64,000 nt of DNA, from contig JASFYN010000002.1 of the NCBI GenBank assembly GCA_030055615.1, forward strand, positions 62,001 to 126,000. The letters are read 5' to 3'. Position 1 is the stretch's first letter, and every line of letters starts with the position of its first letter. The position numbers and the translations under genes were made by a program. This stretch comes from Methanothermobacter sp. GTDB lineage: Archaea > Methanobacteriota > Methanobacteria > Methanobacteriales > DSM-23052. Positions 1 to 64,000 of this stretch are shown here, one piece after another. Below the pieces are notes generated by a model. It did no database searches and was not told the origin of the DNA. It saw nothing but the letters and a program-made list of their open reading frames with translations.

Positions 1-152
1 TCACCTACGCCAGCTGCTGGGAGCCTTCTTCGAACACCTTTGTAACCTTTAACTGCTATTATTTCAAGTTCTCGGGCTCCTGTGTTGTCCGCGCAGTGTA
101 GTTTCGCGCCTACGGGCAGTGCCCTGGTGACATTTGCTGCTATGGCCTTCAT
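1..152 (-). CDS. rpl14: 50S ribosomal protein L14 (uL14), N-terminal part
   Basis: Large-subunit protein at the 30S/50S interface. Only the first 50 codons are in the window; the gene runs off the left edge. The reading starts [17 protein letters not shown] and continues with [13 protein letters not shown] and [16 protein letters not shown], which is the typical archaeal L14 N-terminus. The ATG lies 1 nt after the stop of the S17 gene, so it is cotranscribed as the next gene of the operon. It follows S17 as in other archaeal S10/spc clusters. Confidence 0.95.
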
Positions 153-153
153 A

Positions 154-474
154 TTATTTCTCTCCTTTCACTTCAACTACAACGAAACTTTTTGTTTTGC
201 TTAGGGGTCTGCATTCTGCAATCTTTACTGTATCCCCAATTTTGACGTCGATGCAGTCGGGTTTGTGGGCTTTGATCTTTGATCTTCTCTTCTCATATCT
301 TTCATATTTTGGCAGGAACTGGTAGTAGCTTCTCTCTACCGTAACTGTCCTTTCTGCCTTGTCACTGGTAACTATACCTTCTAGTATTCTGCCCCTAACC
401 TTTAGGTTACCATGGAATGGACAGTTAGGATCGTTACATTTTGATTTTGGTTCTGGGACGTCGATGCCGATCAT
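154..474 (-). CDS. rps17: 30S ribosomal protein S17 (uS17)
   Basis: Small-subunit rRNA-binding protein of 106 residues. An OB-fold core is visible ([20 protein letters not shown], then [15 protein letters not shown] and the basic [11 protein letters not shown] segment) ahead of the conserved [23 protein letters not shown] ending in KGEK. As in archaeal and eukaryotic S17, a short N-terminal extension with a Cys pair (CNDPNC) precedes the OB fold. It sits between Rnp1 and L14, the usual archaeal order. Confidence 0.96.
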
Positions 475-486
475 CTATTATCACCC

Positions 487-768
487 TTAAATTTTTTTAA
501 ATTTCTTTTTTATCCGTTCTTCTGGACGGCCTACTATTATTCGCCCGTCTATTTCCACTACTTGGCCGTCTGGTAATTTGAAGTGGAATTTTGCCACGTT
601 CTTGGGTATTATGACCTCTTTTCCATCTTTTAGTTCTATTTTGAGTGTGTTTTTTGTTTCGTCTATGACTTTGCCCTTGAGGCCTTTGAAGTTTTTGTGT
701 GGGCTTTCTGCTACTTTGACTTTTAAGCCTATGAGTTCATGTCTAAATACGTTCCTTGGTGTTATCAT
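487..768 (-). CDS. rnp1: Ribonuclease P protein component 1 (Rpp29/Pop4 homologue)
   Basis: Protein subunit of archaeal RNase P, which removes 5' leaders from pre-tRNA; with Rpp21 it stabilises the specificity domain of the catalytic RNA. The 93-residue protein has the Sm-like beta-barrel signature of the family: RHELIGLKVKV near the N-terminus, then GLKGKVIDETKNTL and a basic C-terminal helix (RPEERIKKKFKK). The start codon overlaps the aIF1 stop by 4 nt. Its place between aIF1 and S17 is the standard archaeal arrangement. Confidence 0.95.
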   Translation of the reverse strand: MITPRNVFRHELIGLKVKVAESPHKNFKGLKGKVIDETKNTLKIELKDGKEVIIPKNVAKFHFKLPDGQVVEIDGRIIVGRPEERIKKKFKKI

Positions 769-1070
769 CTTATCTCTATGGTGTCTGGGGAGAAGCCTAA
801 TTCCACTAGAACTTTTTTGACCTTCTTTTTATGGTCTCCTTGTAATTCTATTCTACCCTCTTTGGCTGTTCCCCCACATGCGCATTTGGCTTTTAGCGTC
901 TTTGTGAGCTCTTTTATGTCTATTTCTTGCTCGTTGATGCCCTCGATTAATGTCATGATTTTTCCGAATCTTCTTCTTACTGTGTACACTTTTACTCTCT
1001 GTATTTCTCTTGCTATCTCTTCACAGACGCATAATTCTTTTGGAAGACCGCATACCTCGCAGATTTTCAT
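765..1070 (-). CDS. Translation initiation factor aIF1 (SUI1 family)
   Basis: Archaeal homologue of eIF1/SUI1, which binds near the ribosomal P site and checks start-codon selection. It is 101 residues. The N-terminus carries a cysteine-rich knuckle (CEVCGLPKELCVC), followed by the SUI1 domain with RRFGKIMTLIEGI, the conserved KCACGGTAKEGRIELQGDH loop and a C-terminal helix (VELGF). It overlaps rnp1 by 4 nt, so the two are translationally coupled. Confidence 0.95.
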   Translation of the reverse strand: MKICEVCGLPKELCVCEEIAREIQRVKVYTVRRRFGKIMTLIEGINEQEIDIKELTKTLKAKCACGGTAKEGRIELQGDHKKKVKKVLVELGFSPDTIEIR

Positions 1071-1082
1071 TTGTGTCTCCTT

Positions 1083-1277
1083 CTATTTTTCTTTCATGAT
1101 TGTGAGAACTCTCGCTATCGTCCTTCTAAGTTCGCGCATTTTACCAGGACTTTCAGGGGCTCCTGTAGCCGCGCTTTTAGATAAGTATTTTGAATATTCT
1201 GCCTTCAGTTCATCTAACTTTTTATAAAGTTCTTCAGAGTCCATCTCCCTTATCTCATCACTTTTTAAGATGGCCAT
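1083..1277 (-). CDS. rpl29: 50S ribosomal protein L29 (uL29)
   Basis: Small helical-hairpin protein (64 residues) at the peptide exit tunnel, part of the docking site for SRP. The sequence shows the typical pattern: EIREMDSEELYKKLDELKAE, a linker, then the MRELRRTIARVLTIMKEK helix that ends most L29 proteins. It lies 6 nt downstream of rps3 in the ribosomal operon. Confidence 0.94.
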   Translation of the reverse strand: MAILKSDEIREMDSEELYKKLDELKAEYSKYLSKSAATGAPESPGKMRELRRTIARVLTIMKEK

Positions 1278-1283
1278 ATTTAA

Positions 1284-2024
1284 TCACTCTTTTTTAGCTT
1301 CTTCCACTTCCTCTAATTCTTCCTCTAGTTCTTCCAATTCTTCCAGTTCTTCCTCTAATCCTTCTTCTTCCACTTCCTCTAATTCTTCCTCTAATCCCCC
1401 TTCTTCCTCTTCTGTGGTCTTTTCTTCAATTTTTGGCGTTTTGATCTCCACGTCATCAGGTAGTTTGGCATCAGGGGGCATTATACGCACATACACCCCA
1501 AGTACTCCAGGTTTTAATTGTACTGTGGCGAATCCTTCCTTGACAAATTCTATGGCTGGTTCGCCACACTTTTTAATATAACCATCTGTGAATTTGGCCA
1601 TAGCTGCCCTGGCACCTCTTATCTTCCCTGAGATTGTTATCTCAACTCCTTGGGCGCCGGCGGCCATTATCCTCCTCATGGCTGTGTAGGCCACTCTCCT
1701 GAAGTGCATGCCTCTCTGGAGCATGGCAGCGATCTTATGGGCCATTATCCTCGGGTTTAATTCGGGTACTTCAACTTCTTTAACTTCTACTTGGGGGTTT
1801 TCTAGTTTGAACTTGTTTTTGAGTTTCTGGGTTATGGCACGGACTGTTTTGCCTCCTCGTCCGATTACCATGCCTGGTCTTTCAGCATAGACCACTACCA
1901 TGGTACCTAGTGGTGTTACTTGTATGTCCATACCACCATAACCTGCTCTTTCAAGTTCCTTTTCTAAGTATTCGTCGATTTTTGTCCTTCTAAGTCCTTC
2001 TGTGACGAAGTCTTTTTCGATCAT
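1284..2024 (-). CDS. rps3: 30S ribosomal protein S3 (uS3) with acidic C-terminal tail
   Basis: Small-subunit protein at the mRNA entry tunnel; 246 residues. A KH type-2 RNA-binding domain is present (VVYAERPGMVIGRGGKTV at about 47-64), followed by the S3 C-terminal domain (MRRIMAAGAQGVEITISGKI, then GVLGVYVRIMPPDAKLPDD). After about residue 195 the protein becomes almost pure Glu/Leu with repeated GLEEELEE units for roughly 45 residues, encoded by imperfect CTTCCTC-type repeats at about 1300-1430. Acidic tails occur on other archaeal S3 proteins, but this one is long and repetitive. Confidence 0.96.
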   Translation of the reverse strand: MIEKDFVTEGLRRTKIDEYLEKELERAGYGGMDIQVTPLGTMVVVYAERPGMVIGRGGKTVRAITQKLKNKFKLENPQVEVKEVEVPELNPRIMAHKIAAMLQRGMHFRRVAYTAMRRIMAAGAQGVEITISGKIRGARAAMAKFTDGYIKKCGEPAIEFVKEGFATVQLKPGVLGVYVRIMPPDAKLPDDVEIKTPKIEEKTTEEEEGGLEEELEEVEEEGLEEELEELEELEEELEEVEEAKKE

Positions 2025-2028
2025 TAGA

Positions 2029-2490
2029 TTAAGCCTCCCCTAGCACTACTTGGATGTGTGTTGTTGGCCTGTTGAATGGTGTGGCTCTCCCGAATGCCCT
2101 TGGGATCCATCCCCTTATTGGTTGTCCTCTGTGACTTGATATGTGGATTATTTTCAAGTTTTCTGTGTCTAGTCCTTTGTATTCTGCGTTGGCCTCCGCA
2201 TTCTCGAGGACTTTTAGTATGTGTTTAGCTGCTTTGACTGGGTATCTGCCACTGTCCCATCCTTCAAGTCCCCTGCGGTGTCCTACTTTCCTGTTGTATC
2301 GCTTGAATGGTACTGGTCGTTTCATTTGGATGACTTCTTTGAGGTAGTCTTTGGCTTCTTCTAGTTTCATCCCTTTGAGTTCTCTGCAGATTTCCACTGC
2401 ATGCTTTGGGGAGATTTGGAGTCTGAACCCGGTTGCTCTCGCTATTTTGGCCTCATCCTCTACTTTATAAGCGTATTTGATCCTAGCCAT
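2029..2490 (-). CDS. rpl22: 50S ribosomal protein L22 (uL22)
   Basis: Large-subunit protein lining the exit tunnel; 153 residues from the chosen start. The N-terminus [13 protein letters not shown] is the normal archaeal L22 start and is preceded by GGGAG about 8 nt upstream. An in-frame ATG 15 nt further upstream (2505) has no such site and is rejected. Diagnostic segments are [13 protein letters not shown], the [13 protein letters not shown] helix, and the C-terminal tunnel hairpin [20 protein letters not shown]. Confidence 0.95.
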
Positions 2491-2506
2491 TTTATTGTCT
2501 CCCATT

Positions 2507-2917
2507 TTATTTCAGAGGAACGAACATGGATGATCTGGTCGCGCCCATTCCTGGGTCTCCGTGTTCAACCTTTTTTCTTGTTGGTGCGAATTCTCCAAGG
2601 TAGTGTCCTATCATCTCTGGTTGGATTTTCACTTCTACGAAGTCTTTCCCATTATGTATGCCAAAGGTTAAACCCACCATCTCTGGGAGTATTATCATGT
2701 CCCTGCAGTGGGTTCTTATAATGGGTTGTCTTCCGCTCTTTTTCGCCTCTTTTTTAACTTTTCTTATTTTTTCCAATAATTTTTTTTGTCTTGGTAAGAA
2801 TCCTCTTTTTAAGGATCTTCTTTGTCTGGATGGGAATAGTTTTATCACATCATCTAGGGGCATTTTCTGTAATTCATTTAATCGGTAACCTCTGTACCTG
2901 AATTCTCTACGTGCCAA
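2507..2917 (-). CDS. rps19: 30S ribosomal protein S19 (uS19)
   Basis: Small-subunit head protein, 136 residues. It contains the archaeal S15/S19 N-terminal extension ([20 protein letters not shown], basic RQRRSLKRG helix) and the universally conserved core: [20 protein letters not shown], then [16 protein letters not shown]. It lies between L2 and L22 as expected, with a 21 nt gap to L2. Confidence 0.96.
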
Positions 2918-2938
2918 TAACTCACCTCCAATATTTTT

Positions 2939-3649
2939 TTATCTTCTTTTCCCGGTTCTTTTAGCTGCGATTGAACCAACTTTTCTTCCTGGTGGCGCGT
3001 GTTTCGATACTGTTGTGGGTTTGCCTGGGTGTTGTCTGTTACCTCCACCGTGTGGGTGGTCTACGGCGTTCATTGCAACGCCTCTCACCACAACAGATTT
3101 TTTACCCTTGGCCTTGAGAGCATGATATTTTTTACCTGCTTTGAGGAATGGTTTTTCTCTACGCCCTCCACCCGCTACTACGCCAATTGTGGCCCTACAT
3201 TTTGGGTTTAGGGCTTTCAGTTCTCCTGATGGTAATTCTATAACTACTTTGTCGATGTCATGAGTGATTAGTGAAGCGTAAGTGCCTGATGATCTTACGA
3301 GTTTCCCACCATCTCCTGGTTGGTTTTCTATGTTGTAGATTGGTGTCCCCTCTGGGATTTCTCTGAGTTCTAAAACGTTACCTGGTTTTATTGGTGCTGA
3401 GGTTCCATGGTATATTTCTTCCCCGATTCTGATGCTCTCTGGTGCTAGTATGTAGTCTTCTTCGCCGTTGTCATACTTTATCCTGGCTATGGGGGCTGTT
3501 CTCCCAGGATCGTGGATTATATCAACTACTTTACCCTTCAAGGTTTCTTCTTGGGATTTGTATTTTATTTTTGCCTTGAATCGGTGGGAGGCGCTCCTAT
3601 ATGTTGGTGTTCCCCTCCCAAGCCTCTGTGATCTTAATCTTTTACCCAT
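2939..3649 (-). CDS. rpl2: 50S ribosomal protein L2 (uL2)
   Basis: Large-subunit protein needed for subunit association and the peptidyl-transferase centre; 236 residues. The N-terminus reads MGKRLRSQRLGRGTPTYRS, as in archaeal L2. The hallmark C-terminal loop GVAMNAVDHPHGGGNRQHPG contains the conserved histidine, and the basic tail ends in RTGKRR. Length and context match the family. Confidence 0.97.
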   Translation of the reverse strand: MGKRLRSQRLGRGTPTYRSASHRFKAKIKYKSQEETLKGKVVDIIHDPGRTAPIARIKYDNGEEDYILAPESIRIGEEIYHGTSAPIKPGNVLELREIPEGTPIYNIENQPGDGGKLVRSSGTYASLITHDIDKVVIELPSGELKALNPKCRATIGVVAGGGRREKPFLKAGKKYHALKAKGKKSVVVRGVAMNAVDHPHGGGNRQHPGKPTTVSKHAPPGRKVGSIAAKRTGKRR

Positions 3650-3676
3650 TATATTACTCCCCCTTATGTGGATTTT

Positions 3677-3937
3677 TTAGAATACGCCTAGTTTAACTGC
3701 TATGTCCTCTGCGTTGTGTTCCTTGGCCAATTTTATATATGCTATTTTTTCACCTTTATGGGTGATTTGTGTGTTAACCCTTTCAACTTTCACGGCGAAA
3801 AGTTCTTCAAAGGCCGTTTTTATCTCTGACCTGTTACTTCCCCTATTGACTATGAATGTTAATTCATTATTTTGGTCTATTAGGTTCATAGTTTTTTCTG
3901 TTACATGGGGTTTTATTATGATCTTGTATGGATCCAT
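3677..3937 (-). CDS. rpl23: 50S ribosomal protein L23 (uL23)
   Basis: Exit-tunnel protein that provides the main SRP contact on the ribosome; 86 residues. Conserved elements are the N-terminal IIKPHVTEKTMNLI and the beta-strand region FIVNRGSNRSEIKTAFEELF. It starts 5 nt after the L4 stop. Confidence 0.95.
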   Translation of the reverse strand: MDPYKIIIKPHVTEKTMNLIDQNNELTFIVNRGSNRSEIKTAFEELFAVKVERVNTQITHKGEKIAYIKLAKEHNAEDIAVKLGVF

Positions 3938-3942
3938 TCTTT

Positions 3943-4716
3943 TTACACCCCTATTTTGAATAGTTTGTCAAGTTTTTCTATTGCAGATTTTGTGTATACT
4001 GTTAGTCTGCCAGGGTGTGTGCCTGGTGCTAGTAATTCTGCGTTTAGGTTTTCCACTCTTACTATGTCTATGCCTGGGTGGTTTCTCGCGCCTAATCTTA
4101 TGCCTTTATCATCATGTACTACTATGAGGGGTCCTTTAGGTGTTCTGTATTTTCTACCCCTCATCTTACCTTTTCCGGCTCTTATCTTTTTACCTTCTTT
4201 CGCCCTTATTATATCCTCTATTATTCCTAGTTTTTTGAATATTTTTCTTGTCTCTTTTGTCTTTTTGATCTTTGAGAGTTCGTCATCCACTACTAGTGGT
4301 ATTTCTGGGATTTTGTCTATGATATGCCCCCTCTTTTTGACTAGTTCTTTGTTGGCTGTTGCTGCTATGGCTGATCTGATGGCTAAGCGTCTTTCTTTCG
4401 TGTTTATCCTTTCATGGTAGTTTTTGTATGGCTTTGGTGGGTGTGCTTTCCTCCCCCCAACGGCTTGGGGGACGAATGCTGCTCTTTGACCGCCTTTTAT
4501 ACGGGGTACCATTGCAATTCCCCGGCCGGCGCCATATGATTCTGCTGAGGTTCTTTTACCGGCCATGGGATCTGAACCCCATGGTTGTATTCTTGCTGTT
4601 TGTGCTGATATGACTGCCCTTTTTATGAGGTCTGGTCTGTATTCTTCACTGAATATTTTAGGCAGTTTGATCTCGTCTACTGGTTCTCCATCTAGTGAGT
4701 AAACTTTAATTTTCAT
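3943..4716 (-). CDS. rpl4: 50S ribosomal protein L4 (uL4)
   Basis: Large-subunit assembly protein with an exit-tunnel loop; 257 residues. I start it at [12 protein letters not shown], which matches archaeal L4 N-termini and has AGGTG about 8 nt upstream. An in-frame ATG six codons earlier (4734) overlaps the L3 stop region and has no ribosome binding site. Recognisable segments are [20 protein letters not shown], the tunnel loop with [20 protein letters not shown], and a C-terminal [17 protein letters not shown]. Confidence 0.95.
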
Positions 4717-4735
4717 GTGAACCACACCTGACATT

Positions 4736-5749
4736 TTAGGTGCCCTGTTTTGATGCTGTGCTTATATATGTTACCTGGGGTGCTTCAACACCTTTTTCAG
4801 GCGCCCTTATGGCTTTTCTCAGGATTATCAGCCTTTTGGCGGGGCCTGGTACTGAACCTTTTAGGAGGATGTAATCGTTTTTTATGAGCCCGTATCTTAT
4901 GAATCCACCTTTTGGATTTATTTGGTCGGCTTCTGAGGCTTCTCCTATCTTGAGTATTTTCTTGTTGTATTCTGTCCTTCTATGGTAGCCCATTTGTCCT
5001 GCTTGTGGGACTGTCCACATTGTCCTTGAAGGTGTCCATGGGCCTAAAGATCCTATGTGTCTTCCTTTGCTGCTTCTCGCTGCTTTACCATATTGTATTC
5101 TGATACCCCATCTTTTCACTGGCCCTTGGAACCCTTTACCCTTGGTCACTGCTATTGAATCAATGTATTCTCCTTCTGAGAAAACCTCGCTTATTCTGAT
5201 GTCCTCTCCGAGTAATTCTAGTGCATATTCTAGTTTTTCTTGGATGTTTTCACCGCCTATGGCGCATTCAAAGATTTCTGGCTTCTTTTTTGGCAGCGCT
5301 GCTAATCTGGGGTTAGTATGGACTAATATCCTTATCTCTTGGACGTAGTCCATGTTATCTTCTATTTTTTGGATTGCTGCATCCTTGTTGTAGTTGTCTC
5401 CTGGTGTGGATATTTTCCTTTTAAGATCTTCTTTCATGTTATCGGCTAGGACATCTGATAATGTCCTGAGTCCTCTGCTGGTTTTTTCGTAGGCTCTAAC
5501 TCCCATTACAGTGATTGGTGGGGTTTCTATTACTGTGACGGGTGTTGTGATCTCCATACCCTCTGTGGGCGAATTTTTCCTATTATCTACCATTGTAATG
5601 TGGGTCATGCCGGCTTTGTAACCGGCGAAGGCTAGTGGTTTCAACTCTTGGATTTTTGGCCAGGATTTTATCCTGGGTGTTTCTTTCGCAGCCCTTTTTC
5701 TTGGACTGTATGCTAGTGATCCTTTTCTTGGTTGATGATGTCTAGCCAT
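4736..5749 (-). CDS. rpl3: 50S ribosomal protein L3 (uL3)
   Basis: Large-subunit protein whose extension reaches the peptidyl-transferase centre; 337 residues, the archaeal/eukaryotic size. Conserved parts include the N-terminal [20 protein letters not shown], the [12 protein letters not shown] strand, and the core [19 protein letters not shown]. It is the first ribosomal protein gene of the operon, 15 nt after the SPOUT-family gene. Confidence 0.97.
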
Positions 5750-5764
5750 TAGATTATACCTCCT

Positions 5765-6562
5765 CTATTGGATTTTTCTTATTATGTTAAATATTGATAA
5801 GGTTGCTAGTACAGCTTCCTCGGTCCTTACTGTTTCGGTTCCCTGGTCTGGAATCGTATTTAATGTGAAGTCCGCTTTGATCGTTGTTGGTAACCCCTTG
5901 TAAGGACCTCCGAATAAAATAGCCACTTCATGGGCTTTTTCTAATCTGGATTTTACTTCATCTAGAATAGAAGTAAGGGGCGCGCCATACTTGGATGTTG
6001 CTATGACAACATCCTTCTTCTCAGATTTTAGGGCCTCTGGGAGGCTTTTACCCGTATCCTTTACCTTGTATCCCCAGTACACATCTTCTGGTTCCTCTGG
6101 TTCTACTATTATATTCTTACCATATTTTATTACTTTGAAGGTTAGTATCTTGTTCACTGTAAGCTTTTCCCTGGTTAAGGCTGGTCTGTCAGCTCCTATA
6201 TCGACTATGGTCCCTCTTCTGGTCCTCTTGAGGGTTAGTCCTTGTCTGTATTCGCCAACCTGTGGTTTGCCTATTGGATGATGTGGGGTTCGAAGTGGTG
6301 GGAGCACACCCACATGCTTCAGGTTAGGTGTTAGGGGGAAAACCTTCCTTCGAAGGTATTGAGGTGTATCCATATAAGCTAGGATATCCCTAATAAACTT
6401 TGCCTCACCTTCACCTTCATCCTTGTAGATTATGATTTCATCGACTTTGAATATGGCTGCTGCACGGCCTATTATACCAACCTTATATGTTTTTATTTTA
6501 GGATCCCTTGTCTCCTCTGTTAAGGTGTCTGGGATGAATATGGATAAACATCTTTTATACAT
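5765..6562 (-). CDS. SPOUT-superfamily RNA methyltransferase-like protein (COG2106)
   Basis: 265-residue protein closely matching the M. thermautotrophicus MTH1 type, the archaeal member of COG2106, which has a deep trefoil knot with an inserted OB-like domain. Visible segments: FIRDILAYMDTPQYLRRKVF, LPPLRTPHHPIGKP, and the C-terminal knot region AILFGGPYKGLP with VRTEEAVLATLSIFNII. Related proteins are annotated as putative RNA uridine-N3 methyltransferases, but the archaeal substrate is unknown to me. It heads the ribosomal operon, which suggests a ribosome-linked role (inference). The start lies about 27 nt from a TATA box, so the mRNA is nearly leaderless. Confidence 0.88.
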   Translation of the reverse strand: MYKRCLSIFIPDTLTEETRDPKIKTYKVGIIGRAAAIFKVDEIIIYKDEGEGEAKFIRDILAYMDTPQYLRRKVFPLTPNLKHVGVLPPLRTPHHPIGKPQVGEYRQGLTLKRTRRGTIVDIGADRPALTREKLTVNKILTFKVIKYGKNIIVEPEEPEDVYWGYKVKDTGKSLPEALKSEKKDVVIATSKYGAPLTSILDEVKSRLEKAHEVAILFGGPYKGLPTTIKADFTLNTIPDQGTETVRTEEAVLATLSIFNIIRKIQ

Positions 6563-6583
6563 CTATTAATCTCTATTTTCATC

Positions 6584-6598
6584 TTTTATAAATATTTT
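6584..6598 (-). promoter_or_regulatory. TATA-box promoter of the ribosomal protein operon
   Basis: On the minus strand the sequence AAAATATTTATAAAAG contains a good archaeal TATA box centred near 6590. The ATG of the first gene is at 6562, so transcription would begin at or within a few bases of the start codon. The rest of 6563-6783 contains no gene I can support. Confidence 0.6.
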
Positions 6599-6783
6599 CA
6601 TAACAATCATGAATGACCATTAATATTAAGGAGGTTCTTGTTGGATTCCTTATTTCCTAAAAAACTTCGAATTATAATAACAGATGCTTAAGTAAAATAT
6701 TGTGGGATGGACAATCTCCCAAATGTTGAAGACGTATAAGCCCTCCATATGATCAGTTAACAAGGGGGAACTATCCAATATCT

Positions 6784-7428
6784 TTAGGTTTTGATAATCC
6801 TCAAGACAATAACATCAACAAGTTTAGAATCCTTTCTATGGAAATTGTATATTCTTGGTATGGGGAACCTATAATATAATTTATGGGTTATTTTTCCACC
6901 TATTGTTTCAAAGTATCTTGTGACAAAATCCTCAGATCCCATCATATGGAATGAATAAACAACAGGGGAAATTTTAAGGGATCCTTCAATAAATATCCTG
7001 TCAGCACCGCGCTTAACCATCCTCTGGGATCCAAATGGCGGGTTCTGGATCAGCGTATCAACCCCTAATCTTGAAAATTCCATAATACTATCCTTTATAT
7101 CAGCTTCTATGAATTGTATCTTATCGGCAACATCTAATTCTTCGGCCGCCCCCATAGCAATCTCTAAGGCCTCCTTGTCAATGTCCACAGCGAAAACCTT
7201 CCTAGCTCCTAGCATGGCAGCTCCAATAGCAAATATACCAGTGCCACAAGCTAAGTCCATAACATGTTTGCCATGAATATCACCAAGATTATATGCAAAC
7301 CATAGAATGTCCGCAGCGATAACCGACGGGGTCTTATACTGTTCCAAACTCGCTTTAGGACTAGCATAATCTGGTACCTTTTCAAGTAAAATTTCAAGAT
7401 GCCGCTTCTTTAATATCCTATACCCCAT
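6784..7428 (-). CDS. METTL5-family RNA N6-adenine methylase
   Basis: Predicted SAM-dependent methylase (COG2263, METTL5 type), 214 residues. The Rossmann motif I is DLACGTGIFAIGAA (about 58-71), followed by an acidic FAVDIDKEA strand. The N6-adenine methylase motif is NPPFGSQ at about 128-134. The human relative methylates 18S rRNA adenosine; in archaea a small-subunit rRNA target is inferred. It lies between the ribosomal operon and the divergent pyruvate carboxylase gene. The start has AGGAT 5 nt upstream. Confidence 0.88.
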   Translation of the reverse strand: MGYRILKKRHLEILLEKVPDYASPKASLEQYKTPSVIAADILWFAYNLGDIHGKHVMDLACGTGIFAIGAAMLGARKVFAVDIDKEALEIAMGAAEELDVADKIQFIEADIKDSIMEFSRLGVDTLIQNPPFGSQRMVKRGADRIFIEGSLKISPVVYSFHMMGSEDFVTRYFETIGGKITHKLYYRFPIPRIYNFHRKDSKLVDVIVLRIIKT

Positions 7429-7532
7429 ATCAGATCCTATAAGAAATTTCTCTTAATATTCTATCAAGGAAACTATTAAATAATATCTTCACAAAATTTA
7501 TCCATTAAGGAATCTGTGAGGTGCGTTTATCC

Positions 7533-9014
7533 ATGTTCAACAAGGTTCTCGTTGCAAACCGTGGTGAAATAGCCATAAGGGTTATGAGAGCATGCAGAGA
7601 ACTTAATATCAAAAGTGTCGCCATATACTCAGACGCTGATAAAAATTCATTATTCGCACGTTACGCTGACGAATCACACCCCCTCGGCGGTTCAACACCA
7701 TCCGAAAGCTACCTAAGAGTGGATAAAATAATAGACATAGCAGAAAAATCTGGTGCAGAGGCTATACACCCAGGTTACGGTTTCCTAGCCGAAAACCCGA
7801 AACTTGGCATGGAATGTGAAAAACATGGAATAAAACTCATAGGCCCCAAAAGTTCAGTTATCGAGGCCATGGGCGACAAGATAAGGGCTAGGAAACTCAT
7901 GAAAAAGGCCAAAGTCCCCGTTGTCCCCGGTACAGTTGAAGGCGTGAAGGATGCTGAAAAGGCCGTTGAAATCGCCGAGGAGATAGGCTACCCTGTCATA
8001 GTAAAAGCATCCGCCGGGGGCGGTGGTATAGGTATGAGAACAGTCTATGAAGAAGACGAGCTTGTAAGGGCTATCGAATCCACACAATCGGTAGCATCAT
8101 CAGCCTTTGGGGATCCCACCGTTTATATAGAGAAGTACCTTGAAAAGCCCAGGCACATTGAATTCCAGGTGCTGGCAGATGAACACGGGAACATAATACA
8201 CCTTAATGAAAGAGAATGTTCAATACAGCGCAGGCACCAGAAATTGATAGAAGAGGCACCCTCACCTATAATGACACCCGAACTCAGGGAGAAAATGGGT
8301 GCAGCAGCTGTCAGAGCCGCCAAGCATATAGGTTACACCAATGCAGGTACTGTTGAATTCCTATACTCCAATGGGGATTTCTATTTTCTAGAGATGAACA
8401 CAAGAGTGCAAGTGGAACATCCCATAACAGAGGTCATAACAGGTGTGGACATAGTTAAGGAACAGATAAGGATCGCCGCCGGCGAGGAACTCTGCTGCTC
8501 GCAGGATGAAATAGGGATAAATGGGCACGCCATTGAATGTCGTATAAATGCCGAAGATCCACTATCAGACTTCAAGCCGACACCAGGTAGGATAACAGGT
8601 TACAGGTCACCTGGTGGTATAGGAGTTAGGGTTGACAGTGGCGTTTATATGAACTACGAGATACCGAGCTACTATGATTCAATGATATCAAAACTTATAG
8701 TATGGGGCCGTGACCGTGCAGAGGCCATTGAAAGGATGAAAAGAGCCCTCGCAGAGTATATAATACTGGGTGTTAAGACCACCATACCATTCCATAAAGC
8801 TATAATGAGGAACGAGGCCTTCAATAGGGGCGAACTCCACACGCACTTTGTAGATCATCATAGGAAGCAGATAGAAGAGGAAATGAGGAGGATAGTCATC
8901 GAAGATAAAGAGATGGTAACCAGGTTACAATCAACGTTTCTGCCTTCAAAAAAGGTTGCCGCGATCTCAGCGGCAATAGGAAATTATATGGCATCCAATA
9001 AAAAGGTGTTATAA
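7533..9014 (+). CDS. pycA: Pyruvate carboxylase subunit A (biotin carboxylase)
   Basis: Biotin carboxylase subunit of archaeal two-subunit pyruvate carboxylase: ATP-dependent carboxylation of biotin, feeding oxaloacetate synthesis in the partial reductive TCA route. 493 residues. The N-terminus FNKVLVANRGEIAIRVMRAC, the ATP-grasp glycine loop KASAGGGGIGMR (about 155-166), the RECSIQRRHQK motif and the catalytic EMNTRVQVEHPITE region are all intact. I place the start at ATG 7533, 9 nt after GAGGTG; an in-frame GTG at 7521 lies inside that ribosome binding site. The biotinylated B subunit is not in the window. birA follows directly. Confidence 0.96.
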   Translation: MFNKVLVANRGEIAIRVMRACRELNIKSVAIYSDADKNSLFARYADESHPLGGSTPSESYLRVDKIIDIAEKSGAEAIHPGYGFLAENPKLGMECEKHGIKLIGPKSSVIEAMGDKIRARKLMKKAKVPVVPGTVEGVKDAEKAVEIAEEIGYPVIVKASAGGGGIGMRTVYEEDELVRAIESTQSVASSAFGDPTVYIEKYLEKPRHIEFQVLADEHGNIIHLNERECSIQRRHQKLIEEAPSPIMTPELREKMGAAAVRAAKHIGYTNAGTVEFLYSNGDFYFLEMNTRVQVEHPITEVITGVDIVKEQIRIAAGEELCCSQDEIGINGHAIECRINAEDPLSDFKPTPGRITGYRSPGGIGVRVDSGVYMNYEIPSYYDSMISKLIVWGRDRAEAIERMKRALAEYIILGVKTTIPFHKAIMRNEAFNRGELHTHFVDHHRKQIEEEMRRIVIEDKEMVTRLQSTFLPSKKVAAISAAIGNYMASNKKVL

Positions 9015-9983
9015 ATGAATTATAAGGTTCTTGAGTTCCTATATGAAAACAGGGAAAAGTTCGCATCTGTAGATGAGATAGCGTCAAAATTGGGCCTTGA
9101 ACTTGATAAAGTCTTGGAAATACTTAAAATCCTTGAGGATAGGGGTTATAAGTTTGAGAAATCAGAGGAAGGGTACAGGTTAAAGGAGCCAAGTGATGAT
9201 TTATCACCATCTAAGATAAAAAAGGGCTTAAAGACACGTTATATCGGCAGAAAAATCTACTGTTTTGATGAAGTCGACTCCACCAATATTATAGCTAAAG
9301 AACTCGCGGAAGACGATGCTAGTGAGGGTACGGTTGTCATAGCAAAGACCCAAACAAGGGGTCGAGGTAGGCGGGGTAAAAAGTGGATATCACCTCGTGG
9401 CGGTATATGGATGTCAATAATATTAAGGCCAGAGATACCGCCTGCTGAGGCCCCCCATTTAACCCTTGTAACCGGTGTTGCAGTTGCTAAACTCCTTAAG
9501 AGGGAGTTTGGTTTAGATGTTGGGATAAAATGGCCCAATGATATACTTATTGGGGACAGGAAAGTCTGCGGTATATTGACAGAGGCTCATGCCCGTTTTA
9601 ACACCATAGAATATATTGTTGTGGGTATAGGGATAGATACGAACGTTGACGTGGACTTGTTCCCAGAAGAGTTCCGTGAAGGGGCCACATCCCTCAAAAA
9701 GGAGCTTAAGAGGGATGTTGATTCTGTTGATCTTATTAGGAAGCTTTTAGTCGAATTTGAGAAAGTTTATGAGGACTTTAAAAAGGGAATGTTCTCTGAG
9801 ATATTAAATGAGTGGAGAAGATTCTCAAAGACTATAGGAAGTTATGTTGAGATCAGGAAGCAGTTGGGCGAAATCGTGAGAGGTGAGGCTGTTGGTGTGA
9901 ACAGTGAGGGTGCTCTTATATTAGAATTGGATAATGGGAAATTAAGGAAGATAGTTTCGGGGGAGTGCATACATCTAAGATAG
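9015..9983 (+). CDS. birA: Biotin--[acetyl-CoA-carboxylase] ligase, with N-terminal HTH
   Basis: Biotin protein ligase that activates biotin as biotinyl-AMP and attaches it to the pyruvate carboxylase B subunit. 322 residues. An N-terminal winged-helix domain (residues about 1-60, VLEFLYENREKFASVDEIASK) precedes the ligase domain with the biotinyl-AMP loop GRGRRGKKW and the KWPNDIL motif, then a C-terminal SH3-like domain (GEAVGVNSEGALIL). The HTH suggests a bifunctional ligase/repressor as in E. coli BirA (inference). It begins on the base after the pycA stop, so the two form one operon. Confidence 0.95.
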   Translation: MNYKVLEFLYENREKFASVDEIASKLGLELDKVLEILKILEDRGYKFEKSEEGYRLKEPSDDLSPSKIKKGLKTRYIGRKIYCFDEVDSTNIIAKELAEDDASEGTVVIAKTQTRGRGRRGKKWISPRGGIWMSIILRPEIPPAEAPHLTLVTGVAVAKLLKREFGLDVGIKWPNDILIGDRKVCGILTEAHARFNTIEYIVVGIGIDTNVDVDLFPEEFREGATSLKKELKRDVDSVDLIRKLLVEFEKVYEDFKKGMFSEILNEWRRFSKTIGSYVEIRKQLGEIVRGEAVGVNSEGALILELDNGKLRKIVSGECIHLR

Positions 9984-9987
9984 GCTT

Positions 9988-11004
9988 TTAGGGACATTCT
10001 ATGGTGGCAGGTTTTCCGAGATCTCCTCTTACTTTAAATTTTTTGCCTGTAATCTTCTCTGTGACATGTATGTTGGTATAGGCGTGCATTGAGAATTCAA
10101 CAGTTTTTATTATGGATTTTCCCGCGATTGACATGTATGGTATGATCTGATCACCCATGTATTTATCTATTGGCAACCCTTCTTCTAGGAATCTTATCAG
10201 CTCTTCTGCGGCTTCTTTTCCAACGATTTCTGCCGGTTTTCCCTTTTCGCCGAGTGAACTGGCCCCTATTCTGGTGTTGCCTTCGGCCCAGAGTATTATA
10301 CCTGAGCCTGGTGAAAGGGTATCATTGGAATGTTCTGTTCTTATTTCTGCGTCTAATCCCTCTTTTTGTAGTTCTTTTTGGGCTGCCCGCGCTTGTCTCT
10401 CGGCAACGTGTAGTGGGAGTCTACCGGCATGTGATATCCCTTTTATGGATTTTATCCTTGTTTTTGTCAATTTTATTGGTTTTAGTTTTTTTATGGGTTG
10501 TATTTTTGCTTCTATGATGCCTCCACCTTTTGGATAGTATCCTCTTTTTAGTAGTTTTATTTTTGCTTTGTAGCCCATCTTTTCTAGTAGGGGTAATGTT
10601 ACATTTTTTAGGTAGTCTATTGGTGGTGACCATTTGACGTCGGTTCCGCCTCGTATCTTGAATTTTGTTTTGTCTTCTGCGAATGCTGCGGGTATCATCA
10701 GTGCCTGGAGTACTAGTCCTATGCTACCTGCAGTTTTAACATCAAAGTAGAAGGTTCCCCCTTTTATTTTTTGTGGGGTGAATTTGATTTCCATGGATCC
10801 TATCTTGGCCCCTTTTAGTTTGGCTTCTGTTATTTTGGCTAGTGCTTTGATTGCTGTTAAGTGTTGGTATGAGAGGCCTTTTTTGGGTCTGTTAGCTCTT
10901 ATGTTGTATATTTTTATTGGGGTTGATGTTAGGGCTGCGAGTGCTGTGGATATTCTTACGAGGGCTCCTCCTCCTTCACCGAATGATCCGTCGATTTCAA
11001 GCAA
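9988..11004 (-). CDS. rtcA: RNA 3'-terminal phosphate cyclase
   Basis: Converts RNA 3'-phosphate ends to 2',3'-cyclic phosphates through a covalent enzyme-AMP intermediate. 338 residues. Family features: N-terminal LEIDGSFGEGGGALVRISTA, the IRANRPKKGLSYQHL segment, RGGTDVKWSPPIDY, and a C-terminal histidine (His307, in MHAYTNIHV) that aligns with the adenylated histidine of bacterial RtcA. It is followed 4 nt away by the convergent birA stop. Upstream on the same strand is the SelA-like PLP gene, 5 nt apart. Confidence 0.94.
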   Translation of the reverse strand: MLEIDGSFGEGGGALVRISTALAALTSTPIKIYNIRANRPKKGLSYQHLTAIKALAKITEAKLKGAKIGSMEIKFTPQKIKGGTFYFDVKTAGSIGLVLQALMIPAAFAEDKTKFKIRGGTDVKWSPPIDYLKNVTLPLLEKMGYKAKIKLLKRGYYPKGGGIIEAKIQPIKKLKPIKLTKTRIKSIKGISHAGRLPLHVAERQARAAQKELQKEGLDAEIRTEHSNDTLSPGSGIILWAEGNTRIGASSLGEKGKPAEIVGKEAAEELIRFLEEGLPIDKYMGDQIIPYMSIAGKSIIKTVEFSMHAYTNIHVTEKITGKKFKVRGDLGKPATIECP

Positions 11005-11009
11005 AAATT

Positions 11010-12176
11010 TTAGCCTCCTAGTATATTTTTTGCTTTTGTTGGTTCCTTTATGGTATCTAATAGTTTTTGGAATGTTTCTTCTAGGATTTTTGCTATCTGG
11101 GCCGGTTTTAGTCTTTGTGCGTCTGGTGCTGCAAAGTCTAATCTGAGTGTTGGGGATGCTCCTGGCATTCCAGCGGCTGGTATTGTTATTATTCCATGTT
11201 CTTGGAGTAGTAGCATGGCCCAGAGGTATGATGTGTCCTGTGAGGATAATCTTGTTTTAACATTGTGTCTTTGTATTTCTTTTTTTATCTTCTCTGGGCG
11301 GATCATGACACCTGTGGGGGTCTTCTGGAAACCTTTGAAGACTTTTTTAAGTTTTTTGTGCACTTCGTCCCTTATTTTAATGGCTTTGAGGATATTTGAG
11401 GGTTTGAATTCTTCTAGTGCTCTTACCATCGCTGCTATGAGTGGTGGTTGTGCTTCGAGGCCAAACTGGTATGCTATAGTTTTTATTTTATTGACTAGTC
11501 TGGTTTTTCCGGTTAGTATTCCGCCGCGGGGTCCGTTCATGAGCTTGTCTGTGCTTGTAATGGCAAGATCTGCTCCTAGTTCTATTGCTTTGGGTTGTTT
11601 GTATATTATTGTCCTTATTCGGGCTCCTGATGCATCATCAACCATTACTGGTATCCCTTTTTTCTTTGATAGGCTGATTATCCTCTTGAATTCTCCTATC
11701 TCTATTATTTTATGGTCCATGGTGGCTCCTGTTATGAAGGTGAGAGATGTCCCTGGGGGGATGTGAAATTCTTTGATATTATCGAATTCTAGGTATTCTG
11801 CGCCTCTTATTTTGGCACTTTCTGGTATTGATGGGTGTGATGGGGACTCTGGGAGGTAATGTACAATTTTGTCCCCGGGTTTTGTTAAGGCTATGATGGT
11901 GGCCAATATCCCTGATGTTGTACGGTTGAATGCTATGGCCTTCTCTCCCCCCAAATGTTCTAATGCCAGTTTTTGAAGTTTTTCTTCGTATACTGCAGGC
12001 CCTATATATGTTTCAAGGAGTTTTTTGTCCTCTTTTTTTATGGGAAAGCCGCCTGCGAGGCCTGTGAGGTCATATAGAGCCTCTCTACCCTTTTCATCTA
12101 AAGTGGATCTGATTATTTTGAATGCTTGTTCTTTTTTTAGTATTTCATCTTCAGGCCCTTTGATGAGCATGTTCAT
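11010..12176 (-). CDS. SelA-like pyridoxal-phosphate protein (MJ0158/UPF0425 family)
   Basis: PLP-dependent fold-type I protein of 388 residues, related to bacterial selenocysteine synthase SelA but found in many archaea without selenocysteine. The PLP lysine is in ITSTDKLMNGPRGG (Lys211), with the ring-binding aspartate in PVMVDDASGAR and the phosphate-binding RTTSG (about 85-89). Its reaction is not known to me, so I give no substrate. It lies between the NYN-domain gene and rtcA, all on the minus strand with short gaps, which suggests cotranscription. Confidence 0.88.
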   Translation of the reverse strand: MNMLIKGPEDEILKKEQAFKIIRSTLDEKGREALYDLTGLAGGFPIKKEDKKLLETYIGPAVYEEKLQKLALEHLGGEKAIAFNRTTSGILATIIALTKPGDKIVHYLPESPSHPSIPESAKIRGAEYLEFDNIKEFHIPPGTSLTFITGATMDHKIIEIGEFKRIISLSKKKGIPVMVDDASGARIRTIIYKQPKAIELGADLAITSTDKLMNGPRGGILTGKTRLVNKIKTIAYQFGLEAQPPLIAAMVRALEEFKPSNILKAIKIRDEVHKKLKKVFKGFQKTPTGVMIRPEKIKKEIQRHNVKTRLSSQDTSYLWAMLLLQEHGIITIPAAGMPGASPTLRLDFAAPDAQRLKPAQIAKILEETFQKLLDTIKEPTKAKNILGG

Positions 12177-12196
12177 TATGAGGGGCCCCCTAATAA

Positions 12197-12700
12197 TTAT
12201 TCCTTTGACCTTTTTTCTTCGGATTTTAATATTATCGCATCATCAGCGGCATTTTTCAAGGCGGCGCTGAAACCGGGCTCTGCCCCGATGACAATGGTGT
12301 GTTTGCCATTTTCTTTTGCCTTGTTGATTATGGGGAGAAAATCAGCATCACGAGTCATTAATGCTATTATGTCAATATTAGGATTATAAATAAGTTCCAT
12401 GGCCTCCACGGCCATGTAAACATCAGTATCACCCGCGACGACAATTGGAGTGAATCCCTGGTTTACGATAGCCTCTATGAGCTTATCAGAAGCATATTGG
12501 TTTAAGAGGACTTTACCAACCCTCATATTACCATACTCTGATAATATCTTCTTAACAAGGTCGAGGTCTAAGCTGAACTCCTTCCTAAGCATGTTAGGAC
12601 CATCAACAAGCAACCCAATATTTTTATCCTCAGATTCCCTTTTCCTTATAGGTATATAATCTCTAATGGATGTTAGTTTTTCAAAACGGCGCATTTTCAT
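12197..12700 (-). CDS. NYN (PIN-like) domain protein, putative RNase
   Basis: 167-residue protein of the archaeal TIGR00288/LabA-like NYN family. The PIN-fold acidic residues are visible in [26 protein letters not shown] and [14 protein letters not shown], the pattern of a metal-dependent nuclease site. The C-terminus [20 protein letters not shown] is characteristic of the family. An RNA-processing role is inferred from the fold and from the neighbouring rtcA; no substrate is known. AGGATGA-like sequence lies just upstream of the ATG. The 167 bp before it towards 12868 contain only short spurious ORFs. Confidence 0.85.
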
Positions 12701-12867
12701 CCTCCAATATCATCCTAGTTTTTTTACCTCCCCATGTTAATGCCAATGCCCCTTTCACCATGTGGTGGGGGCTCTTCCCACTCTGGTTGGTTGGCGAGCA
12801 TTATAAAAAATTCCCATTTGATAGTATGTTTTTTCGTCCTTTTATTCCTTTTACATGAATCAAATTT

Positions 12868-13632
12868 TTAGAATATTAATTTTTTGGGAGCTGATGAACA
12901 CATCCAATTGATGTGCCTTTCTTTTAATCCACCTTGGAGTAGAGATCCTATAAACCATTTGAGTCCATCTACAGGTGATGGGTTATGTTCTTGGCCAAGG
13001 TCTGTGGCAATTATACACTTCTTATATCCAACATATTTTATGGCCTCTATAATCCTACCCAAGGGTAATTTTTCATGGAAACATGCTACGAGGCAATGTT
13101 CAAGTAGGGCCCCCTTTGACATTTCCTTTTGTTCTTCTAGACTTGCACCCACTATTCTAGTCAGGGGGTGATTGACTAGTATTCTTCGTATCCCAGTGGA
13201 TTTTGCTAAATCTATAACCTCGAGTATCTCATATGGTTTAAGGTGTCCTGTTGCAAGTACTAGGTCATGTTCTGCTATGACTTCCAGGACGTCCTCTATG
13301 TTTGAAATGTTAATTTTTTCCCTTGAAATTGTCGGCATCCACACAAATCTGCCTCCAAGTTTTGCCGAGGCCTTCACTGCACTGGGGTTCAAACCTCCAA
13401 TGGTTTCGTTGAGTGTCACGCCACCTATGACCTTCAAGCCTGTGAGCTTAGATGCTATCCTGGCTCTTGAAGCGGTTGGTTCGACATGATTTTTTATTAC
13501 TATAGCATCCATTCCTTCGACTTGGGCTTCTCTTGCAACTTCAATATCATCCAATAATCTAGGCACTATATCTGGCCCCGGGTGAATGTGGGTGTCGATC
13601 ATCCCTTCTAGGCTAACGTTTAACCCTTTCAT
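12868..13632 (-). CDS. Amidohydrolase-like protein (DUF6282 type)
   Basis: 254-residue predicted TIM-barrel metal hydrolase. The metal-binding start motif is [11 protein letters not shown], followed by further histidines in [23 protein letters not shown] and [12 protein letters not shown], and an acidic [11 protein letters not shown] near the C-terminus, a pattern typical of amidohydrolases. The substrate is unknown. I start it at [10 protein letters not shown] (13632), 8 nt after AGGGTGA; a longer frame to 13662 lacks such a site. It overlaps the 3' end of the fumarase gene by 20 nt, so the two are coupled. Confidence 0.75.
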
Positions 13633-14173
13633 ACAAATTTTCACCCTTAGAATCCATGGCAACGATTAATGGCCCGAATTCTTGGACTTCGAACTCCCAT
13701 ATAGCCTCTGGGATGCCGAGACTTGGCCAATAGACTTTCTTAACCTCCTTAACACTTTCTCCGTAAAGTGCTGCGCATCCCCCCACTGCCGCAAGGTAAA
13801 CTGCACATTCTTTAGTTAGAGCATCTTGAACATTCTTATCCATGCCACCTTTGCCTATTATGGCCTTAACACCTAAGCTTATGATCTTGGGCTGGTATGG
13901 GTTCATTCTAGTGCTTGTTGTGGGTCCTACAACTATGAGATCTACTGGAGGTTCATCTATAATATCTCCTTCTAGTGGCCCTTTCTGTTTTATTATGGGT
14001 CCTGCGTGGAATATTACTGTCCCTTCTAGGTTGTATGGTGCCCCTTCTTTTATCATTTTTTTATGTGCACGGTCGCGGGCTGTGAATATAGTCCCTGAAA
14101 TATAGACGACATCGCCTATCTTGAGCTTTTTAATGTCTTCATCAAATAATGGTGTTTTAAGTTTCGCTTCCAC
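13613..14173 (-). CDS. fumB: Fumarate hydratase, beta subunit (class I)
   Basis: C-terminal-domain subunit of the split, [4Fe-4S]-dependent class I fumarase, acting in the reductive branch from oxaloacetate to succinate. 186 residues from the chosen GTG start. Conserved parts: [55 protein letters not shown] and a C-terminal ...[23 protein letters not shown] 14173 has GGTGAT exactly 4 nt upstream, the spacing seen repeatedly here; a GTG at 14182 lies inside this site. The alpha subunit is not in the window. Confidence 0.93.
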
Positions 14174-14298
14174 TTTTATCACCCTAATAGAAGAGGGGGG
14201 TGGAGAACTTATTATTATTGGGTGGTTTTATAGTAAATATTTTTATTCTTGATAGTGGAGATACTCCAATGTTAGGTAATTAGGGGTGGAGAATTAAA

Positions 14299-16119
14299 TT
14301 GTCGAGTGCAAAGAATATTACGGGCCTTTCAAGGTATATTATGAGTCTGCCCTCTACTAGGATTTCCCTACTTTCAATGATATTCCTAAGTTTTGTTATA
14401 GGGGCTGTTGGGTTTCTATTAGATCCTATTAGGGGTAGTCTTCTTGAGGATATAATTGATGGTGGCACTAGTGGTGTTATAATATTTGGGTTTGGATCTA
14501 TCATGGCCGGTGCTTTAACTCAGCCTTGGGTTAATTCTCTTGGCGGTCGGCGGATGAAAATGAAACAGTCCATGTTCCTCGCATTCTTTTCCATGTTAAT
14601 ATTTTCAATAGTATACCTTGTCGGTTGCTTGGCCTCAACACTCCTTGAGATGGATCTTATAGTCAATTTCATAATCTTGGCTTCTGTACTTATTTTCGCT
14701 TTCAGGCTCCTTGTTATATGGAGCACTTCTAATATAAGCTTCTTGAATTCTATGTTTATCGCAGCAACTCAACCGGCTCTCATAATTTCTATGGATATTG
14801 TTGTGGTGTTTTTAAGCCTCACAACTACCAATATTGGCTATTTCAGTATAGTAGCATTCCTTGTTAAGGCTATAATAGCAGCGATTATCCTAGTATTGGC
14901 TATTTACTCCTTTGTACTTGTGGTTGAATCTCCTATGCGACGCAATCTTGGTGTGGGCTCCTTAGAATTTTTAAGCCTATTCTTATCCCATATTACTGAG
15001 AATTCACCAGCCCTCGAGGGCCTATTCGAGGAAATAGGCGAACCGATAGATACCATCATAGGAGTGATAGCATTCAAGAAGGGTTCGAAACTTAAGGGAT
15101 TATTCTTGAGCCCGTCTGTGCACCCTGGTCCAATTGGTAGTATCGGTGGGGGTAACATGCCAACATTACTCGCTGAAAAATTTAACACTTTTACAATGGT
15201 GGCCCATGGGCCTTCAACACATGATTTCAATCCAGTATCTACAAAAGAAATTGAAAAGATGGAAAAGGCGATAAAGGATGCTCTAGATGGTATGGAATAC
15301 TATGGGCATGCCAGCAGATTTTATAGGCTGGAAAATGATAATGCTAAGATTGGAGTGCAATTTTTTGGTGATGGTTTACTGTTGTTAGCTACTATGGCAC
15401 CTGATGGTTTTGATGATATTGATTTTGGGGTGGGTCTTTCCCTTATAAACTTTGCTAGAAGTCGTTGCAATTCAAAGAATGTTATACTAGTTGATTGTCA
15501 TAATTCATTTAAAGGAGAGGCTAGCAGGGTCATGCCAGGTAACAGTGAAGTTTTTGATTTTATGGATGCTTTGGAGGAACTTAAATGTCCAAAGGAGATG
15601 AAAGATTTGAAGGTTGGTTGTGCATCCAATACTCTAAAAGGGTTATCAAAGGAGGATGGTGTGGGTCAGAGTGGTGTGAAAGTCCTCTTAGTTGAAGTGG
15701 ATGGTCAAAAGACAGCGTATATCCTCCTTGATGCGAATAATATGGTTCAGGGTTTCAGGGAGGAGATACTTGAAAGTGTGAAGTCCCTTGGCATCCAAGA
15801 TGGTGAGGTTATGACCACTGATACACATTATGTGAACACTCTTTCAGGAGGCCATAATCCTGTGGGTAAAAGGAAAAGGGATAAGATCATAAAGGCTATA
15901 CTTGAATGTGTAGAATCTGCAGTTGATGATTTAGAGCCTGTGGAGGTGGCTTGTGCCACTGCAAGGGTGAAAGGTCTTAACACTTTAGGCCCTACTAATT
16001 CAACCGAGCTTGTATCAACGATAAGTTCTATTGTGGCTGTTAGCAGAGTGTTGGCCCCGATAATTTTCTTGATAGCATTGGTGTTTGTTCTTGTATGGAT
16101 ATTCTATCTAAACCTTTAG
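14299..16119 (+). CDS. DUF2070 multi-pass membrane protein
   Basis: 606-residue archaeal membrane protein of the DUF2070 family. Residues about 15-215 contain six to seven hydrophobic segments (for example MIFLSFVIGAVGFLL, MLIFSIVYLVGCLA). A large soluble domain follows with conserved LSPSVHPGPIGSIGGGNMP, MVAHGPSTHDFNP and TTDTHYVNTLSGGHNP, histidine-rich motifs that suggest a metal site (inference). A final transmembrane helix ends the protein. Function unknown. The start is TTG with GGGGTGGAG about 8 nt upstream. It is transcribed divergently from fumB. Confidence 0.85.
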   Translation: MSSAKNITGLSRYIMSLPSTRISLLSMIFLSFVIGAVGFLLDPIRGSLLEDIIDGGTSGVIIFGFGSIMAGALTQPWVNSLGGRRMKMKQSMFLAFFSMLIFSIVYLVGCLASTLLEMDLIVNFIILASVLIFAFRLLVIWSTSNISFLNSMFIAATQPALIISMDIVVVFLSLTTTNIGYFSIVAFLVKAIIAAIILVLAIYSFVLVVESPMRRNLGVGSLEFLSLFLSHITENSPALEGLFEEIGEPIDTIIGVIAFKKGSKLKGLFLSPSVHPGPIGSIGGGNMPTLLAEKFNTFTMVAHGPSTHDFNPVSTKEIEKMEKAIKDALDGMEYYGHASRFYRLENDNAKIGVQFFGDGLLLLATMAPDGFDDIDFGVGLSLINFARSRCNSKNVILVDCHNSFKGEASRVMPGNSEVFDFMDALEELKCPKEMKDLKVGCASNTLKGLSKEDGVGQSGVKVLLVEVDGQKTAYILLDANNMVQGFREEILESVKSLGIQDGEVMTTDTHYVNTLSGGHNPVGKRKRDKIIKAILECVESAVDDLEPVEVACATARVKGLNTLGPTNSTELVSTISSIVAVSRVLAPIIFLIALVFVLVWIFYLNL

Positions 16120-16403
16120 ATTGTGGTTGTGGTTAGTAGGATTGCCCATACCATGAACCAGATGAATATGAATGGGAGAACACCATTTGATAGCCATCCT
16201 TTGAAACCACCAACTTCTTCCTTTTCAAAGATTCTCTCTGCAATATTCCCGGTTAAGAGCAGGATTATAAGGCCTATGAATGTTCCGAGGGCTTGATTTT
16301 TACCAATCACGGGTATGGAACCGCCTGATACTATGAATGAGATTATGGCAGCTATAAAACCTGCCAGGCTATGGATTGCTGTTATTTTGGCGTCAACGTC
16401 CAT
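16116..16403 (-). CDS. Small membrane protein, DUF5379/EMC6-like
   Basis: 95 residues with three hydrophobic helices: about 10-28 (AGFIAAIISFIVSGG), 36-52 (ALGTFIGLIILLLTGN) and 75-92 (LPFIFIWFMVWAILLTT). The IGKNQALGTFIGLIILL and KGWLSNGVLPFI segments fit the methanogen DUF5379 family, which has been compared with the EMC6 insertase subunit; that link is from memory and tentative. GGAGGT lies 9 nt before the ATG. It overlaps the divergently read DUF2070 gene end by 4 nt. Confidence 0.6.
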   Translation of the reverse strand: MDVDAKITAIHSLAGFIAAIISFIVSGGSIPVIGKNQALGTFIGLIILLLTGNIAERIFEKEEVGGFKGWLSNGVLPFIFIWFMVWAILLTTTTI

Positions 16404-16508
16404 CTAAATCTTACCTCCATGAAAAAATTCATAAAGGATGTTATCACCTAATATTTAATAAAACTTTGCCACTAAAAGTCATGGACTATTTTTTTGTGGT
16501 GGATGCTG

Positions 16509-18455
16509 ATGAAGACAATGTCAAATGTTGATGTGTTTGCAGTAGCCCATGAATTAGATGGACTATTGAAGGGTGCGAAGGTTAATAAAGCCTATCAGCC
16601 ATTAGAGGATACTATAATTTTGAGGTTGCATGTTAAAGATGAGGGTAGGGTAGATCTTCTCATACAAGCCGGTGTAAGGGTACATATAACACGTTACCCT
16701 TTAGAGAATCCTATGGTGCCCCCATCATTTCCAATGTTATTGCGCAAACACCTTAAGGGTGGAATAATACAAAAAATTGAACAATATGATTTTGATAGGA
16801 TACTGAAAGTGAGGATAAAGAGGGACAGGATATACACGCTAGTAGTTGAATTATTTGGGAAAGGTAACATAATACTCCTAGACGAGGATGATAAGATAAT
16901 ATTGCCACTTAGGAGGGAGGTATGGAGTGAGAGGAAAATACTACCCGGAGAAACCTACAAGCACCCCCCAGAGCATGCCATAAACCCACTAGAAGCTGAT
17001 ATGGACCAGTTAACCCGGCAGATAAAGGAATCAGAGACTGATATTGTAAGAACCCTTGCACGCAATGGACTTGGGGGCTTATACGCCGAGGAAGTACTCT
17101 TAAAAGCCGGGATCCAGAAAAACCTGCCAGCAAACAAACTAAACACAAATGATATCAGAAAAGTTTATGAGGCGATCAATGAGACCTTCAAACCCCTCAA
17201 AAAATTGGATTTCACACCCAACATTATCGAGGACAAAGATGTTATACCACTAGAACTTGAAATATACAAGAACAGAAAACGAGAATACTACAACACCTAT
17301 AATGAAGCTGCTGACGAATTCTTCGCGAAAAAAATCCGGGAAAAAATAAAAAGGGAAAAAGAAAAAATATGGGAAGATAAAATAAAAAAATACGAAAAAA
17401 GATTAAGAATACAAAAGGAAACCCTTAAAAATTACAAAAGAAAAGCCAAGGAATCCTCCCTAAAAGGCGACCTAATCTACTCAAATTATAAACTAATCCA
17501 AAACTTACTCAAAACCATATCAAAGGCCAGAAAAGAATACCCATACGAGGAAATACTTAAAAGATTGAAAAAGGGTAAAAAAGAGGGCATACCAGAAGCT
17601 CAGCTAATAGAATCAGTCGACAAGAAAGGCAAAATCACAATAAGAATAGAGGACAAAACAATAACCCTAGACACGACAAAAAGCCTCGAAGAGAACGCCG
17701 AAGCATACTATGAAAAAGCCAAAAAGGCCAAGAAGAAAATAGACGGAGTCAAGGATGCTATCCGCCAAACCAAGGATAAAATAAAGGAGATTAAGGAAAA
17801 AAGGGAAATATCACTCAAAAAGATAAGCCTGCCAGAGAAGAGGTTAAAAAGGAAGCTTAAATGGTTCGAAAAATTCAGATGGTTCATCTCGTCTCAAGGA
17901 TTCCTAGTATTGGCTGGTAGAGACGCCACAACCAATGAAATACTCGTGAAAAAATACATGGAAGACAAGGACCTCTACCTCCACTCAGACATCCACGGCG
18001 CCCCATCAGTCATAATAAAAAGTAAAGGAGAGAAAATACCGGAAAACACGATAAAAGAAGCCGCAATATTCGCAGCATCATTCTCTAACGCGTGGAAACA
18101 AGGCTACAGTCACCTTGACGTTTATTGGGTTCACCCCGATCAAGTTACAAAAACACCACCACCTGGAGAATACGTGCAAAAAGGAGCATTTGTAATAAAA
18201 GGCCGAAGAAATTATATAAGAGGAGTGCCACTTGAAATAGCAGTTGGCATAATAGACTATGAAGGTCCAAGGATCATGAGCGGCCCTATAAGCGCCCTCA
18301 AAAAACACGCGAGAGAGTATGTTATAATAAAACCTGGTTACACTAAAAAAGAGGCCATAGCCAAGGAGATACTTAAAAGGATAGACCTTGATCAGCTTTT
18401 CACCCTTGAGGATATTATGAGGGTCCTCCCACCAGGGAAGTGTGATCTCGTCTAG
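16509..18455 (+). CDS. rqcH: Rqc2/RqcH homologue, NFACT family
   Basis: Ribosome-associated quality-control factor that binds 50S subunits with stalled nascent chains; 648 residues. An NFACT-N domain (SNVDVFAVAHELDGLLKGAK onward, with AGVRVHITRYP) is followed by a helix-hairpin region, a long charged coiled coil (about 265-450, Lys/Glu-rich) and the NFACT-R domain with KYMEDKDLYLHSDIHGAPS near residue 490. I choose ATG 16509, 5 nt after GGTGG; upstream in-frame codons to 16494 overlap that site. It converges with the arvC gene, overlapping by 4 nt. Confidence 0.93.
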   Translation: MKTMSNVDVFAVAHELDGLLKGAKVNKAYQPLEDTIILRLHVKDEGRVDLLIQAGVRVHITRYPLENPMVPPSFPMLLRKHLKGGIIQKIEQYDFDRILKVRIKRDRIYTLVVELFGKGNIILLDEDDKIILPLRREVWSERKILPGETYKHPPEHAINPLEADMDQLTRQIKESETDIVRTLARNGLGGLYAEEVLLKAGIQKNLPANKLNTNDIRKVYEAINETFKPLKKLDFTPNIIEDKDVIPLELEIYKNRKREYYNTYNEAADEFFAKKIREKIKREKEKIWEDKIKKYEKRLRIQKETLKNYKRKAKESSLKGDLIYSNYKLIQNLLKTISKARKEYPYEEILKRLKKGKKEGIPEAQLIESVDKKGKITIRIEDKTITLDTTKSLEENAEAYYEKAKKAKKKIDGVKDAIRQTKDKIKEIKEKREISLKKISLPEKRLKRKLKWFEKFRWFISSQGFLVLAGRDATTNEILVKKYMEDKDLYLHSDIHGAPSVIIKSKGEKIPENTIKEAAIFAASFSNAWKQGYSHLDVYWVHPDQVTKTPPPGEYVQKGAFVIKGRRNYIRGVPLEIAVGIIDYEGPRIMSGPISALKKHAREYVIIKPGYTKKEAIAKEILKRIDLDQLFTLEDIMRVLPPGKCDLV

Positions 18456-18739
18456 GATCTTTTTTTCAGCTGCTTTTTAAGGAGGAAATTTAAATCTATA
18501 ACATATTTTCCTTCTTCATCTGATACTATTATGGAATCGTCCTCGAGCAGAGGCGTCAGGTTAACCTCGTAGATGCCATTTTCGTGTATCATTATAGTTT
18601 CTATGGAACCGCTTGGACTTTTATTTTCTTGCTTTTTCTTGTGGGTATACTTGAAGTATCTGCCACCACACTTGGGGCATCCATCTGAGAGTTCTGCAAC
18701 ACTTTTGTACTTGGCACCGCAGTTAATGCATTGATGCAC
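18452..18739 (-). CDS. arvC: ArvC/OapC zinc-ribbon protein
   Basis: 95-residue protein with an N-terminal zinc ribbon ([10 protein letters not shown] then CPKCGGRYF), a Lys-rich linker and a C-terminal domain ending KKQLKKRS. It matches the euryarchaeal OapC family (COG3364), the third partner of the small GTPase ArvA/OapA and ArvB/OapB. The GTG start at 18739 has GGTGAT exactly 4 nt upstream and lies inside the end of arvB (17 nt overlap), which argues for translational coupling. A longer frame to 18760 has no ribosome binding site. Confidence 0.82.
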
Positions 18740-19091
18740 TAGAATCACCAATCTTCGCAATCATGGAAAGGAAATTGGACCCCTTTTTCACTGTTTTCAT
18801 GACATTGGCTGGGCCGATTATGGTGAGTCCAACGGTCTTCTTCTTTGAGAAGCCAAAGAGTTTCCTTTCATCCTTTTCCAAAGTGTGTATATCTATCCCT
18901 ACGAAGTTTTCTATGTCTATTTCCCTCATTGTCGTTTCTATGAGTTCTGCCTCTTCTGAGGGTGTGAGGCTCCCTTCTAGTACGAGGATGTCCCCATCTT
19001 TCACCCTTTCTATAATCATTGAAACCTTTTCAATGCTACTTTTATCCTCAAGGGCCTTTGACGATAAAAAATCCATTTTTAAGCCTTCCAT
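18723..19091 (-). CDS. arvB: ArvB/OapB, DUF2073 protein
   Basis: 122-residue DUF2073 protein, middle gene of the ArvABC set. Visible features: [34 protein letters not shown], the [19 protein letters not shown] segment and a C-terminal [25 protein letters not shown] stands 7 nt before the ATG. It follows the arvA stop by 12 nt and overlaps arvC by 17 nt. Its biochemical role is not known to me beyond the association with the GTPase. Confidence 0.83.
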
Positions 19092-19103
19092 TTTTTTTAA
19101 CCT

Positions 19104-19724
19104 CTAACTAAATTTTTTCAACATTTCCATGTATAATTCTTCTATGTTTTCCTTGTGTAATGCTGATATTGGAATGACAGTATGTTGTGGGAAAACTGCT
19201 GATATTCTATCCTCTGATGATTCTGGCAAGTCTATCTTATTTGCTATTATGAGGAACGGTATCTTCCTTGCCTCCAAGTTCCCTATTATTGTTATGTTTG
19301 CTTGTGTTAAAGGATCCTCAGTGGAGTCCATGACGAGGAGAACCCCTGTAACATCATCCAACCATTTTATGGCCTCTATTATACCCTTCGTAGCCTCCTT
19401 GGCCCTTTCTTTGGCTTCTCTCTCTGACAATCCATATTTTAGGAAATTCTTGTAGTCGACTTTTGTAGCCACTCCTGGGGTGTCTATAATGTCAAAGCAT
19501 AATTTGGCCCCGTCTTTTTCGATTACAACCTCCTCTTGTTTATAGACAGATCTTGTCTCATGGGGTATGTCTGATATTATCCCTAGGGGTTTTCCGATCC
19601 AATCTTCACAGATTGCATTTGCTAGGGTGGTTTTACCCGAATTCGGATGCCCGTATAAGCCTATTTTAACTTTCTTTTTCCTTCGAAGTAATTTGTCTAA
19701 TAGTTTTCTGAAAAAGGTATTCAT
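19104..19724 (-). CDS. arvA: ArvA/OapA small GTPase (vesicle formation)
   Basis: Era-like small GTPase of 206 residues. Motifs: G1 [10 protein letters not shown] (about 25-34), G3 DIIDTPG (about 84-90), G4 IANKIDLPE (about 155-163) and G5 ISALHKEN. The arginine/lysine-rich N-terminus ([15 protein letters not shown]) could contact membrane. In haloarchaea the homologous GTPase drives extracellular vesicle formation and is encoded with ArvB and ArvC, as here. I start at ATG 19724, with GAGTTGA 5 nt upstream; a TTG at 19733 is the alternative. The MBL-fold gene upstream ends 11 nt before. Confidence 0.85.
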
Positions 19725-19735
19725 CCTACTCAACT

Positions 19736-20431
19736 CTATTTTTTGTATGTTTCACCGGGCTCTAATATTATAACTTTTATGGGTGTTTCCTTTTCTATTA
19801 TTTCTTTGAATATGCGGGGGTCTTGTTCTATAACTGGGAAGGTATTATAATGCATTGGTATGACTTCCTTAGGGGATATCCATTTGGCTGCTATTATAGC
19901 GTCTTCCGGTCCCATGGTATAACGGTCGCCTATTGGTAGGAGTGCGATATCTGGTTTGTAGATTTCTCCGATAACTGTTTTCATGTCGGTGAATAAGCCT
20001 GTGTCCCCTGCGTGGTATATTTTTTGACCGTCTTCTAATTGGAATATGAACCCGCAAGCGCTGCCCCCGGGGGTCATTTCATCTGTGAAGTTTATGTCAG
20101 AGGTGTGTTTGGCATCTACCATGGTTACTTTGATGTTGTCGAATTTTAGGGATCCTCCAATGTTCATTCCCTCACTTTCAAGTCCTTGTTTCGAGAAGAA
20201 GACTGAAATTTCGTGGGTGCTTACGAGGAGTGCCTTGTTTCGGTTGGCTATTTCCATGGCATCACCAACATGGTCTGCATGTCCATGTGTTACAAAGATT
20301 AGGTCAGCTTCTAAATCTTCTACTGGTATGTCACAGGTTGGATTGTTGCTTATGAATGGGTCTATGAGTATCTTGGTTCCTTCTTCTGATACTATTTCGA
20401 ATGCTGAATGTCCAAACCATCTAAGCTTCAT
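19736..20431 (-). CDS. UPF0173 metal-dependent hydrolase (MBL fold)
   Basis: 231-residue metallo-beta-lactamase-fold protein of the UPF0173 family. The dinuclear metal site is seen in [15 protein letters not shown] (HxHxDH), [17 protein letters not shown] and [10 protein letters not shown]-terminus [13 protein letters not shown] is family-typical. The substrate is unknown. AGGAGGTTAG precedes the ATG. It sits between the PLD-like membrane protein gene (4 nt gap) and arvA (11 nt gap), so all five genes from 21584 to 18452 may be cotranscribed. Confidence 0.92.
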
Positions 20432-20435
20432 CAGA

Positions 20436-21584
20436 CTAACCTCCTATTGATATCTCTTTAGAGAGGCTCCAAGCTTTTTCGAATAATTTTTCTATTTCTT
20501 TGATGGATCTTTTGTCATTGTATATTACGCCCACTTCAAAGCTGTCATATATGGGGTCTGTGGAGATTATAAGACCTTTTTTATTATCTACGACAGCTGC
20601 GACTGTATGTACATGTGGCATCGTCCTTACATCTACGTTATTGTCTATTAGGAGTTTTATGAGTTCTACTGAGGCGTCATCGTCTAGGCTGGCTTCTTGG
20701 ATTATTAGTTTGCTTTTTGTGTCCATGCATTTTTTTAATATTGAAGTGTCTAGGTTGCGGATCCAAGGATACATTAGGACTATGCTTTCTTTGGCTCCTG
20801 TTAGTATATCTTGCATGGTGTCTTGGACGTCAAGGGCGTCGAATGACCATATTATGGTACTTTTCATCTTGCTAAGAACTCCTTTAAGTGGGCTTAGACG
20901 TTCTTCTATAACTTCATCAACACCTTCAACGTCTCTCATATACTTTCTTTTAAGGGATTGTAGACGCTCTTTAACAAAATCAGAATCTTTAGCTTTTGGC
21001 TCTTTGGCGGGTTTTTTGGGGGTTTTTTCACTGGATGGTTCCTTTTCAGGTTTTGTTTCGGTTTTTGGTTTTTCTGTGGTGTCTGGGTGGGGCTTTTTTA
21101 CAGGTTTGATTGGAGTCGGCGCTTTAGTGGGCTTGCTTTGGGTCTTTACAGGTTTGATTGGAGTTGACGCTTTAGTGGGCCTGCTTGGGGTTTCCTCTTC
21201 TTTTTCTGTTTTTAATGTTTCCTCGATACTTGGATGGGACTTTTTGGCAGTTTTTTGTCCTTTGTCTTTTATTGGCTTTTCACGTTCCTTGGTGGGTTCT
21301 ATTTCGGTTTTTAGTTTTTCCATGATCCCTGGACGGGGAGTTCTCGAGGTTCTAGTAGGTTTTTTTGTTGTTTTTCTTTTAGGGGTTGTAGTTGTTTCAA
21401 TCCTTAATGATTGCAAGTCTATGCTCCCTGCGAATAGCACTATCATAAGCATTCCAGTGACGAATAAGCATAATCCTAAAAGGAATAAGCCAAAACTGGG
21501 TGGTATTCCAAAGCCAAAGGTCATGAGATAAAGTCCAATAATTAGTAGGCCCACGCCTCCAATGGTGATTAGGAGATAAATCAA
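20436..21584 (-). CDS. Membrane-anchored protein with PLD-like C-terminal domain
   Basis: 382-residue protein. Two transmembrane helices span about residues 2-45 ([17 protein letters not shown], then a second hydrophobic stretch). Next is a 140-residue Lys/Pro/Thr-rich linker containing a tandem repeat ([12 protein letters not shown] twice), then a folded domain with [20 protein letters not shown] and [19 protein letters not shown], resembling phospholipase-D-like domains used as sensors in TrmB regulators. The HxK catalytic pair is not clearly kept, so it may be non-enzymatic. TTG 21584 has GGGGAGGG 8 nt upstream; TTG 21602 is an alternative. It heads the arv operon. Confidence 0.7.
21100..21195. 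repeat. 48-bp tandem repeat, two copies, inside the PLD-like gene
   Basis: ACAGGTTTGATTGGAGT begins at 21100 and again at 21148. The copies differ by a few substitutions and encode the [13 protein letters not shown] unit of the linker. An in-frame period (16 codons) explains the linker repeat as a duplication. Confidence 0.8.
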
Positions 21585-21664
21585 TTTGAATGCCCTCCCC
21601 AAAAACTATCTACTTATAATAGTATTATAAATTAAAAGTCTAATATAAGGGTTTGGTGATGGTT

Positions 21665-21838
21665 ATGATTGATGAGAGTGGTCAAGGCGCAGCAGAATAC
21701 ATATTATTATTCGCAGCTGTCATAATCTTTGCAATTTTAGCATTATTATTTTATCATGCATACTTCCAGGGCCCGGATATTTCGATTTCTGAGGATTTGA
21801 ACAGTGTAAGGGGGAATCTCAGCCAAAGGATAAACTAG
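21665..21838 (+). CDS. Class III signal-peptide pilin-like protein 1
   Basis: 57 residues. The N-terminus [16 protein letters not shown] has the archaeal class III signal pattern (Q-x-A/S-x-E-x-x-x-L) recognised by the EppA-type prepilin peptidase. It is followed by a hydrophobic helix (AAVIIFAILALLFYHAYF) and a short polar tail. ATG 21665 has GGTGAT exactly 4 nt upstream, so earlier in-frame codons (21653, 21656, 21659) are rejected. It is divergent from the PLD-like gene, with AT-rich promoter sequence between (CTTATAATAG, ATTATAAATT). Confidence 0.85.
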   Translation: MIDESGQGAAEYILLFAAVIIFAILALLFYHAYFQGPDISISEDLNSVRGNLSQRIN

Positions 21839-22380
21839 TAATATTCTCTCACCTTGAAATATTGTATAAGACGCTTGAATTCCTCTATTGAATTTCTTTC
21901 ATCACTTAATGCCCATGATAATCTCCTGATTATCCTCTCCTTATTCGTGGAGTCTAGTATGAGTATCTCACGTATCATCCTATTAAAAAGAGTATAATCC
22001 TTCATGCCAGCGAGCACCATTTTCGCCTTGAAGAGCTGTTTAAGCTTCCTATATGCCCTTTCAGCCTCCCCAGCATCCTCTGATTCCATCTTCTTGAATA
22101 GTATGCCTATCTCGAACGGGTCCTTCCTGGTGAGGGCGAACACTATACCATCAGATTTTATGGATTGTATCCTTTTAACATTATTATAAACACTAAGATC
22201 ATAATCTATGACTTGTATCTTCCCATCTTCTAGTAGTTTCATCAGCGCCTCATTAATACTCTTATCAGAGACAGGCCTATCTAAAATTTCCCTGATCTTC
22301 TCAGCTATATCTTGCCTTGAAAGATCATTATCAGCGAGTAATCGGAGTATGATCTGATCAATATTATATTTCCTCGGCAC
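21835..22380 (-). CDS. Unrecognised helical protein with N-terminal winged-helix-like region
   Basis: 181 residues; I do not recognise a named family. Residues about 5-60 (IDQIILRLLADNDLSRQDIA, then SINEALMKLLEDGKIQVIDYD) look like a winged helix-turn-helix. The remainder is all-helical and charged, including ESEDAGEAERAYRKLKQLF and a C-terminal LSWALSDERNSIEEFKRL. GTG 22380 has GGGTG 6 nt upstream and a TATA box (CTATAAATAT, 22418-22427) at the right distance. It lies inside a cluster of pilin-like genes on the other strand, so regulation of these genes is possible but unproven. Confidence 0.55.
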   Translation of the reverse strand: MPRKYNIDQIILRLLADNDLSRQDIAEKIREILDRPVSDKSINEALMKLLEDGKIQVIDYDLSVYNNVKRIQSIKSDGIVFALTRKDPFEIGILFKKMESEDAGEAERAYRKLKQLFKAKMVLAGMKDYTLFNRMIREILILDSTNKERIIRRLSWALSDERNSIEEFKRLIQYFKVREYY

Positions 22381-22457
22381 TCTAAACACCCAATATGGTG
22401 AAAATATACACAATACACTATAAATATATTGTGAAAAAATTTTTATCTTAAGAAAAG

Positions 22458-22504
22458 TTTATAATAGAACAAACCTATATTAATAGTTAGTAATATGGGA
22501 GGTG
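22458..22504 (+). promoter_or_regulatory. TATA box and strong ribosome binding site of pilin gene 2
   Basis: TTTATAATAG at 22458-22467 is a TATA box about 50 nt before the ATG at 22509. GGGAGGTG at 22497-22504 is a near-perfect Shine-Dalgarno site, one of the strongest in the window, suggesting high expression of the small pilin. Confidence 0.65.
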
Positions 22505-22508
22505 TAAT

Positions 22509-22688
22509 ATGATGAGATTCTTAAAGGATGAGAAAGGACAAGGAGCAGCAGAATACATACTACTATTCGGTGGCGTAATCGTCATAGCAATAGTAGCACT
22601 ACTAATCTACAAAAGCTACTTCACCCAACAAAACTTATCAGCTGGTCAAGACATACAAACTGTAAGAACCAACGTATCATCACCTTAA
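22509..22688 (+). CDS. Class III signal-peptide pilin-like protein 2
   Basis: 59 residues. [20 protein letters not shown] has the class III prepilin signature, with cleavage expected before the QGAAEY segment. The hydrophobic stretch [18 protein letters not shown] and a short polar tail ([19 protein letters not shown]) follow. It is clearly paralogous to the pilin at 21665: the same [10 protein letters not shown] core. A very strong ribosome binding site is 4 nt upstream. Probable substrate of glycosylation by the neighbouring AglB (one NVSS sequon near the C-terminus). Confidence 0.85.
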
Positions 22689-22724
22689 CCCATAAGTTGT
22701 ATAAGTTGTAAGAGCAGGATTATC

Positions 22725-22895
22725 TTGTTAGAAGAAGAGGCTCAAGTCAGTGCTGAAATGATATTGATCATAGGTGCGTTGTTAGTCATAGTGATAGTTG
22801 TAGGAGTGTATGTCAGAGATATTGCAGGTACTATTGCAGGGAACATCACCGATGTAATAAATGCATCCCGTGATTCTACTATTCAGAAGTTATGA
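22725..22895 (+). CDS. Class III signal-peptide pilin-like protein 3
   Basis: 56 residues from a TTG start with AGGAT 4 nt upstream. LLEEEAQVSAEMILIIGALL matches the class III consensus Q-x-S-x-E-x-x-L very well. The hydrophobic helix (GALLVIVIVVGVYV) is followed by RDIAGTIAGNITDVINASRD, with two N-glycosylation sequons (NIT, NAS). It begins 36 nt after pilin 2 and is probably in the same transcript. It is convergent with the aglB pseudogene, 4 nt apart. Confidence 0.78.
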   Translation: MLEEEAQVSAEMILIIGALLVIVIVVGVYVRDIAGTIAGNITDVINASRDSTIQKL

Positions 22896-22899
22896 AAAA

Positions 22900-24926
22900 T
22901 CAGCTTCTTCCTTTTATTTTGTATATTTTTATTTTTTTGTTTTCGAAGATTTTTATAAAATTTCCTATGTTTTCACCTAATAGAAATTTTATTAGGAGTG
23001 AGTTTCTGTAATTTTTATCCACAATTAGGGTCTTGTTTCCTATTATAATGGAAAATTTGCTTATATCGCCGATTTCCTCGGTTCCGTTCGTGATTATAGA
23101 ATATACTTTCTCTCCATCGCTTTGATATGCTATTGATCGATTCGTAGCTGGTGATTTTATAGTGGTGGCCATTTCGTCTACTATTATGATGATTAATGGT
23201 CTTGTGGTTTTGGGGTGGGTATACTCCAGTACTTTTTTGGATTTTTCATCTGATAGGCCGTTTTCTTTTAATATTTTATGTGCAGTTTTTTTATCTACTG
23301 CTAGTATATTCTGGAGTATTGTGTATGAGCGTGTTTTGTTGTGGGTGTAATTGTTGAGAAGGAGATAAGCTTGGTCTCCGTTTGTGGCGAGCATCTTAAA
23401 AATGTTTTCTGCGAGGCTGGGATTGTCTGTTGTGAGTGCAAGGTTTATCCAATAGTCACGGGCTGTTGTGGGGACTTCTGGATCTAAGTTATGATCTACC
23501 AGTATCCTCTTATGGGTAGTGTTTCGATGTAGGCTAGTCTACCATCAAATGCAACGGGTCTGTTGGATTCGCTAGCGAAAAAATGGCCATAACTCCAATC
23601 CGTGATTATAACAGTATCTTCCGGGGTGTTATTGTTTATCCATTGGGCGGCTTCCATGAAATAATCATCATAACCTGGTTTAAAATTGGATGTTACACTT
23701 AAAAGTAAGAAAAATTGGAAAAATATAACAAATAATATATCCAACTGTAGGATATGAAGTATCTTATTTTTGTGGATGTTGTTTAATTTGTCTTTTAGGG
23801 TGTTTTTAAATTCGTGCCAGAATATTCCAGCTAAAATAGATAGGGGTGGAATAAGTAAAATAATGAACCTAGCACCTTTAAGTGTGGAAAAAAGTGCTGA
23901 AACAGTCCACAAAATTATAATAAGCCCAATTAAAGATTTAGCGCGCTTATATATTGTAAATAAGCCAATAAGTCCAAAAACGAAAGTTAATGGGGATACA
24001 ATAACTATAAATGTTTCTATATTGGGTTTTTGCAATTCTGCAACGTTCTTGTATGGATCGGGCCATGGATACCAAATATTCTCCCCACGCAGAAGATAAC
24101 CAAGTTGGGTATAAGGGGCCATGAGCGCATTATAAAGGCTGAATATATTAAAGATTCCAATAAGGCAAATCGAAACTGAAATAAAGGATAAGAATAAAGT
24201 AAGGTCTCTACGTTTGATGAAATTGTAAATGAGAGCTATTATAATAATGTAGAAATAGTATATCCATCCATTCCATGCAAGTGAAAAAAGAAAGAGGAAG
24301 AAACCAGAGCAACCAGCTAGTATCATCCTATCCCTTTTTATCTTTGCATTTTCAGCCTCGAAAATTAACCATATTATAAGAAGTGGTAATGTTATATTCA
24401 ACATATCAGTATCAAAAAATCCGAAATTGGTCTTATAAACATATAATGGGGCTGTTACAATTAACATTCCTGTTATAAAACCTCCAAATTCTCCATTGAG
24501 TCTTCGGGAGAATAAAAATCCTATAACACCGGCTAATGGGCCCAAGGCTGTGGGAAGCCATAAACACACTTCCCTTAAATTCATAGAATTTATAAAATTC
24601 AAAATATAATAGAATCCGACTGTAATATATGGGAGGAGCGGGGGGTAATCTACTGGGACGCCTGGGGGATAATATGAGTGTAAATCCCATGGTTTTCCAT
24701 TGATAATCTTATCTCCCAAATTACCATGCTCTAATAGATTTCTTGTTAGACGATAATTGTAGTATGAGTCGCTTTCTTGAAAATATTGAAGGCCATTATC
24801 ATCATAGTATAGGTTTTTATCTGGGGATGAAAGCTCATAGTTTCCAATGCGAAGTATAAACCCTAATAGGAATATTATAATGGCTAATATTAAGATGGTT
24901 ATTTTGGATTTCATTTCATCATCCAT
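22900..24926 (-). pseudogene. aglB: AglB/Stt3 oligosaccharyltransferase, frameshifted copy
   Basis: N-glycan oligosaccharyltransferase catalytic subunit, about 670 residues if repaired. The first frame (24926 to 23496) covers the multi-pass membrane part with QESDSYYNYRLT, LHSYYPPGVPVDYPP and the second metal motif FGFFDTDMLN, then the soluble motif DWSYGHF in place of WWDYG. That frame stops after GRLAYIETLPIRG. The sequence resumes in a shifted frame near 23508 with ILVDHNLDPEVP and ARDYWINLALTT, continuing to 22900. The protein is homologous to the intact copy upstream, which it overlaps by 16 nt. One indel breaks it; real mutation or sequencing error cannot be told apart here. Confidence 0.85.
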
Positions 24927-27040
24927 ACTATTGTGGAGTTGTTCTTGTAAATTGGTTTGAAGTGTTTTGTTTCTTCTTTGAGGATTACAAGTTTTACAAA
25001 GAGCGAATCTTGGAAACCATTATCTGTTATGATAGCCCAATTTTTATCCAGGAGGAATATTATGGAAAAATTGCTTTTATCATCGCCAGGTATTATCCTA
25101 GTTGAATTTCCATCTTTTATCAGAGTTTTATATGGTTTTTTGTTTCCCCATGATCCGCCAGTTTCCTTGTCTAGGTTAACATTATTAGAATAATGTCTTA
25201 TTTGGCCGGTGTCATTTGATGAACCGAAAGAATAAATGTAATCATGACCCCCCGGTTTATTGAAGTCCCACCGACCATAATAAGAATACCATTGTCCAAT
25301 TGGTATCATATTGTCACATGTTAATATGATACATGGTTGTTTCTTTAATGGATGCGTGTATGAGAGTAGCCTTTCAGTGAATAGGGGGTCCATATTATAT
25401 TTTTCTTTTAATATCCTCCTTGCTTCCTTTTTATCAACGCCCAGTATGTCATCTAGGATTTTTACGGTTAATTGTGTATTTCCTGTTTTGTTTTCTAGTA
25501 ACTCTATTGGCTTATCGTCACTTGTAGATAGCATGTTGAATATGCCGATAGATAAGCTTTCGTTATTGGTTGTGAAAGCATGATGGATCCAATAAGCTCT
25601 AGAACCGAATTGGCTCATGCCGTCAATAAGAACTGGCCTTTGGGAGAAGGCCTCGAGTGGACATCCGTAACTCCACTCACTAATGATAACAGTAGATTGT
25701 GATGTTTCATTTTTTATCCAAGAACACGCAAGTACAAAATCGTCATCAACACAAGGTTCAAAACGAACCTTTGATGCTTGTACAACAGAAATCATAGATA
25801 ACAAAATCACCAAGGCTAATATAAGAGTTCTTCTGGACTTTTTTAATTGTTTGAATGGTGAATGTTTAAGATAAGAACCGATAACCCCGAAGAGTAATCC
25901 AGCGCATATTGTAAGTGGTGGTATAGCCAATAAGGCGAAACGTAAAGCTAGGTAATATGCTAAGTTACCTATTATAAGCCATGTTAATAGTAAAATGAAA
26001 GGATACCAAGTAAGCCGTGGAAGATGAATTCTCCTGACTTTATCCCTTAACATGATGCTCCCGACTATTATAGCCCCAAATAACCCGAGGCCCATATTCA
26101 AGGGGCCAGCTGCTGATAAAAATTCATCAAAACTTGGAACACGTAATTCACTTATGGATTCATATTCACTAGGCCATCCGTTAAAAGTTAATGGCTTAAA
26201 TGTGAACCCAAAAAAAGTTGAAAAAATTGTAAGATAATCCAAACGTCCAAGTAATAGTATACTGGCGAAGGAGACTATAATAAAAATTGTTAGTTTTTTG
26301 ATAAAACCTGTTATCTTTTCCCCCTTGGCTTTGAGGAATATTATATAGGATACACTTGATAAAATTATGATGTAAAATATGTAGGGCCAGCCATTCCATG
26401 CAAGTGAGAACATAGCAAGTGACAGAGACGATAAGATGAGGGGTATCAGATAGTTTTTCTTTATTTCTATGGCTTTGCAAAAGAAGAAAGCAACAAGAAC
26501 CGGGAAAAGAATATTGAATATGTCAGTATCATAGAATCCTGGTACAGTTCTGAAGAAATAAGACGGTGCTATAACTAGTAGTATTCCGGCTAGTAGGCCT
26601 GGTAGGTTACCAGCGTATCTTCTGACAAAAAAGAATGTTGGGATACCTGCTAGTGGGCCCATAACCGCTGGTAACCAAAAACAAGCTTCTATAAGATCAA
26701 CGGTGGTGAAAAGATTCAAGAACTTGTAGAATATTATGCTAATCCAGAGAATAAGTGGAGGCCAGCTCACTTTCATGCCAGGCGGATAGTATGAGTGTAG
26801 GTCCCATGGTTTTCCGTCTATTATCTTGTCTCCAGGGTGTCCATGATCTAATATGTTAGTGGTTAGGCGGTAGTTGTAGTATGAGTCGGGTTCGTACATG
26901 TATGGTAGGCCATTCTCATCAGTGAAGTATGCTTTCTCGGTACTGTTCATGTGTTTGAGTTTGATAGTTTCTATGCGTGTGAGAAAGCCTACGAAGAATA
27001 TTATCAAGATTATTGTGCAGATTTTTAACTTTTCATCCAA
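24911..27040 (-). CDS. aglB: AglB/Stt3 dolichyl-phosphate oligosaccharyltransferase
   Basis: Transfers lipid-linked glycan to Asn in N-x-S/T sequons of surface proteins. 709 residues: about a dozen transmembrane helices in residues 5-430 and a C-terminal soluble domain. Metal-site motifs are YEPDSYYNYRLT (first loop) and PGFYDTDIFN (the DxD motif). The usual WWDYG motif is replaced by SEWSYGCP near residue 455. TTG start with AAGGTGTGA upstream. It is cotranscribed with the ITP/XTP phosphatase gene (6 nt gap) and the second aglB, and the pilin-like genes nearby are likely acceptors (inference). Confidence 0.92.
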   Translation of the reverse strand: MDEKLKICTIILIIFFVGFLTRIETIKLKHMNSTEKAYFTDENGLPYMYEPDSYYNYRLTTNILDHGHPGDKIIDGKPWDLHSYYPPGMKVSWPPLILWISIIFYKFLNLFTTVDLIEACFWLPAVMGPLAGIPTFFFVRRYAGNLPGLLAGILLVIAPSYFFRTVPGFYDTDIFNILFPVLVAFFFCKAIEIKKNYLIPLILSSLSLAMFSLAWNGWPYIFYIIILSSVSYIIFLKAKGEKITGFIKKLTIFIIVSFASILLLGRLDYLTIFSTFFGFTFKPLTFNGWPSEYESISELRVPSFDEFLSAAGPLNMGLGLFGAIIVGSIMLRDKVRRIHLPRLTWYPFILLLTWLIIGNLAYYLALRFALLAIPPLTICAGLLFGVIGSYLKHSPFKQLKKSRRTLILALVILLSMISVVQASKVRFEPCVDDDFVLACSWIKNETSQSTVIISEWSYGCPLEAFSQRPVLIDGMSQFGSRAYWIHHAFTTNNESLSIGIFNMLSTSDDKPIELLENKTGNTQLTVKILDDILGVDKKEARRILKEKYNMDPLFTERLLSYTHPLKKQPCIILTCDNMIPIGQWYSYYGRWDFNKPGGHDYIYSFGSSNDTGQIRHYSNNVNLDKETGGSWGNKKPYKTLIKDGNSTRIIPGDDKSNFSIIFLLDKNWAIITDNGFQDSLFVKLVILKEETKHFKPIYKNNSTIVWMMK

Positions 27041-27055
27041 TGGGGGTCACACCTT
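27033..27055 (-). repeat. 23-nt dispersed repeat, copy 1 (gene junction)
   Basis: The minus-strand sequence AAGGTGTGACCCCCATTGG followed by ATGA is identical over 23 nt to plus-strand 30736-30758. Here it ends the ITP/XTP phosphatase gene (Lys-Val-stop), supplies the ribosome binding site AAGGTG, and begins aglB with TTG GAT GA. Confidence 0.85.
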
Positions 27056-27580
27056 GTAGAGTTTTGGGTTTAGGCGGGGTATCATGGCCATTAGTATGCA
27101 TTGTTCTGTGTTTTTTGTCCGGTCTAGTAGGCCTTTGGTGAGGTAGTATATTGCTCCGGTTTTTTCTCCTAGGTTTTTTATTCCTGTGATTTTGTCCATG
27201 ATGTCTCCTACTTCTTTGCCTTTTTTGACTTCTTTTATGACTTTTGGTGGGTATTCGAATCCTGCGCTGACTCCTAGTGTGATTGTTTTGCCATTGTAGG
27301 TTGCACACCATTGTAGGTCGATGTAACCAGTGAGGGTGTGGGGTACTTTTAGGAGGCCGGATTCTATTCCTATGCTTAGGTCGCAGTCTTGGTATGCTCT
27401 TTTGGCCCTGTTTATGGCCCCTTTTATGGTCTGTTCTAGTCCTATGGGTTGGCTTGGGACTCCTGGGTCTACTTTAACTCCTTTGACTTGTACTTTTGTG
27501 TATATTTTTTCTAGGACATTTTTCGCTGCTTTTATTTTGACTGGGTTTTTTGACCCGACTTTGACTTTCAATTTTATCAC
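27047..27580 (-). CDS. Inosine/xanthosine triphosphatase (YjjX/DUF84 family)
   Basis: House-cleaning NTPase that hydrolyses ITP and XTP. 177 residues from a GTG start overlapping the coaD stop (GTGA). Family motifs: KVGSKNPVKIKAAKNVL, VPSQPIGLEQTIKGAINRA, LSIGIESGLL and TLGVSAGFEYPP, with EQCILMAMIPRLNP at the C-terminus. The open frame continues further upstream inside coaD, but that part is a shadow. It is followed by aglB. Confidence 0.92.
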   Translation of the reverse strand: MIKLKVKVGSKNPVKIKAAKNVLEKIYTKVQVKGVKVDPGVPSQPIGLEQTIKGAINRAKRAYQDCDLSIGIESGLLKVPHTLTGYIDLQWCATYNGKTITLGVSAGFEYPPKVIKEVKKGKEVGDIMDKITGIKNLGEKTGAIYYLTKGLLDRTKNTEQCILMAMIPRLNPKLYKV

Positions 27581-28038
27581 TTGAGTATTTTGCCTTTTTT
27601 GTCTATTTCTCCTTTTCTGATCCTGGTGGATGATATTGGTTGGCCGTCTTCTGCCTTTACCATTTTTATTGTTATTATATCCATTGGGGGTATGTTTTTT
27701 TCTTTTCGGATTTTGTTTATTTTTTCTGCTGTGGGTTGTGTTTCTTCGCTTACTATTATGGCTTCGAATTTTTTGTCGTTGATGGTGGGACCATATGGGT
27801 CTTCTAGTTTTTCTATGTAGAAGTTTTTGTATCCTTTCTTTGCTAAGTATTTTTTTAGGTTTTTTATTCTGGTTTGGCATGGTTCTATTGGGTCTTTTTG
27901 GGCTGCGAATTTGTCTGATGTTACTCCTATGGCTACTGTCTCTGCTACTTTGAATGCTTTTTCTAGTAGGGTTTGGTGGCCTTTGTGGAATTTGTCGAAT
28001 GTCCCCCCTACCGCCACTAGTTTATATTTTTTTGTCAA
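27577..28038 (-). CDS. coaD: Phosphopantetheine adenylyltransferase (archaeal type)
   Basis: Fourth step of coenzyme A synthesis: 4'-phosphopantetheine plus ATP gives dephospho-CoA. 153 residues with the nucleotidyltransferase motif GGTFDKFHKGHQTLL (T/HxGH), the adenylate-binding IVSEETQPTAEKINKIR and the C-terminal ISSTRIRKGEID signature. TTG start with GGGTGA upstream. Its stop overlaps the start of the ITP/XTP phosphatase gene. Confidence 0.94.
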   Translation of the reverse strand: MTKKYKLVAVGGTFDKFHKGHQTLLEKAFKVAETVAIGVTSDKFAAQKDPIEPCQTRIKNLKKYLAKKGYKNFYIEKLEDPYGPTINDKKFEAIIVSEETQPTAEKINKIRKEKNIPPMDIITIKMVKAEDGQPISSTRIRKGEIDKKGKILK

Positions 28039-28090
28039 GGTTTTTCACCCTATAGGTTAATTAGGATGTGTAGATATAATAGGTTTTGAT

Positions 28091-29632
28091 ATGTTGCGTG
28101 AGTATAATGTTGTGGTGAAGGATCCGCGTTTTGTGGATGTGCGTGTAGCTAGTGTCTATCCTAGTTTTTATAGGGTGGCCATGTCATCGTTGGGTTATCA
28201 TATCATTTATGATTTTTTGAATTCCCGGGAGGATGTTTGGTGTGAGAGGTTTATTTACCCTTATCGTGGGAGTTTTGAATCTTCTAGTCTTCTCAGGGAT
28301 TTTGATATTATAAGTTTTTCGATACATTATGAGGAGGATTATTTTAGGGTTCTTGAAATGTTGCATCAGGGTGGTCTAGAACCCCGTAAGAATAGAAGGG
28401 TTGGGCCTTTAGTGGTTGCTGGGGGTCCGACTGTAACTGCTAATCCTCTTCCTTTGGCAGATTTTGTTGATCTTTTTGTTATTGGGGAGGCCGAGCCTGT
28501 CTTGGATGAGCTGGTGGATACTTTCATAGGATTGAATGATCCTCGTGGAGAATTGGATGAATTTAAGGATATAAAGGGTGTTTATGTGCCTGATAATCCT
28601 GTTGAGCGTGTCATAGTTGAGGATATGGACAGTGCTTGTCATCCTATTCGTCAGATTGTTTCTGAGTCTGATGATCCTAATTTTAAACCGTCTCTTGGCC
28701 GTTCATTCCTTTTGGGAGTTTCTAGGGGTTGTGTTCGTGGTTGCAGGTTTTGCATGTCAGGCTACCTTTATCGTCCAAAACGTGAAACGTCCCTTGGTAA
28801 ACTTTTTGAGGTTGCAAAACGTGGTAAAAGGGCTACTGGCCTTGATAGTGTATCATTGATAGGTGCTGCTGCATCTGATTATTCTAGGATAGATGATCTG
28901 TGTGAAGGATTAGTTGATATGGGTTTCAGGGTTAGTATGCCATCTCTTCGGATAGAATCCGTGACAGAGAATCTACTTGAGGTGCTTGCAAGAAGCGGTT
29001 TAAGGACTGTGACATTGGCCCCAGAATCCATTTGGAAGCTTAGAAGAAGATTGAACAAGCCTATCAGTGATGATAAAGTGTTCGAGGTTACCAGGATGGC
29101 TATCGAAAAGGGTTTGTCTGTTAAAATGTATTTCTTGGTCGGAACCCCATGGGAAACCTTGGAGGATCTCAAGAAACTTGCAGATTTTATAAGAGGATTG
29201 TCTAGGTTGGGGCCTGTTAAGTTTAGTATAAACCCTCTCGTACCTAAACCTCACACTCCACTCCAGTGGGAGGCTTTCAACTTAGATGATATAAAGGATA
29301 AGATGAGTTTTTTGAAATCAGAATTGCGGGGGGTGCCTGTTAAAATGGGGAGTCCAAGGTTGGCTCTTATACAACATGTGCTCTCTACTGGCGGGCCTGA
29401 AGTTTCAAAGTTGATAGAGGCGGGTTGGCAAGGGAAAACAACACTAAAGGATTGGATGTTAAAATCTCGGGGTCGTGAACTTGGAGAGGAGTTGCCATGG
29501 AGTAAAATAGATGTTGGTCTTAGGGATGATCTTATAATGGAAGAGTACCTAAAAATGAGGGAAGATAAGTTAACATCTTATTGTGAATTGGGTTCATGTT
29601 ATAAATGTCTTAAGAGGCCATGTGAGAGTTGA
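28091..29632 (+). CDS. Radical SAM protein with N-terminal B12-binding-like domain
   Basis: 513 residues. Residues about 20-150 resemble a cobalamin-binding Rossmann region (SFSIHYEEDYFRVLEML, VVAGGPTVTANPLPLADFVD). The radical SAM cluster is GVSRGCVRGCRFCMSGY (CxxxCxxC, about residues 213-229), followed by the AdoMet barrel. The C-terminus is Cys-rich (CELGSCYKCLKRPC), perhaps an auxiliary cluster. It resembles archaeal proteins of unknown reaction; I do not assign a substrate. The following aminotransferase gene starts 5 nt after its stop. Confidence 0.85.
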   Translation: MLREYNVVVKDPRFVDVRVASVYPSFYRVAMSSLGYHIIYDFLNSREDVWCERFIYPYRGSFESSSLLRDFDIISFSIHYEEDYFRVLEMLHQGGLEPRKNRRVGPLVVAGGPTVTANPLPLADFVDLFVIGEAEPVLDELVDTFIGLNDPRGELDEFKDIKGVYVPDNPVERVIVEDMDSACHPIRQIVSESDDPNFKPSLGRSFLLGVSRGCVRGCRFCMSGYLYRPKRETSLGKLFEVAKRGKRATGLDSVSLIGAAASDYSRIDDLCEGLVDMGFRVSMPSLRIESVTENLLEVLARSGLRTVTLAPESIWKLRRRLNKPISDDKVFEVTRMAIEKGLSVKMYFLVGTPWETLEDLKKLADFIRGLSRLGPVKFSINPLVPKPHTPLQWEAFNLDDIKDKMSFLKSELRGVPVKMGSPRLALIQHVLSTGGPEVSKLIEAGWQGKTTLKDWMLKSRGRELGEELPWSKIDVGLRDDLIMEEYLKMREDKLTSYCELGSCYKCLKRPCES

Positions 29633-29637
29633 TATTA

Positions 29638-30744
29638 ATGTATGCTAGGAGATTGAAGGGTATAAGTTTGTCAAGGATTCGTAAAATGTTCGACGTCAAA
29701 GGAGAGGATATAATAAACCTTGGAATCGGCGAACCAGACTTCAACATCCCAGAAGGTTCCAAGAATGCCATAATAGATGCCCTGGAGGAAGGATTCACAC
29801 ATTACACCCCTAATAAGGGAATATTAGAGCTTAGGGAGGCTATAGCAGAAAAATTAAAAGTTGAAAATAATATCAGAAGGGATCCTGAAGAGATTATAGT
29901 AACTGTAGGGGCGAGTGAAGCACTCTACATGTGCGCCCAAGCCTTAATAGATAAAGGAGATGAAGTCATAATACCAGATCCAGGCTTTCTCTCATATGAT
30001 GCTTGTGTGAAACTTGCAGAAGGCAAACCCATACCTGTACCATTAGAAGGAAAAAACTTTAGGATGAACCCTGAAAAAGTGGAATCCCTAATAGGTGAAA
30101 ATACAAAGGCCATAATATTAAATTCACCATCCAATCCTACAGGTGCTGTCATGGAAAAGGATGACATCAAGGCCATAGCAGAATTGGCAGAAGAAAAAAA
30201 CATTATAATAATCTCAGATGAAGTCTATGAAAAGATAATTTATGAAAAGAAACATTACAGTCCAGGACAATTCACAGAAAATGCCATAATAGTGAATGGG
30301 TTCTCCAAAACCTATGCAATGACAGGCCTGCGCATAGGTTATCTCACAGCCCCAACTGAGATCATAGAAGAACTCCTAAAAATCCACCAATATAATACTG
30401 CCTGCGCGCCATCAATATCCCAAGCAGCAGCCCTAGCAGCCCTAAGAGGTCCTCAAAGAGTTGTTGATCGTATGGTGGCGGAATTCAGGAGACGTAGAGA
30501 TTTAATGTTCAACAGATTGAATAATATGGGCATAGAATGTAACAAGCCAGGGGGGGCATTTTACATGTTCCCCCATGTAGATGACGAAATAGAATTTACA
30601 AATAAAGCCCTCAAAGTGGGTGTTGTTGTCGTCCCAGGGAGTGCATTCGGCCCTAATGGCAAAAACCATGTAAGGCTTTCATATGCAACCTCCTATGAGA
30701 AGATAAAAGAGGCTATGGACAGAATCGAAAACATAAAGGTGTGA
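29638..30744 (+). CDS. Class I/II aminotransferase (aspartate aminotransferase-like)
   Basis: Fold-type I PLP aminotransferase, 368 residues. Motifs: INLGIGEPDFNIP at the N-terminus, LNSPSNPTGAVMEKDD, ISDEVYEKIIYEK, and the PLP lysine in NGFSKTYAMTGLRIGY (Lys near residue 227), with the carboxylate-binding arginine in HVRLSYATSYEKI. The amino acid specificity cannot be read from the sequence; aspartate is the usual annotation. ATG 29638 is used rather than TTG 29629, which overlaps the upstream stop. Confidence 0.9.
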   Translation: MYARRLKGISLSRIRKMFDVKGEDIINLGIGEPDFNIPEGSKNAIIDALEEGFTHYTPNKGILELREAIAEKLKVENNIRRDPEEIIVTVGASEALYMCAQALIDKGDEVIIPDPGFLSYDACVKLAEGKPIPVPLEGKNFRMNPEKVESLIGENTKAIILNSPSNPTGAVMEKDDIKAIAELAEEKNIIIISDEVYEKIIYEKKHYSPGQFTENAIIVNGFSKTYAMTGLRIGYLTAPTEIIEELLKIHQYNTACAPSISQAAALAALRGPQRVVDRMVAEFRRRRDLMFNRLNNMGIECNKPGGAFYMFPHVDDEIEFTNKALKVGVVVVPGSAFGPNGKNHVRLSYATSYEKIKEAMDRIENIKV

Positions 30745-30758
30745 CCCCCATTGGATGA
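30736..30758 (+). repeat. 23-nt dispersed repeat, copy 2 (gene junction)
   Basis: Identical to the junction at 27033-27055. Here it ends the aminotransferase gene (Lys-Val-stop), provides AAGGTG as ribosome binding site, and begins the CDF transporter gene with TTG GAT GA. Confidence 0.85.
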
Positions 30759-31626
30759 TAAAAGAGCCGAACTCGGCAGAAAAGCAGCATATACTGGTAT
30801 AATAGGTAACATCTTCCTTACCGTGTCGAATTTCATCATCGGAATCATGGCCGGAAGTGTAGCCCTCATAGCAGAAGCCGCCCACACACTCTCTGACATA
30901 CTAACATCCATTATAACATTCATAGGTTTCAGAATTGGCTTGAAGCCAGCCGACATGGAGCACCCTTATGGTCATGGGAGAGCAGAAGCACTAGCAGGCT
31001 TAGTCGTTGTACTCTTCCTAGGGATAGTAGCCTATGAGATACTATCAGAAGCTTACAAGAAATTGTTCATTGTATCAACACCCCCTGATTATATTGCAGC
31101 TGTGATGGCACTGGTTGGTATAATCGCAAATTCTATCATGACACATTATATGATGAGTATAGGTAAAAAGATTAACAGTCCCGCTATAATAGCCGATGCA
31201 CAGCACCAGAAGATCGATATATTCTCATGTACACTTATACTAGCAGGTGTCATAGGATCCAACCTTGGATTAAAATTCCTAGATCCTCTTGTAGCTATCC
31301 TAATAGCATTCATAGTTTTGAAAACGGCTTTCGATGTCGGACGTGAAAACATAAACAACATCATGGGTAAAGTTCCCTCAAGGAGTATCATGGCAGAAAT
31401 TAGGCGGTCCGCAATGTCCATAAAGGGTGTTATGGGTATACACAACGTCCGCATAAACTATTTTGGACCCTATGCCGCTGTGGATCTTCACATAGAAGTT
31501 GATGGTGACATGAACCTCAGAGAAGCCCATTGCATATCCCACAAAGTAGAAAAGAAGATAATCGAAGACATAGATCTCATAAAGATAGTGAATGTCCATG
31601 CCTGCCCATTCGGCGAAAAATATTAA
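30751..31626 (+). CDS. Cation diffusion facilitator (CDF) metal transporter
   Basis: Metal/proton antiporter exporting divalent cations such as Zn or Mn; 291 residues. Six transmembrane helices are predicted. Metal-site motifs: AEAAHTLSDILTS in helix 2, HPYGHGRAEALAG in the loop after helix 3, and DAQHQKIDIFSC in helix 5, followed by a cytosolic C-terminal domain with VRINYFGPYAAVDLHIEV and a terminal VHACPFGEKY. TTG start with AAGGTGTGA upstream. It overlaps the DUF6790 pseudogene by 4 nt, tail to tail. Confidence 0.93.
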   Translation: MDDKRAELGRKAAYTGIIGNIFLTVSNFIIGIMAGSVALIAEAAHTLSDILTSIITFIGFRIGLKPADMEHPYGHGRAEALAGLVVVLFLGIVAYEILSEAYKKLFIVSTPPDYIAAVMALVGIIANSIMTHYMMSIGKKINSPAIIADAQHQKIDIFSCTLILAGVIGSNLGLKFLDPLVAILIAFIVLKTAFDVGRENINNIMGKVPSRSIMAEIRRSAMSIKGVMGIHNVRINYFGPYAAVDLHIEVDGDMNLREAHCISHKVEKKIIEDIDLIKIVNVHACPFGEKY

Positions 31627-32107
31627 ACCATAGACCCTTCTTTTTTCACAGTCACCTTATAAATTGCTAAAAGCCCCAATAAGATAGGCAATATTATATC
31701 AAAGTATAATGGGGCTCCAACATTCCCAGGAGCATAATTCCCCTGGAACATGTCCATTATGTGTATGTAGGCCGCGCCCAAGTAGAATATAGAAAATCCT
31801 ATTATGGTCGCTGTCCAAAAATCCCCCCTAAACTTCCAAGATAAAAGTCCAAGGACACCATAAGATAAATTGGCTACCGCAACCTCCAACTGGAATGGAC
31901 TACCAACCAGTCAGCCAATATATGCTGCTATACGTTCACCCATGAAAGCATGTCCTATGAAAGCCCAAATAGAAGATAATCCAACCATCACAACAAGCAA
32001 AACCAAAAGAATAGACTCGATAATCACACTCTTTGTCCTTGGCCTCTTATAGACTAAAATCAAGACTAGAATCAAGTTAGAATAGGCCATACATACAGTG
32101 GATCCAT
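31623..32107 (-). pseudogene. DUF6790-like membrane protein gene, interrupted by TGA and a probable frameshift
   Basis: Frame from 32090 to 31623 encodes a four-helix membrane protein of about 155 residues: LILVLILVYKRPRTKSVII, SIWAFIGHAFMGERIAAYIG, then TGA at 31911-31913, then LVGSPFQLEVAVANLSYGVL and further helices. In relatives as I recall them, the stop position holds Trp (IGW..GSPFQ), so TGG to TGA is likely. In addition, the good ribosome binding site GGTGA at the 5' end serves an ATG (32107) in a different frame (MDPLYVWPILT), so a second lesion near the N-terminus is probable. The part after the stop (31623-31889) may be annotated alone elsewhere. Confidence 0.7.
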
Positions 32108-32133
32108 AATTTCACCAAAATTTTTTGTGTGAG

Positions 32134-32218
32134 CGCCGGGGACGGGATTTGAACCCGCGAGATCCCGAGGATCATTGGCTTAGCAGGCCAACGCCATACC
32201 AGACTAGGCGACCCCGGC
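32134..32218 (-). tRNA. tRNA-Ser (anticodon GCU)
   Basis: 85 nt. The acceptor stem GCCGGGG/CCCCGGC is perfect, with discriminator G; no CCA is encoded. The anticodon stem-loop TTGGC-CTGCTAA-GCCAA gives anticodon GCU (codons AGC/AGU). The long variable arm GATCC-TCG-GGATC is typical of serine tRNA, and the T arm reads GCGGG-TTCAAAT-CCCGT. No intron. Its 5' end lies about 3 nt from the predicted 3' end of the SRP RNA. Confidence 0.95.
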
Positions 32219-32221
32219 TAT

Positions 32222-32539
32222 GATGGGGGCTTGTCCAAGAGTGGACAGTCCTTCTAGTTACTAGTTGGTCCAAGTGTCCAGCTCCACCCCGCGGACCCAC
32301 AAGCATCAGCTGTCCACGGTAGGGCTGCTCCTTTCCAGGCCTGACCCGGTTCCCGTGGTTAAGATAGTTAACCCCAGCCCTCCAGCCGGGGTCCTATCAC
32401 CGCTGATCCTGTGGGACGAGGCTTCTACACTAGACACTTGGGCTAGTAACTAGTCGGACTGCCGCCTCTTGGACTTCGACCGCGCCATATAGGGGATTTG
32501 CGCTTACAGAGGACCCCTAACCCTCCGGTCTAGCCCCAT
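32222..32539 (-). ncRNA. ffs: Signal recognition particle 7S RNA
   Basis: About 318 nt. Helix 8, which binds SRP54, is recognisable at about 32320-32352 (minus strand GGGTCAGGCCTGGAAAGG then AGCAGCCC), matching the universal GTCAGG...GGAGCAGC loop. Long helix 5 pairs GTCCAAGAG with CTCTTGGAC, GGCAGTCC with GGACTGTC, CTAGTTACTAG with CTAGTAACTAG and CCAAGTGTC with GGACACTTGG. Ends pair as helix 1 (ATGGGGCT with AGCCCC-AT), a feature of archaeal SRP RNA. Ends are approximate by a few bases. The RNA scaffolds SRP19/SRP54 for membrane protein targeting. Confidence 0.93.
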
Positions 32540-32561
32540 GCTTATATTTGTTTCGATCTGA

Positions 32562-32573
32562 TATTTTAAGGTT
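32562..32573 (-). promoter_or_regulatory. Probable TATA box of SRP RNA/tRNA-Ser transcript
   Basis: Minus strand CCTTAAAATATC is centred about 28 nt upstream of the predicted 5' end of the SRP RNA, the right spacing for an archaeal TATA box. A second AT-rich site at 32577-32588 lies further away and better fits the divergent phosphate transporter. Confidence 0.5.
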
Positions 32574-32576
32574 ACC

Positions 32577-32588
32577 CTTTTATAAAGA
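32577..32588 (+). promoter_or_regulatory. TATA box of the PiT transporter gene
   Basis: CTTTTATAAAGA is a good TATA box about 25-30 nt before the ATG at 32610, so the mRNA would start at or just before the start codon. No convincing Shine-Dalgarno site is adjacent, consistent with a leaderless mRNA. Confidence 0.5.
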
Positions 32589-32609
32589 CTATGGTGGATA
32601 ATATTATAT

Positions 32610-33596
32610 ATGGATTTTCTCCTCTTGTTAAGTGTCCTTTTGGGTTTGTATTTTGCCTTTAATATAGCGGCTAATGACATTGGTAATTCTATTGGTACCG
32701 CTGTGGGTAGCGGTGCTTTGAGTATGAGGAAGGCTCTTTTTCTAGGTGCTTTTTTCGCTTTCCTAGGGGCTCTGTTTTTCGGTGGTAATGTTATAAGGAC
32801 TATCGGTGAGGGTATAATACCCTCTGATAGTTTTAGTGTGATTGCTGGGTTTGTTGTTATTTTGACTGCTGCTATTTGGATAACTGTGACATTGTTGCAT
32901 AGTATACCTATTTCTGGTTCTGATGCTATGGTTAGTGCTGTTATTGGTGTTGGCCTTGTGAGTGTTGGTTGGGCCAACCTGAACCTTGACACTATAGTTT
33001 ATATAATTTTAAGTTGGATTTTTTCTCCCATGATAGGCTTTTTTTCAGGCTTTTTAACATATTCTATTATAAAGGTAGGAGTTATCAAGCGCGTGAGGAG
33101 CATTTCTGTCAGGGATAGGCTGGAGAAGTTTTTCGCATATCTTCAATTGCTTAGTTCGTCTTTTTCCGCGTTTAATGTTGGTGCATTAGATTTTGGGGTG
33201 GCTATGGGCGTTCTTTTCACCTTATCAAGGGGGAGTTCAAGTTTTTTAAAGATTGTTGGGGCCTTGGGACTTGTTATGGGTATAATCTTTGTCGGCAATC
33301 GCGTGACTGAAACTATAGGTAGGCGCATTACCGAACTTGTACCCACTAGGGGTTTTTCGGCCCAAGTGGCGGCTTCTATTGTCTCTTTTGTTTTTATAGC
33401 GTATGGTATGCCCATTTCACCAACTCAGACTCTTGTCGGTTCTGTGATAGGGGTTGGTTTGGCCCATGGGACTTCCGCACTAAAATTTGATGTTATAAAG
33501 GATATAGGGTATACTTGGATTTTAACGATACCAGCATGTCTAATATTGGGAGCGGTAATCTATTCTGTTTTTAGAGTTCTTTCAGGACTTTTATGA
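32610..33596 (+). CDS. pit: Inorganic phosphate transporter, PiT family
   Basis: Low-affinity phosphate permease, 328 residues with about ten transmembrane helices. The duplicated PiT signature is present: FNIAANDIGNSIGTAVGSGA near residue 18 and the second copy in AYGMPISPTQTLVGSVIGVG. A cytosolic loop lies at about 150-190. It is convergent with the CBS-domain gene, overlapping by 26 nt. Confidence 0.93.
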   Translation: MDFLLLLSVLLGLYFAFNIAANDIGNSIGTAVGSGALSMRKALFLGAFFAFLGALFFGGNVIRTIGEGIIPSDSFSVIAGFVVILTAAIWITVTLLHSIPISGSDAMVSAVIGVGLVSVGWANLNLDTIVYIILSWIFSPMIGFFSGFLTYSIIKVGVIKRVRSISVRDRLEKFFAYLQLLSSSFSAFNVGALDFGVAMGVLFTLSRGSSSFLKIVGALGLVMGIIFVGNRVTETIGRRITELVPTRGFSAQVAASIVSFVFIAYGMPISPTQTLVGSVIGVGLAHGTSALKFDVIKDIGYTWILTIPACLILGAVIYSVFRVLSGLL

Positions 33597-33978
33597 TGTC
33601 ACCATCAGAGATTATGCCGACGATTTTATCATCTTCTAATACTACCAGTTGATTTATGATGCCTTCGTCTTCGCCATATTCGTACATTTTCTCTATGGCA
33701 TCTTTTAGGGTTTCATTGGGGGTGATAGTGGCAACATCTTTTACCATGACTTCTTCTACCCTCGTACCTAATTCGTAATTGTCTAGTATGAGGTTGTGGC
33801 CTAGGTCTGTTGCTGTCACTATACCTATGAGTTTTCCTTGGTCTTCAACTGGTAGTGCGCTTATTTTATGTTTCATTAGTTTTTCGAATGCGAACACCAC
33901 GTCCTCTGATGGTTTGACTGTGATGGGATCTGGTGTCATAACATCTTTGATTTTTATTTTATTCAATTTCTTCGGCAA
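33571..33978 (-). CDS. Tandem CBS-domain protein
   Basis: 135 residues forming one CBS pair: first domain [20 protein letters not shown] ... [15 protein letters not shown], second [20 protein letters not shown] ... [17 protein letters not shown]. Such modules bind adenosine nucleotides and act as energy or metabolite sensors. The partner is unknown. Its start lies inside the end of the pgk2 gene (20 nt overlap), which suggests cotranscription with pgk2. Confidence 0.92.
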
Positions 33979-34879
33979 CTTCTTTGCCTCCTTTGACTGT
34001 TGTCTTAGTAAGGGATTTTATGATTGAATCGATTGTGGTGACAACATCAATGTTTTCGATGACTGGCACATTATATTTCCTGGCCTGGGCCTCAAAGTAC
34101 TTGTGGATCCTCCTTATAGCCCAGAAGTAACTTATGTACCTTTTTAGGGGTCTTCTGGCCCATGTTTGTCTGCATCTTGAATAGAATCTTCCTTTGTGGA
34201 TGTTCTCATCTGGTACTGTTAAAACGAACATTGCAACGTTTTCTTTGTTCACGAGGTCTTCGCGTATGAATCCTGGTACGATGTGAACGCCTTCGATCAC
34301 GATACTTATACCTTCTTTGAGGGCTCTTTCGATTACGGCTTCCACGCCAACGCTAACTGTATCTACATGGTCTCTGAATCCTATTAGGACTTCGTCGAGT
34401 TCTGGTGGGGGTGGTATCCTAAGTGATTGGTATGCTGTGTAACTTGACTCATATAGTGAGGGGAGGAGGTCCCTAGATACTATTTTGCGCATTACTTCCC
34501 TTATCATGTCTGTGCTTATCATGTTCCTTATACCGAGGCGGTTGGCGACCTCGAATGCTATTGATGATGTGCCGACACCTGATGCCCCACCTATAAGTAT
34601 TATTAGAGGTTCTTTATGCTCTCTTATACGCCTCCATAGCATGTATTTTTCTGCTATCTCCTTGTCTTCTTTTTTAAGTTTATTGAATACGATCTCTACT
34701 AGTTCATCTATTGTTATGAGGTCTATGTTCTTCTTTTTAAGGTAAGCTTCTATCTTTGATGCAAATGTATAGGCCTTGTTCGGGTCCATTTCGGCTCTGG
34801 TTAATGACCTTGCGAGAACTCCCTTAGAGAATGGTTCTGTATACTTTTTACCACTCACTTCTCCCTGGACCATTATCAT
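33959..34879 (-). CDS. pgk2: 2-phosphoglycerate kinase
   Basis: Phosphorylates 2-phosphoglycerate to 2,3-bisphosphoglycerate, the first step to cyclic 2,3-diphosphoglycerate, the thermoprotectant of thermophilic Methanobacteriales. 306 residues. An N-terminal ATP-cone ([20 protein letters not shown], about 18-37) precedes a P-loop kinase domain with [20 protein letters not shown] (Walker A variant, about 95-110) and [11 protein letters not shown]. The ATG has GGGGTGA 7 nt upstream. A strong hairpin with U-tract lies immediately upstream of this site. The CBS-domain gene follows with overlap. Confidence 0.92.
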
Positions 34880-34892
34880 ATGATTTCACCCC

Positions 34893-34941
34893 ATAAAAAA
34901 GAAAAAGGACCCCCCCAGATTTTGTGTTTGTGTGGGGGGGG
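34893..34941 (-). terminator. C7/G8 hairpin followed by T-rich tract upstream of pgk2
   Basis: On the minus strand a run of 8 C (plus 34934-34941 G) pairs with a run of 7 G (plus 34910-34916 C) around a 17 nt loop, then TCCTTTTTCTTTTTTAT follows. This looks like an intrinsic terminator for the phosphoesterase gene, but the T tract ends directly at the pgk2 ribosome binding site. It could instead be a leader attenuator. Confidence 0.55.
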
Positions 34942-34989
34942 TTTGAGATCCCCTCCTTCCTTTTTTATCTTCACAAGATTTTTGTGGGA

Positions 34990-35640
34990 TCATCCTAGCT
35001 TTATGAATTTTGTATCTATTTTGCTATCGTCTATTTTTATTAGGCATGCTTCTCCCTTGGAGGTTTCTCCAGGATTTATTATGATAGTGTTTCCTATCCT
35101 GTCTTCTCCCCTGCCCTCGTGGATGTGGCCGCAGATATTGAGTTTTGGTTGGTGTTCTTCTATTATCTTTCTTATGCTTTTGCTGCCTACGTGTTCTCCG
35201 TTGGGTAGTTTGTCTGCTTGTGTACCATGTGGAGGTGCATGTGTTATGAGGATTGTTATATCATCTTTTATTGTGCCTTTGAGGATTTTGTATATTTCAT
35301 CTTCTTCGAATTCTAGTGGGGTGTTGAATGGTGTTGGATTTGACCCTCCTAGGCCACAGAATGTAATTCCTTTTATATTGGTGGTTTTGGCGTGGATGTT
35401 TAGTGCCTTGGAATTTTCTATATGGGAGTGTATACCATGGGGGTCGCAGTTTCCTGGTACTGCTAGTACTGGTATTTTATGAGCTGCTATGTCATCTAGG
35501 ATGTCCTTTGCAAGTTCTGGTGGTCCGAAGTGTGTTATGTCCCCTGCTATTATTATCAGGTCTACTTTGTTTTCTTGGAGGTATTGGTGGAGCGTCCCTG
35601 GGTTTATTCCATGGAGGTCGCTAAGTGCAAGGATATTCAT
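34990..35640 (-). CDS. Metallophosphoesterase
   Basis: 216-residue calcineurin-like phosphoesterase. Metal motifs: ALSDLHG (DxH, residues 5-11), IAGDITHFG (GDxxD-like), VPGNCDPHG (GNxD), ITHAPPHG and CGHIHEGRG (GHxH). The substrate is not evident. It precedes pgk2 on the same strand with the hairpin between. Confidence 0.9.
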   Translation of the reverse strand: MNILALSDLHGINPGTLHQYLQENKVDLIIIAGDITHFGPPELAKDILDDIAAHKIPVLAVPGNCDPHGIHSHIENSKALNIHAKTTNIKGITFCGLGGSNPTPFNTPLEFEEDEIYKILKGTIKDDITILITHAPPHGTQADKLPNGEHVGSKSIRKIIEEHQPKLNICGHIHEGRGEDRIGNTIIINPGETSKGEACLIKIDDSKIDTKFIKLG

Positions 35641-35701
35641 CTCATTATCACCCCTATAGAATATTTTAAAGGTAAAATTGGGAGCCCTGTAGGGGGAGTG
35701 T

Positions 35702-36226
35702 TCACTCGTGGAAGAAGGAACCTATCTCCCTAAGAGCCTTCTTTATATTCTTTTTTTCTCCGTAGACTGCTATTAGGTCGTCTTCTTCGAATTCTATTAT
35801 GAGTTTGTATTCTTCTGCTATTTCTTGGACTCTGTCTTCTGCTAATGGCTCTTGTAGGTGGACTCTTGCGAGTGAGAATCCTGGTGGCGCCCCGATTATA
35901 AATCGGGTTCTTGGCTCCGGAACTCTATATAGTTCTTCCCCTAGTGAAGCTCTTTTAAGTTTTTCAATCCATTGTCCTTGGTAGTCTTTGTCGACAGATT
36001 CTGCAATCTCTAGTAGTGTCTCCTGGATTTCGTTTAGCATCTCGTTTATTCTTTTCAATTCTTTTATCATCTTGGGATTGGTCGTGTCTGTCTTGTAAAA
36101 GTTTATTGATGCTTTTACTAGTCGCATTTCCTCGTTTATACTCTTAGGTACCTCTAATCCCCTTTTTTTCAAATCTGTTAATAATCCTAGGAGTACCATC
36201 CAAGTTTGTTCTACTGGTAGGGTCAT
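35702..36226 (-). CDS. DUF2096-like methanogen protein
   Basis: 174 residues, no enzyme motif seen. N-terminal TWMVLLGLLTDLKKRGLEVP and the central ETLLEIAESVDKDYQGQWIE helices are followed by an alpha/beta part with PEPRTRFIIGAPPGFSLARV. I believe it belongs to the methanogen-restricted DUF2096 family; the identification is from memory. It overlaps the DUF749 gene upstream by 4 nt (ATGA type). Confidence 0.65.
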   Translation of the reverse strand: MTLPVEQTWMVLLGLLTDLKKRGLEVPKSINEEMRLVKASINFYKTDTTNPKMIKELKRINEMLNEIQETLLEIAESVDKDYQGQWIEKLKRASLGEELYRVPEPRTRFIIGAPPGFSLARVHLQEPLAEDRVQEIAEEYKLIIEFEEDDLIAVYGEKKNIKKALREIGSFFHE

Positions 36227-36489
36227 AAGTGTCCTTCCAGTATCTTTAATGTGGTGTGGTTTATCTTGGCACCTGCCTCTTTAAGTTCTTCTTTGATCTC
36301 ATCCAGGTTATTATAGGATTCTAAGAATAGTATGTGGTAGCTGTTGGTGCCTACTATGTTGAGTACTGCTATTTCTTCATCTTCTTTGATCTTCTTCTTT
36401 TTGAGTGCTGCGTGGAAGTCTGCAAATTTAGCGTATTCTTCGGGCAATTCTGCGTATTTATAGATTCCGCGCAGTGTTGCTATGAACAA
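36223..36489 (-). CDS. DUF749 protein
   Basis: 88 residues: FIATLRGIYKYAELPEEYAK at the N-terminus and VGTNSYHILFLESYNNLDEI in the middle match the small DUF749 family of methanogens. Function unknown. TTG start with GAGGTG 8 nt upstream and a TATA box (TTTTTATATAAAGC, about 36515-36527, minus strand). It forms an operon with the DUF2096-like gene. Confidence 0.8.
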   Translation of the reverse strand: MFIATLRGIYKYAELPEEYAKFADFHAALKKKKIKEDEEIAVLNIVGTNSYHILFLESYNNLDEIKEELKEAGAKINHTTLKILEGHL

Positions 36490-36603
36490 TATGGATACAC
36501 CTCATTTTTTCAAGCTTTATATAAAAACTAGGAGTGTTTGTTATATAAGTAATTTTCTAAGAAAAAAGTGGAGAAAAAGATTATAAAATGTGGTGGGGGT
36601 CTT

Positions 36604-37521
36604 CTATTCTCCCCCTATCGTGATGTCTTTCTCGGCTAAGGATTCTTCTATCTTTCTTATCACTGGATTCACTTCAATGTTGTGAGCGTCTATGACTATG
36701 TCTTTTATGTCAAGGTCCATTGCTAGTCCGAGTAGTTGTGCGAGGTGAAGTACTGGCATGTTAAATTCTTCTCCGAATTTCTCTTTGATCTCTATCTGGC
36801 CCCTGTCAAATTGTAAGTGGCAGAATGGGCATACGTTGACTACTACGTCGGCTCCTGCCTCTTGCATGTTTATTAGTTTTTCTCGTGTGAAGTCTAATGC
36901 CACCTCTAGGTCTCGTGATCTTACACCTCCACCTGCGCCGCAGCACATCATCTTATCCTTGTATGGTATTGATTTTGCACCTGTAACCTCTACTAGCTCG
37001 TCTAAGATGGTTGGATTTTCCGGGTTGTCAATACCGATCTCTTCACTTGGTTTTAAGAAGTGACAACCATAGTGTACTGCCACGTTTAAATTGAGTGGCT
37101 TCTTGACCAATTCTGATAATTTGTCGAGTCCGACATCATTATATAATATTTCGGCAAAATGCCTTACATTGATTGTTCCTTTGTATTCTCTGCCAACTTC
37201 TTTGAGTACTTCATTGACTTTGTTTCTCATTTCTTCGTTTTCTTTGAGTAAGTGGTTTGCCTCGAATAATGAACCGAAGCATCCGTTACATTCTGTCATG
37301 AGGTCTTCGCCCATTTCTTCTGCGATTGTTATGTTTCTTGCTGCGATAGATGCCCATGTTGTCCTATCGAATGATCCGAAGACACCAGGGGCTGGGCAGC
37401 AGGATGCTCCTTCCATGTCTTTTAATTCTATTCCTAGTTTGTCGAATAATACGCGTGTTGCCTTTTCTATTCCGGGGTATCTGTTGTTCATTATGCAACC
37501 TAAAAAGTATGCGAATGCCAT
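36604..37521 (-). CDS. hdrB: CoB-CoM heterodisulfide reductase subunit B
   Basis: Catalytic subunit that reduces CoM-S-S-CoB at two noncubane [4Fe-4S] clusters, final step of methanogenesis, in the cytosolic HdrABC-MvhAGD complex. 305 residues. Two CCG domains carry the cluster cysteines: [19 protein letters not shown] and TECNGCFGS, then [22 protein letters not shown] and [14 protein letters not shown] 37521 has GGAGGC 7 nt upstream; ATG 37536 overlaps that site. hdrC is 19 nt upstream. T-rich sequence follows the gene. Confidence 0.97.
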
Positions 37522-37540
37522 CTTTCTAGCCTCCACATTT

Positions 37541-38362
37541 TTATTCTATTTCACCTGTTTCCCAGTTGTATCCTATGAGTGAATCGAATCCTGTTGTTTT
37601 TATGATTTTCTGAACTTCTTCAAGGGCTTCTGGGAATGAGTGTGTTGTTGGTGGCAATTCTCCCAGGCCTACAGCATCCCTTAATTGTTTTGTGGCGTCG
37701 TCTATTGGTACTCCGTGGCCTGTTTTTATAACGAATGAGCCGACGGCCTTGTGTACTGGGGACATGTATCCTGCTTTGGCTGCTTCGTTTCTTATTAGTT
37801 TTATAACGTCAACTATTTTGACTTTCCTTGGGCATCTTTCCTGGCAGGAATAGCAGGTTGTGCACATCCATAGTGCTGGGTCTGATAGGAGCTGGTCTTT
37901 CAAGCCCATGTTTGCTTTTCTGATTATCTGTCGTACTTTGTAGGGTGTTCTCCTACCTGATGGGCAAGATCCTGTGCATGTTCCACATTGGAAACAATAT
38001 TCAAGGCTTTCTCCACCAGCTGCTTTAACTTCTTCGGAGAATTCCTTGTCTACATCACTTCTTCTTATAAGTTCTTCTTCTCCTTTTAACAGAGTCATTA
38101 TATCACTCCTTTCAGGTTTTTCTTCTTTTTCAACTTTTTCTTCTTCGGTTTCTTCACTGACCTCTTCAGGTTTTTCTGGCTCCTCCTTAGCAACTTCCTC
38201 TTTAACCTCTTCAGGTTTTTCTGGCTCCTCCTTAGCAACTTCCTCTTTAGCTTCCTTTTCTTTTTTGGCCTTAATTTCTTCTTTCGCTGGTTTCTCTGTT
38301 TCTTTTTCTTCGGGTTTTTCTTCACCTATTAATAATCTTTTTAGGCGTTCTAGTATGGACAT
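37541..38362 (-). CDS. hdrC: CoB-CoM heterodisulfide reductase subunit C with charged N-terminal extension
   Basis: Iron-sulfur subunit passing electrons from HdrA to HdrB. The conserved part (from Met at 38098, 185 residues) has two [4Fe-4S] motifs, [12 protein letters not shown] and [12 protein letters not shown], and ends YNWETGEIE. The frame is open upstream for 88 more codons: [15 protein letters not shown], then a Lys/Glu/Pro-rich stretch with a 15-residue duplication. Two ribosome binding sites exist: GGCGTGA before ATG 38362, and an even better GGAGTGAT 3 nt before ATG 38098. Either the extended form, the normal-length form, or both are made; the internal start matches known HdrC lengths. 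Confidence 0.93.
38161..38250. repeat. 45-bp tandem repeat in the hdrC extension, two copies
   Basis: CCTCTTCAGGTTTTTCTGG begins at 38161 and again at 38206, near-identical over 45 bp. It encodes the duplicated [15 protein letters not shown]-type unit (15 codons). Confidence 0.85.
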
Positions 38363-38427
38363 TATTTTCACGCCCTACCATTGGGGGGTGTCACTGGTTC
38401 CTGTATTTCGGGTCTGGAAGTGATCAG

Positions 38428-38435
38428 TATATATA
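38428..38435 (-). promoter_or_regulatory. TATA box of the hdrCB operon
   Basis: TATATATA at 38428-38435 lies about 66-73 nt before the upstream hdrC start (38362), predicting a leader of roughly 40 nt. The palindrome at 38456-38476 is just upstream of it. Confidence 0.5.
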
Positions 38436-38455
38436 GGTTACTAAAAATCATAAGA

Positions 38456-38476
38456 GTGTAACCTTTTAGGTTACAC
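38456..38476. promoter_or_regulatory. Palindromic operator between hdrCB and the TGT-like gene
   Basis: Perfect inverted repeat GTGTAACC-TTTTA-GGTTACAC (8-bp arms, 5-bp spacer). Partial copies of GGTTA(C) occur at 38436-38441 and 38483-38488. It lies between the divergent promoters (TATATATA for hdrCB, CATTATAAAAAG at 38494-38505 for the plus-strand gene), so one regulator could control both. Confidence 0.55.
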
Positions 38477-38547
38477 CCTTTGAGGTTATATGCCATTATA
38501 AAAAGATAAAAAAATTGTAAAAGGGGGGGTCTATAGAAGGTGAAAAG

Positions 38548-39279
38548 ATGAAAAAGTTTGAGATAAAAATCCATGATGGACCTGCCCGCTTGGGTATGAT
38601 AGATGGGATTGAGACCCCAACAATCATAGATTATAAAGGAATAGACCTTGCAAGGGATCAGCCTACCCCCTATAATGTGCCCATTGAAATAGCTAAATGG
38701 AGTGTGAAAGAAACAATAAAAAATGCCAAGTCTTCAAAGAGTGAATATGCCGTAATCCATGGTGCTAAATACTTAGATTTGAGGGTTAAATGTGCGATGG
38801 AACTTGAAAGTATAGGCTTTAAAAAGCTGATAATAGCAAATGGGGACGAACTACTCACAAAACCAATGGATCTTGTAAGATTAGTGGTTAAAGTTCGTGA
38901 AAGCATAAAACCAGACACCATATTATGCTTCCCATATGCAGAAGCCTCATTCATACCAATATTAGTCTATATGGGTGTTGATCTTTTTACAGACGCAACA
39001 TGCAGATTCTACAGTTACCTTAACATTTTAATGACACCTAACCATTCTTACCAACTGGACAAGTATAGAATATATGAATTAAATGAGAGTGAACTCTACA
39101 ACTACAATAAAGAAACCCTAGATTTTGTTATAAGAGAAGTGAAAGAGCATATAAGAATGGGGACACTCAGGAATCTTGTAGAGGAAAAAGCGGCCACTTC
39201 ACCAGCTAACATGACAGCCTTGCGCATACTAGATGATGAATTCCAAGAATACCTTCAAAGGTATACACGATTATACTGA
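38548..39279 (+). CDS. TGT/archaeosine-synthase-like protein
   Basis: 243 residues resembling the N-terminal transglycosylase-like domain of archaeosine synthase ArcS/TgtA relatives: FEIKIHDGPARLGMIDGIET at the start, DLRVKCAMELESIGFKKLII, and a later DLFTDATCRFYSY. It lacks the C-terminal C2 and PUA domains of full-length enzymes, so it may be a stand-alone paralogue. No reaction is assigned. AAGGTGA precedes the ATG. It is divergent from hdrCB across the palindrome and convergent with the methyltransferase gene (9 nt overlap). Confidence 0.55.
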   Translation: MKKFEIKIHDGPARLGMIDGIETPTIIDYKGIDLARDQPTPYNVPIEIAKWSVKETIKNAKSSKSEYAVIHGAKYLDLRVKCAMELESIGFKKLIIANGDELLTKPMDLVRLVVKVRESIKPDTILCFPYAEASFIPILVYMGVDLFTDATCRFYSYLNILMTPNHSYQLDKYRIYELNESELYNYNKETLDFVIREVKEHIRMGTLRNLVEEKAATSPANMTALRILDDEFQEYLQRYTRLY

Positions 39280-39831
39280 TCTTCCCGCCAATAGAATATA
39301 ATGGTATGGTCCAACATCTTCTACTTTTAACGTGTAAAAACCATAAACTTTTATAATATTAGAGGTTTCATCAGGATCTAACCTTAAAGAGGGATGGGGT
39401 CCAACTCTACTTCTTTTTTTGAATTCTACAATGGCTAGTGTACCATCAGGTTTCAGCACCCTCCTTATCTCCATCATAGCTGGTTTAATTCTCTTATTGG
39501 CTATTAAACCGTGTAGTACGTTGGCCATGAGATATATGTCTACAGTGGCGTCTGGGATTGGCAGTTTGCTTGTTATATCTCCGACTATCGCTTCTATGTT
39601 TTCTATGTTTTTATCTTTTATTGTCTTCTTTAGGATGTTAATGGATTTTTCATAGATGTCGATGGCATAAATTTTACCGGTGCCAATGGCCTTTGAAGCT
39701 TCAATGGATATGAAACCGTCACCACAACCTGCGTCAACTAATATCATCCCATTTTTTATTTTCAAGGCTTCTATGACATTTCTTGCGTCTAGTATGTCTC
39801 TTGTTGTTTTACCGGCATCTTGGTGTTTCAT
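39271..39831 (-). CDS. Class I SAM-dependent methyltransferase (UbiE-like)
   Basis: 186 residues. Motif I ILVDAGCGDGFISIEASKA (about 31-49), acidic motif YAIDIYEKS, motif for adenine binding VGDITSKLPIPDAT, and ANVLHGLIANK with the post-motif VLKPDGTLAIVEFKKR. The substrate is unknown. Its ATG overlaps the dphB stop by 4 nt (ATGA), so it is translationally coupled to diphthamide synthesis, but a functional link is only suggested. Confidence 0.85.
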   Translation of the reverse strand: MKHQDAGKTTRDILDARNVIEALKIKNGMILVDAGCGDGFISIEASKAIGTGKIYAIDIYEKSINILKKTIKDKNIENIEAIVGDITSKLPIPDATVDIYLMANVLHGLIANKRIKPAMMEIRRVLKPDGTLAIVEFKKRSRVGPHPSLRLDPDETSNIIKVYGFYTLKVEDVGPYHYILLAGRSV

Positions 39832-40619
39832 TTTATATCACTTAATATGTGTGGTGGTGCTCCCCCTATTTCTATAAGGTATTCTGCTTCAAGGAAGTGT
39901 AAATTGGATGGGATGATCAGACAATGCAATGGTCTGCCAAAATCCTCAACTATTAGCCTTTTTATCAAGTCGGCTCTTATCAATGGATTAGATGATCCTA
40001 CCCTGGCTAATACAACAGCAAGGGTGTTCAAGTCGATTATGTTCTCTTTTCTCTCTTTTTCAACTTTTAGAAGGTATTCTAGGCCCTCGTTTGCACTCAT
40101 ATACTTGTTTTCCTCAGCTTTTATATCTAGGAGTATTAGGGTGTGGGCGTTATATTCCAGGTTATCTTTTATTGTGAGGTATGGTGAGTGTGGAAAATAG
40201 TTCTTCTCTGGGAATGGTATTGTTGTTGTTTTACCGAACTTGTATATTTGCAGGCCTGCAAGGCTTGGGGCTGCTGAAAAAATGGATGACGAGTGTATTA
40301 TTCTAGTTTTAATGCCTTTTCTCCGTGCCTCCAATATTAGGTTGGAATGTGTTGTAGCGACTAGAGGATCCCCTGGCACTAGTAATGCCACGTCTTCTCC
40401 TTGGGCATATTTTAATGGTGTCATATCCTCCTCTATCTCCTCCCTTGTAAGTATCTTTATATCCTTCCCGGTTTTTTCTTTTATTGTTGACAGTTTCTGA
40501 TCTTTTAGTTTTGCTGTGTAGAATTCTGCGAATATCCTGTCGCATCCTTTCAGTGCTTTCATGCCCTTGATTGAAATGTCATCTTCATCATAGAGTCCTA
40601 GGCCTATAATATAGAGCAT
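39828..40619 (-). CDS. dphB: Diphthine synthase
   Basis: AdoMet-dependent methyltransferase that methylates the modified histidine of elongation factor 2 during diphthamide synthesis. 263 residues. Tetrapyrrole-methylase-like fold with MLYIIGLGLYDEDDISIKG at the N-terminus, DVALLVPGDPLVATTHSNL, SSSIFSAAPSLAGLQIYKFG and the typical CLIIPSNLHFLEAEYL near the end. Full family length. Confidence 0.95.
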   Translation of the reverse strand: MLYIIGLGLYDEDDISIKGMKALKGCDRIFAEFYTAKLKDQKLSTIKEKTGKDIKILTREEIEEDMTPLKYAQGEDVALLVPGDPLVATTHSNLILEARRKGIKTRIIHSSSIFSAAPSLAGLQIYKFGKTTTIPFPEKNYFPHSPYLTIKDNLEYNAHTLILLDIKAEENKYMSANEGLEYLLKVEKERKENIIDLNTLAVVLARVGSSNPLIRADLIKRLIVEDFGRPLHCLIIPSNLHFLEAEYLIEIGGAPPHILSDIK

Positions 40620-40700
40620 ATGGGACCCGCCCCTGGTACAAGTTTAAATCCTATATTATATATTATTTGGTAGGATTTAAGTTTGGGGAGGTTAATTATT

Positions 40701-41717
40701 TTGAAGGCCCTTAGGGTTCCTAAAAGGCATGCAAATATCATAATAAAAAGACTTATCAAGGATTCTATTATAGATCCTAATTTTAAGATTAAAAGGGATG
40801 AAAAGTTCGTTTTCATACCATTAAAGGAGCCTATAGATCCTAAAATAATACATGAAAGCGCTTCAATCATTGAAACGAAATTCAAAGAAAAGAAGAAGCG
40901 TCCAAGAGACTTTAAAGAAATTTTAAAAGATAAAATAGAAGATAAACTCCTTGCGGATATAAGAAGATCCTTCGATATTATAGGTGACATCGTAATTTTG
41001 GAAATCCCAGAAAAACTAGAAGAATATAAACATTTGATAGGGGAGGCTGCTTTAAAATTCACGAAAAAACGCGGAGTATTCAGGAAAAAAAGCAAAGTTA
41101 AAGGCATCGAACGTATAAGGGAGTTCGAACATCTTGCAGGTGAAAATTCAACTGAAACAATCCATGTGGAATATTCCACAAGGATAAAACTAGACATAAA
41201 AAAAGTCTACTTTAACCCTAGGCTCGCGAATGAAAGAGAAAGAATCGCAAGACAAGTAAAAAAAGGAGAAACAGTACTTGACATGTTTGCGGGTGTCGGA
41301 CCATTTTCCTTGGCCATCGCAAGACACAAAAAAGCCTCCAAAATCTATGCTGTTGATATCAATCCAACAGCAATAGAATACCTAAAAGAGAATATCAGAT
41401 TAAATAAGGCCCATGAAATCATACCATGTCATGGTGATATAAGAAAAGTTGCAGAGAAAATCCCCGAGAAAGTTGACAGGATCATAATGAATCTCCCAGC
41501 AAGTGCAAGGGAATTCCTAGACCTAGCATTAAAACTGATAAAAGATGGTGGAATAATACACTACTATGAATTTGCAAGGGACTTCGAAACCCCAATAAAA
41601 CATCTATTAGAAGCTGCGCAGCCATTTAAAGTGAAAATACTTCACAAAAGGATGGTCAAATCGAAGAGTCCAGGGGTTTGGCAGATTGCAATCGATGCAA
41701 AAATTCAGAAAACCTAG
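40701..41717 (+). CDS. trm5: tRNA (guanine37-N1)-methyltransferase Trm5
   Basis: Makes m1G37 next to the anticodon, preventing frameshifts. 338 residues. N-terminal D1/D2 domains ([19 protein letters not shown]) precede the Rossmann domain with motif [32 protein letters not shown], and the [14 protein letters not shown] catalytic motif. TTG 40701 has a strong GGGGAGGT 7 nt upstream; TTG 40683 lies before that site and is rejected. It overlaps mtnA tail to tail by 4 nt. Confidence 0.93.
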
Positions 41718-42643
41718 AGAGGGTCTATTATACCATCCTCAGTGATTATAGCAGTTATAAGATCAGATGGTACAATATCAAATGCAGGGTTAAAAACCTC
41801 AGTATCTTTTGGAGCTATCCTACAACCCCCATAATATAATACCTCATCAGAGCCTCTCTCCTCAATAATAGTATCATATATACTATTCTCTTCATCAAAG
41901 GTACTCATAGGGGCTGCCACATAAAATGGCACTTTAAACCTCTTAGCAGCTAATGCAACCATCAATGAGCCTATTTTATTAACAACACCGCCCCTAGCAA
42001 TCCTATCAGCTCCAATAATCACCTTATCGATTTTTTCTTGTTGCATAAGGTAACCTGCGGCACTATCCACTATAAGCTTTACAGGTATGTTCTCCATTTG
42101 AAGCTCCCATACACTTAAGCGGGCCCCCTGGCCCAACGGCCTTGTCTCATTACAGAATACCTTCACACGTTTACCTTTATTATGAGCTGCCCTTATAACT
42201 CCAAGGGCTGTTCCATAATCTACGCATGCAAGGGCTCCGGCGTTGCAATGTGTGAGAATAGTATCTCCATCATTGATTAGAGCAGCCCCATGTTCCCCAA
42301 TGGCCCTTGTAGTCTCCATATCTTCCTTGTATATTCTGAGGGCTTCCTTTAATGGAGAATCAGAAGATAATGTTCTTTTAACTGCCCATTGGAGGTTTAT
42401 TGCTGTTGGTCGCGAATTTTTAATCTCTTGGGCGGCTTTTTCAAGGTCTTCATTGGCGAGATCTGCTAGTGCGACTGCGAAGGCTGCTGCCACTCCTATG
42501 GCTGGGGCTCCTCTAACCACCATATTTTTTATGGCAAATATAACATCCTCGTAACTTTTACATTCGAAATATTCAAGTTTATCTGGTAATTTGCGTTGAT
42601 CTATTAGTAGTAGGCGATTTTTTTCCCATTTAATGGTCTTCAA
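41714..42643 (-). CDS. mtnA: S-methyl-5-thioribose-1-phosphate isomerase (aIF2B-like)
   Basis: Aldose-ketose isomerase of methylthioribose/thio-adenosine salvage, 309 residues. Motifs: MVVRGAPAIGVAAAF near the N-terminus, the catalytic cysteine in THCNAGALACVDYG, the acidic residue in VIIGADRIARGGVVNKIG and C-terminal VFNPAFDIVPSDLI. Archaeal members can also act on 5-deoxyribose or ribose 1,5-bisphosphate, so the exact substrate is less certain. TTG start with GGTGAT 5 nt upstream. Last gene of the mmp operon, 15 nt after nifB. Confidence 0.9.
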   Translation of the reverse strand: MKTIKWEKNRLLLIDQRKLPDKLEYFECKSYEDVIFAIKNMVVRGAPAIGVAAAFAVALADLANEDLEKAAQEIKNSRPTAINLQWAVKRTLSSDSPLKEALRIYKEDMETTRAIGEHGAALINDGDTILTHCNAGALACVDYGTALGVIRAAHNKGKRVKVFCNETRPLGQGARLSVWELQMENIPVKLIVDSAAGYLMQQEKIDKVIIGADRIARGGVVNKIGSLMVALAAKRFKVPFYVAAPMSTFDEENSIYDTIIEERGSDEVLYYGGCRIAPKDTEVFNPAFDIVPSDLITAIITEDGIIDPL

Positions 42644-42658
42644 TGGGGATCACCAATA

Positions 42659-43519
42659 TTAATAATGACTTGCTGGTGTGATGTCTAAGTGTTTGTCTTT
42701 TTTGCCTGGTATACCATAGGCGTCTGCACGGCATTGCATACAAGCTCTGAATACTGGTATTATCTTTTCCACTTCGGCTCTTGCTTTTTCTATCTGTGCA
42801 CATGTTGGCCTGGGATAGTCTTTCATCTCAGCTAGGGGTATTAACGGTATTATATTCATTAGGGATGCTCCCCTCTTTTTAACTTCTCGGGCTATATCGG
42901 TGATGTGTTTGTCATTTAATCCTGGTATGAGTACGGTGTTAACTTTGACTATGATACCGTTTTTGGCTGCTTTTTCTATGCCCTCGAGTTGGTTTTTGGA
43001 AAGTATCTTGAAGGCTTCTTTTCCCCTGTAAACTTTCCCATTGTATATGACATGTGAGTATATTTTCTCGCCTATTTCTGGGTCTATTGCATTTACTGTG
43101 ACTGTTATTGTTTTTACGCCGAGTTTGGCTAATTCATCTGCCTTTTCGGGGAGTAAGAGGCCATTGGTGCTCATACACTTTATAAGATCTGGGAATTTCT
43201 CATTGGCCCGTTTAAAAAATTCGAATGTTTCTTCATTGGCTAGAGCGTCACCTGGACCTGCGACGCCTATTACAGATATTGGCATCTCCTTTGTAACTTT
43301 TTCAACATGCTTTATGGCGTCGTCCACGCTCATAACCCTTGATGTTACTCCTGGGCGCATTTCACATTCGCTTATTTCTCTGGTGCAAAATTTGCAATGT
43401 ATATTACATTTTGGGGCGATGGGTAGGTGTATTCTGCCTACTTTGTCGTGGATTTTCTCATTGAAACATGGGTGAGCCTTTGTTATGTGGGCGAATCTTG
43501 TCTGGCGTGGTATTACCAT
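42659..43519 (-). CDS. nifB: NifB, radical SAM FeMo-cofactor core (NifB-co/L-cluster) synthase
   Basis: Fuses two [4Fe-4S] clusters with a carbide to give the [8Fe-9S-C] core. 286 residues: the short archaeal form without a NifX domain. Radical SAM motif CNIHCKFC (CxxxCxxC) follows AHPCFNEKIHDKVGRIHLP; SAM-binding VIGVAGPGDALANEETFEF; and C-terminal cluster ligands in FRACMQCRADAYG. Its ATG overlaps the mmp17 stop by 7 nt. No nifHDK genes are in the window; instead it is embedded in an operon of methanogenesis marker genes, suggesting that its product serves MCR activation. Confidence 0.95.
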   Translation of the reverse strand: MVIPRQTRFAHITKAHPCFNEKIHDKVGRIHLPIAPKCNIHCKFCTREISECEMRPGVTSRVMSVDDAIKHVEKVTKEMPISVIGVAGPGDALANEETFEFFKRANEKFPDLIKCMSTNGLLLPEKADELAKLGVKTITVTVNAIDPEIGEKIYSHVIYNGKVYRGKEAFKILSKNQLEGIEKAAKNGIIVKVNTVLIPGLNDKHITDIAREVKKRGASLMNIIPLIPLAEMKDYPRPTCAQIEKARAEVEKIIPVFRACMQCRADAYGIPGKKDKHLDITPASHY

Positions 43520-44079
43520 CTTTTTTCAACTCCCATTTTTTCGATAATGCCATATGCTTTTTTTATCCATTCTTCTTGGAGTATTTCGTCAGTGCATACC
43601 ATTGCTATTATATTGTCACTGGAGATGTCTCTTATAACGCGGAATCCTTCTGGTATTATCCTGAATATTGCATCATATATTTTCTTTTTGAGGGTCTCTT
43701 GGGGGTCGTGGACGGTTAAGCCTTCTAGTTTGACGGTGGGGTTTTCGATTATTATTTCGAATCTTGTTGGTTGTTGTATTTTTTCTCTTCCTTCTAGTTT
43801 CCAGAGCTTTTCAAGTAACTGGGGGAGGTATGTTTCATCTGTTATGCGTAGGTGGAGTTTGTTTTCTTCTTTGTCATATTCTGGTATTGCCATGTCCTCT
43901 AGATGGACTGGGGATGCTGCCTTGGCGAATTTGACCACTATTATAAATACTGGTTCTCTGGGGTCTGCGAATATCTGTAAGTCTTCTATTGCCCGTCCGA
44001 GTTGCAAGTCCTGGAGTACTTGTTTTACTACTAGTTCATATGCTTCGGCTCCTTCACGATCATAGCATTCTACTTTCAT
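43513..44079 (-). CDS. mmp17: Methanogenesis marker protein 17
   Basis: 188-residue protein of the Mmp17 family, found only in methane-metabolising archaea. Conserved segments: ECYDREGAEAYELVVKQVLQ, QIFADPREPVFIIVVKFA, and the C-terminal MVCTDEILQEEWIKKAYGII. No enzyme motif is visible. It has been associated with the ATP-dependent MCR activation complex (recollection, to be verified). It starts 9 nt after mmp15 and overlaps nifB by 7 nt. Confidence 0.9.
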   Translation of the reverse strand: MKVECYDREGAEAYELVVKQVLQDLQLGRAIEDLQIFADPREPVFIIVVKFAKAASPVHLEDMAIPEYDKEENKLHLRITDETYLPQLLEKLWKLEGREKIQQPTRFEIIIENPTVKLEGLTVHDPQETLKKKIYDAIFRIIPEGFRVIRDISSDNIIAMVCTDEILQEEWIKKAYGIIEKMGVEKRW

Positions 44080-44088
44080 CTTTTTCCC

Positions 44089-45321
44089 CTATTCTGTTTT
44101 TGCCATGCCTGATACAAGTAGAGCGGCTCCAACCGCCCCTATGTATTGGGAGTTTTCTGGTACTATTATGTCTATGCCTCCTAGGATGTCGCTCATGGCT
44201 TCTACTAGTCCTTCGATGAGTGATGTTCCACCTACTTGTATTACTGGTTCTCTCACGTCGATTTCTTGGAGTTGTTGTTCATAGACTTGTTCTGCTACTG
44301 AGTGACATGCTGCTGCTGCCACGTCTTCGCGGCTGCTTCCTGCTGCCAGTGCTGTTACGAGGTCTTGGATTCCGAATACTATGCAGTAACTGTCTAAGGG
44401 TGCTTTGTGGTAGTCTCCTTGGACAGCAAGTGAGCCTAGTTCGGTTATGTCCACTCCTAGTCTGCGTGCTGTTATTTCAAGGAATCTTCCTGAAGCTCCT
44501 GCGCAGATTCCGCCCATTGTAAAGTTGTCTGGTATGCTGTCATGTACCGTTATAACCTTATTGTCCATTCCTCCTATGTCTATGACTGTTGCTTCGCCTT
44601 TTTGGTGGTTTGCTAGGAATACTGCGCCTTTGGAGTTCACACTTAACTCTTCTTGTATTAGGTCCGCGTTGAAGTGTCTTCCTATGGTGAGTCTACCGTA
44701 TCCTGTGACTCCTATTCCTTCTATGTCTCCTAGTTTGTAGTCTGTTTCCTTGAAGGCTTCTTTCATTCCTTCTTCCGCAGAGCTTATAACGTCTGTTGTG
44801 GGTATCCATCCTGTTCCTATGATTTCATTGTTTTCCATGAGCACTACCTTGGTTGTTGTTGAACCTGAGTCTATCCCTAGTGTGAGGCCTTCTTGTTTTT
44901 CCCTTGCTAATATGCTTTTTCTCGATACTATGGTTGAAAGTGCTTCCATTCTAATGAATAGTTCATCCGCTTTGGTTCTTTCTGTGAATGAGTAGGTTAC
45001 AACTGGTAATCTTGTGTTTTGTTGGATGAATCTTCTTATCTCGTTTCTTACAAGGGCTCCTTCAGCGCATCTGAAACAAGTTGCTATGAATACTGCGTCA
45101 GCGTCTGTTCTTCCTTCCACGACTGACATTGCCCTTGCTATCATGAGTTTTATACCTGAACTTGCACATTCAAAGCCGAATTTTTCATATGCTTCCTCTA
45201 TATAGTCCAAGTCAGTTTCTGGGATGACTATCTCGGCTCCAAAGGTCTCAGCCGCCCTCTCTATCTCCTTTTGAACGCCACTGTATTCTGTACCACATGA
45301 TATTTGGGCTATTTTAACCAT
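44089..45321 (-). CDS. mmp15: Methanogenesis marker protein 15 (BcrD/HgdC-like ATPase)
   Basis: 410 residues. An N-terminal region with [16 protein letters not shown] is followed by an ASKHA ATPase domain of the 2-hydroxyacyl-CoA dehydratase activator type: [16 protein letters not shown] (phosphate 1), [11 protein letters not shown], and the two bridging-cluster cysteines in [13 protein letters not shown] and [13 protein letters not shown] 4Fe-4S cluster at a dimer interface and ATP-driven low-potential electron transfer follow by analogy. ATG 45321 has GGAGGC upstream and lies 1 nt after mmp5; ATG 45339 is rejected. Confidence 0.93.
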
Positions 45322-45322
45322 T

Positions 45323-45760
45323 TTAAGCCTCCAATTCATCTAAGAACGTGTTTATCTTATTAACTACTTCTATTGTCTCTTCTCGAGTCCTCGGATATTT
45401 TAATTCCAGTATGGGTATCTTTTTTTGTCTTAGGTAGTATACGCATAGTTCATTCGTCCTTGAACATCCCATGCAACCGAAACCAAATGGAGCGTCCTCC
45501 ATGATTATGGCAGCATCAGCTTTTTCGATTAGGGGACCGAATATTGACATGCGCCCTCTCACACCTGAAGGGACTTCTATAGCTGCATATTTAAGCCCTT
45601 TTAGGGGGTCTTCTTGTGTTATGTTGAATGGTGGTGAATCGATCTCAGGATCTGTTACCTTCTTTCTTATCTCTTTTTGCAATATTAGGGGCTCGTGGCC
45701 TTTTCTCTCCACGAGATCTGCTAGTATAAGGGAGTTTGGTGGGAATATCGCCACTTTCAA
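45323..45760 (-). CDS. mmp5: Methanogenesis marker protein 5
   Basis: 145 residues. Rossmann-like N-terminus [18 protein letters not shown]; a Cys-rich stretch [20 protein letters not shown] that probably binds an Fe-S cluster; C-terminal [20 protein letters not shown]. It resembles a half of the BcrC/HgdB-type dehydratase subunits that Mmp15-like ATPases activate. In the operon it precedes mmp15 with 1 nt between. Confidence 0.9.
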
Positions 45761-45763
45761 TGT

Positions 45764-46135
45764 TTAATCCTCCTTTCTCGTGTTTGTGGGTGTTGGTCTT
45801 CTTGAAATTTCCCTAATGTCAGTGAATATGCCTTTTGTTATGTCCACGATACCTATTGCCCCTATAACTTCCCCTTTATCTTTTAGTGGGACTACAATGA
45901 CGGGCGTGCCCTTATATGGTCCCGTTTCTGGGATTTCCCTTGCTGTTTTCCCTGTTTTCAAGACCTTTTCAAGTACTGGTCCTGTGTAATTGTAATCTAA
46001 TATTTTACCCTCTTCTATTCTGAGACCTTTTTTTTCTCTGCTTCTTATTGTGAGGGGTAGGCGCCCTACGAGTTCATGTATGCAAGTTGCGAGTTCTTTG
46101 AGTTCTTTCCCGGTTGATGATGGGGTTATCTCCAT
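45764..46135 (-). CDS. DUF2111 protein
   Basis: 123 residues. The IHELVGRLPLTIRSREKKGL and GKTAREIPETGPYKGTPVIV segments and IGAIGIVDITKGIFTDIREI match the small methanogen DUF2111 family, which has a PAS/GAF-like look (inference). Ligand unknown. It lies between mmp6 (1 nt) and mmp5 (3 nt), so it belongs to the operon. Confidence 0.85.
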   Translation of the reverse strand: MEITPSSTGKELKELATCIHELVGRLPLTIRSREKKGLRIEEGKILDYNYTGPVLEKVLKTGKTAREIPETGPYKGTPVIVVPLKDKGEVIGAIGIVDITKGIFTDIREISRRPTPTNTRKED

Positions 46136-46136
46136 T

Positions 46137-46571
46137 TTAAACCCTCTTTATCATATTCTTGGCTATCTTCTTGAAGGTGTTGATGTCTATTCTTTTTTTC
46201 TCATGGATGCTTACCTTTTGTGGCCTGGAGAGGGCTTCGCTCACATATCCTAATAGTTTGAATTCTTTTTCGAGTTGGTGGAAGCCTTCTCTTGCACCAC
46301 CTCTATGTGCCCTGCACCTTCTGGGGTCTCCTGGTGGGAATCCCCTTTCTTTTAAGAATATGTTGTTTGGGTCAAATTCCCTTATCTCTTTGGCAGCTCT
46401 TTCTACAAGTTCTTTTTCTCCGTGGATTAGCGCACCATAGCATGTAGATTTTATTGTGAGGGGTAAGCCCATCATATGTATCTTGTGGACGAGCTCGGCC
46501 GGGCTTAAATTCGCATTCGGCCCTAGTATTATCATCCTCGTGGATTCATCTTGGCTTTTTTTCTCTAACAT
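46137..46571 (-). CDS. mmp6: Methanogenesis marker protein 6
   Basis: 144 residues. Core motif [20 protein letters not shown] with a Cys in [20 protein letters not shown], and a conserved [21 protein letters not shown] 46571 has GGAG 8 nt upstream within the end of mmp3, giving a 26 nt overlap; ATG 46604 is less likely. Function unknown. Confidence 0.88.
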
Positions 46572-48090
46572 AGACTGTGTCTCCTTCTTTGAATTTTTCA
46601 ACATTTTCTAAGCCCTTTGTTATCTTCCCTATTATGTTTGTGGCGTTGAATGGTTCGCCTGTTGGGCCGAATTCGTCGTTGTCTTCGAGTCTTACTCCTA
46701 TTAGGCCGACGTGGTGGCGTGACATGTTAGTTATTCCTACTTCTCCTGCTTTGACGCATTTTGTTGGTGTGTTTTCTGGTACTATGCCTTTGGCTTCGCT
46801 TTTGTCGCCTTTGAACATTACTACTTTCATGCCTGGGAATGCAAAGTGGACTTCCATTGATCCTATTGGCGAGTCTATGAGTCCTGAGATTTTTTTGAAG
46901 TACCATGTTGAGCGTGGTGCTTTTTCATCCATTTCTATTTCTAGTAGTTTCTCTTCTTCGACTCCGAAAGTTTTAACTTTCTTCTCTTTTAGGATGTCCA
47001 TTGTATATTTGGGGTCTTGTTTTACTATGATAGCATTGTCGTCTTCGAGGCCCTCTCTTATCTGTTCTATGCCATGTTCTTCCAAGTATTTTTCTGCTTC
47101 TTTTTGTGTCATGTTAACTGTCATTATGCGGCCTGGTTCGCATTTTATTGTTATGTGGTCTCCTTGTCTTGCTATGTCTACTAGTTCCATCCCTTCTTGG
47201 ACTGTTCCTATTAGGTTGTGTGATGGTGTTGAAACCCTGTCTTCTCGGTAGATGTATACGCGTCCAGCTCCTCGGCCCCTGTTCCTGAGGGTTACGGTCC
47301 CCCTTTTCCTCTGTTCTATGCGCTCCACTCCCTTCTTGATCCCCTCTAATGCGTAGAATCCTATGAATGAATTTGATTCGTAGTCTACTTTGACTTTACC
47401 ATCCTCTATTAATGAAAAGAAGTGTTCGACCGATTCTGGGGAATCTCCGGTGGGTTTTATTTTGACGTAAGTGAATACTTGGTTTCCGTCTTCTAGTATG
47501 GTGTCAAGGTCTGTTACGGCCGCGCTTTTCACTATGCTTCTGCGTTCTATTACTGGTTCGACTTCTTTGATGTAGTCGTCTTCTGTGAGTAGGAGTAGTG
47601 TTCTTCTGCCTCCTGTTATCTTTGCGAAGACTCCTCTGTTGTATGGTGGGGCTCCGTATATGCTTGAGTGTTCATCTTTGCTGAATATTACGTGTGTGGA
47701 TTCTGGGCTGAAACCTGAAAGGCTTAATATTACCTCGTTTTTATTGTATTGGTGTTCTTGGTGTGTGGGTTCTAGGTCTGTTTTGATGGGGCCTATGGCT
47801 ACTTCGTCTGGTGTTGTCCATCTTATCCTTTGGCCTTTGAATTTTTTGTAATTTTCTCTCCAGGCTTTTGTGAGTGGGTTGATATTTTTATCTTCTAGTA
47901 TTTCGATTATGATGCTTCCTGCTGTTGTTTTGATCTTGTATTTGTTGATGTGTTTTTCGAATTCTTCTTTTCCTTTTATGACGCTTATGACCGAACCTTT
48001 TATGTAGGGGGCCTTTGTGGCTTTTATGGCATCTTTTACTGTGGAGCCTTTTGGTAGTTCGATTTCTTGGCCATTGATTTTAATTAGCAA
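46546..48090 (-). CDS. mmp3: Methanogenesis marker protein 3
   Basis: 514 residues. The N-terminus is a ubiquitin-like/MoaD-like small domain ([20 protein letters not shown]), followed by large beta-rich repeats with [40 protein letters not shown] and C-terminal [20 protein letters not shown]. Some of it has been compared with cyclophilin-like domains. I recall Mmp3 as a component of the MCR activation complex. TTG start with GGGGGA upstream. Confidence 0.92.
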
Positions 48091-48103
48091 TTATTTTCCC
48101 CCA

Positions 48104-49093
48104 TTATTTTTGGGTTTTTTCTTGTATGCCCATTATTAGGTCTTTTTCAAAATCAAATAGTGTCTTTTTTTCATCTTCTAGGGTGATGTAGAGTTTTTTT
48201 TCGTTTATTATCTCCCCTGCGACGGTTGAGGTTATGTTAACGGATTCTAATAGGTTTATACATTCTTTTGTGTTTTCTGGTTTTGTTGTGAGGACGAAAC
48301 CGGCGCCTGGGTATAATCGCAGCCAATCTTCCCATTTTATGCCTTTCTTTTTGGGGATTTTTTCTAATTCGACGGTTGCACCAACATTTGATGCTTCTAG
48401 GAGCATTCCAAGGGTTCCTAGGGTTCCCGGGTTGCTTATGTCCTTGCCGGCTGTTAATAGTTTTTTTGATGCGATTTCTTCCATTATTTTTATCTGGGCT
48501 CTTACAAGTTCGGGTTTCTTGTGGCTTGTGGTGTCCCAGTTGAGTGGGAAAGTTGGGTGTTGTCTGCCATCTAGGTCTATGCCTATTATTATTTTATCTC
48601 CTGGTTTTGCATTACAGCTTGTTATGATGGTATCTTCAGAAACTAGGCCAGTTATTGAAACGTCCAGAGCGTTGTAGGGTGTGTCTGGATGTACGTGGCC
48701 ACCTACCATGGGTACTCCAAATTTTTCCACACCGTCTCTTATGCCTTCCATGACTTTCCTACAAGTTTCTTTGTCCTTTACTGAGAGTACGTTAACCATT
48801 CCGATGGGGGTGCCTCCCATGGCTGCGATGTCATTAACGTTGACTAGTACTGAGCAGTATCCTGCCCAGTATGGGTCTGCCTCCATTAGCCTCCCCCATA
48901 TGCCATCAGCGGCTATTAGGAGTAGTTTACCGTCTCCGAGGCGTATTGCAGATGCGTCATCTCCAAAACTAATATATGTTTTACCCGATACTTTGTCAAC
49001 GTCATTGAGTAGGGATACGACCTCTTTTATGGGTTTTTTACGTGTTATCCCTTCATAGTTTTTCACAGATTTTATAATTGAGTCTAGGTCCAA
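48104..49093 (-). CDS. mmp2: Methanogenesis marker protein 2 (PurM/ThiL-like ATPase)
   Basis: 329 residues of the PurM-fold superfamily (AIR synthase/thiamine-monophosphate kinase relatives). Features: [58 protein letters not shown] and [14 protein letters not shown]. Substrate unknown. TTG start with GAGGTG upstream. It is located between DUF2117 (20 nt) and mmp3 (13 nt). Confidence 0.9.
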
Positions 49094-49113
49094 TTGCCCA
49101 CCTCAAAACTTGC

Positions 49114-50232
49114 TTATTTTATTTCTTTTATAAGGTAATCCACACCCATATTATTTATAATTTTTAATATCTTCTTTTTAAGATTTTCTATATCCTCTAT
49201 TTCAATTGTATACTTTCCTTTAAAGATTTCATTGAAAATCTTGCGGCCTATTATATCATCTAATCCTTTTTCGAATTCTATTATCATTGACCCTTTTGTT
49301 TTGAAGCCCTTCTCTACTACTTTGTCAATGTCCCCATCTGTGATCCCAATGATGGGAACGTCAAACCTGTAGAGTATGTCGGCGGCCACTAGGCTTGTGT
49401 CATCCCCTACTGTCACGACCAGGTCTGAATCTTTTAGGGTGTATATGTCTTCTGCCGCATGATCTAGGAATGCTACTTTAAATTTCTTTTTGGGTTTTCT
49501 TGTTTTTACCTTCCTTGGTTTGATATTATTAGATCTTCTGAGGAGTCCTGTTTTGACTATTGCTTCTTCCAAGTTTACTGGTCCAAGTTTTTCGATTCCA
49601 TGTTTTTTTAGCTTGCCGCCTATGATCTTTTTTATTATTCCATCCTCTGCGACTAGTATGACATTTTCTGATGTTGCTTTGCCAATAACGATACCATTTA
49701 CGAAAATGTTTTCATCCTTGGATACTCCTACTAGTCTCCTGTATATTCGCTTATCAGAGACTTTCTCATAATTTCCTGGGGATATTTCTTTTATTATTTC
49801 TTCTGGTTTGACTATTTGGAGGCCTAGTTTGTCCGCGATTTCTTTTGCGAGTGGTTCCACTGCCTTGTGCCATGGGATTACTGTACCGTCTTTTTCACCG
49901 GGTCTTTCGATTTGTATGAGTTTTGGTTTTGTTTTTGTTTTCATGAAGACTTTGTAGCCGAATCCGTGGCCTGTGATTTTTGATTTCCCATAGTTGAGTA
50001 GGAAGATTATGTCGTGACCTTCTTTTGCGAGTTTGTCTATTGATTGGCTTGGGAGTCTTTTTTTGGAGATGTCTATTAGGTTTTCTAGGTGGGCGTCGTA
50101 TACTGCTGTTCTCCCCATTGTGCCCCCGAGTAGTGCTTTGACTTTACCATATTCTTCTAGGAATTTTATTATTTTGAGGGCGTATCCTGAGTCTACAATC
50201 TGTGGGCCATGGACTACTACTCCGATTTTCAT
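49114..50232 (-). CDS. DUF2117 protein
   Basis: 372 residues; methanogen DUF2117 family. N-terminus [20 protein letters not shown] resembles a Rossmann/ATP-nucleotide-binding strand; later [20 protein letters not shown] and a C-terminal half with [20 protein letters not shown]. No catalytic assignment. It starts 6 nt after nob1 and is followed by mmp2, which supports a role together with the marker proteins (inference). Confidence 0.85.
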
Positions 50233-50238
50233 GGTTTA

Positions 50239-50745
50239 TCATTTCCTTTTCTTTTTTATGATTTTGGAGCCGCAGATTTCGCATTGTCTGGAGGGGTGTT
50301 CTGGTGGGTATCTTTTTTTGCATCCTATACAGATTTTTTCCCATTGGTATATTTTATTTATGCCTTCTGTTATGACGCTTTTGAAGGGTACTTTTATTAT
50401 TTTCATGATGTTTTGGATGGAGTAGTCGTCTGTGATCATCATCACTTTTTCTCCTTGGTTTTTTAATTGTAGTGTTAATGCTATGATTTTTTTGTCAGTT
50501 TTTGACAATCTTAGGATGTCACCGGATTTTTCAGCGAGCTTCTCAGTTTTTTCGATGTATTCTCTTTTTGGGTTGATTATTTTAAGTTTGCCTTCTTCTA
50601 ACGATTTTTCGAGGGCTATCCTTGATTTTAGGTCTTTTAGTTCTTCTGTGACTTCGGGTGTTGTATAGTTTTTTTCATCTGATGGGGTGTATCCTCCTAT
50701 GAATGCAGAAGAATCTAATATTTTATGATATTTTTTTAGTTTCAT
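50239..50745 (-). CDS. nob1: Nob1-like endonuclease, PIN plus zinc ribbon
   Basis: Processes the 3' end of 16S rRNA precursor in archaea. 168 residues. PIN domain acidic residues in ILDSSAFIGGYTP, EVTEELKD and LSKTDKKIIALTL, MMITDDYSIQN; C-terminal zinc ribbon CIGCKKRYP ... CEICGSKII. It is the first gene of the mmp operon. Its promoter probably uses TTAATAAAAAAGG (minus strand, about 50814-50826). Confidence 0.93.
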   Translation of the reverse strand: MKLKKYHKILDSSAFIGGYTPSDEKNYTTPEVTEELKDLKSRIALEKSLEEGKLKIINPKREYIEKTEKLAEKSGDILRLSKTDKKIIALTLQLKNQGEKVMMITDDYSIQNIMKIIKVPFKSVITEGINKIYQWEKICIGCKKRYPPEHPSRQCEICGSKIIKKKRK

Positions 50746-50839
50746 CTTTTCACACTGTTTATTATCATATCCAGGGACTTTACAGTTTTTGTTTTATTGT
50801 TTAGCATTCTTATACCTTTTTTATTAACTGGGCGAAAAG

Positions 50840-50849
50840 TTTTTAAATG
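50840..50849 (+). promoter_or_regulatory. Probable TATA box of the candidate RNA
   Basis: TTTTTAAATGC at about 50840-50849 is about 28 nt upstream of the GC-rich stem that begins at 50872, the expected distance from TATA to start site. A second AT-rich element (TTAAAAACATATA) follows. Confidence 0.4.
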
Positions 50850-50871
50850 CTTAAAAACATATACTTAGAAC

Positions 50872-50956
50872 GGGTAGGGGTTAGGACATTCAAACTTATT
50901 TTTGGTCGTCCGATTTGGAATCAAAGCCGCCTCCAATCCAAAGAAAAACCCTACCC
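50872..50956 (+). ncRNA. Candidate structured RNA between nob1 and moaB
   Basis: A perfect 8-bp GC-rich stem, GGGTAGGG (50872-50879) with CCCTACCC (50949-50956), closes an 85-nt element. Inside are two potential hairpins: GGAC/GTCC (50884-50887 with 50908-50911) extended by CAAA/TTTG, and TTGGA/TCCAA (50915-50919 with 50932-50936). It is GC-rich in an AT-rich 300 bp gap that holds no ORF. A TATA-like site lies at the right distance and a T6 run at about 50991. I recognise neither a tRNA, a C/D box nor a clear H/ACA pattern. Strand is inferred from the promoter. Confidence 0.5.
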
Positions 50957-51048
50957 CCACCATTTAAGGTAACTACAATATAATATCCTCTTTTTTGATA
51001 ATAAAAACCTTGATTATATCATCATAAAAAATAATAAAGGTTTTGAGT

Positions 51049-51591
51049 ATGAAGAGTAGGACGATGGAAGATCATAGGAAAATGGCACCGTCCATGGTAA
51101 AATGTGCTATAATAACCTTGAGTGACTCCCAGGCAAGGGAACATGGAATAGTTGAGAGTCCACCATCTACTGACATTTCAGGTAAAATACTCTATGAAAA
51201 TTTGAACGAGAAGTATCAAGTTATAGGATATAAGCTTATAGGTGATGAGCCGAAGAATCTTATAAAAGCAGTGAATGAGATGATCCGCAAGGGTGCTATG
51301 GTCATATTTACAACCGGTGGTACCGGGATTGGGAAAAGGGATATTACTATTGAAACCTTGAGGGGGTTATTCGAGAAAGAATTGGAAGGTTTTGGGGAGA
51401 TTTTCAGATATGAATCTTATAAAGAGTTAGGGGCTGGTGCGATCTTAACGAGGGCTACTGCAGGTATATACAAGGATTCTTTCATCATAGCCCTTCCTGG
51501 TTCCCCTAATGCAGTTAGGATGGGGTTAGGTATTATCATAGATGAACTTGGACATATTATCAAACATGTGACAGAACACCAAAACCGTTAA
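51049..51591 (+). CDS. moaB: Molybdenum cofactor biosynthesis protein MoaB
   Basis: Molybdopterin-binding/adenylating protein (MoaB/MogA type), 180 residues. Motifs: CAIITLSDSQAREHGI, IGYKLIGDEPKNL, IFTTGGTGIGKRDITIET and ALPGSPNAVRMGLGI. It acts in molybdo- or tungstopterin synthesis, needed for formylmethanofuran and formate dehydrogenases. ATG 51049 chosen; TTG 51043 is possible. Its promoter must lie in 50960-51040. Confidence 0.92.
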   Translation: MKSRTMEDHRKMAPSMVKCAIITLSDSQAREHGIVESPPSTDISGKILYENLNEKYQVIGYKLIGDEPKNLIKAVNEMIRKGAMVIFTTGGTGIGKRDITIETLRGLFEKELEGFGEIFRYESYKELGAGAILTRATAGIYKDSFIIALPGSPNAVRMGLGIIIDELGHIIKHVTEHQNR

Positions 51592-51671
51592 GTTTATATA
51601 TGAGAACCTTTGAAGATTATGAATGTAAATTCACCCCCAAAAAAAAACTATTTTTTACTAACAAAAAAAGA

Positions 51672-51754
51672 GGTGGCTTCCAGAGGGAGAGTTATACACC
51701 TCCCCCCCAATCAAATTAATTTTCACCCCCCCAAAGGATACACTGGAAGCCACC
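51672..51754. repeat. Long inverted repeat with C-rich loop and G/C homopolymer runs
   Basis: GGTGGCTTCCAG (51672-51683) and CTGGAAGCCACC (51743-51754) are a perfect 12-bp inverted repeat around a 59-nt loop that holds a nested GGGAG/CTCCC hairpin. The interval 51592-51808 also has runs of 5-7 C (for example 51641-51645, 51702-51708, 51726-51732 and 51755-51771) and no ORF. On the minus strand the hairpin is followed by TCTTTTTTT, like an intrinsic terminator, but no minus-strand gene ends here. Confidence 0.75.
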
Positions 51755-51774
51755 ACCCCCCACACCCCCCCAAA

Positions 51775-51785
51775 CTTATAATATT
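51775..51785 (+). promoter_or_regulatory. TATA box of the flavodoxin gene
   Basis: CTTATAATATT at 51775-51785, about 27 nt before the ATG at 51809, predicts a leaderless or nearly leaderless mRNA whose start site lies inside the palindrome at 51786-51808. Confidence 0.55.
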
Positions 51786-51808
51786 ATTAACAACAAAATA
51801 TTGTTAAT
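51786..51808 (+). promoter_or_regulatory. Palindromic operator at the flavodoxin start
   Basis: Perfect inverted repeat ATTAACAA (51786-51793) and TTGTTAAT (51801-51808) with a 7-nt spacer, ending immediately before the ATG. It occupies the predicted transcription start, so a bound protein would block initiation. Confidence 0.55.
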
Positions 51809-52285
51809 ATGAAAATCCTATTAGTATATTATTCACGTAGTGGGAACACCCGTAAGATCGCCAAAGAAATAGCATCAAAACTTAGATGCGACATCGAAGA
51901 AATAGAAGACACACAAAACCGCTCAGGGATAATAGGATTCCTAAGATCAGCCTACCAAGCCATGAGGGGAAAGGACACAAAATTGAAACCCTATCATAAG
52001 AACCCCCAAGACTATGACCTTGTAATCATAGGAACACCAATATGGGCTGGCAGACCATCAGTCCCCATAAGCACTTACTTAAAAGAAAACAAAGGAAAAT
52101 TTAAGGACATGGCCTTCTTTTGCACTTACGGTGGCACAGGACTCGAGAATACAATAGAAACCATAAAAACGATAACGGACAAAAAACCAAGGGCGACATT
52201 AGATGTTAGAGAATCAGAGATAAAAAAGGAAGCCTATGATCCTAAAATAGAATCTTTCATAAAAAATGTCAAAAAAGGAGATTAG
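51809..52285 (+). CDS. Flavodoxin-like protein
   Basis: 158-residue flavodoxin fold. FMN phosphate loop YYSRSGNTRKIAKEIA (about 7-22), aromatic/isoalloxazine loop IGTPIWAGRPSVP, and FFCTYGGTGLENTIETI. Likely a cytosolic electron carrier or quinone/disulfide reductase partner. The 3' end overlaps trmO tail to tail by 4 nt. The palindromic operator just upstream suggests specific control. Confidence 0.88.
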   Translation: MKILLVYYSRSGNTRKIAKEIASKLRCDIEEIEDTQNRSGIIGFLRSAYQAMRGKDTKLKPYHKNPQDYDLVIIGTPIWAGRPSVPISTYLKENKGKFKDMAFFCTYGGTGLENTIETIKTITDKKPRATLDVRESEIKKEAYDPKIESFIKNVKKGD

Positions 52286-52683
52286 GGCGAGTCTATATCC
52301 TTAAAGTAGGGTTTTATGTCAATAACATAGGAACCATCAACAGCATCCAAACCTCTCACAATGAGATTGCTATCATCCACCTTCTTCAATTCAACAAGAC
52401 ATAAACCTATCGGATTAGGCCTCGAAGGGGCCCTAGTTGAGAAAACACCCCTCTCTTTCACACCACCCCTTGGTATGACCTTGAGAATGTCGCGCTCAGC
52501 CCGGTCCAGCCAATATAGGATGAAAAGGTGTTTATATTTTATTATGCCATCTAGTGCTTCTTGGAATTCTGGGAAAATATGGATAACACTATCCTCCTTA
52601 GCGTATATTCCTTGTGATGGAGCCTCTGAAACATCCCTATAAGGGGATCTCACAACACCAACTGGCTTTAAAACTATCTTCAT
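52282..52683 (-). CDS. trmO: TrmO-like tRNA (N6-threonylcarbamoyladenosine37-N6)-methyltransferase
   Basis: TsaA/TrmO family beta-barrel methyltransferase, 133 residues. Diagnostic strings: LKPVGVVRSPYRDVSEAP, the AdoMet-binding GVFSTRAPSRPNPIGLCLVE and LDAVDGSYVIDIKPY. Bacterial TrmO methylates t6A37 of tRNA-Thr; the archaeal substrate is inferred. It is divergently arranged with the HAD gene (about 120 bp apart). Confidence 0.9.
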   Translation of the reverse strand: MKIVLKPVGVVRSPYRDVSEAPSQGIYAKEDSVIHIFPEFQEALDGIIKYKHLFILYWLDRAERDILKVIPRGGVKERGVFSTRAPSRPNPIGLCLVELKKVDDSNLIVRGLDAVDGSYVIDIKPYFKDIDSP

Positions 52684-52807
52684 ACCTAACCCACTTTCAA
52701 GTTATCCCATGACAAATAGGGTTTAACAGCCCCTAATAATTAATTATTATATCATTGTTCATAATATTTTATTGGACTTTAAAAAACTATAGGATGGTAT
52801 TATATTG

Positions 52808-53491
52808 ATGGTTTTATTTGATATTGATAAAACATTGCTCATAGGTTCACATTGTCATTTTTATTCATTCAAACAAGCATTTAAAGACTTATATGGAGAG
52901 AATATAACATTAGACATCCCTAATCTTCAAGGCATGACAGATAAACAGATAATATACCATATCGCGAAGAAAAACGGTATAAGAATCAGCAATTTCAAGA
53001 ATATCAGGGAAAGGATAGTTGACCATTATATAAAGAATGTGAAAAGAGAAAAAATAAAACCTCTCAAGGGGACCAGAGAAATACTAGACATCCTGGAAGA
53101 TACAGGGATCCCTAAGGGCATAGTCACAGGTAACATAAAGGATATAGCATGGATCAAACTCAAAAAGGCGAAATTCAGCGACTATTTCAGCTTCGGGGCC
53201 TTTGGAGATGAAGGATGCCAAAGAAGCACCCTACTAAGACTAGCCCTAAAGAGGGCGAAGAAAATTCACAACAAAGTAAACCCCAAAGAAACTATAATAG
53301 TAGGGGACACCCCAAGGGATATACAAGCCGGAAAAAAAGTTGGCACAATCACAGTCGGCGTAGCCACAGGAGATTTCAGCATGAAAGAATTAAAAGAAGC
53401 CGGGGCAGACCATGTACTTAAAAGCTTAGAAGAGAAAGAAAAGTTCATAAAAATAATCCAAAAAAACATGATACCATGCGAATATTCATAA
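52808..53491 (+). CDS. HAD-family phosphatase
   Basis: 227 residues. HAD motif I VLFDIDKTLLIG (nucleophile Asp5, acid Asp7), motif II IVTGN, motif III region KKAKFSDYF and motif IV IIVGDTPRDIQAGKK. An alpha-helical C1 cap (residues about 17-85) fits phosphoglycolate-phosphatase-like enzymes. Substrate unknown. Its last 17 nt overlap the decayed rmlD fragment, which starts inside the gene. Confidence 0.88.
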   Translation: MVLFDIDKTLLIGSHCHFYSFKQAFKDLYGENITLDIPNLQGMTDKQIIYHIAKKNGIRISNFKNIRERIVDHYIKNVKREKIKPLKGTREILDILEDTGIPKGIVTGNIKDIAWIKLKKAKFSDYFSFGAFGDEGCQRSTLLRLALKRAKKIHNKVNPKETIIVGDTPRDIQAGKKVGTITVGVATGDFSMKELKEAGADHVLKSLEEKEKFIKIIQKNMIPCEYS

Positions 53492-53848
53492 TCGGCGCCA
53501 CTGGAATGCTTGGCAAAGAAAGCCCCAGGGCAAATTTGTAAGGGTTATAAAAGGGGGAGAATCTCCGATGTTCAGTAGACCTCGCAAAGACTCGCCAACT
53601 TATGGGGATGGGAAGCTGTCATATTCTCCGATGAAAATAAAAGACAATTTTACATACTTGAAGGGTTAGCAGGTTCCTTAGTCCTCTCAGATTATGCAAT
53701 AGTAAATTACAAGTGCACAAACCATTACTATCCAGGACATGAGGGTGGCATACGCTGGTATGATCCCATTCTATCAATAAAATGGCCCTTAAACCAAGTA
53801 GATGAGATTATATTAGAGAAGGACAAAAAATTGGAAGACTTTAAATGA
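53475..53848 (+). pseudogene. rmlC: Fused remnants of rmlD and rmlC (dTDP-rhamnose synthesis)
   Basis: At 53475 the frame reads MRIFIIGATGMLGKES, the NAD-binding start of dTDP-4-dehydrorhamnose reductase RmlD, but after about 16 codons it passes directly into an internal part of dTDP-4-dehydrorhamnose 3,5-epimerase RmlC (QGKFVRVIKGG, LRKDSPTYG-like). A frameshift near 53600 is needed to reach the long C-terminal part: WEAVIFSDENKRQFYI, LSDYAIVNYKCTNHYYP, GIRWYDPILSIKWPLNQVDE, ending at TGA 53848. A deletion therefore joined rmlD to rmlC, and more than one further lesion is present. Confidence 0.8.
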
Positions 53849-53876
53849 GAAGACCATAAGATTATAGACTGATAAA

Positions 53877-54885
53877 ATGAAGATTATACTGACGGATGGC
53901 GCCGGGTTTCATAGGAAGCAACTTCATAATAATTACATGCTAAAAAAAAGCACCCCACTATGAGATAACAAATTTGGACGTTCTAACATACTCCTGAACC
54001 TTGAAAACCTCCGAGAGGTCGAAGATAATCCAAATTACAAGTTCGTGAAAGGCGATATCACAGCCAAGAAATTAGTGGATAATCTCAGCCGCGGGGTTGA
54101 CATTATAATAAACTTCGCAACCGAATCACATGTTGACAGGAGCATTCAAAATCCCAACAAATTTTAAAAACTAATGTAATGGGGGGCTCAAACACTACTA
54201 GAAGCCACTAAAAAAAAACATAATATACAAAAAATATATACAAATATCAACTTACGAAGTCTACGGATATTGTGAAAAATGTTATTTCACAGAGGGAACA
54301 CCACTAGCACCTAACAGCCCATATGCAGCGAGCAAAGCCCCGGCCAACCTTTTTGTAAGGGCCTACCATAAAACTTATAACCTTCCAGCGAATATCACAC
54401 GTTTATCCAACAATTACAGTCCCCTACCAATCCCCAGGAAGGTTCATACCTCTCATGATAACAAACGCCCTCGAAAACAAACCTCTACCAATCTATGGCG
54501 ACGGAATGAACATAAGGGATTGGATCCATGTATATGATCATTGCAGGGCCATAGACCTAGTACTTCACAATGGAAGCCCAGGGGGAAATCTACAATATAA
54601 ATGGTGGTAACGAGAAAAGGAATATAGAAGTTGTGAAACTCATCCTAGAAATACTTGGAAAAGATGAATTCCAGATTCGTGGATGACAGGCCAGGCCATG
54701 ACAGGAGATATGCCCTGGACTCCAGGAAGATAAAGAAAGAAATAGGATGGAGGCCAAAATACAAGTTCAGGGAAGGACTAGAAAAAAGACAATAGAATGG
54801 TATGTCCAGAATAGGAGATGGTGGGAGAACTGGAGAATACCAGGAATATTATGATAAAATGTATGGAAAACGATTATATGGTTAA
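53877..54885 (+). pseudogene. rmlB: Decayed dTDP-glucose 4,6-dehydratase
   Basis: Pieces in all three frames reconstruct most of RmlB: MKIILTDGAGFIGSN, LDVLTYSGNLENLREVEDNP-like, INFATESHVDRSIQNPNKF, ISTYEVYGYCEKCYF, NSPYAASKAPANLFVRAYHK (catalytic YxxxK), [60 protein letters not shown] and the C-terminal [16 protein letters not shown], stop at 54885. At least five frameshifts, mostly single bases in A or G runs, separate them. It cannot make an active enzyme as written. Confidence 0.85.
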
Positions 54886-55561
54886 AGGGCCGATATTTAC
54901 TGGGAGAACATTTCGAGAATACATTCAAATGTTCAATTTAAACCTCAAAAAGCTAGAAGGTAGGAGTATATTAGATTGTGCTGCGGGTGCGAGCTCATTC
55001 ACTCCAATCATGCATAAGCTAGGATTTGATGTGAAGGCAGTTGACATCTCATATAATAAAAGTCCTGAGATACTTTACCAGATGTGCGCTGAGCATCTGA
55101 AGGTCCTTAAAAAGGCCTTGGAGAAAAAAGGCTCATATGTTTGGAAATTTTATAAAGATCCTGATGAGATGTTCAGGGAACGTTTAAAGGCTTGTAAGAT
55201 TTTTAAATCAGATTATAGGAGGGGGAGGGGTGAGAGGTATATAATGGCTGATGTTAGGCAGCTGCCATTTCCAAGTGACAGTTTCCATCTTGTGCTCTGC
55301 TCCCACCTGCTCTATATCTATGATCATAGATTTGACTGGAAATTCCATTTGGATAGTATCAATGAGATGTTAAGGGTTTCAAAGGGTGAAGTGAGAATAT
55401 ACCCCCTCGTGAAGGAAGATGGTCGGAAGTCTATTTACTTGGAGCGTACATTAGAACATCTCCCTGAAAACGTTGATGCTAGACTAGAAAGAGTAGATTA
55501 TATTTTCAGACCATCGGCAAATGAAATGTTACGCCTAGTCAAGTCTTTATCCGCTCTATGA
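54878..55561 (+). CDS. Class I SAM-dependent methyltransferase
   Basis: 227 residues from [20 protein letters not shown]. Motif [21 protein letters not shown] (about 31-50), acidic [11 protein letters not shown], later [20 protein letters not shown] as the motif II/III region. Substrate unknown. The start is uncertain: ATG 54878 overlaps the rmlB stop, while in-frame ATGs at 54863 and 54818 lie inside rmlB remnants; none has a good ribosome binding site. It overlaps lhr tail to tail by 23 nt. Confidence 0.8.
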
Positions 55562-58118
55562 TTGCTCTGTGCATCCTTTTTATGAATTCTATCCTTTCTT
55601 CATACTTTAGAACGTCAAGGTATCCTTGCGCGACTAGGTTGAATGCGAATGGTGAGGGTATCTTTGTGTCTATCTTTTCTATTTTCATCGTACCATCTTT
55701 TATCCATTTGAGGACTTTCTTGGCATTTTTTATATCCATGTAGTCTTCTAGGACTTCTCTTCTCGCCTCTTTTAAGATTGGGAAGTTTTCATCTAATTCC
55801 TTGACGAAATTTAATAATATTCTGCTTTTTACTTGTTGTCTACCAACCGATTTTTCTTTACCTTTGTAGCGACGGAGTATCATGAGTGAACGTGCGGCAC
55901 AATGCCTGAATCTGCCCGTTAAAATCTCTGTCTTGTCAATGGCTTCTGTGAGGATCTTCCGCAAATTTTCAGGGTCTAATTTTTGTAATGATTCTAATCC
56001 GCCCATTTTACCATCAGAACTTAGATAGAATCCATTATCTGTTACTGATATCATAACATCCCTTTTGTACTTTTTAGCGATGATATATGCTATGGCACGG
56101 GATAGTGCATCGTTAACTCTTCTGCCAAATAAACCATGAAATACTATGAATTTTCGCCCGCCAAATCCTTTATAGAATTCAACGAGTAAACGGCGCTTAC
56201 TAGGTATCTTTGCATAGAGGTATTGTTCCCTAAAGTACTGGTAGATTGCATGGGCTGCATTATAATCAAGGTAAAGGTAGTCAGCTATGAAGTCTATTAT
56301 TTCAGTTTTACTCTCCCCATAATGGAATTTAGCATCTATAATATCCCTGAAGCGTTGTATATCAACTGCCAAGTCAAATGAGAGTGGTAATTGTTCCGAG
56401 AACCATGATGGTATTGTTGGGGGTCCCGAGGCTGGGGTTACGTTAACCGTCATACCCCTAGTATAATTAAACTTGTAGATTTTCCCCCCTAATACGAACG
56501 TGTCACCTTTTCGCAGCTTTTCAAGGAATTCTTCATCTATTCTACCAACAACTTTCCCTTTACATTTCACAACAGCTGAACTCCTGTCTGGTATTGTGCC
56601 AATGTTTGTGGAATAGAGCATCCTTGCAAGCTTTCCGCGACGTCCGAACTCCCCATTTTCATGGTCTAACCAAATCTTAGCATAAACATAACGTTCTTCA
56701 AGGTCTGCATATTCTCCTGCAAGATACTTTAAAACTTTCATATAATCTTCTTTTGAAAGGTTCCGGTAACAGTAGCTCCTCCTCACGACTTCTAGGGCAT
56801 ATTCGATATCCCACTTGTGTTCTATGGCCATCCCATATAAATGCTGGGCCAATACGTCCAAACAATTTTCTGGTATTTCTATTTCATCGATTTTGCCCTC
56901 GAGACAATCTTTGAGTATCATGGCACATTCAATTAGATCGTCTCTGTCAGTTACTATGATACGACCCTTCGATTTTTCGTGTAGTCGATGTCCACTTCTT
57001 CCTATACGTTGCAGGGCTCTTGAAACCGACTTTGGAGAACTTAGGAGTATTACAAGGTCTATATATCCGATGTCTATGCCAAGTTCTAGTGATGTTGATG
57101 ATACCACGGCCTTTAGTTTACCTTTTTTTAGTCTGTCCTCGGCTTCTAGTCTTAGTTCCCTTGATAGGGATGAGTGGTGGGCCATTATGTTATCATCTGA
57201 GTATTTGTTGGGGAAACGGCTTTTAAGGTTGTAGACTACGCTTTCTGTGCCGCTTCTGGTGTTGGTGAATATCAAGGTTGTTTTATGTTCGCTTATAAGT
57301 TCGTCGAGTATGTCATAGATGGCATTGGTAACTTCTTCGGGGTCTGCGGCAACTATATCATCTACTGGGCATATAAGTTCTAGATCCAATTTTTTCCTGT
57401 AGTCTACGTCGATTATTAGACAATCACGGGGTTTGCCTTCTTGGTATCCTACGAGGAATTTCGCAATCCTCTCTAGTGGGTGTACGGTAGCTGATAATCC
57501 TATCCTTGTGAAATTTCCTATAATGTGCTGTAAACGTTCCAAACTTAGTGAGAGGTGAACTCCCCTCTTGTTATCTGCTAGGGCGTGTATTTCATCAATT
57601 ATAACATATTTTACGTGGGAGAGCTTTTTCCTGAATTTTGGGGCTACGAGTATGATCGAGAGGGTTTCAGGTGTTGTGATGAGTATGTGTGGTGGTTTCT
57701 TGAGCATCCTTGAACGTTCGCTTTGTGTTGTGTCACCTGTCCTCACAGCCTTTCTTATGCCAAGTTTTTTACCTGCTATTTTTTGGATCTCCTGTAGAGG
57801 TTCTTCGAGGTTTTTTTCTATATCATTGTCAAGGGCCTTAAGGGGGGATACATAGATGCAATAGATTTTGTCTTCTAATTTTCCCTTTTCAGCCAGTCTA
57901 GTTAGTTCACTTATTATTGATAGGAATGCTGTGAGTGTTTTTCCGGAGCCTGTTGGGGAAGATATTAGGACGTTTTTCCCGTGGTGTATTTCTTTTATTG
58001 CGTATTTTTGTGCTTCTGTGAAGTCCTTGAACCGGCTCTTGAACCATTTTCTAACCCATGGATGGAGTATCTTATATATTTCTTCGGAGTTGTATTTTTT
58101 CTCTTGTTTTTTTATCAT
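55539..58118 (-). CDS. lhr: Lhr-type ATP-dependent helicase
   Basis: Large helicase-related SF2 enzyme, 859 residues (Lhr core without extension). Walker [20 protein letters not shown] (about 52-70), DEIH box [63 protein letters not shown], and motif [20 protein letters not shown], then winged-helix and Lhr domains. It unwinds branched DNA and RNA-DNA hybrids, in repair. ATG 58118 has GGGGAT 6 nt upstream. It overlaps the phosphoesterase gene by 4 nt, so the two are likely partners. Confidence 0.95.
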
Positions 58119-58864
58119 CTCCATCCCCTTGTCGCTTGGTGTTCCATGATCCTGGTAATGTCCTCTACTGTCCCGAAGTCGAATATTTTGAAGTTTTCCA
58201 CCGCATATACCCTGAATTGTGATAGTCTAGTTTCTTTTAGAAGGGGCGAGATTATGGCTTCATGTAGTATGTCTGATCCTTCAGTTACAAAATTGAATGA
58301 TGGCATAACAACTAATTCTTTGCCCCTGAATGGGCCTTTAAGGTAGCATTTGATCTTTTCTATCCTCTCCCCGCTCCTAAGGCCCACACAAGGGTGTTCG
58401 TGGCCTATTATTATCGTCTGGGTTTCTATTTTCTCTGGGATGAAATGGCCATGGGTTATGAAATGATCTTGAAATTTCATAAAATCTAATATTTTAAAGT
58501 TTTTCAAGTGTGATATGTAGGGTATGATAGGGTCGTGGTTGCCTTTTATTAGGGTGATTTTTTCGAAATTTTCTTCTAGGTAATCTAGTAGTCTTTTAAG
58601 TTCCTTATTTTCTTGGTAGGTGACCTTACCAAATTCGTGTTTTAGATCACCATTTATTATAATATTCTTAGCTCCTGATGATTCTTTTATTTTGTCGATC
58701 CTGTCTATTATCTTCTTGAATTGGAAACTGGGGATCATGAATCCTTCCTTGTTAAGGTATTGTTCATATCCTAGGTGTAGGTCTGCGATTATCATCGTAT
58801 CTTCTATTAAAAGTGCCAGGTCGCAAACTTCAAGGGTAGGGGTTATCTTGAATGTGCCGATCAT
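58115..58864 (-). CDS. Lhr-associated metallophosphoesterase
   Basis: 249-residue archaeal SbcD-related/ICC-like phosphoesterase. Metal motifs [11 protein letters not shown] (DxH), [11 protein letters not shown] (GDxxH), [11 protein letters not shown] (GNHD), [11 protein letters not shown] and [11 protein letters not shown]. It probably acts on nucleic acid ends or nucleotides with the Lhr helicase encoded directly downstream. AAGGTGGAT stands immediately before ATG 58864; GTG 58870 is the alternative. Confidence 0.88.
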
Positions 58865-58967
58865 ATCCACCTTGTAATTATTTTAGTAGGGGCAGAATAA
58901 ATTTTTTTGTGGGGGGATTCTAGAATTGGAAAATCTTTGGAAAACTTCAATGTGGGGGGGAATAGTG

Positions 58968-59582
58968 TTAGGTGATTTTGAGACTATTTATTATGAACGC
59001 AAGGTTCCTTTTTTCCTTTTCAAACTTTTCGATTTTACAAGTGAATACCAATTGATAATATTTTTCTCCTGGTATCTTTTCGATGAAGATAACCACATAT
59101 TTATATTTACCACTATGTGATGTGGAGATTATTTGATATGCTCTCATCCCATTTATTGTCAAAGAACCTTCTGAAGCTATCTTAGAACCTTCATGAATTA
59201 TCATTAATCCTGTGTTTGGCTTATAATATGATGTCTTCCCACTTCTAGCGCTCTTGTAGAAATTCACAATTTCTTCTAGCGAACCTGCCGAGCCAACATC
59301 CAATATATCGAAACGAGTTTTTTTATCATGTGTATCTCGCACGCTGAACATTGAATAATTTAACATTTCTCCTAGTTCCTCTGAGACATTTGTGACATTA
59401 ATTTCACCCCAACCAGCTGGATAGGTGAGTGAAGGCGCTTCTTCCCAATCATGAGGGTAAACAAAGGAAATATTATCTTTAGAGAAGGTTTTAGGTTTAT
59501 TGTCCTCTGGAGATTTAAAGAATAGTACAAGAAAAATTATAATTAAACCAGCAACTATTAATAGTAGATGTTTACGTGACAT
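58968..59582 (-). CDS. PsbP-like exported protein
   Basis: 204 residues. N-terminal transmembrane anchor LLLIVAGLIIIFLVLFF (about 6-22), then an extracytoplasmic PsbP/MOG1-like domain: FSKDNISFVYPHDWEEAPSL, SAGSLEEIVNFYKSARSG, GSLTINGMRAYQIISTSHSG and KYYQLVFTCKIEKFEKE. This fold is common in exported proteins of Methanobacteriales; function unknown. The 97 bp before lhr's partner and the 128 bp upstream hold only promoter-like AT-rich sequence and poly-G runs. Confidence 0.7.
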   Translation of the reverse strand: MSRKHLLLIVAGLIIIFLVLFFKSPEDNKPKTFSKDNISFVYPHDWEEAPSLTYPAGWGEINVTNVSEELGEMLNYSMFSVRDTHDKKTRFDILDVGSAGSLEEIVNFYKSARSGKTSYYKPNTGLMIIHEGSKIASEGSLTINGMRAYQIISTSHSGKYKYVVIFIEKIPGEKYYQLVFTCKIEKFEKEKRNLAFIINSLKIT

Positions 59583-59710
59583 TTATTTCCCCTAATTCAT
59601 ACTTTGATGGGGGATCATTTATGTATTTTTAGGATGATGGTAATAAACCCGCTTATTGCTTGTTTCGAGAATTGAGACAGTAAAATCTGGGGAGTTGGAC
59701 TATGAAAGGA

Positions 59711-60229
59711 TTATGATTGTATTTTCCTTAAAGCTTGATTAGCAGCCTTTTTAAATTCTTTATCCCCCTTTCTTCTCGCCTTTTTTATGGGTTCTATCGC
59801 CCGCTTATCTTTTAAGTCTCCGAGGGATCTTACAGCCGCAAGTTTCACGCCCCAATCTTCATCTTCTAGGGCTTCTATAAGGGGTCCCACAGCCCTTTTA
59901 TCGCCTAATTCCCCAAGAGCCCTTGCGGCGAACTTCCTAACACCCCAATCCTTATCCTCAAGTGCTTTGATAAAATGGTCTGTAACTTTAGGATTACCTA
60001 TCTTTTTAAGTGCATATACTATATACCTTCTTATAGGCCCTTTCTTCTCATCTAGTAATTTAATTAGCTTATCAAGGGATATTTCACCAAGTTCGGCTAA
60101 CTTTTCGGCTGCTGCAAATCTTACAGGATGACTTTCGTCTTCTAGAAAATTGATAAGAATATTAACTGATTTTGGTTTGTGTGGAAGATTTTTGATCATA
60201 TTGATTTTATCATGTTTTTCATTAACCAT
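59711..60229 (-). CDS. HEAT-repeat protein
   Basis: 172 residues made of about five HEAT/PBS-type helical repeats with the periodic pattern D-xx-VRxxAAxxLxxLG, for example HPVRFAAAEKLAELGEISLD, DWGVRKFAARALGELGDKRA and DWGVKLAAVRSLGDLKDKRA. Likely a protein-interaction scaffold; phycocyanobilin-lyase-like relatives are common in methanogens. AGGAGGAT lies 4 nt before ATG 60229, so the upstream in-frame start at 60259 is rejected. Confidence 0.85.
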   Translation of the reverse strand: MVNEKHDKINMIKNLPHKPKSVNILINFLEDESHPVRFAAAEKLAELGEISLDKLIKLLDEKKGPIRRYIVYALKKIGNPKVTDHFIKALEDKDWGVRKFAARALGELGDKRAVGPLIEALEDEDWGVKLAAVRSLGDLKDKRAIEPIKKARRKGDKEFKKAANQALRKIQS

Positions 60230-60351
60230 TGAGATCCTCCTATTATAATTTGATCCCATAAAAAGAGGTTAAATTATTATCATAATTGGTTATATAAATT
60301 TTTTCATGTAGAATACAACAAAATATGTCCGCTTTTTTTGTGGATTACATT

Positions 60352-61167
60352 TTAGTGTGGATATTCATCATAGATCTTTGGGCGTCTATTTTCCAAGAGT
60401 GGTAATCTTCTCCTAATTTTTTCCACTCGTGAAAGGTCTATTTTAACATTTTTAATGGTTTCATCAGCCCCGGCCTCGTATATGACCGACCCCCAGGGAT
60501 CCACTACCATTGAATGGCCATAGGCCACGTAATCTGCTCTTTTATCACGTGCAGGGGACGCTGCAACCACGAATACTTGGTTATCTATCGCCCTGGCCCT
60601 TATTAGCGTCTTCCAGTGTGCGGGGCCTGTTACCATGTTGAAGGCTCCTGGGAATATGAGTATTTTGGCTCCTTGGAGTGTCATTATCCTTGAAAGTTCT
60701 GGGAATCTTATATCATAGCATATGCCTATCCCTATTTTCACATATCCTACTTTGATTATTGTTGGGGTTCTTCCGGCTAGTAGTGTATCTGATTCTTTGA
60801 ATGTTATCTTACCTGGTATGTCAATATTGAATAGGTGGATTTTCCGGTGCCTTCCTATGATATCCCCTTCTTGGTTTATGGCGAATGAAGTATTATATAT
60901 GCCTTCTTCTGTTTTTTCAGGTATTGAACCTGCTATGATATTGACTTGGAGCTCTTTTGCGACACTTTTTAGCCTAGTTATTGTGGGTCCATCTTGTGTC
61001 TCGGCATATTCTTGGAATCTACTGTTATCATAGGGGCAGTTGAACATTTCAGGGAGTATTATGATCTCGGATCCTTCCTTGGCGAGTTTTCTGATCATCT
61101 TTTCTGCTTTTTTAATATTTTCCTCTTTTTTGTTCACGACTTTCATTTGGCATATTCCTAGGTCCAT
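60352..61167 (-). CDS. Carbon-nitrogen hydrolase (nitrilase superfamily)
   Basis: 271 residues. Catalytic triad: Glu in EIIILPEMFNCPYDN, Lys in IGRHRKIHLFNID, Cys in IGIGICYDIRFPELSRIM. Likely an omega-amidase or N-carbamoyl/amide hydrolase; the exact amide is unknown. ATG 61167 (MDLGICQMKVVNKKEENI) has GGGGATC about 4 nt upstream; ATG 61215 is rejected because it adds no conserved sequence. Confidence 0.9.
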   Translation of the reverse strand: MDLGICQMKVVNKKEENIKKAEKMIRKLAKEGSEIIILPEMFNCPYDNSRFQEYAETQDGPTITRLKSVAKELQVNIIAGSIPEKTEEGIYNTSFAINQEGDIIGRHRKIHLFNIDIPGKITFKESDTLLAGRTPTIIKVGYVKIGIGICYDIRFPELSRIMTLQGAKILIFPGAFNMVTGPAHWKTLIRARAIDNQVFVVAASPARDKRADYVAYGHSMVVDPWGSVIYEAGADETIKNVKIDLSRVEKIRRRLPLLENRRPKIYDEYPH

Positions 61168-61344
61168 TTTAGATCCCCACACAGATTTAGATCTTTTTAT
61201 CAGTCCCCCTGCCAAAGATGTAAAATATTACCATCTTTGGAAATGAGACACTTTTTTTGTGAAGTAAAAATATTATAGGTGATGGTTATATAACAGTAAT
61301 GTGGGGATAAAATTGTACCCCTGTTTTTTTGGAGAGTAGTGACC

Positions 61345-62208
61345 ATGGATCCTTATAATGAGATGGATAAAATAAGGGAGTCTCTGCGACGTGAAGGTTA
61401 TATAGCTGATGATAATATCCTAGTTGTCATTTTCTTAGCCTTTAATTTGAAAAAGCCTATTCTAGTGGAAGGCCCTCCAGGTACTGGTAAGACCGAACTT
61501 GCTAAAAAGGTTGCCAGTGCATTTGATTTGGACTTTTTTAGGATACAATGTTATGAGGGTATAACATTTGAGCAGATTGTTGGTGAGTGGAATTATCAGA
61601 AACAGCTTTTAACGCTTGAGAAAGCTAGAATAACTGGTGTTGATGAGGATGTTTTTAAAGAGGATTTTTTCATCAAGAGGCCTTTACTTTCAGCTTTTAT
61701 AAATGATAGGCCATCCCTTATACTTATAGATGAGATAGACAAGGCTGATGAGGAGGTTGAAAGTTTTCTACTCCAAGCTTTGGGCGAGAAGCAGATTACA
61801 GTTAATGATCTTGGAACATTCGAATTAGAGAATGATCTGATGGTATTTCTAACATCTAATTCGCAGAGGAACCTCCTTGATGAGACTAGGGACCGCTGTT
61901 TATACCTTTATATTGATTATCCGAGCCCAGAGAAGGAAATGGAGATAGTGAAGGCCCAGGTGCCTTCAGCACCTCCAAAGCTTATAAAAGAGGTTGTAGA
62001 GGTTGTCCATGAGATAAGAAAGTTGGATGTGATGAAAAAACCATCTATAAGGGCTACCATAGACTGGGTTAAAACATTATTAGTCCTTGGGATGGAAAGC
62101 TTAAACAGAAAAACATTTGAAGAGACCATCGGAGTGGTGTTTAAAAATAAACATGATAAAGAGAAGGCTATGGATTTAAATCTCCGCAGATGGGATAAAA
62201 GTGCATAA
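61345..62208 (+). CDS. MoxR-type AAA ATPase
   Basis: 287 residues. Walker [19 protein letters not shown] (about 40-57), Walker [17 protein letters not shown], sensor 1 [18 protein letters not shown] and MoxR-type lid. Such ATPases are chaperones for insertion of metal cofactors or assembly of complexes, working with a VWA-domain protein. ATG 61345 follows GGAGAG by 9 nt; GTG 61339 is possible. The CoxE-like VWA gene lies downstream but separated by 367 bp rather than the usual few bases. Confidence 0.9.
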
Positions 62209-62239
62209 GATACCACCCCCACAAGAGTTGACCTTCCCC

Positions 62240-62247
62240 GTTATAAC
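62240..62247 (+). promoter_or_regulatory. TATA-like element before the small Cys-rich ORF
   Basis: GTTATAAC at 62240-62247, about 54-61 nt before the ATG at 62301. A start site would then fall near 62270, leaving a leader of about 30 nt with GGGAGGAT in it. Confidence 0.35.
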
Positions 62248-62300
62248 ATCATGCCCTAATTTCCATAATTTTTTTTAAGACCTTAAATTGGGAGGATTTA

Positions 62301-62456
62301 ATGATTATCCAATTTTTTCCAAGATCGTGCTATGAATGGGGGGGATTCTGTGTGTGTAGCAATTGCACTATTTTAAGCGATCCACTAAATCATCAAGATT
62401 TTCACTGCCTTCAAACAATTAGTCCTATAAAGGGCTTATTACTTGGAGTCATATGA
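62301..62456 (+). CDS. Candidate small Cys-rich protein between MoxR and VWA genes
   Basis: 51 codons: MIIQFFPRSCYEWGGFCVCS, then NCTILSDPLNHQDFHCLQ and a hydrophobic end (LLLGVI). Five cysteines, including CVCSNC, with two histidines (His32, His35) could bind metal. GGGAGGAT lies 3 nt before the ATG, and a TATA-like site upstream. I do not recognise the protein. It fills the middle of the 367 bp gap; the remainder (62457-62575) contains a CTCCCCC-T6 stretch and the coxE-like ribosome binding site GGGGGGAGTG. Confidence 0.45.
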   Translation: MIIQFFPRSCYEWGGFCVCSNCTILSDPLNHQDFHCLQTISPIKGLLLGVI

Positions 62457-62575
62457 TGATGGCTGTTCAGTATAATATTCATTACGGTGGTGCCCCTCCC
62501 CCTTTTTTATGTGGTTAGGATCAAACATTATAATTATCGTGGGGAAGGGAGAGTAGTTGGGGGGAGTGTATTTCT

Positions 62576-63670
62576 ATGAAGATATTGGAGCTTTCCCAAG
62601 TTCTTAGGAAAAAGGGAATACCAGTGAGTATAAGGAGTACGAAACTAGCTTATTCTGTATATGAGATTTTCAAAGGAAGTTCACATCTTAAGGATGCTCT
62701 TGCATCTGTTTATGTGAAAGATAAAAAGCAATTAGAGGTCTTTGAAGAAGCCTTCAATGAAGTCTTCCATGGAAAAGAAAAGGATGAAATAGAGGAGAGT
62801 AAATTAAAGACTAGGCAAGATTCTGGGATAGTGGTTGAAGAACCGGAAGGAATGGTCTTGGTCGAAGAGGAGATAGATTTTCAGCCTCCAATTGTGGATC
62901 TTCCTCATCTTGACCGGGATGAAAGGTCGCTCCTCGAAATGGATGTTAGCAAACTAGACTTTTTTGACACTAGAATATTTGAGTTATGCAAGAAGCTCGG
63001 TCTTAAAATCGCTAATAGAAGATCTAGAAGATTTAAAGGTTCAAGGGTTGGCCGGCCCGATATAAGGAAGAGCATTCGTAAGAACCTTAAATATGGTGGC
63101 GCGCTCATAGAACTCATCAATAAGAAACCTTCTATTAAAAAGAGTCAGCATATCTTCCTATGTGATGTTAGTGGTTCTTGTGATTGGATAAGCAACTGGT
63201 TTTTTTGCATAGTCTACGCGGCACAACACACATTCTATAATTCCCGTTTCTTCGATTTTGATAATAAGATTGTTGAAACAACAAAAGCCCTACAAGAGGA
63301 TGATCTTCTAACGGCTTTCCAGAATTTGAGGGTTTCCAGGCAACAGAATATGATGTTACATGGCACATCAAACATGTACACTGCATTTAAGGAGTTCAAG
63401 GAGAATGTTGTGTTCCCACCACGCTCCTACATTATAATATTAAGTGATTGTCGTGATTGGGCCGGGCCACGTGAAGGTGGCATTCCATTGAGTGCTAGGG
63501 TTCTTGAAGAGATCTGTCAACGTTGCCGTAAAGTTCTAATATTGAATCCTGAAGATAAAAGTAAGTGGGATGTTGTTGACAGTTGCGTATCATATTATAT
63601 GGATGCAGGTGCTAGTGTAAAGGAGGTTAGGAACCTCAGACAACTTGCACAGACTATCGAGAAAATATGA
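62576..63670 (+). CDS. CoxE-like VWA-domain protein
   Basis: 364 residues. A VWA domain in the C-terminal half has the MIDAS motif [13 protein letters not shown], a threonine-type position in [12 protein letters not shown] and [14 protein letters not shown]. The N-terminal 190 residues are charged and helical. This is the usual partner of MoxR-type AAA ATPases (CoxD/CoxE) in metal-centre maturation; the client here is unknown. GGGGGGAGTG is 7 nt before the ATG. Its 3' end overlaps nucS tail to tail by 17 nt. Confidence 0.85.
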
Positions 63671-64000
63671 AATCGTCCAGGGTTACTTTATGGTCTTTTT
63701 TCAGCTCCTGTGGCGGTTCTAGGCTCTTAAATTCTAATCCTTCTGCTTCTAGCAATTCTTTGGCATCTTGTGTTATTGATGGAGCGACTAGAACACCCCT
63801 TACACCATGTTTATCGTCCTTAAAATCTTCTAAGTATCTTTTAAGTTGCCTTACAGCATTTACACCAGCCCTTCTGCTTTTCAATTCTAATACCATTAAT
63901 GATCCGCTCTCGTCCTTCCCTAGTATGTCTATGAAACCATTTGATGTTTGATATTCTCTTGCTATGGGCCTGAAGCCCTTTTCGATAATATTGGGGTATT
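63654..64000 (-). CDS. nucS: Endonuclease NucS/EndoMS, C-terminal part
   Basis: Mismatch-specific endonuclease that cuts both strands at mismatched bases (EndoMS) or ssDNA flaps. The window shows the C-terminal catalytic domain, about 115 residues: [20 protein letters not shown], then [20 protein letters not shown] with the PD-(D/E)xK residues (D, E, K), and [12 protein letters not shown]. The frame continues past the right edge, so the N-terminus is missing here. Confidence 0.88.

What the first reader, a model, noticed from the sequence alone, without database searches (positions are those of the whole stretch)
42659..50745. nifB sits inside a methyl-coenzyme M reductase (MCR) activation operon
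nifB overlaps mmp17 by 7 nt and follows nob1-DUF2117-mmp2-mmp3-mmp6-DUF2111-mmp5-mmp15-mmp17 on one strand with gaps of 1-20 nt or overlaps. NifB is known to make the [8Fe-9S-C] precursor of the nitrogenase cofactor, and no nitrogenase gene is in the window. As I recall, structural work on the ATP-driven MCR activation complex found nitrogenase-type clusters together with marker proteins 3 and 17. The gene order supports NifB supplying those clusters. It also nominates the functionally unassigned operon members (DUF2117, DUF2111, mmp2, mmp5, mmp6, mmp15) as carriers, scaffolds or chaperones of that cluster.
Basis: partly seen in the sequence, partly recalled or inferred. Interest (0 to 1): 0.72.

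Follow-up and report, generated by a model that had tools for sequence, protein, structure and literature searches.

The report
NifB gene inside MCR-activation operon
In this methane-making archaeon without nitrogenase, the gene for the enzyme that builds nitrogenase-type iron-sulfur clusters sits in the operon for proteins that switch on the methane-forming enzyme; the arrangement is real and nearly universal in its relatives, but it and its likely meaning were already published in 2025.

Summary
Ten genes, nob1-DUF2117-mmp2-mmp3-mmp6-DUF2111-mmp5-mmp15-mmp17-nifB, run head to tail on the minus strand. An mtnA-like gene 15 nt after nifB was missed. In 105 of 105 Methanobacteriota genomes with both genes on one contig, nifB directly follows mmp17; 89 of these lack nifD. 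All 32 genomes of the Methanothermococcus phylum have nifB, but only 12 of 31 keep it within 2 kb of mmp17, there convergent. This genome has no nifD but has McrC and Mmp7 with all seven published cluster residues conserved. NifB is 82% identical to a crystallised NifB, every Cys kept. Best explanation: NifB makes [8Fe-9S-C] clusters for McrC/Mmp7. That idea, and the same gene order in M. marburgensis, are in print (PMC12176620).

Mmp15 is a dehydratase-type activase with both [4Fe-4S] cysteines and more likely injects electrons with ATP. No NifX/NafY carrier domain was found in the members scanned. Caveat: the genome also encodes an orphan NifE-like protein with conserved ligand candidates, a possible second NifB client.

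The parts
50239..50745 (-). nob1-like rRNA-processing endonuclease gene, first gene of the run; probably unrelated to MCR
   Evidence: NF009145 222.8 bits, just under its cut-off of 223
49114..50232 (-). DUF2117 protein
   Evidence: PF09890 457.8 bits; keeps its place before mmp2 in L034, L036, L050, L052, L055
48104..49093 (-). mmp2, AIR-synthase/SelD/ThiL-like enzyme
   Evidence: TIGR03267 531.7 bits; PF00586 and PF02769
46546..48090 (-). mmp3, subunit of the MCR activation complex
   Evidence: TIGR03268 713.5 bits; phmmer E 3e-105 to chain J of 8s7v
46137..46604 (-). mmp6 (DUF2102); true start probably downstream of 46604
   Evidence: TIGR03272 166.4 bits, match from residue 25
45764..46135 (-). 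DUF2111 protein
   Evidence: PF09884 125.9 bits
45323..45760 (-). mmp5 (DUF2112), invariant CxxC (C96, C99)
   Evidence: TIGR03271 253.2 bits; alignment of 11
44089..45339 (-). mmp15: N-terminal domain with invariant C15, C88, C91, and a C-terminal activase ATPase with [4Fe-4S] ligand candidates C279 and C319
   Evidence: TIGR03286 759 bits, TIGR00241 349.6 bits; aligned to 4eht/1hux; 20-sequence alignment; Foldseek
43513..44079 (-). mmp17, subunit of the MCR activation complex next to cluster FeSIII
   Evidence: TIGR03291 228 bits; phmmer E 2.1e-21 to chain G of 8s7v
42659..43519 (-). nifB, short form, radical SAM synthase of the [8Fe-9S-C] cluster; overlaps mmp17 by 7 nt
   Evidence: TIGR01290 294.7 bits; 82% identical to 7bi7, all Cys kept
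41714..42643 (-).
   Evidence: PF01008 287.2 bits; also follows nifB in L035, L050, L053

Best explanation
The operon encodes part of the machinery that reduces the nickel of F430 and so activates methyl-coenzyme M reductase. NifB, a radical SAM enzyme, fuses two [4Fe-4S] clusters around a carbide to give an [8Fe-9S-C] cluster, here not for nitrogenase, which the genome lacks, but for the three clusters held by McrC and Mmp7 along which electrons reach F430. Mmp3 and Mmp17 are subunits of that complex. Shown here: gene content, conserved linkage, absence of nifD, conserved ligands. Shown by others: the complex and its clusters in M. maripaludis. Inferred: that NifB is the source of those clusters, how they are delivered, and the roles of the remaining operon members, of which Mmp15 is most likely an ATP-driven [4Fe-4S] electron injector rather than a cluster carrier.
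For: NifB 82% identical to crystallised NifB with all Cys kept. nifB directly after mmp17 in 105/105 testable Methanobacteriota genomes, 89 of them without nifD. nifB in 32/32 genomes of the Methanothermococcus phylum, within 2 kb of mmp17 in 12 of 31, in another orientation. All seven cluster-ligand residues conserved in this organism's McrC and Mmp7. Published: three [8Fe-9S-C]-like clusters in the complex, NifB proposed as source and described as essential in methanogens lacking nitrogenase (PMC12176620); a NifB homologue listed as a methanogen-specific gene in 2011 (PMC3087415). In three genomes with a methylthio-alkane-reductase-like cluster a second nifB accompanies it while the first stays with mmp17.
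Against: No direct evidence that NifB feeds McrC/Mmp7; the carbide in those clusters is not proven spectroscopically. In most genomes of the Methanothermococcus phylum nifB is not next to mmp17. The operon contains genes with no expected MCR role (nob1, mtnA-like). This genome has another possible client, the orphan NifE-like protein.
Confidence: 0.82

Rival explanations
1. NifB in this genome mainly serves another nitrogenase-like protein, the orphan NifE-like protein beside leuA (G000:C1:75461-76660); its place among the mmp genes is historical.
For: The protein keeps three N-terminal Cys, a further Cys aligning with a NifE Cys, and a C-terminal His, invariant in 12 homologues, so it could bind an 8Fe cluster.
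Against: A close homologue is found in only 14 of 115 genomes, whereas nifB is in 112. It has no NifN, NifK or NifX neighbour.
Confidence: 0.06
2. The linkage is incidental: nifB sits in a conserved housekeeping gene string and has no functional tie to MCR activation.
For: nob1 and an mtnA-like gene share the string. Most genomes of the Methanothermococcus phylum have nifB elsewhere. Genomes of one class are not independent samples.
Against: The neighbourhood recurs as a convergent pair in 12 genomes of another phylum. nifB is kept in 91 nifD-less Methanobacteriota genomes. The cluster NifB makes has been modelled in the complex.
Confidence: 0.05
3. One reading: the other operon members (DUF2117, DUF2111, Mmp2, Mmp5, Mmp6, Mmp15) carry, scaffold or chaperone the NifB product.
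For: Conserved order with nifB. Mmp5 and the Mmp15 N-domain have invariant Cys that could hold a cluster. Some delivery factor must exist.
Against: Mmp15 is an activase with both [4Fe-4S] Cys. Mmp2 belongs to the AIRS enzymes. No NifX/NafY domain found. The order mmp7-17-15-5-6-3-atwA in Methanohalophilus lacks nifB in the listed run (PMC3226654).
Confidence: 0.15

Closest known systems
Methanothermobacter marburgensis mmp cluster MTBMA_c04360-c04410 followed by nifB (PMC12176620)
   Same: Mmp genes clustered and followed by nifB; in my survey all eight genomes of genus g18 (same order) have nifB directly after mmp17.
   Different: Seven of the eight g18 genomes have nifD while this genome has none; here the run also ends with an mtnA-like gene 15 nt after nifB.
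[quoted passage not shown]
   Same: Mmp3, Mmp17, Mmp7 and McrC all present with high similarity; all seven cluster-ligand residues conserved.
   Different: In M. maripaludis the mmp genes are dispersed; here most sit in one run with nifB. Mmp15, Mmp5, Mmp6, Mmp2, DUF2111 and DUF2117 were not reported in the purified complex.
NifB of PDB 7bi7/7jma/7jmb
   Same: 82% identity over the aligned length, all Cys conserved, same short form.
   Different: No nitrogenase in this genome to receive the product.
2-hydroxyacyl-CoA dehydratase activases (HgdC 1hux, HadI 4eht) and DCCP reductase (7yyl)
   Same: Mmp15 C-terminal domain: same ATPase fold, both cluster Cys kept, Foldseek E 2.7e-18.
   Different: Mmp15 has an extra N-terminal domain of about 150 aa with three invariant Cys; its electron acceptor is unknown.

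Membership tests
NifB (functional [8Fe-9S-C] synthase) | Radical SAM CxxxCxxC motif and all conserved Cys of solved NifB | tested here: met
   All nine Cys of 7bi7 conserved in the alignment, including CNIHCKFC
NifB (functional [8Fe-9S-C] synthase) | Score above the TIGR01290 curated cut-off | tested here: not met
   294.7 against 343.65 bits, for want of the C-terminal half of the profile; none of 115 Methanobacteriota genomes passes. The feature belongs to the long form, not to the catalytic domain.
NifB (functional [8Fe-9S-C] synthase) | Makes the cluster in vitro | not testable with these tools
   Needs biochemistry
L-cluster-dependent MCR activation system | McrC residues C12, H49, C55, H118 and Mmp7 residues H84, C90, C143 | tested here: met
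   All seven conserved in this genome's proteins; C90 is only a possible ligand in the paper
L-cluster-dependent MCR activation system | Mmp3 and Mmp17 encoded | tested here: met
L-cluster-dependent MCR activation system | A2 (AtwA) ATPase encoded | not tested
   No genome search spent on it
L-cluster-dependent MCR activation system | NifB needed for the clusters of the complex | not testable with these tools
   Needs depletion and spectroscopy
HgdC-type ATP-dependent [4Fe-4S] activase (Mmp15) | Actin-like/BadF ATPase fold | tested here: met
   PF01869 253.5 bits; ten activase chains are the top ten Foldseek matches, E 2.7e-18 to 4.8e-10, though the model is only moderately confident (pLDDT 71.2)
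HgdC-type ATP-dependent [4Fe-4S] activase (Mmp15) | Two Cys that hold the [4Fe-4S] cluster at the dimer interface | tested here: met
   C279 and C319 align with the Cys of 4eht and 1hux and are invariant in 20 homologues
HgdC-type ATP-dependent [4Fe-4S] activase (Mmp15) | Partner protein of the HgdB/DCCP type that receives the electron | tested here: inconclusive
   Mmp5: best Foldseek match is benzoyl-CoA reductase BzdNO at E 0.12, DCCP at 0.21; no sequence support
NifX/NafY-type carrier of NifB-co | NifX/NafY domain in an operon member | tested here: not met
   No such hit at E up to 0.1 in the ten proteins scanned, nob1 not among them

The most novel reading that the evidence does not exclude
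Mmp15 (perhaps with Mmp5) is the missing physiological electron source of MCR activation: a HgdC-like ATPase that fires low-potential electrons from its [4Fe-4S] cluster into the NifB-made cluster chain of Mmp7/McrC, so that activation uses two ATP machines, A2 to open the site and Mmp15 to drive the electron. It would explain why the purified complex works only with Ti(III) citrate and slowly.
Probability: 0.3. Interest if true: 0.8.

Novelty: already known. Interest (0 to 1): 0.4.

Why it matters
How the clusters of the MCR activation complex are made and delivered, and what the native electron donor is, are open questions. The conserved operon names the candidates, and Mmp15's activase features give one of them a testable chemical role. 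The data also fit the view that methanogens keep NifB for MCR and that nitrogenase shares that copy: the nifD-bearing Methanobacteriota have a single nifB, and wherever its place could be checked it is the mmp-linked one.

Tried and rejected
G094 (single contig, reported 99% complete) seemed to lack mmp15, mmp17 and nifB together, which would have been striking. The stretch after its mmp3 is masked (10,000 N), so the absence is an artefact. A NifB in an 'open frame of 1990 aa' in G086 is likewise due to N runs. The only genome-contig scan, with an Mmp3 alignment, gave 4 loci because of poor patterns, so Halobacteriota and other MCR lineages were not surveyed. Homology of Mmp5 with the Mmp15 N-domain, suggested by eye (CxxC and similar order of elements), was not supported by hhalign, and Mmp5 had no significant match to HgdB-type proteins. 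Viperin hits of NifB in PADLOC are superfamily-level only. A possible RNA hairpin upstream of nob1 matched no Rfam family and folds only a little better than shuffles. The sigma-70 promoter scan does not apply to archaea. One DNA alignment was uninformative.
Full report
WHAT IS THERE. All gaps are 1-20 nt or overlaps, and nifB overlaps mmp17 by 7 nt. The run does not stop at nifB: an IF-2B/MtnA-family gene follows after 15 nt (42643-41714). nob1 at the start and this gene at the end have no expected link to MCR, a warning against reading function from membership alone.

NIFB. The 286-aa protein is the short NifB form. It aligns with PDB 7bi7 NifB over nearly its full length, 234 of 285 residues identical, every Cys kept. 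It misses the TIGR01290 cut-off because it matches only profile positions 8-283 of 441; none of 115 Methanobacteriota genomes passes that cut-off.

THE REST OF THE GENOME. The genome (1.49 Mb, six contigs, reported 99.2% complete) has no nifD at E up to 1e-60. Two nitrogenase-superfamily genes exist. One is cfbD (TIGR03282, 557.7 bits); the other is an orphan NifE-like protein of 400 aa beside leuA. The orphan keeps three N-terminal Cys, a further Cys aligning with a NifE Cys, and a C-terminal His. It is the one local alternative client for NifB, but a close homologue occurs in only 14 of 115 genomes (two further hits there are ordinary NifD/E proteins). mcrC and mmp7 lie elsewhere in the genome (C1:249592 and C1:242162). 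Their products keep all seven residues that hold, or in one case may hold, the three clusters in the M. maripaludis structure: McrC C12, H49, C55, H118 and Mmp7 H84, C90, C143 (structure paper).

SURVEY. In 115 Methanobacteriota genomes mmp17 was found in 113 and nifB in 112. Of 111 with both, 105 have them on one contig, and in all 105 nifB is directly downstream on the same strand, gap between HMM hits at most 622 nt, median 117. nifD is found in 21 genomes only. Adjacency holds in 89 of 89 testable nifD-less and 16 of 16 testable nifD-bearing genomes. Each of the 21 nifD-bearing genomes has a single nifB, so in these the mmp-linked copy, where its place can be checked, also has to serve nitrogenase. 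In the phylum of Methanothermococcus nifB was found in 32 of 32 genomes. There nifB and mmp17 lie within 2 kb in 12 of 31 genomes, on opposite strands and convergent; in the rest they are farther apart or on different contigs. So presence is near-universal, operon membership is a feature of one class, and the neighbourhood recurs elsewhere in another arrangement. Counts within a class are not independent events. One apparent loss (G094) proved to be masked sequence.

NATURAL EXPERIMENT. In genus g12 four genomes carry a second nifB. In three of them it directly follows a nitrogenase-like cluster of two component-1 genes and one nifH-like gene. The best solved relative of the second component-1 protein is methylthio-alkane reductase (9d9u/9fmg, E 5e-83), while the first nifB stays behind mmp17. 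A nitrogenase-like enzyme here brings its own NifB rather than displacing the mmp-linked one.

HOW IT LIKELY WORKS. Shown by others: McrC, Mmp7, Mmp17, Mmp3 and A2 form a complex that activates MCR with ATP and Ti(III) citrate and holds three [8Fe-9S-C]-like clusters leading to F430 (PMC12176620). Inferred, and already proposed there: NifB makes these clusters. My data fit this at every point tested. The paper reports that the purified complex is slow and fails with DTT, and argues that further Mmp proteins are required. For one of these I can offer a specific role. Mmp15 carries a 2-hydroxyacyl-CoA-dehydratase-type activase domain (TIGR00241, 349.6 bits). It keeps both [4Fe-4S] cysteines in alignment with 4eht and 1hux, and they are invariant in 20 homologues. 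Its predicted fold has activase chains as the top ten PDB matches, though the model is only moderately confident. By analogy Mmp15 would inject low-potential electrons at the cost of ATP. Its partner is not identified: Mmp5 resembles HgdB/DCCP proteins only weakly. The paper's text does not mention Mmp15, and the papers I could search gave no such assignment, though most subscription papers are not held. Mmp15 has not been reported in McrC pull-downs, which fits a transient donor but is no support for one.

PRIOR KNOWLEDGE. A NifB homologue was listed among methanogen-specific genes in 2011 (PMC3087415). The string mmp7-17-15-5-6-3-atwA was listed for Methanohalophilus in 2011 (PMC3226654). 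The cluster 'followed by nifB' and the proposed role date from 2025 (PMC12176620). [quoted passage not shown]

The core interpretation is right but published. The extension to all other members as carriers or scaffolds is not supported: one is an activase, one an AIRS enzyme, and none scanned has a NifX/NafY domain. The recollection that the clusters go 'together with' Mmp3 and Mmp17 should read McrC and Mmp7.

VERDICT. A real, conserved arrangement whose existence in a related genus and whose meaning are in print. It is already known; interest is moderate, because the operon makes the cluster supply and the electron donor of MCR activation testable.

Noticed in passing
L037:9461-10663 (G000:C1:75461-76660, same genome, outside the window): Orphan NifE-like protein of 400 aa beside leuA in a genome without nifHDK, with conserved Cys11, Cys36, Cys94, Cys212 and a C-terminal His; found in all four genomes of the window's genus, all eight of g18, one of g17 and one of g19, 14 of 115 in all.
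   Followed up: partly
L051:2169-7177; also L106 and L108: Genus g12 genomes G083, G093 and G095 (probably Methanosphaera, my inference from genome size) carry a methylthio-alkane-reductase-like cluster (two component-1 genes and a nifH-like gene) with its own second nifB; in G083 it lies on the smaller, 106-kb contig.
   Followed up: partly
L050:8277-8768 and L053:3031-3525: A divergent second mmp5 copy (36-37% identical to the window's Mmp5) sits between mmp6 and mmp5 in some g12 genomes, where DUF2111 lies in the window.
   Followed up: no
L055:1-10000, L050:1-2500, L052:8002-13001: Long masked N runs in stored genomes next to this operon create false gene absences and spurious giant open frames in genome-wide searches.
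   Followed up: yes
window 50866-50968, minus strand: Intergenic inverted repeat (GGGGGTAGGGTT ... AACCCCTACCC) upstream of nob1; z-score -1.8, no Rfam match.
   Followed up: partly
L069, L072, L073, L075, L076, L078, L080: In part of the Methanothermococcus phylum nifB and mmp17 are close convergent neighbours rather than co-directional.
   Followed up: yes
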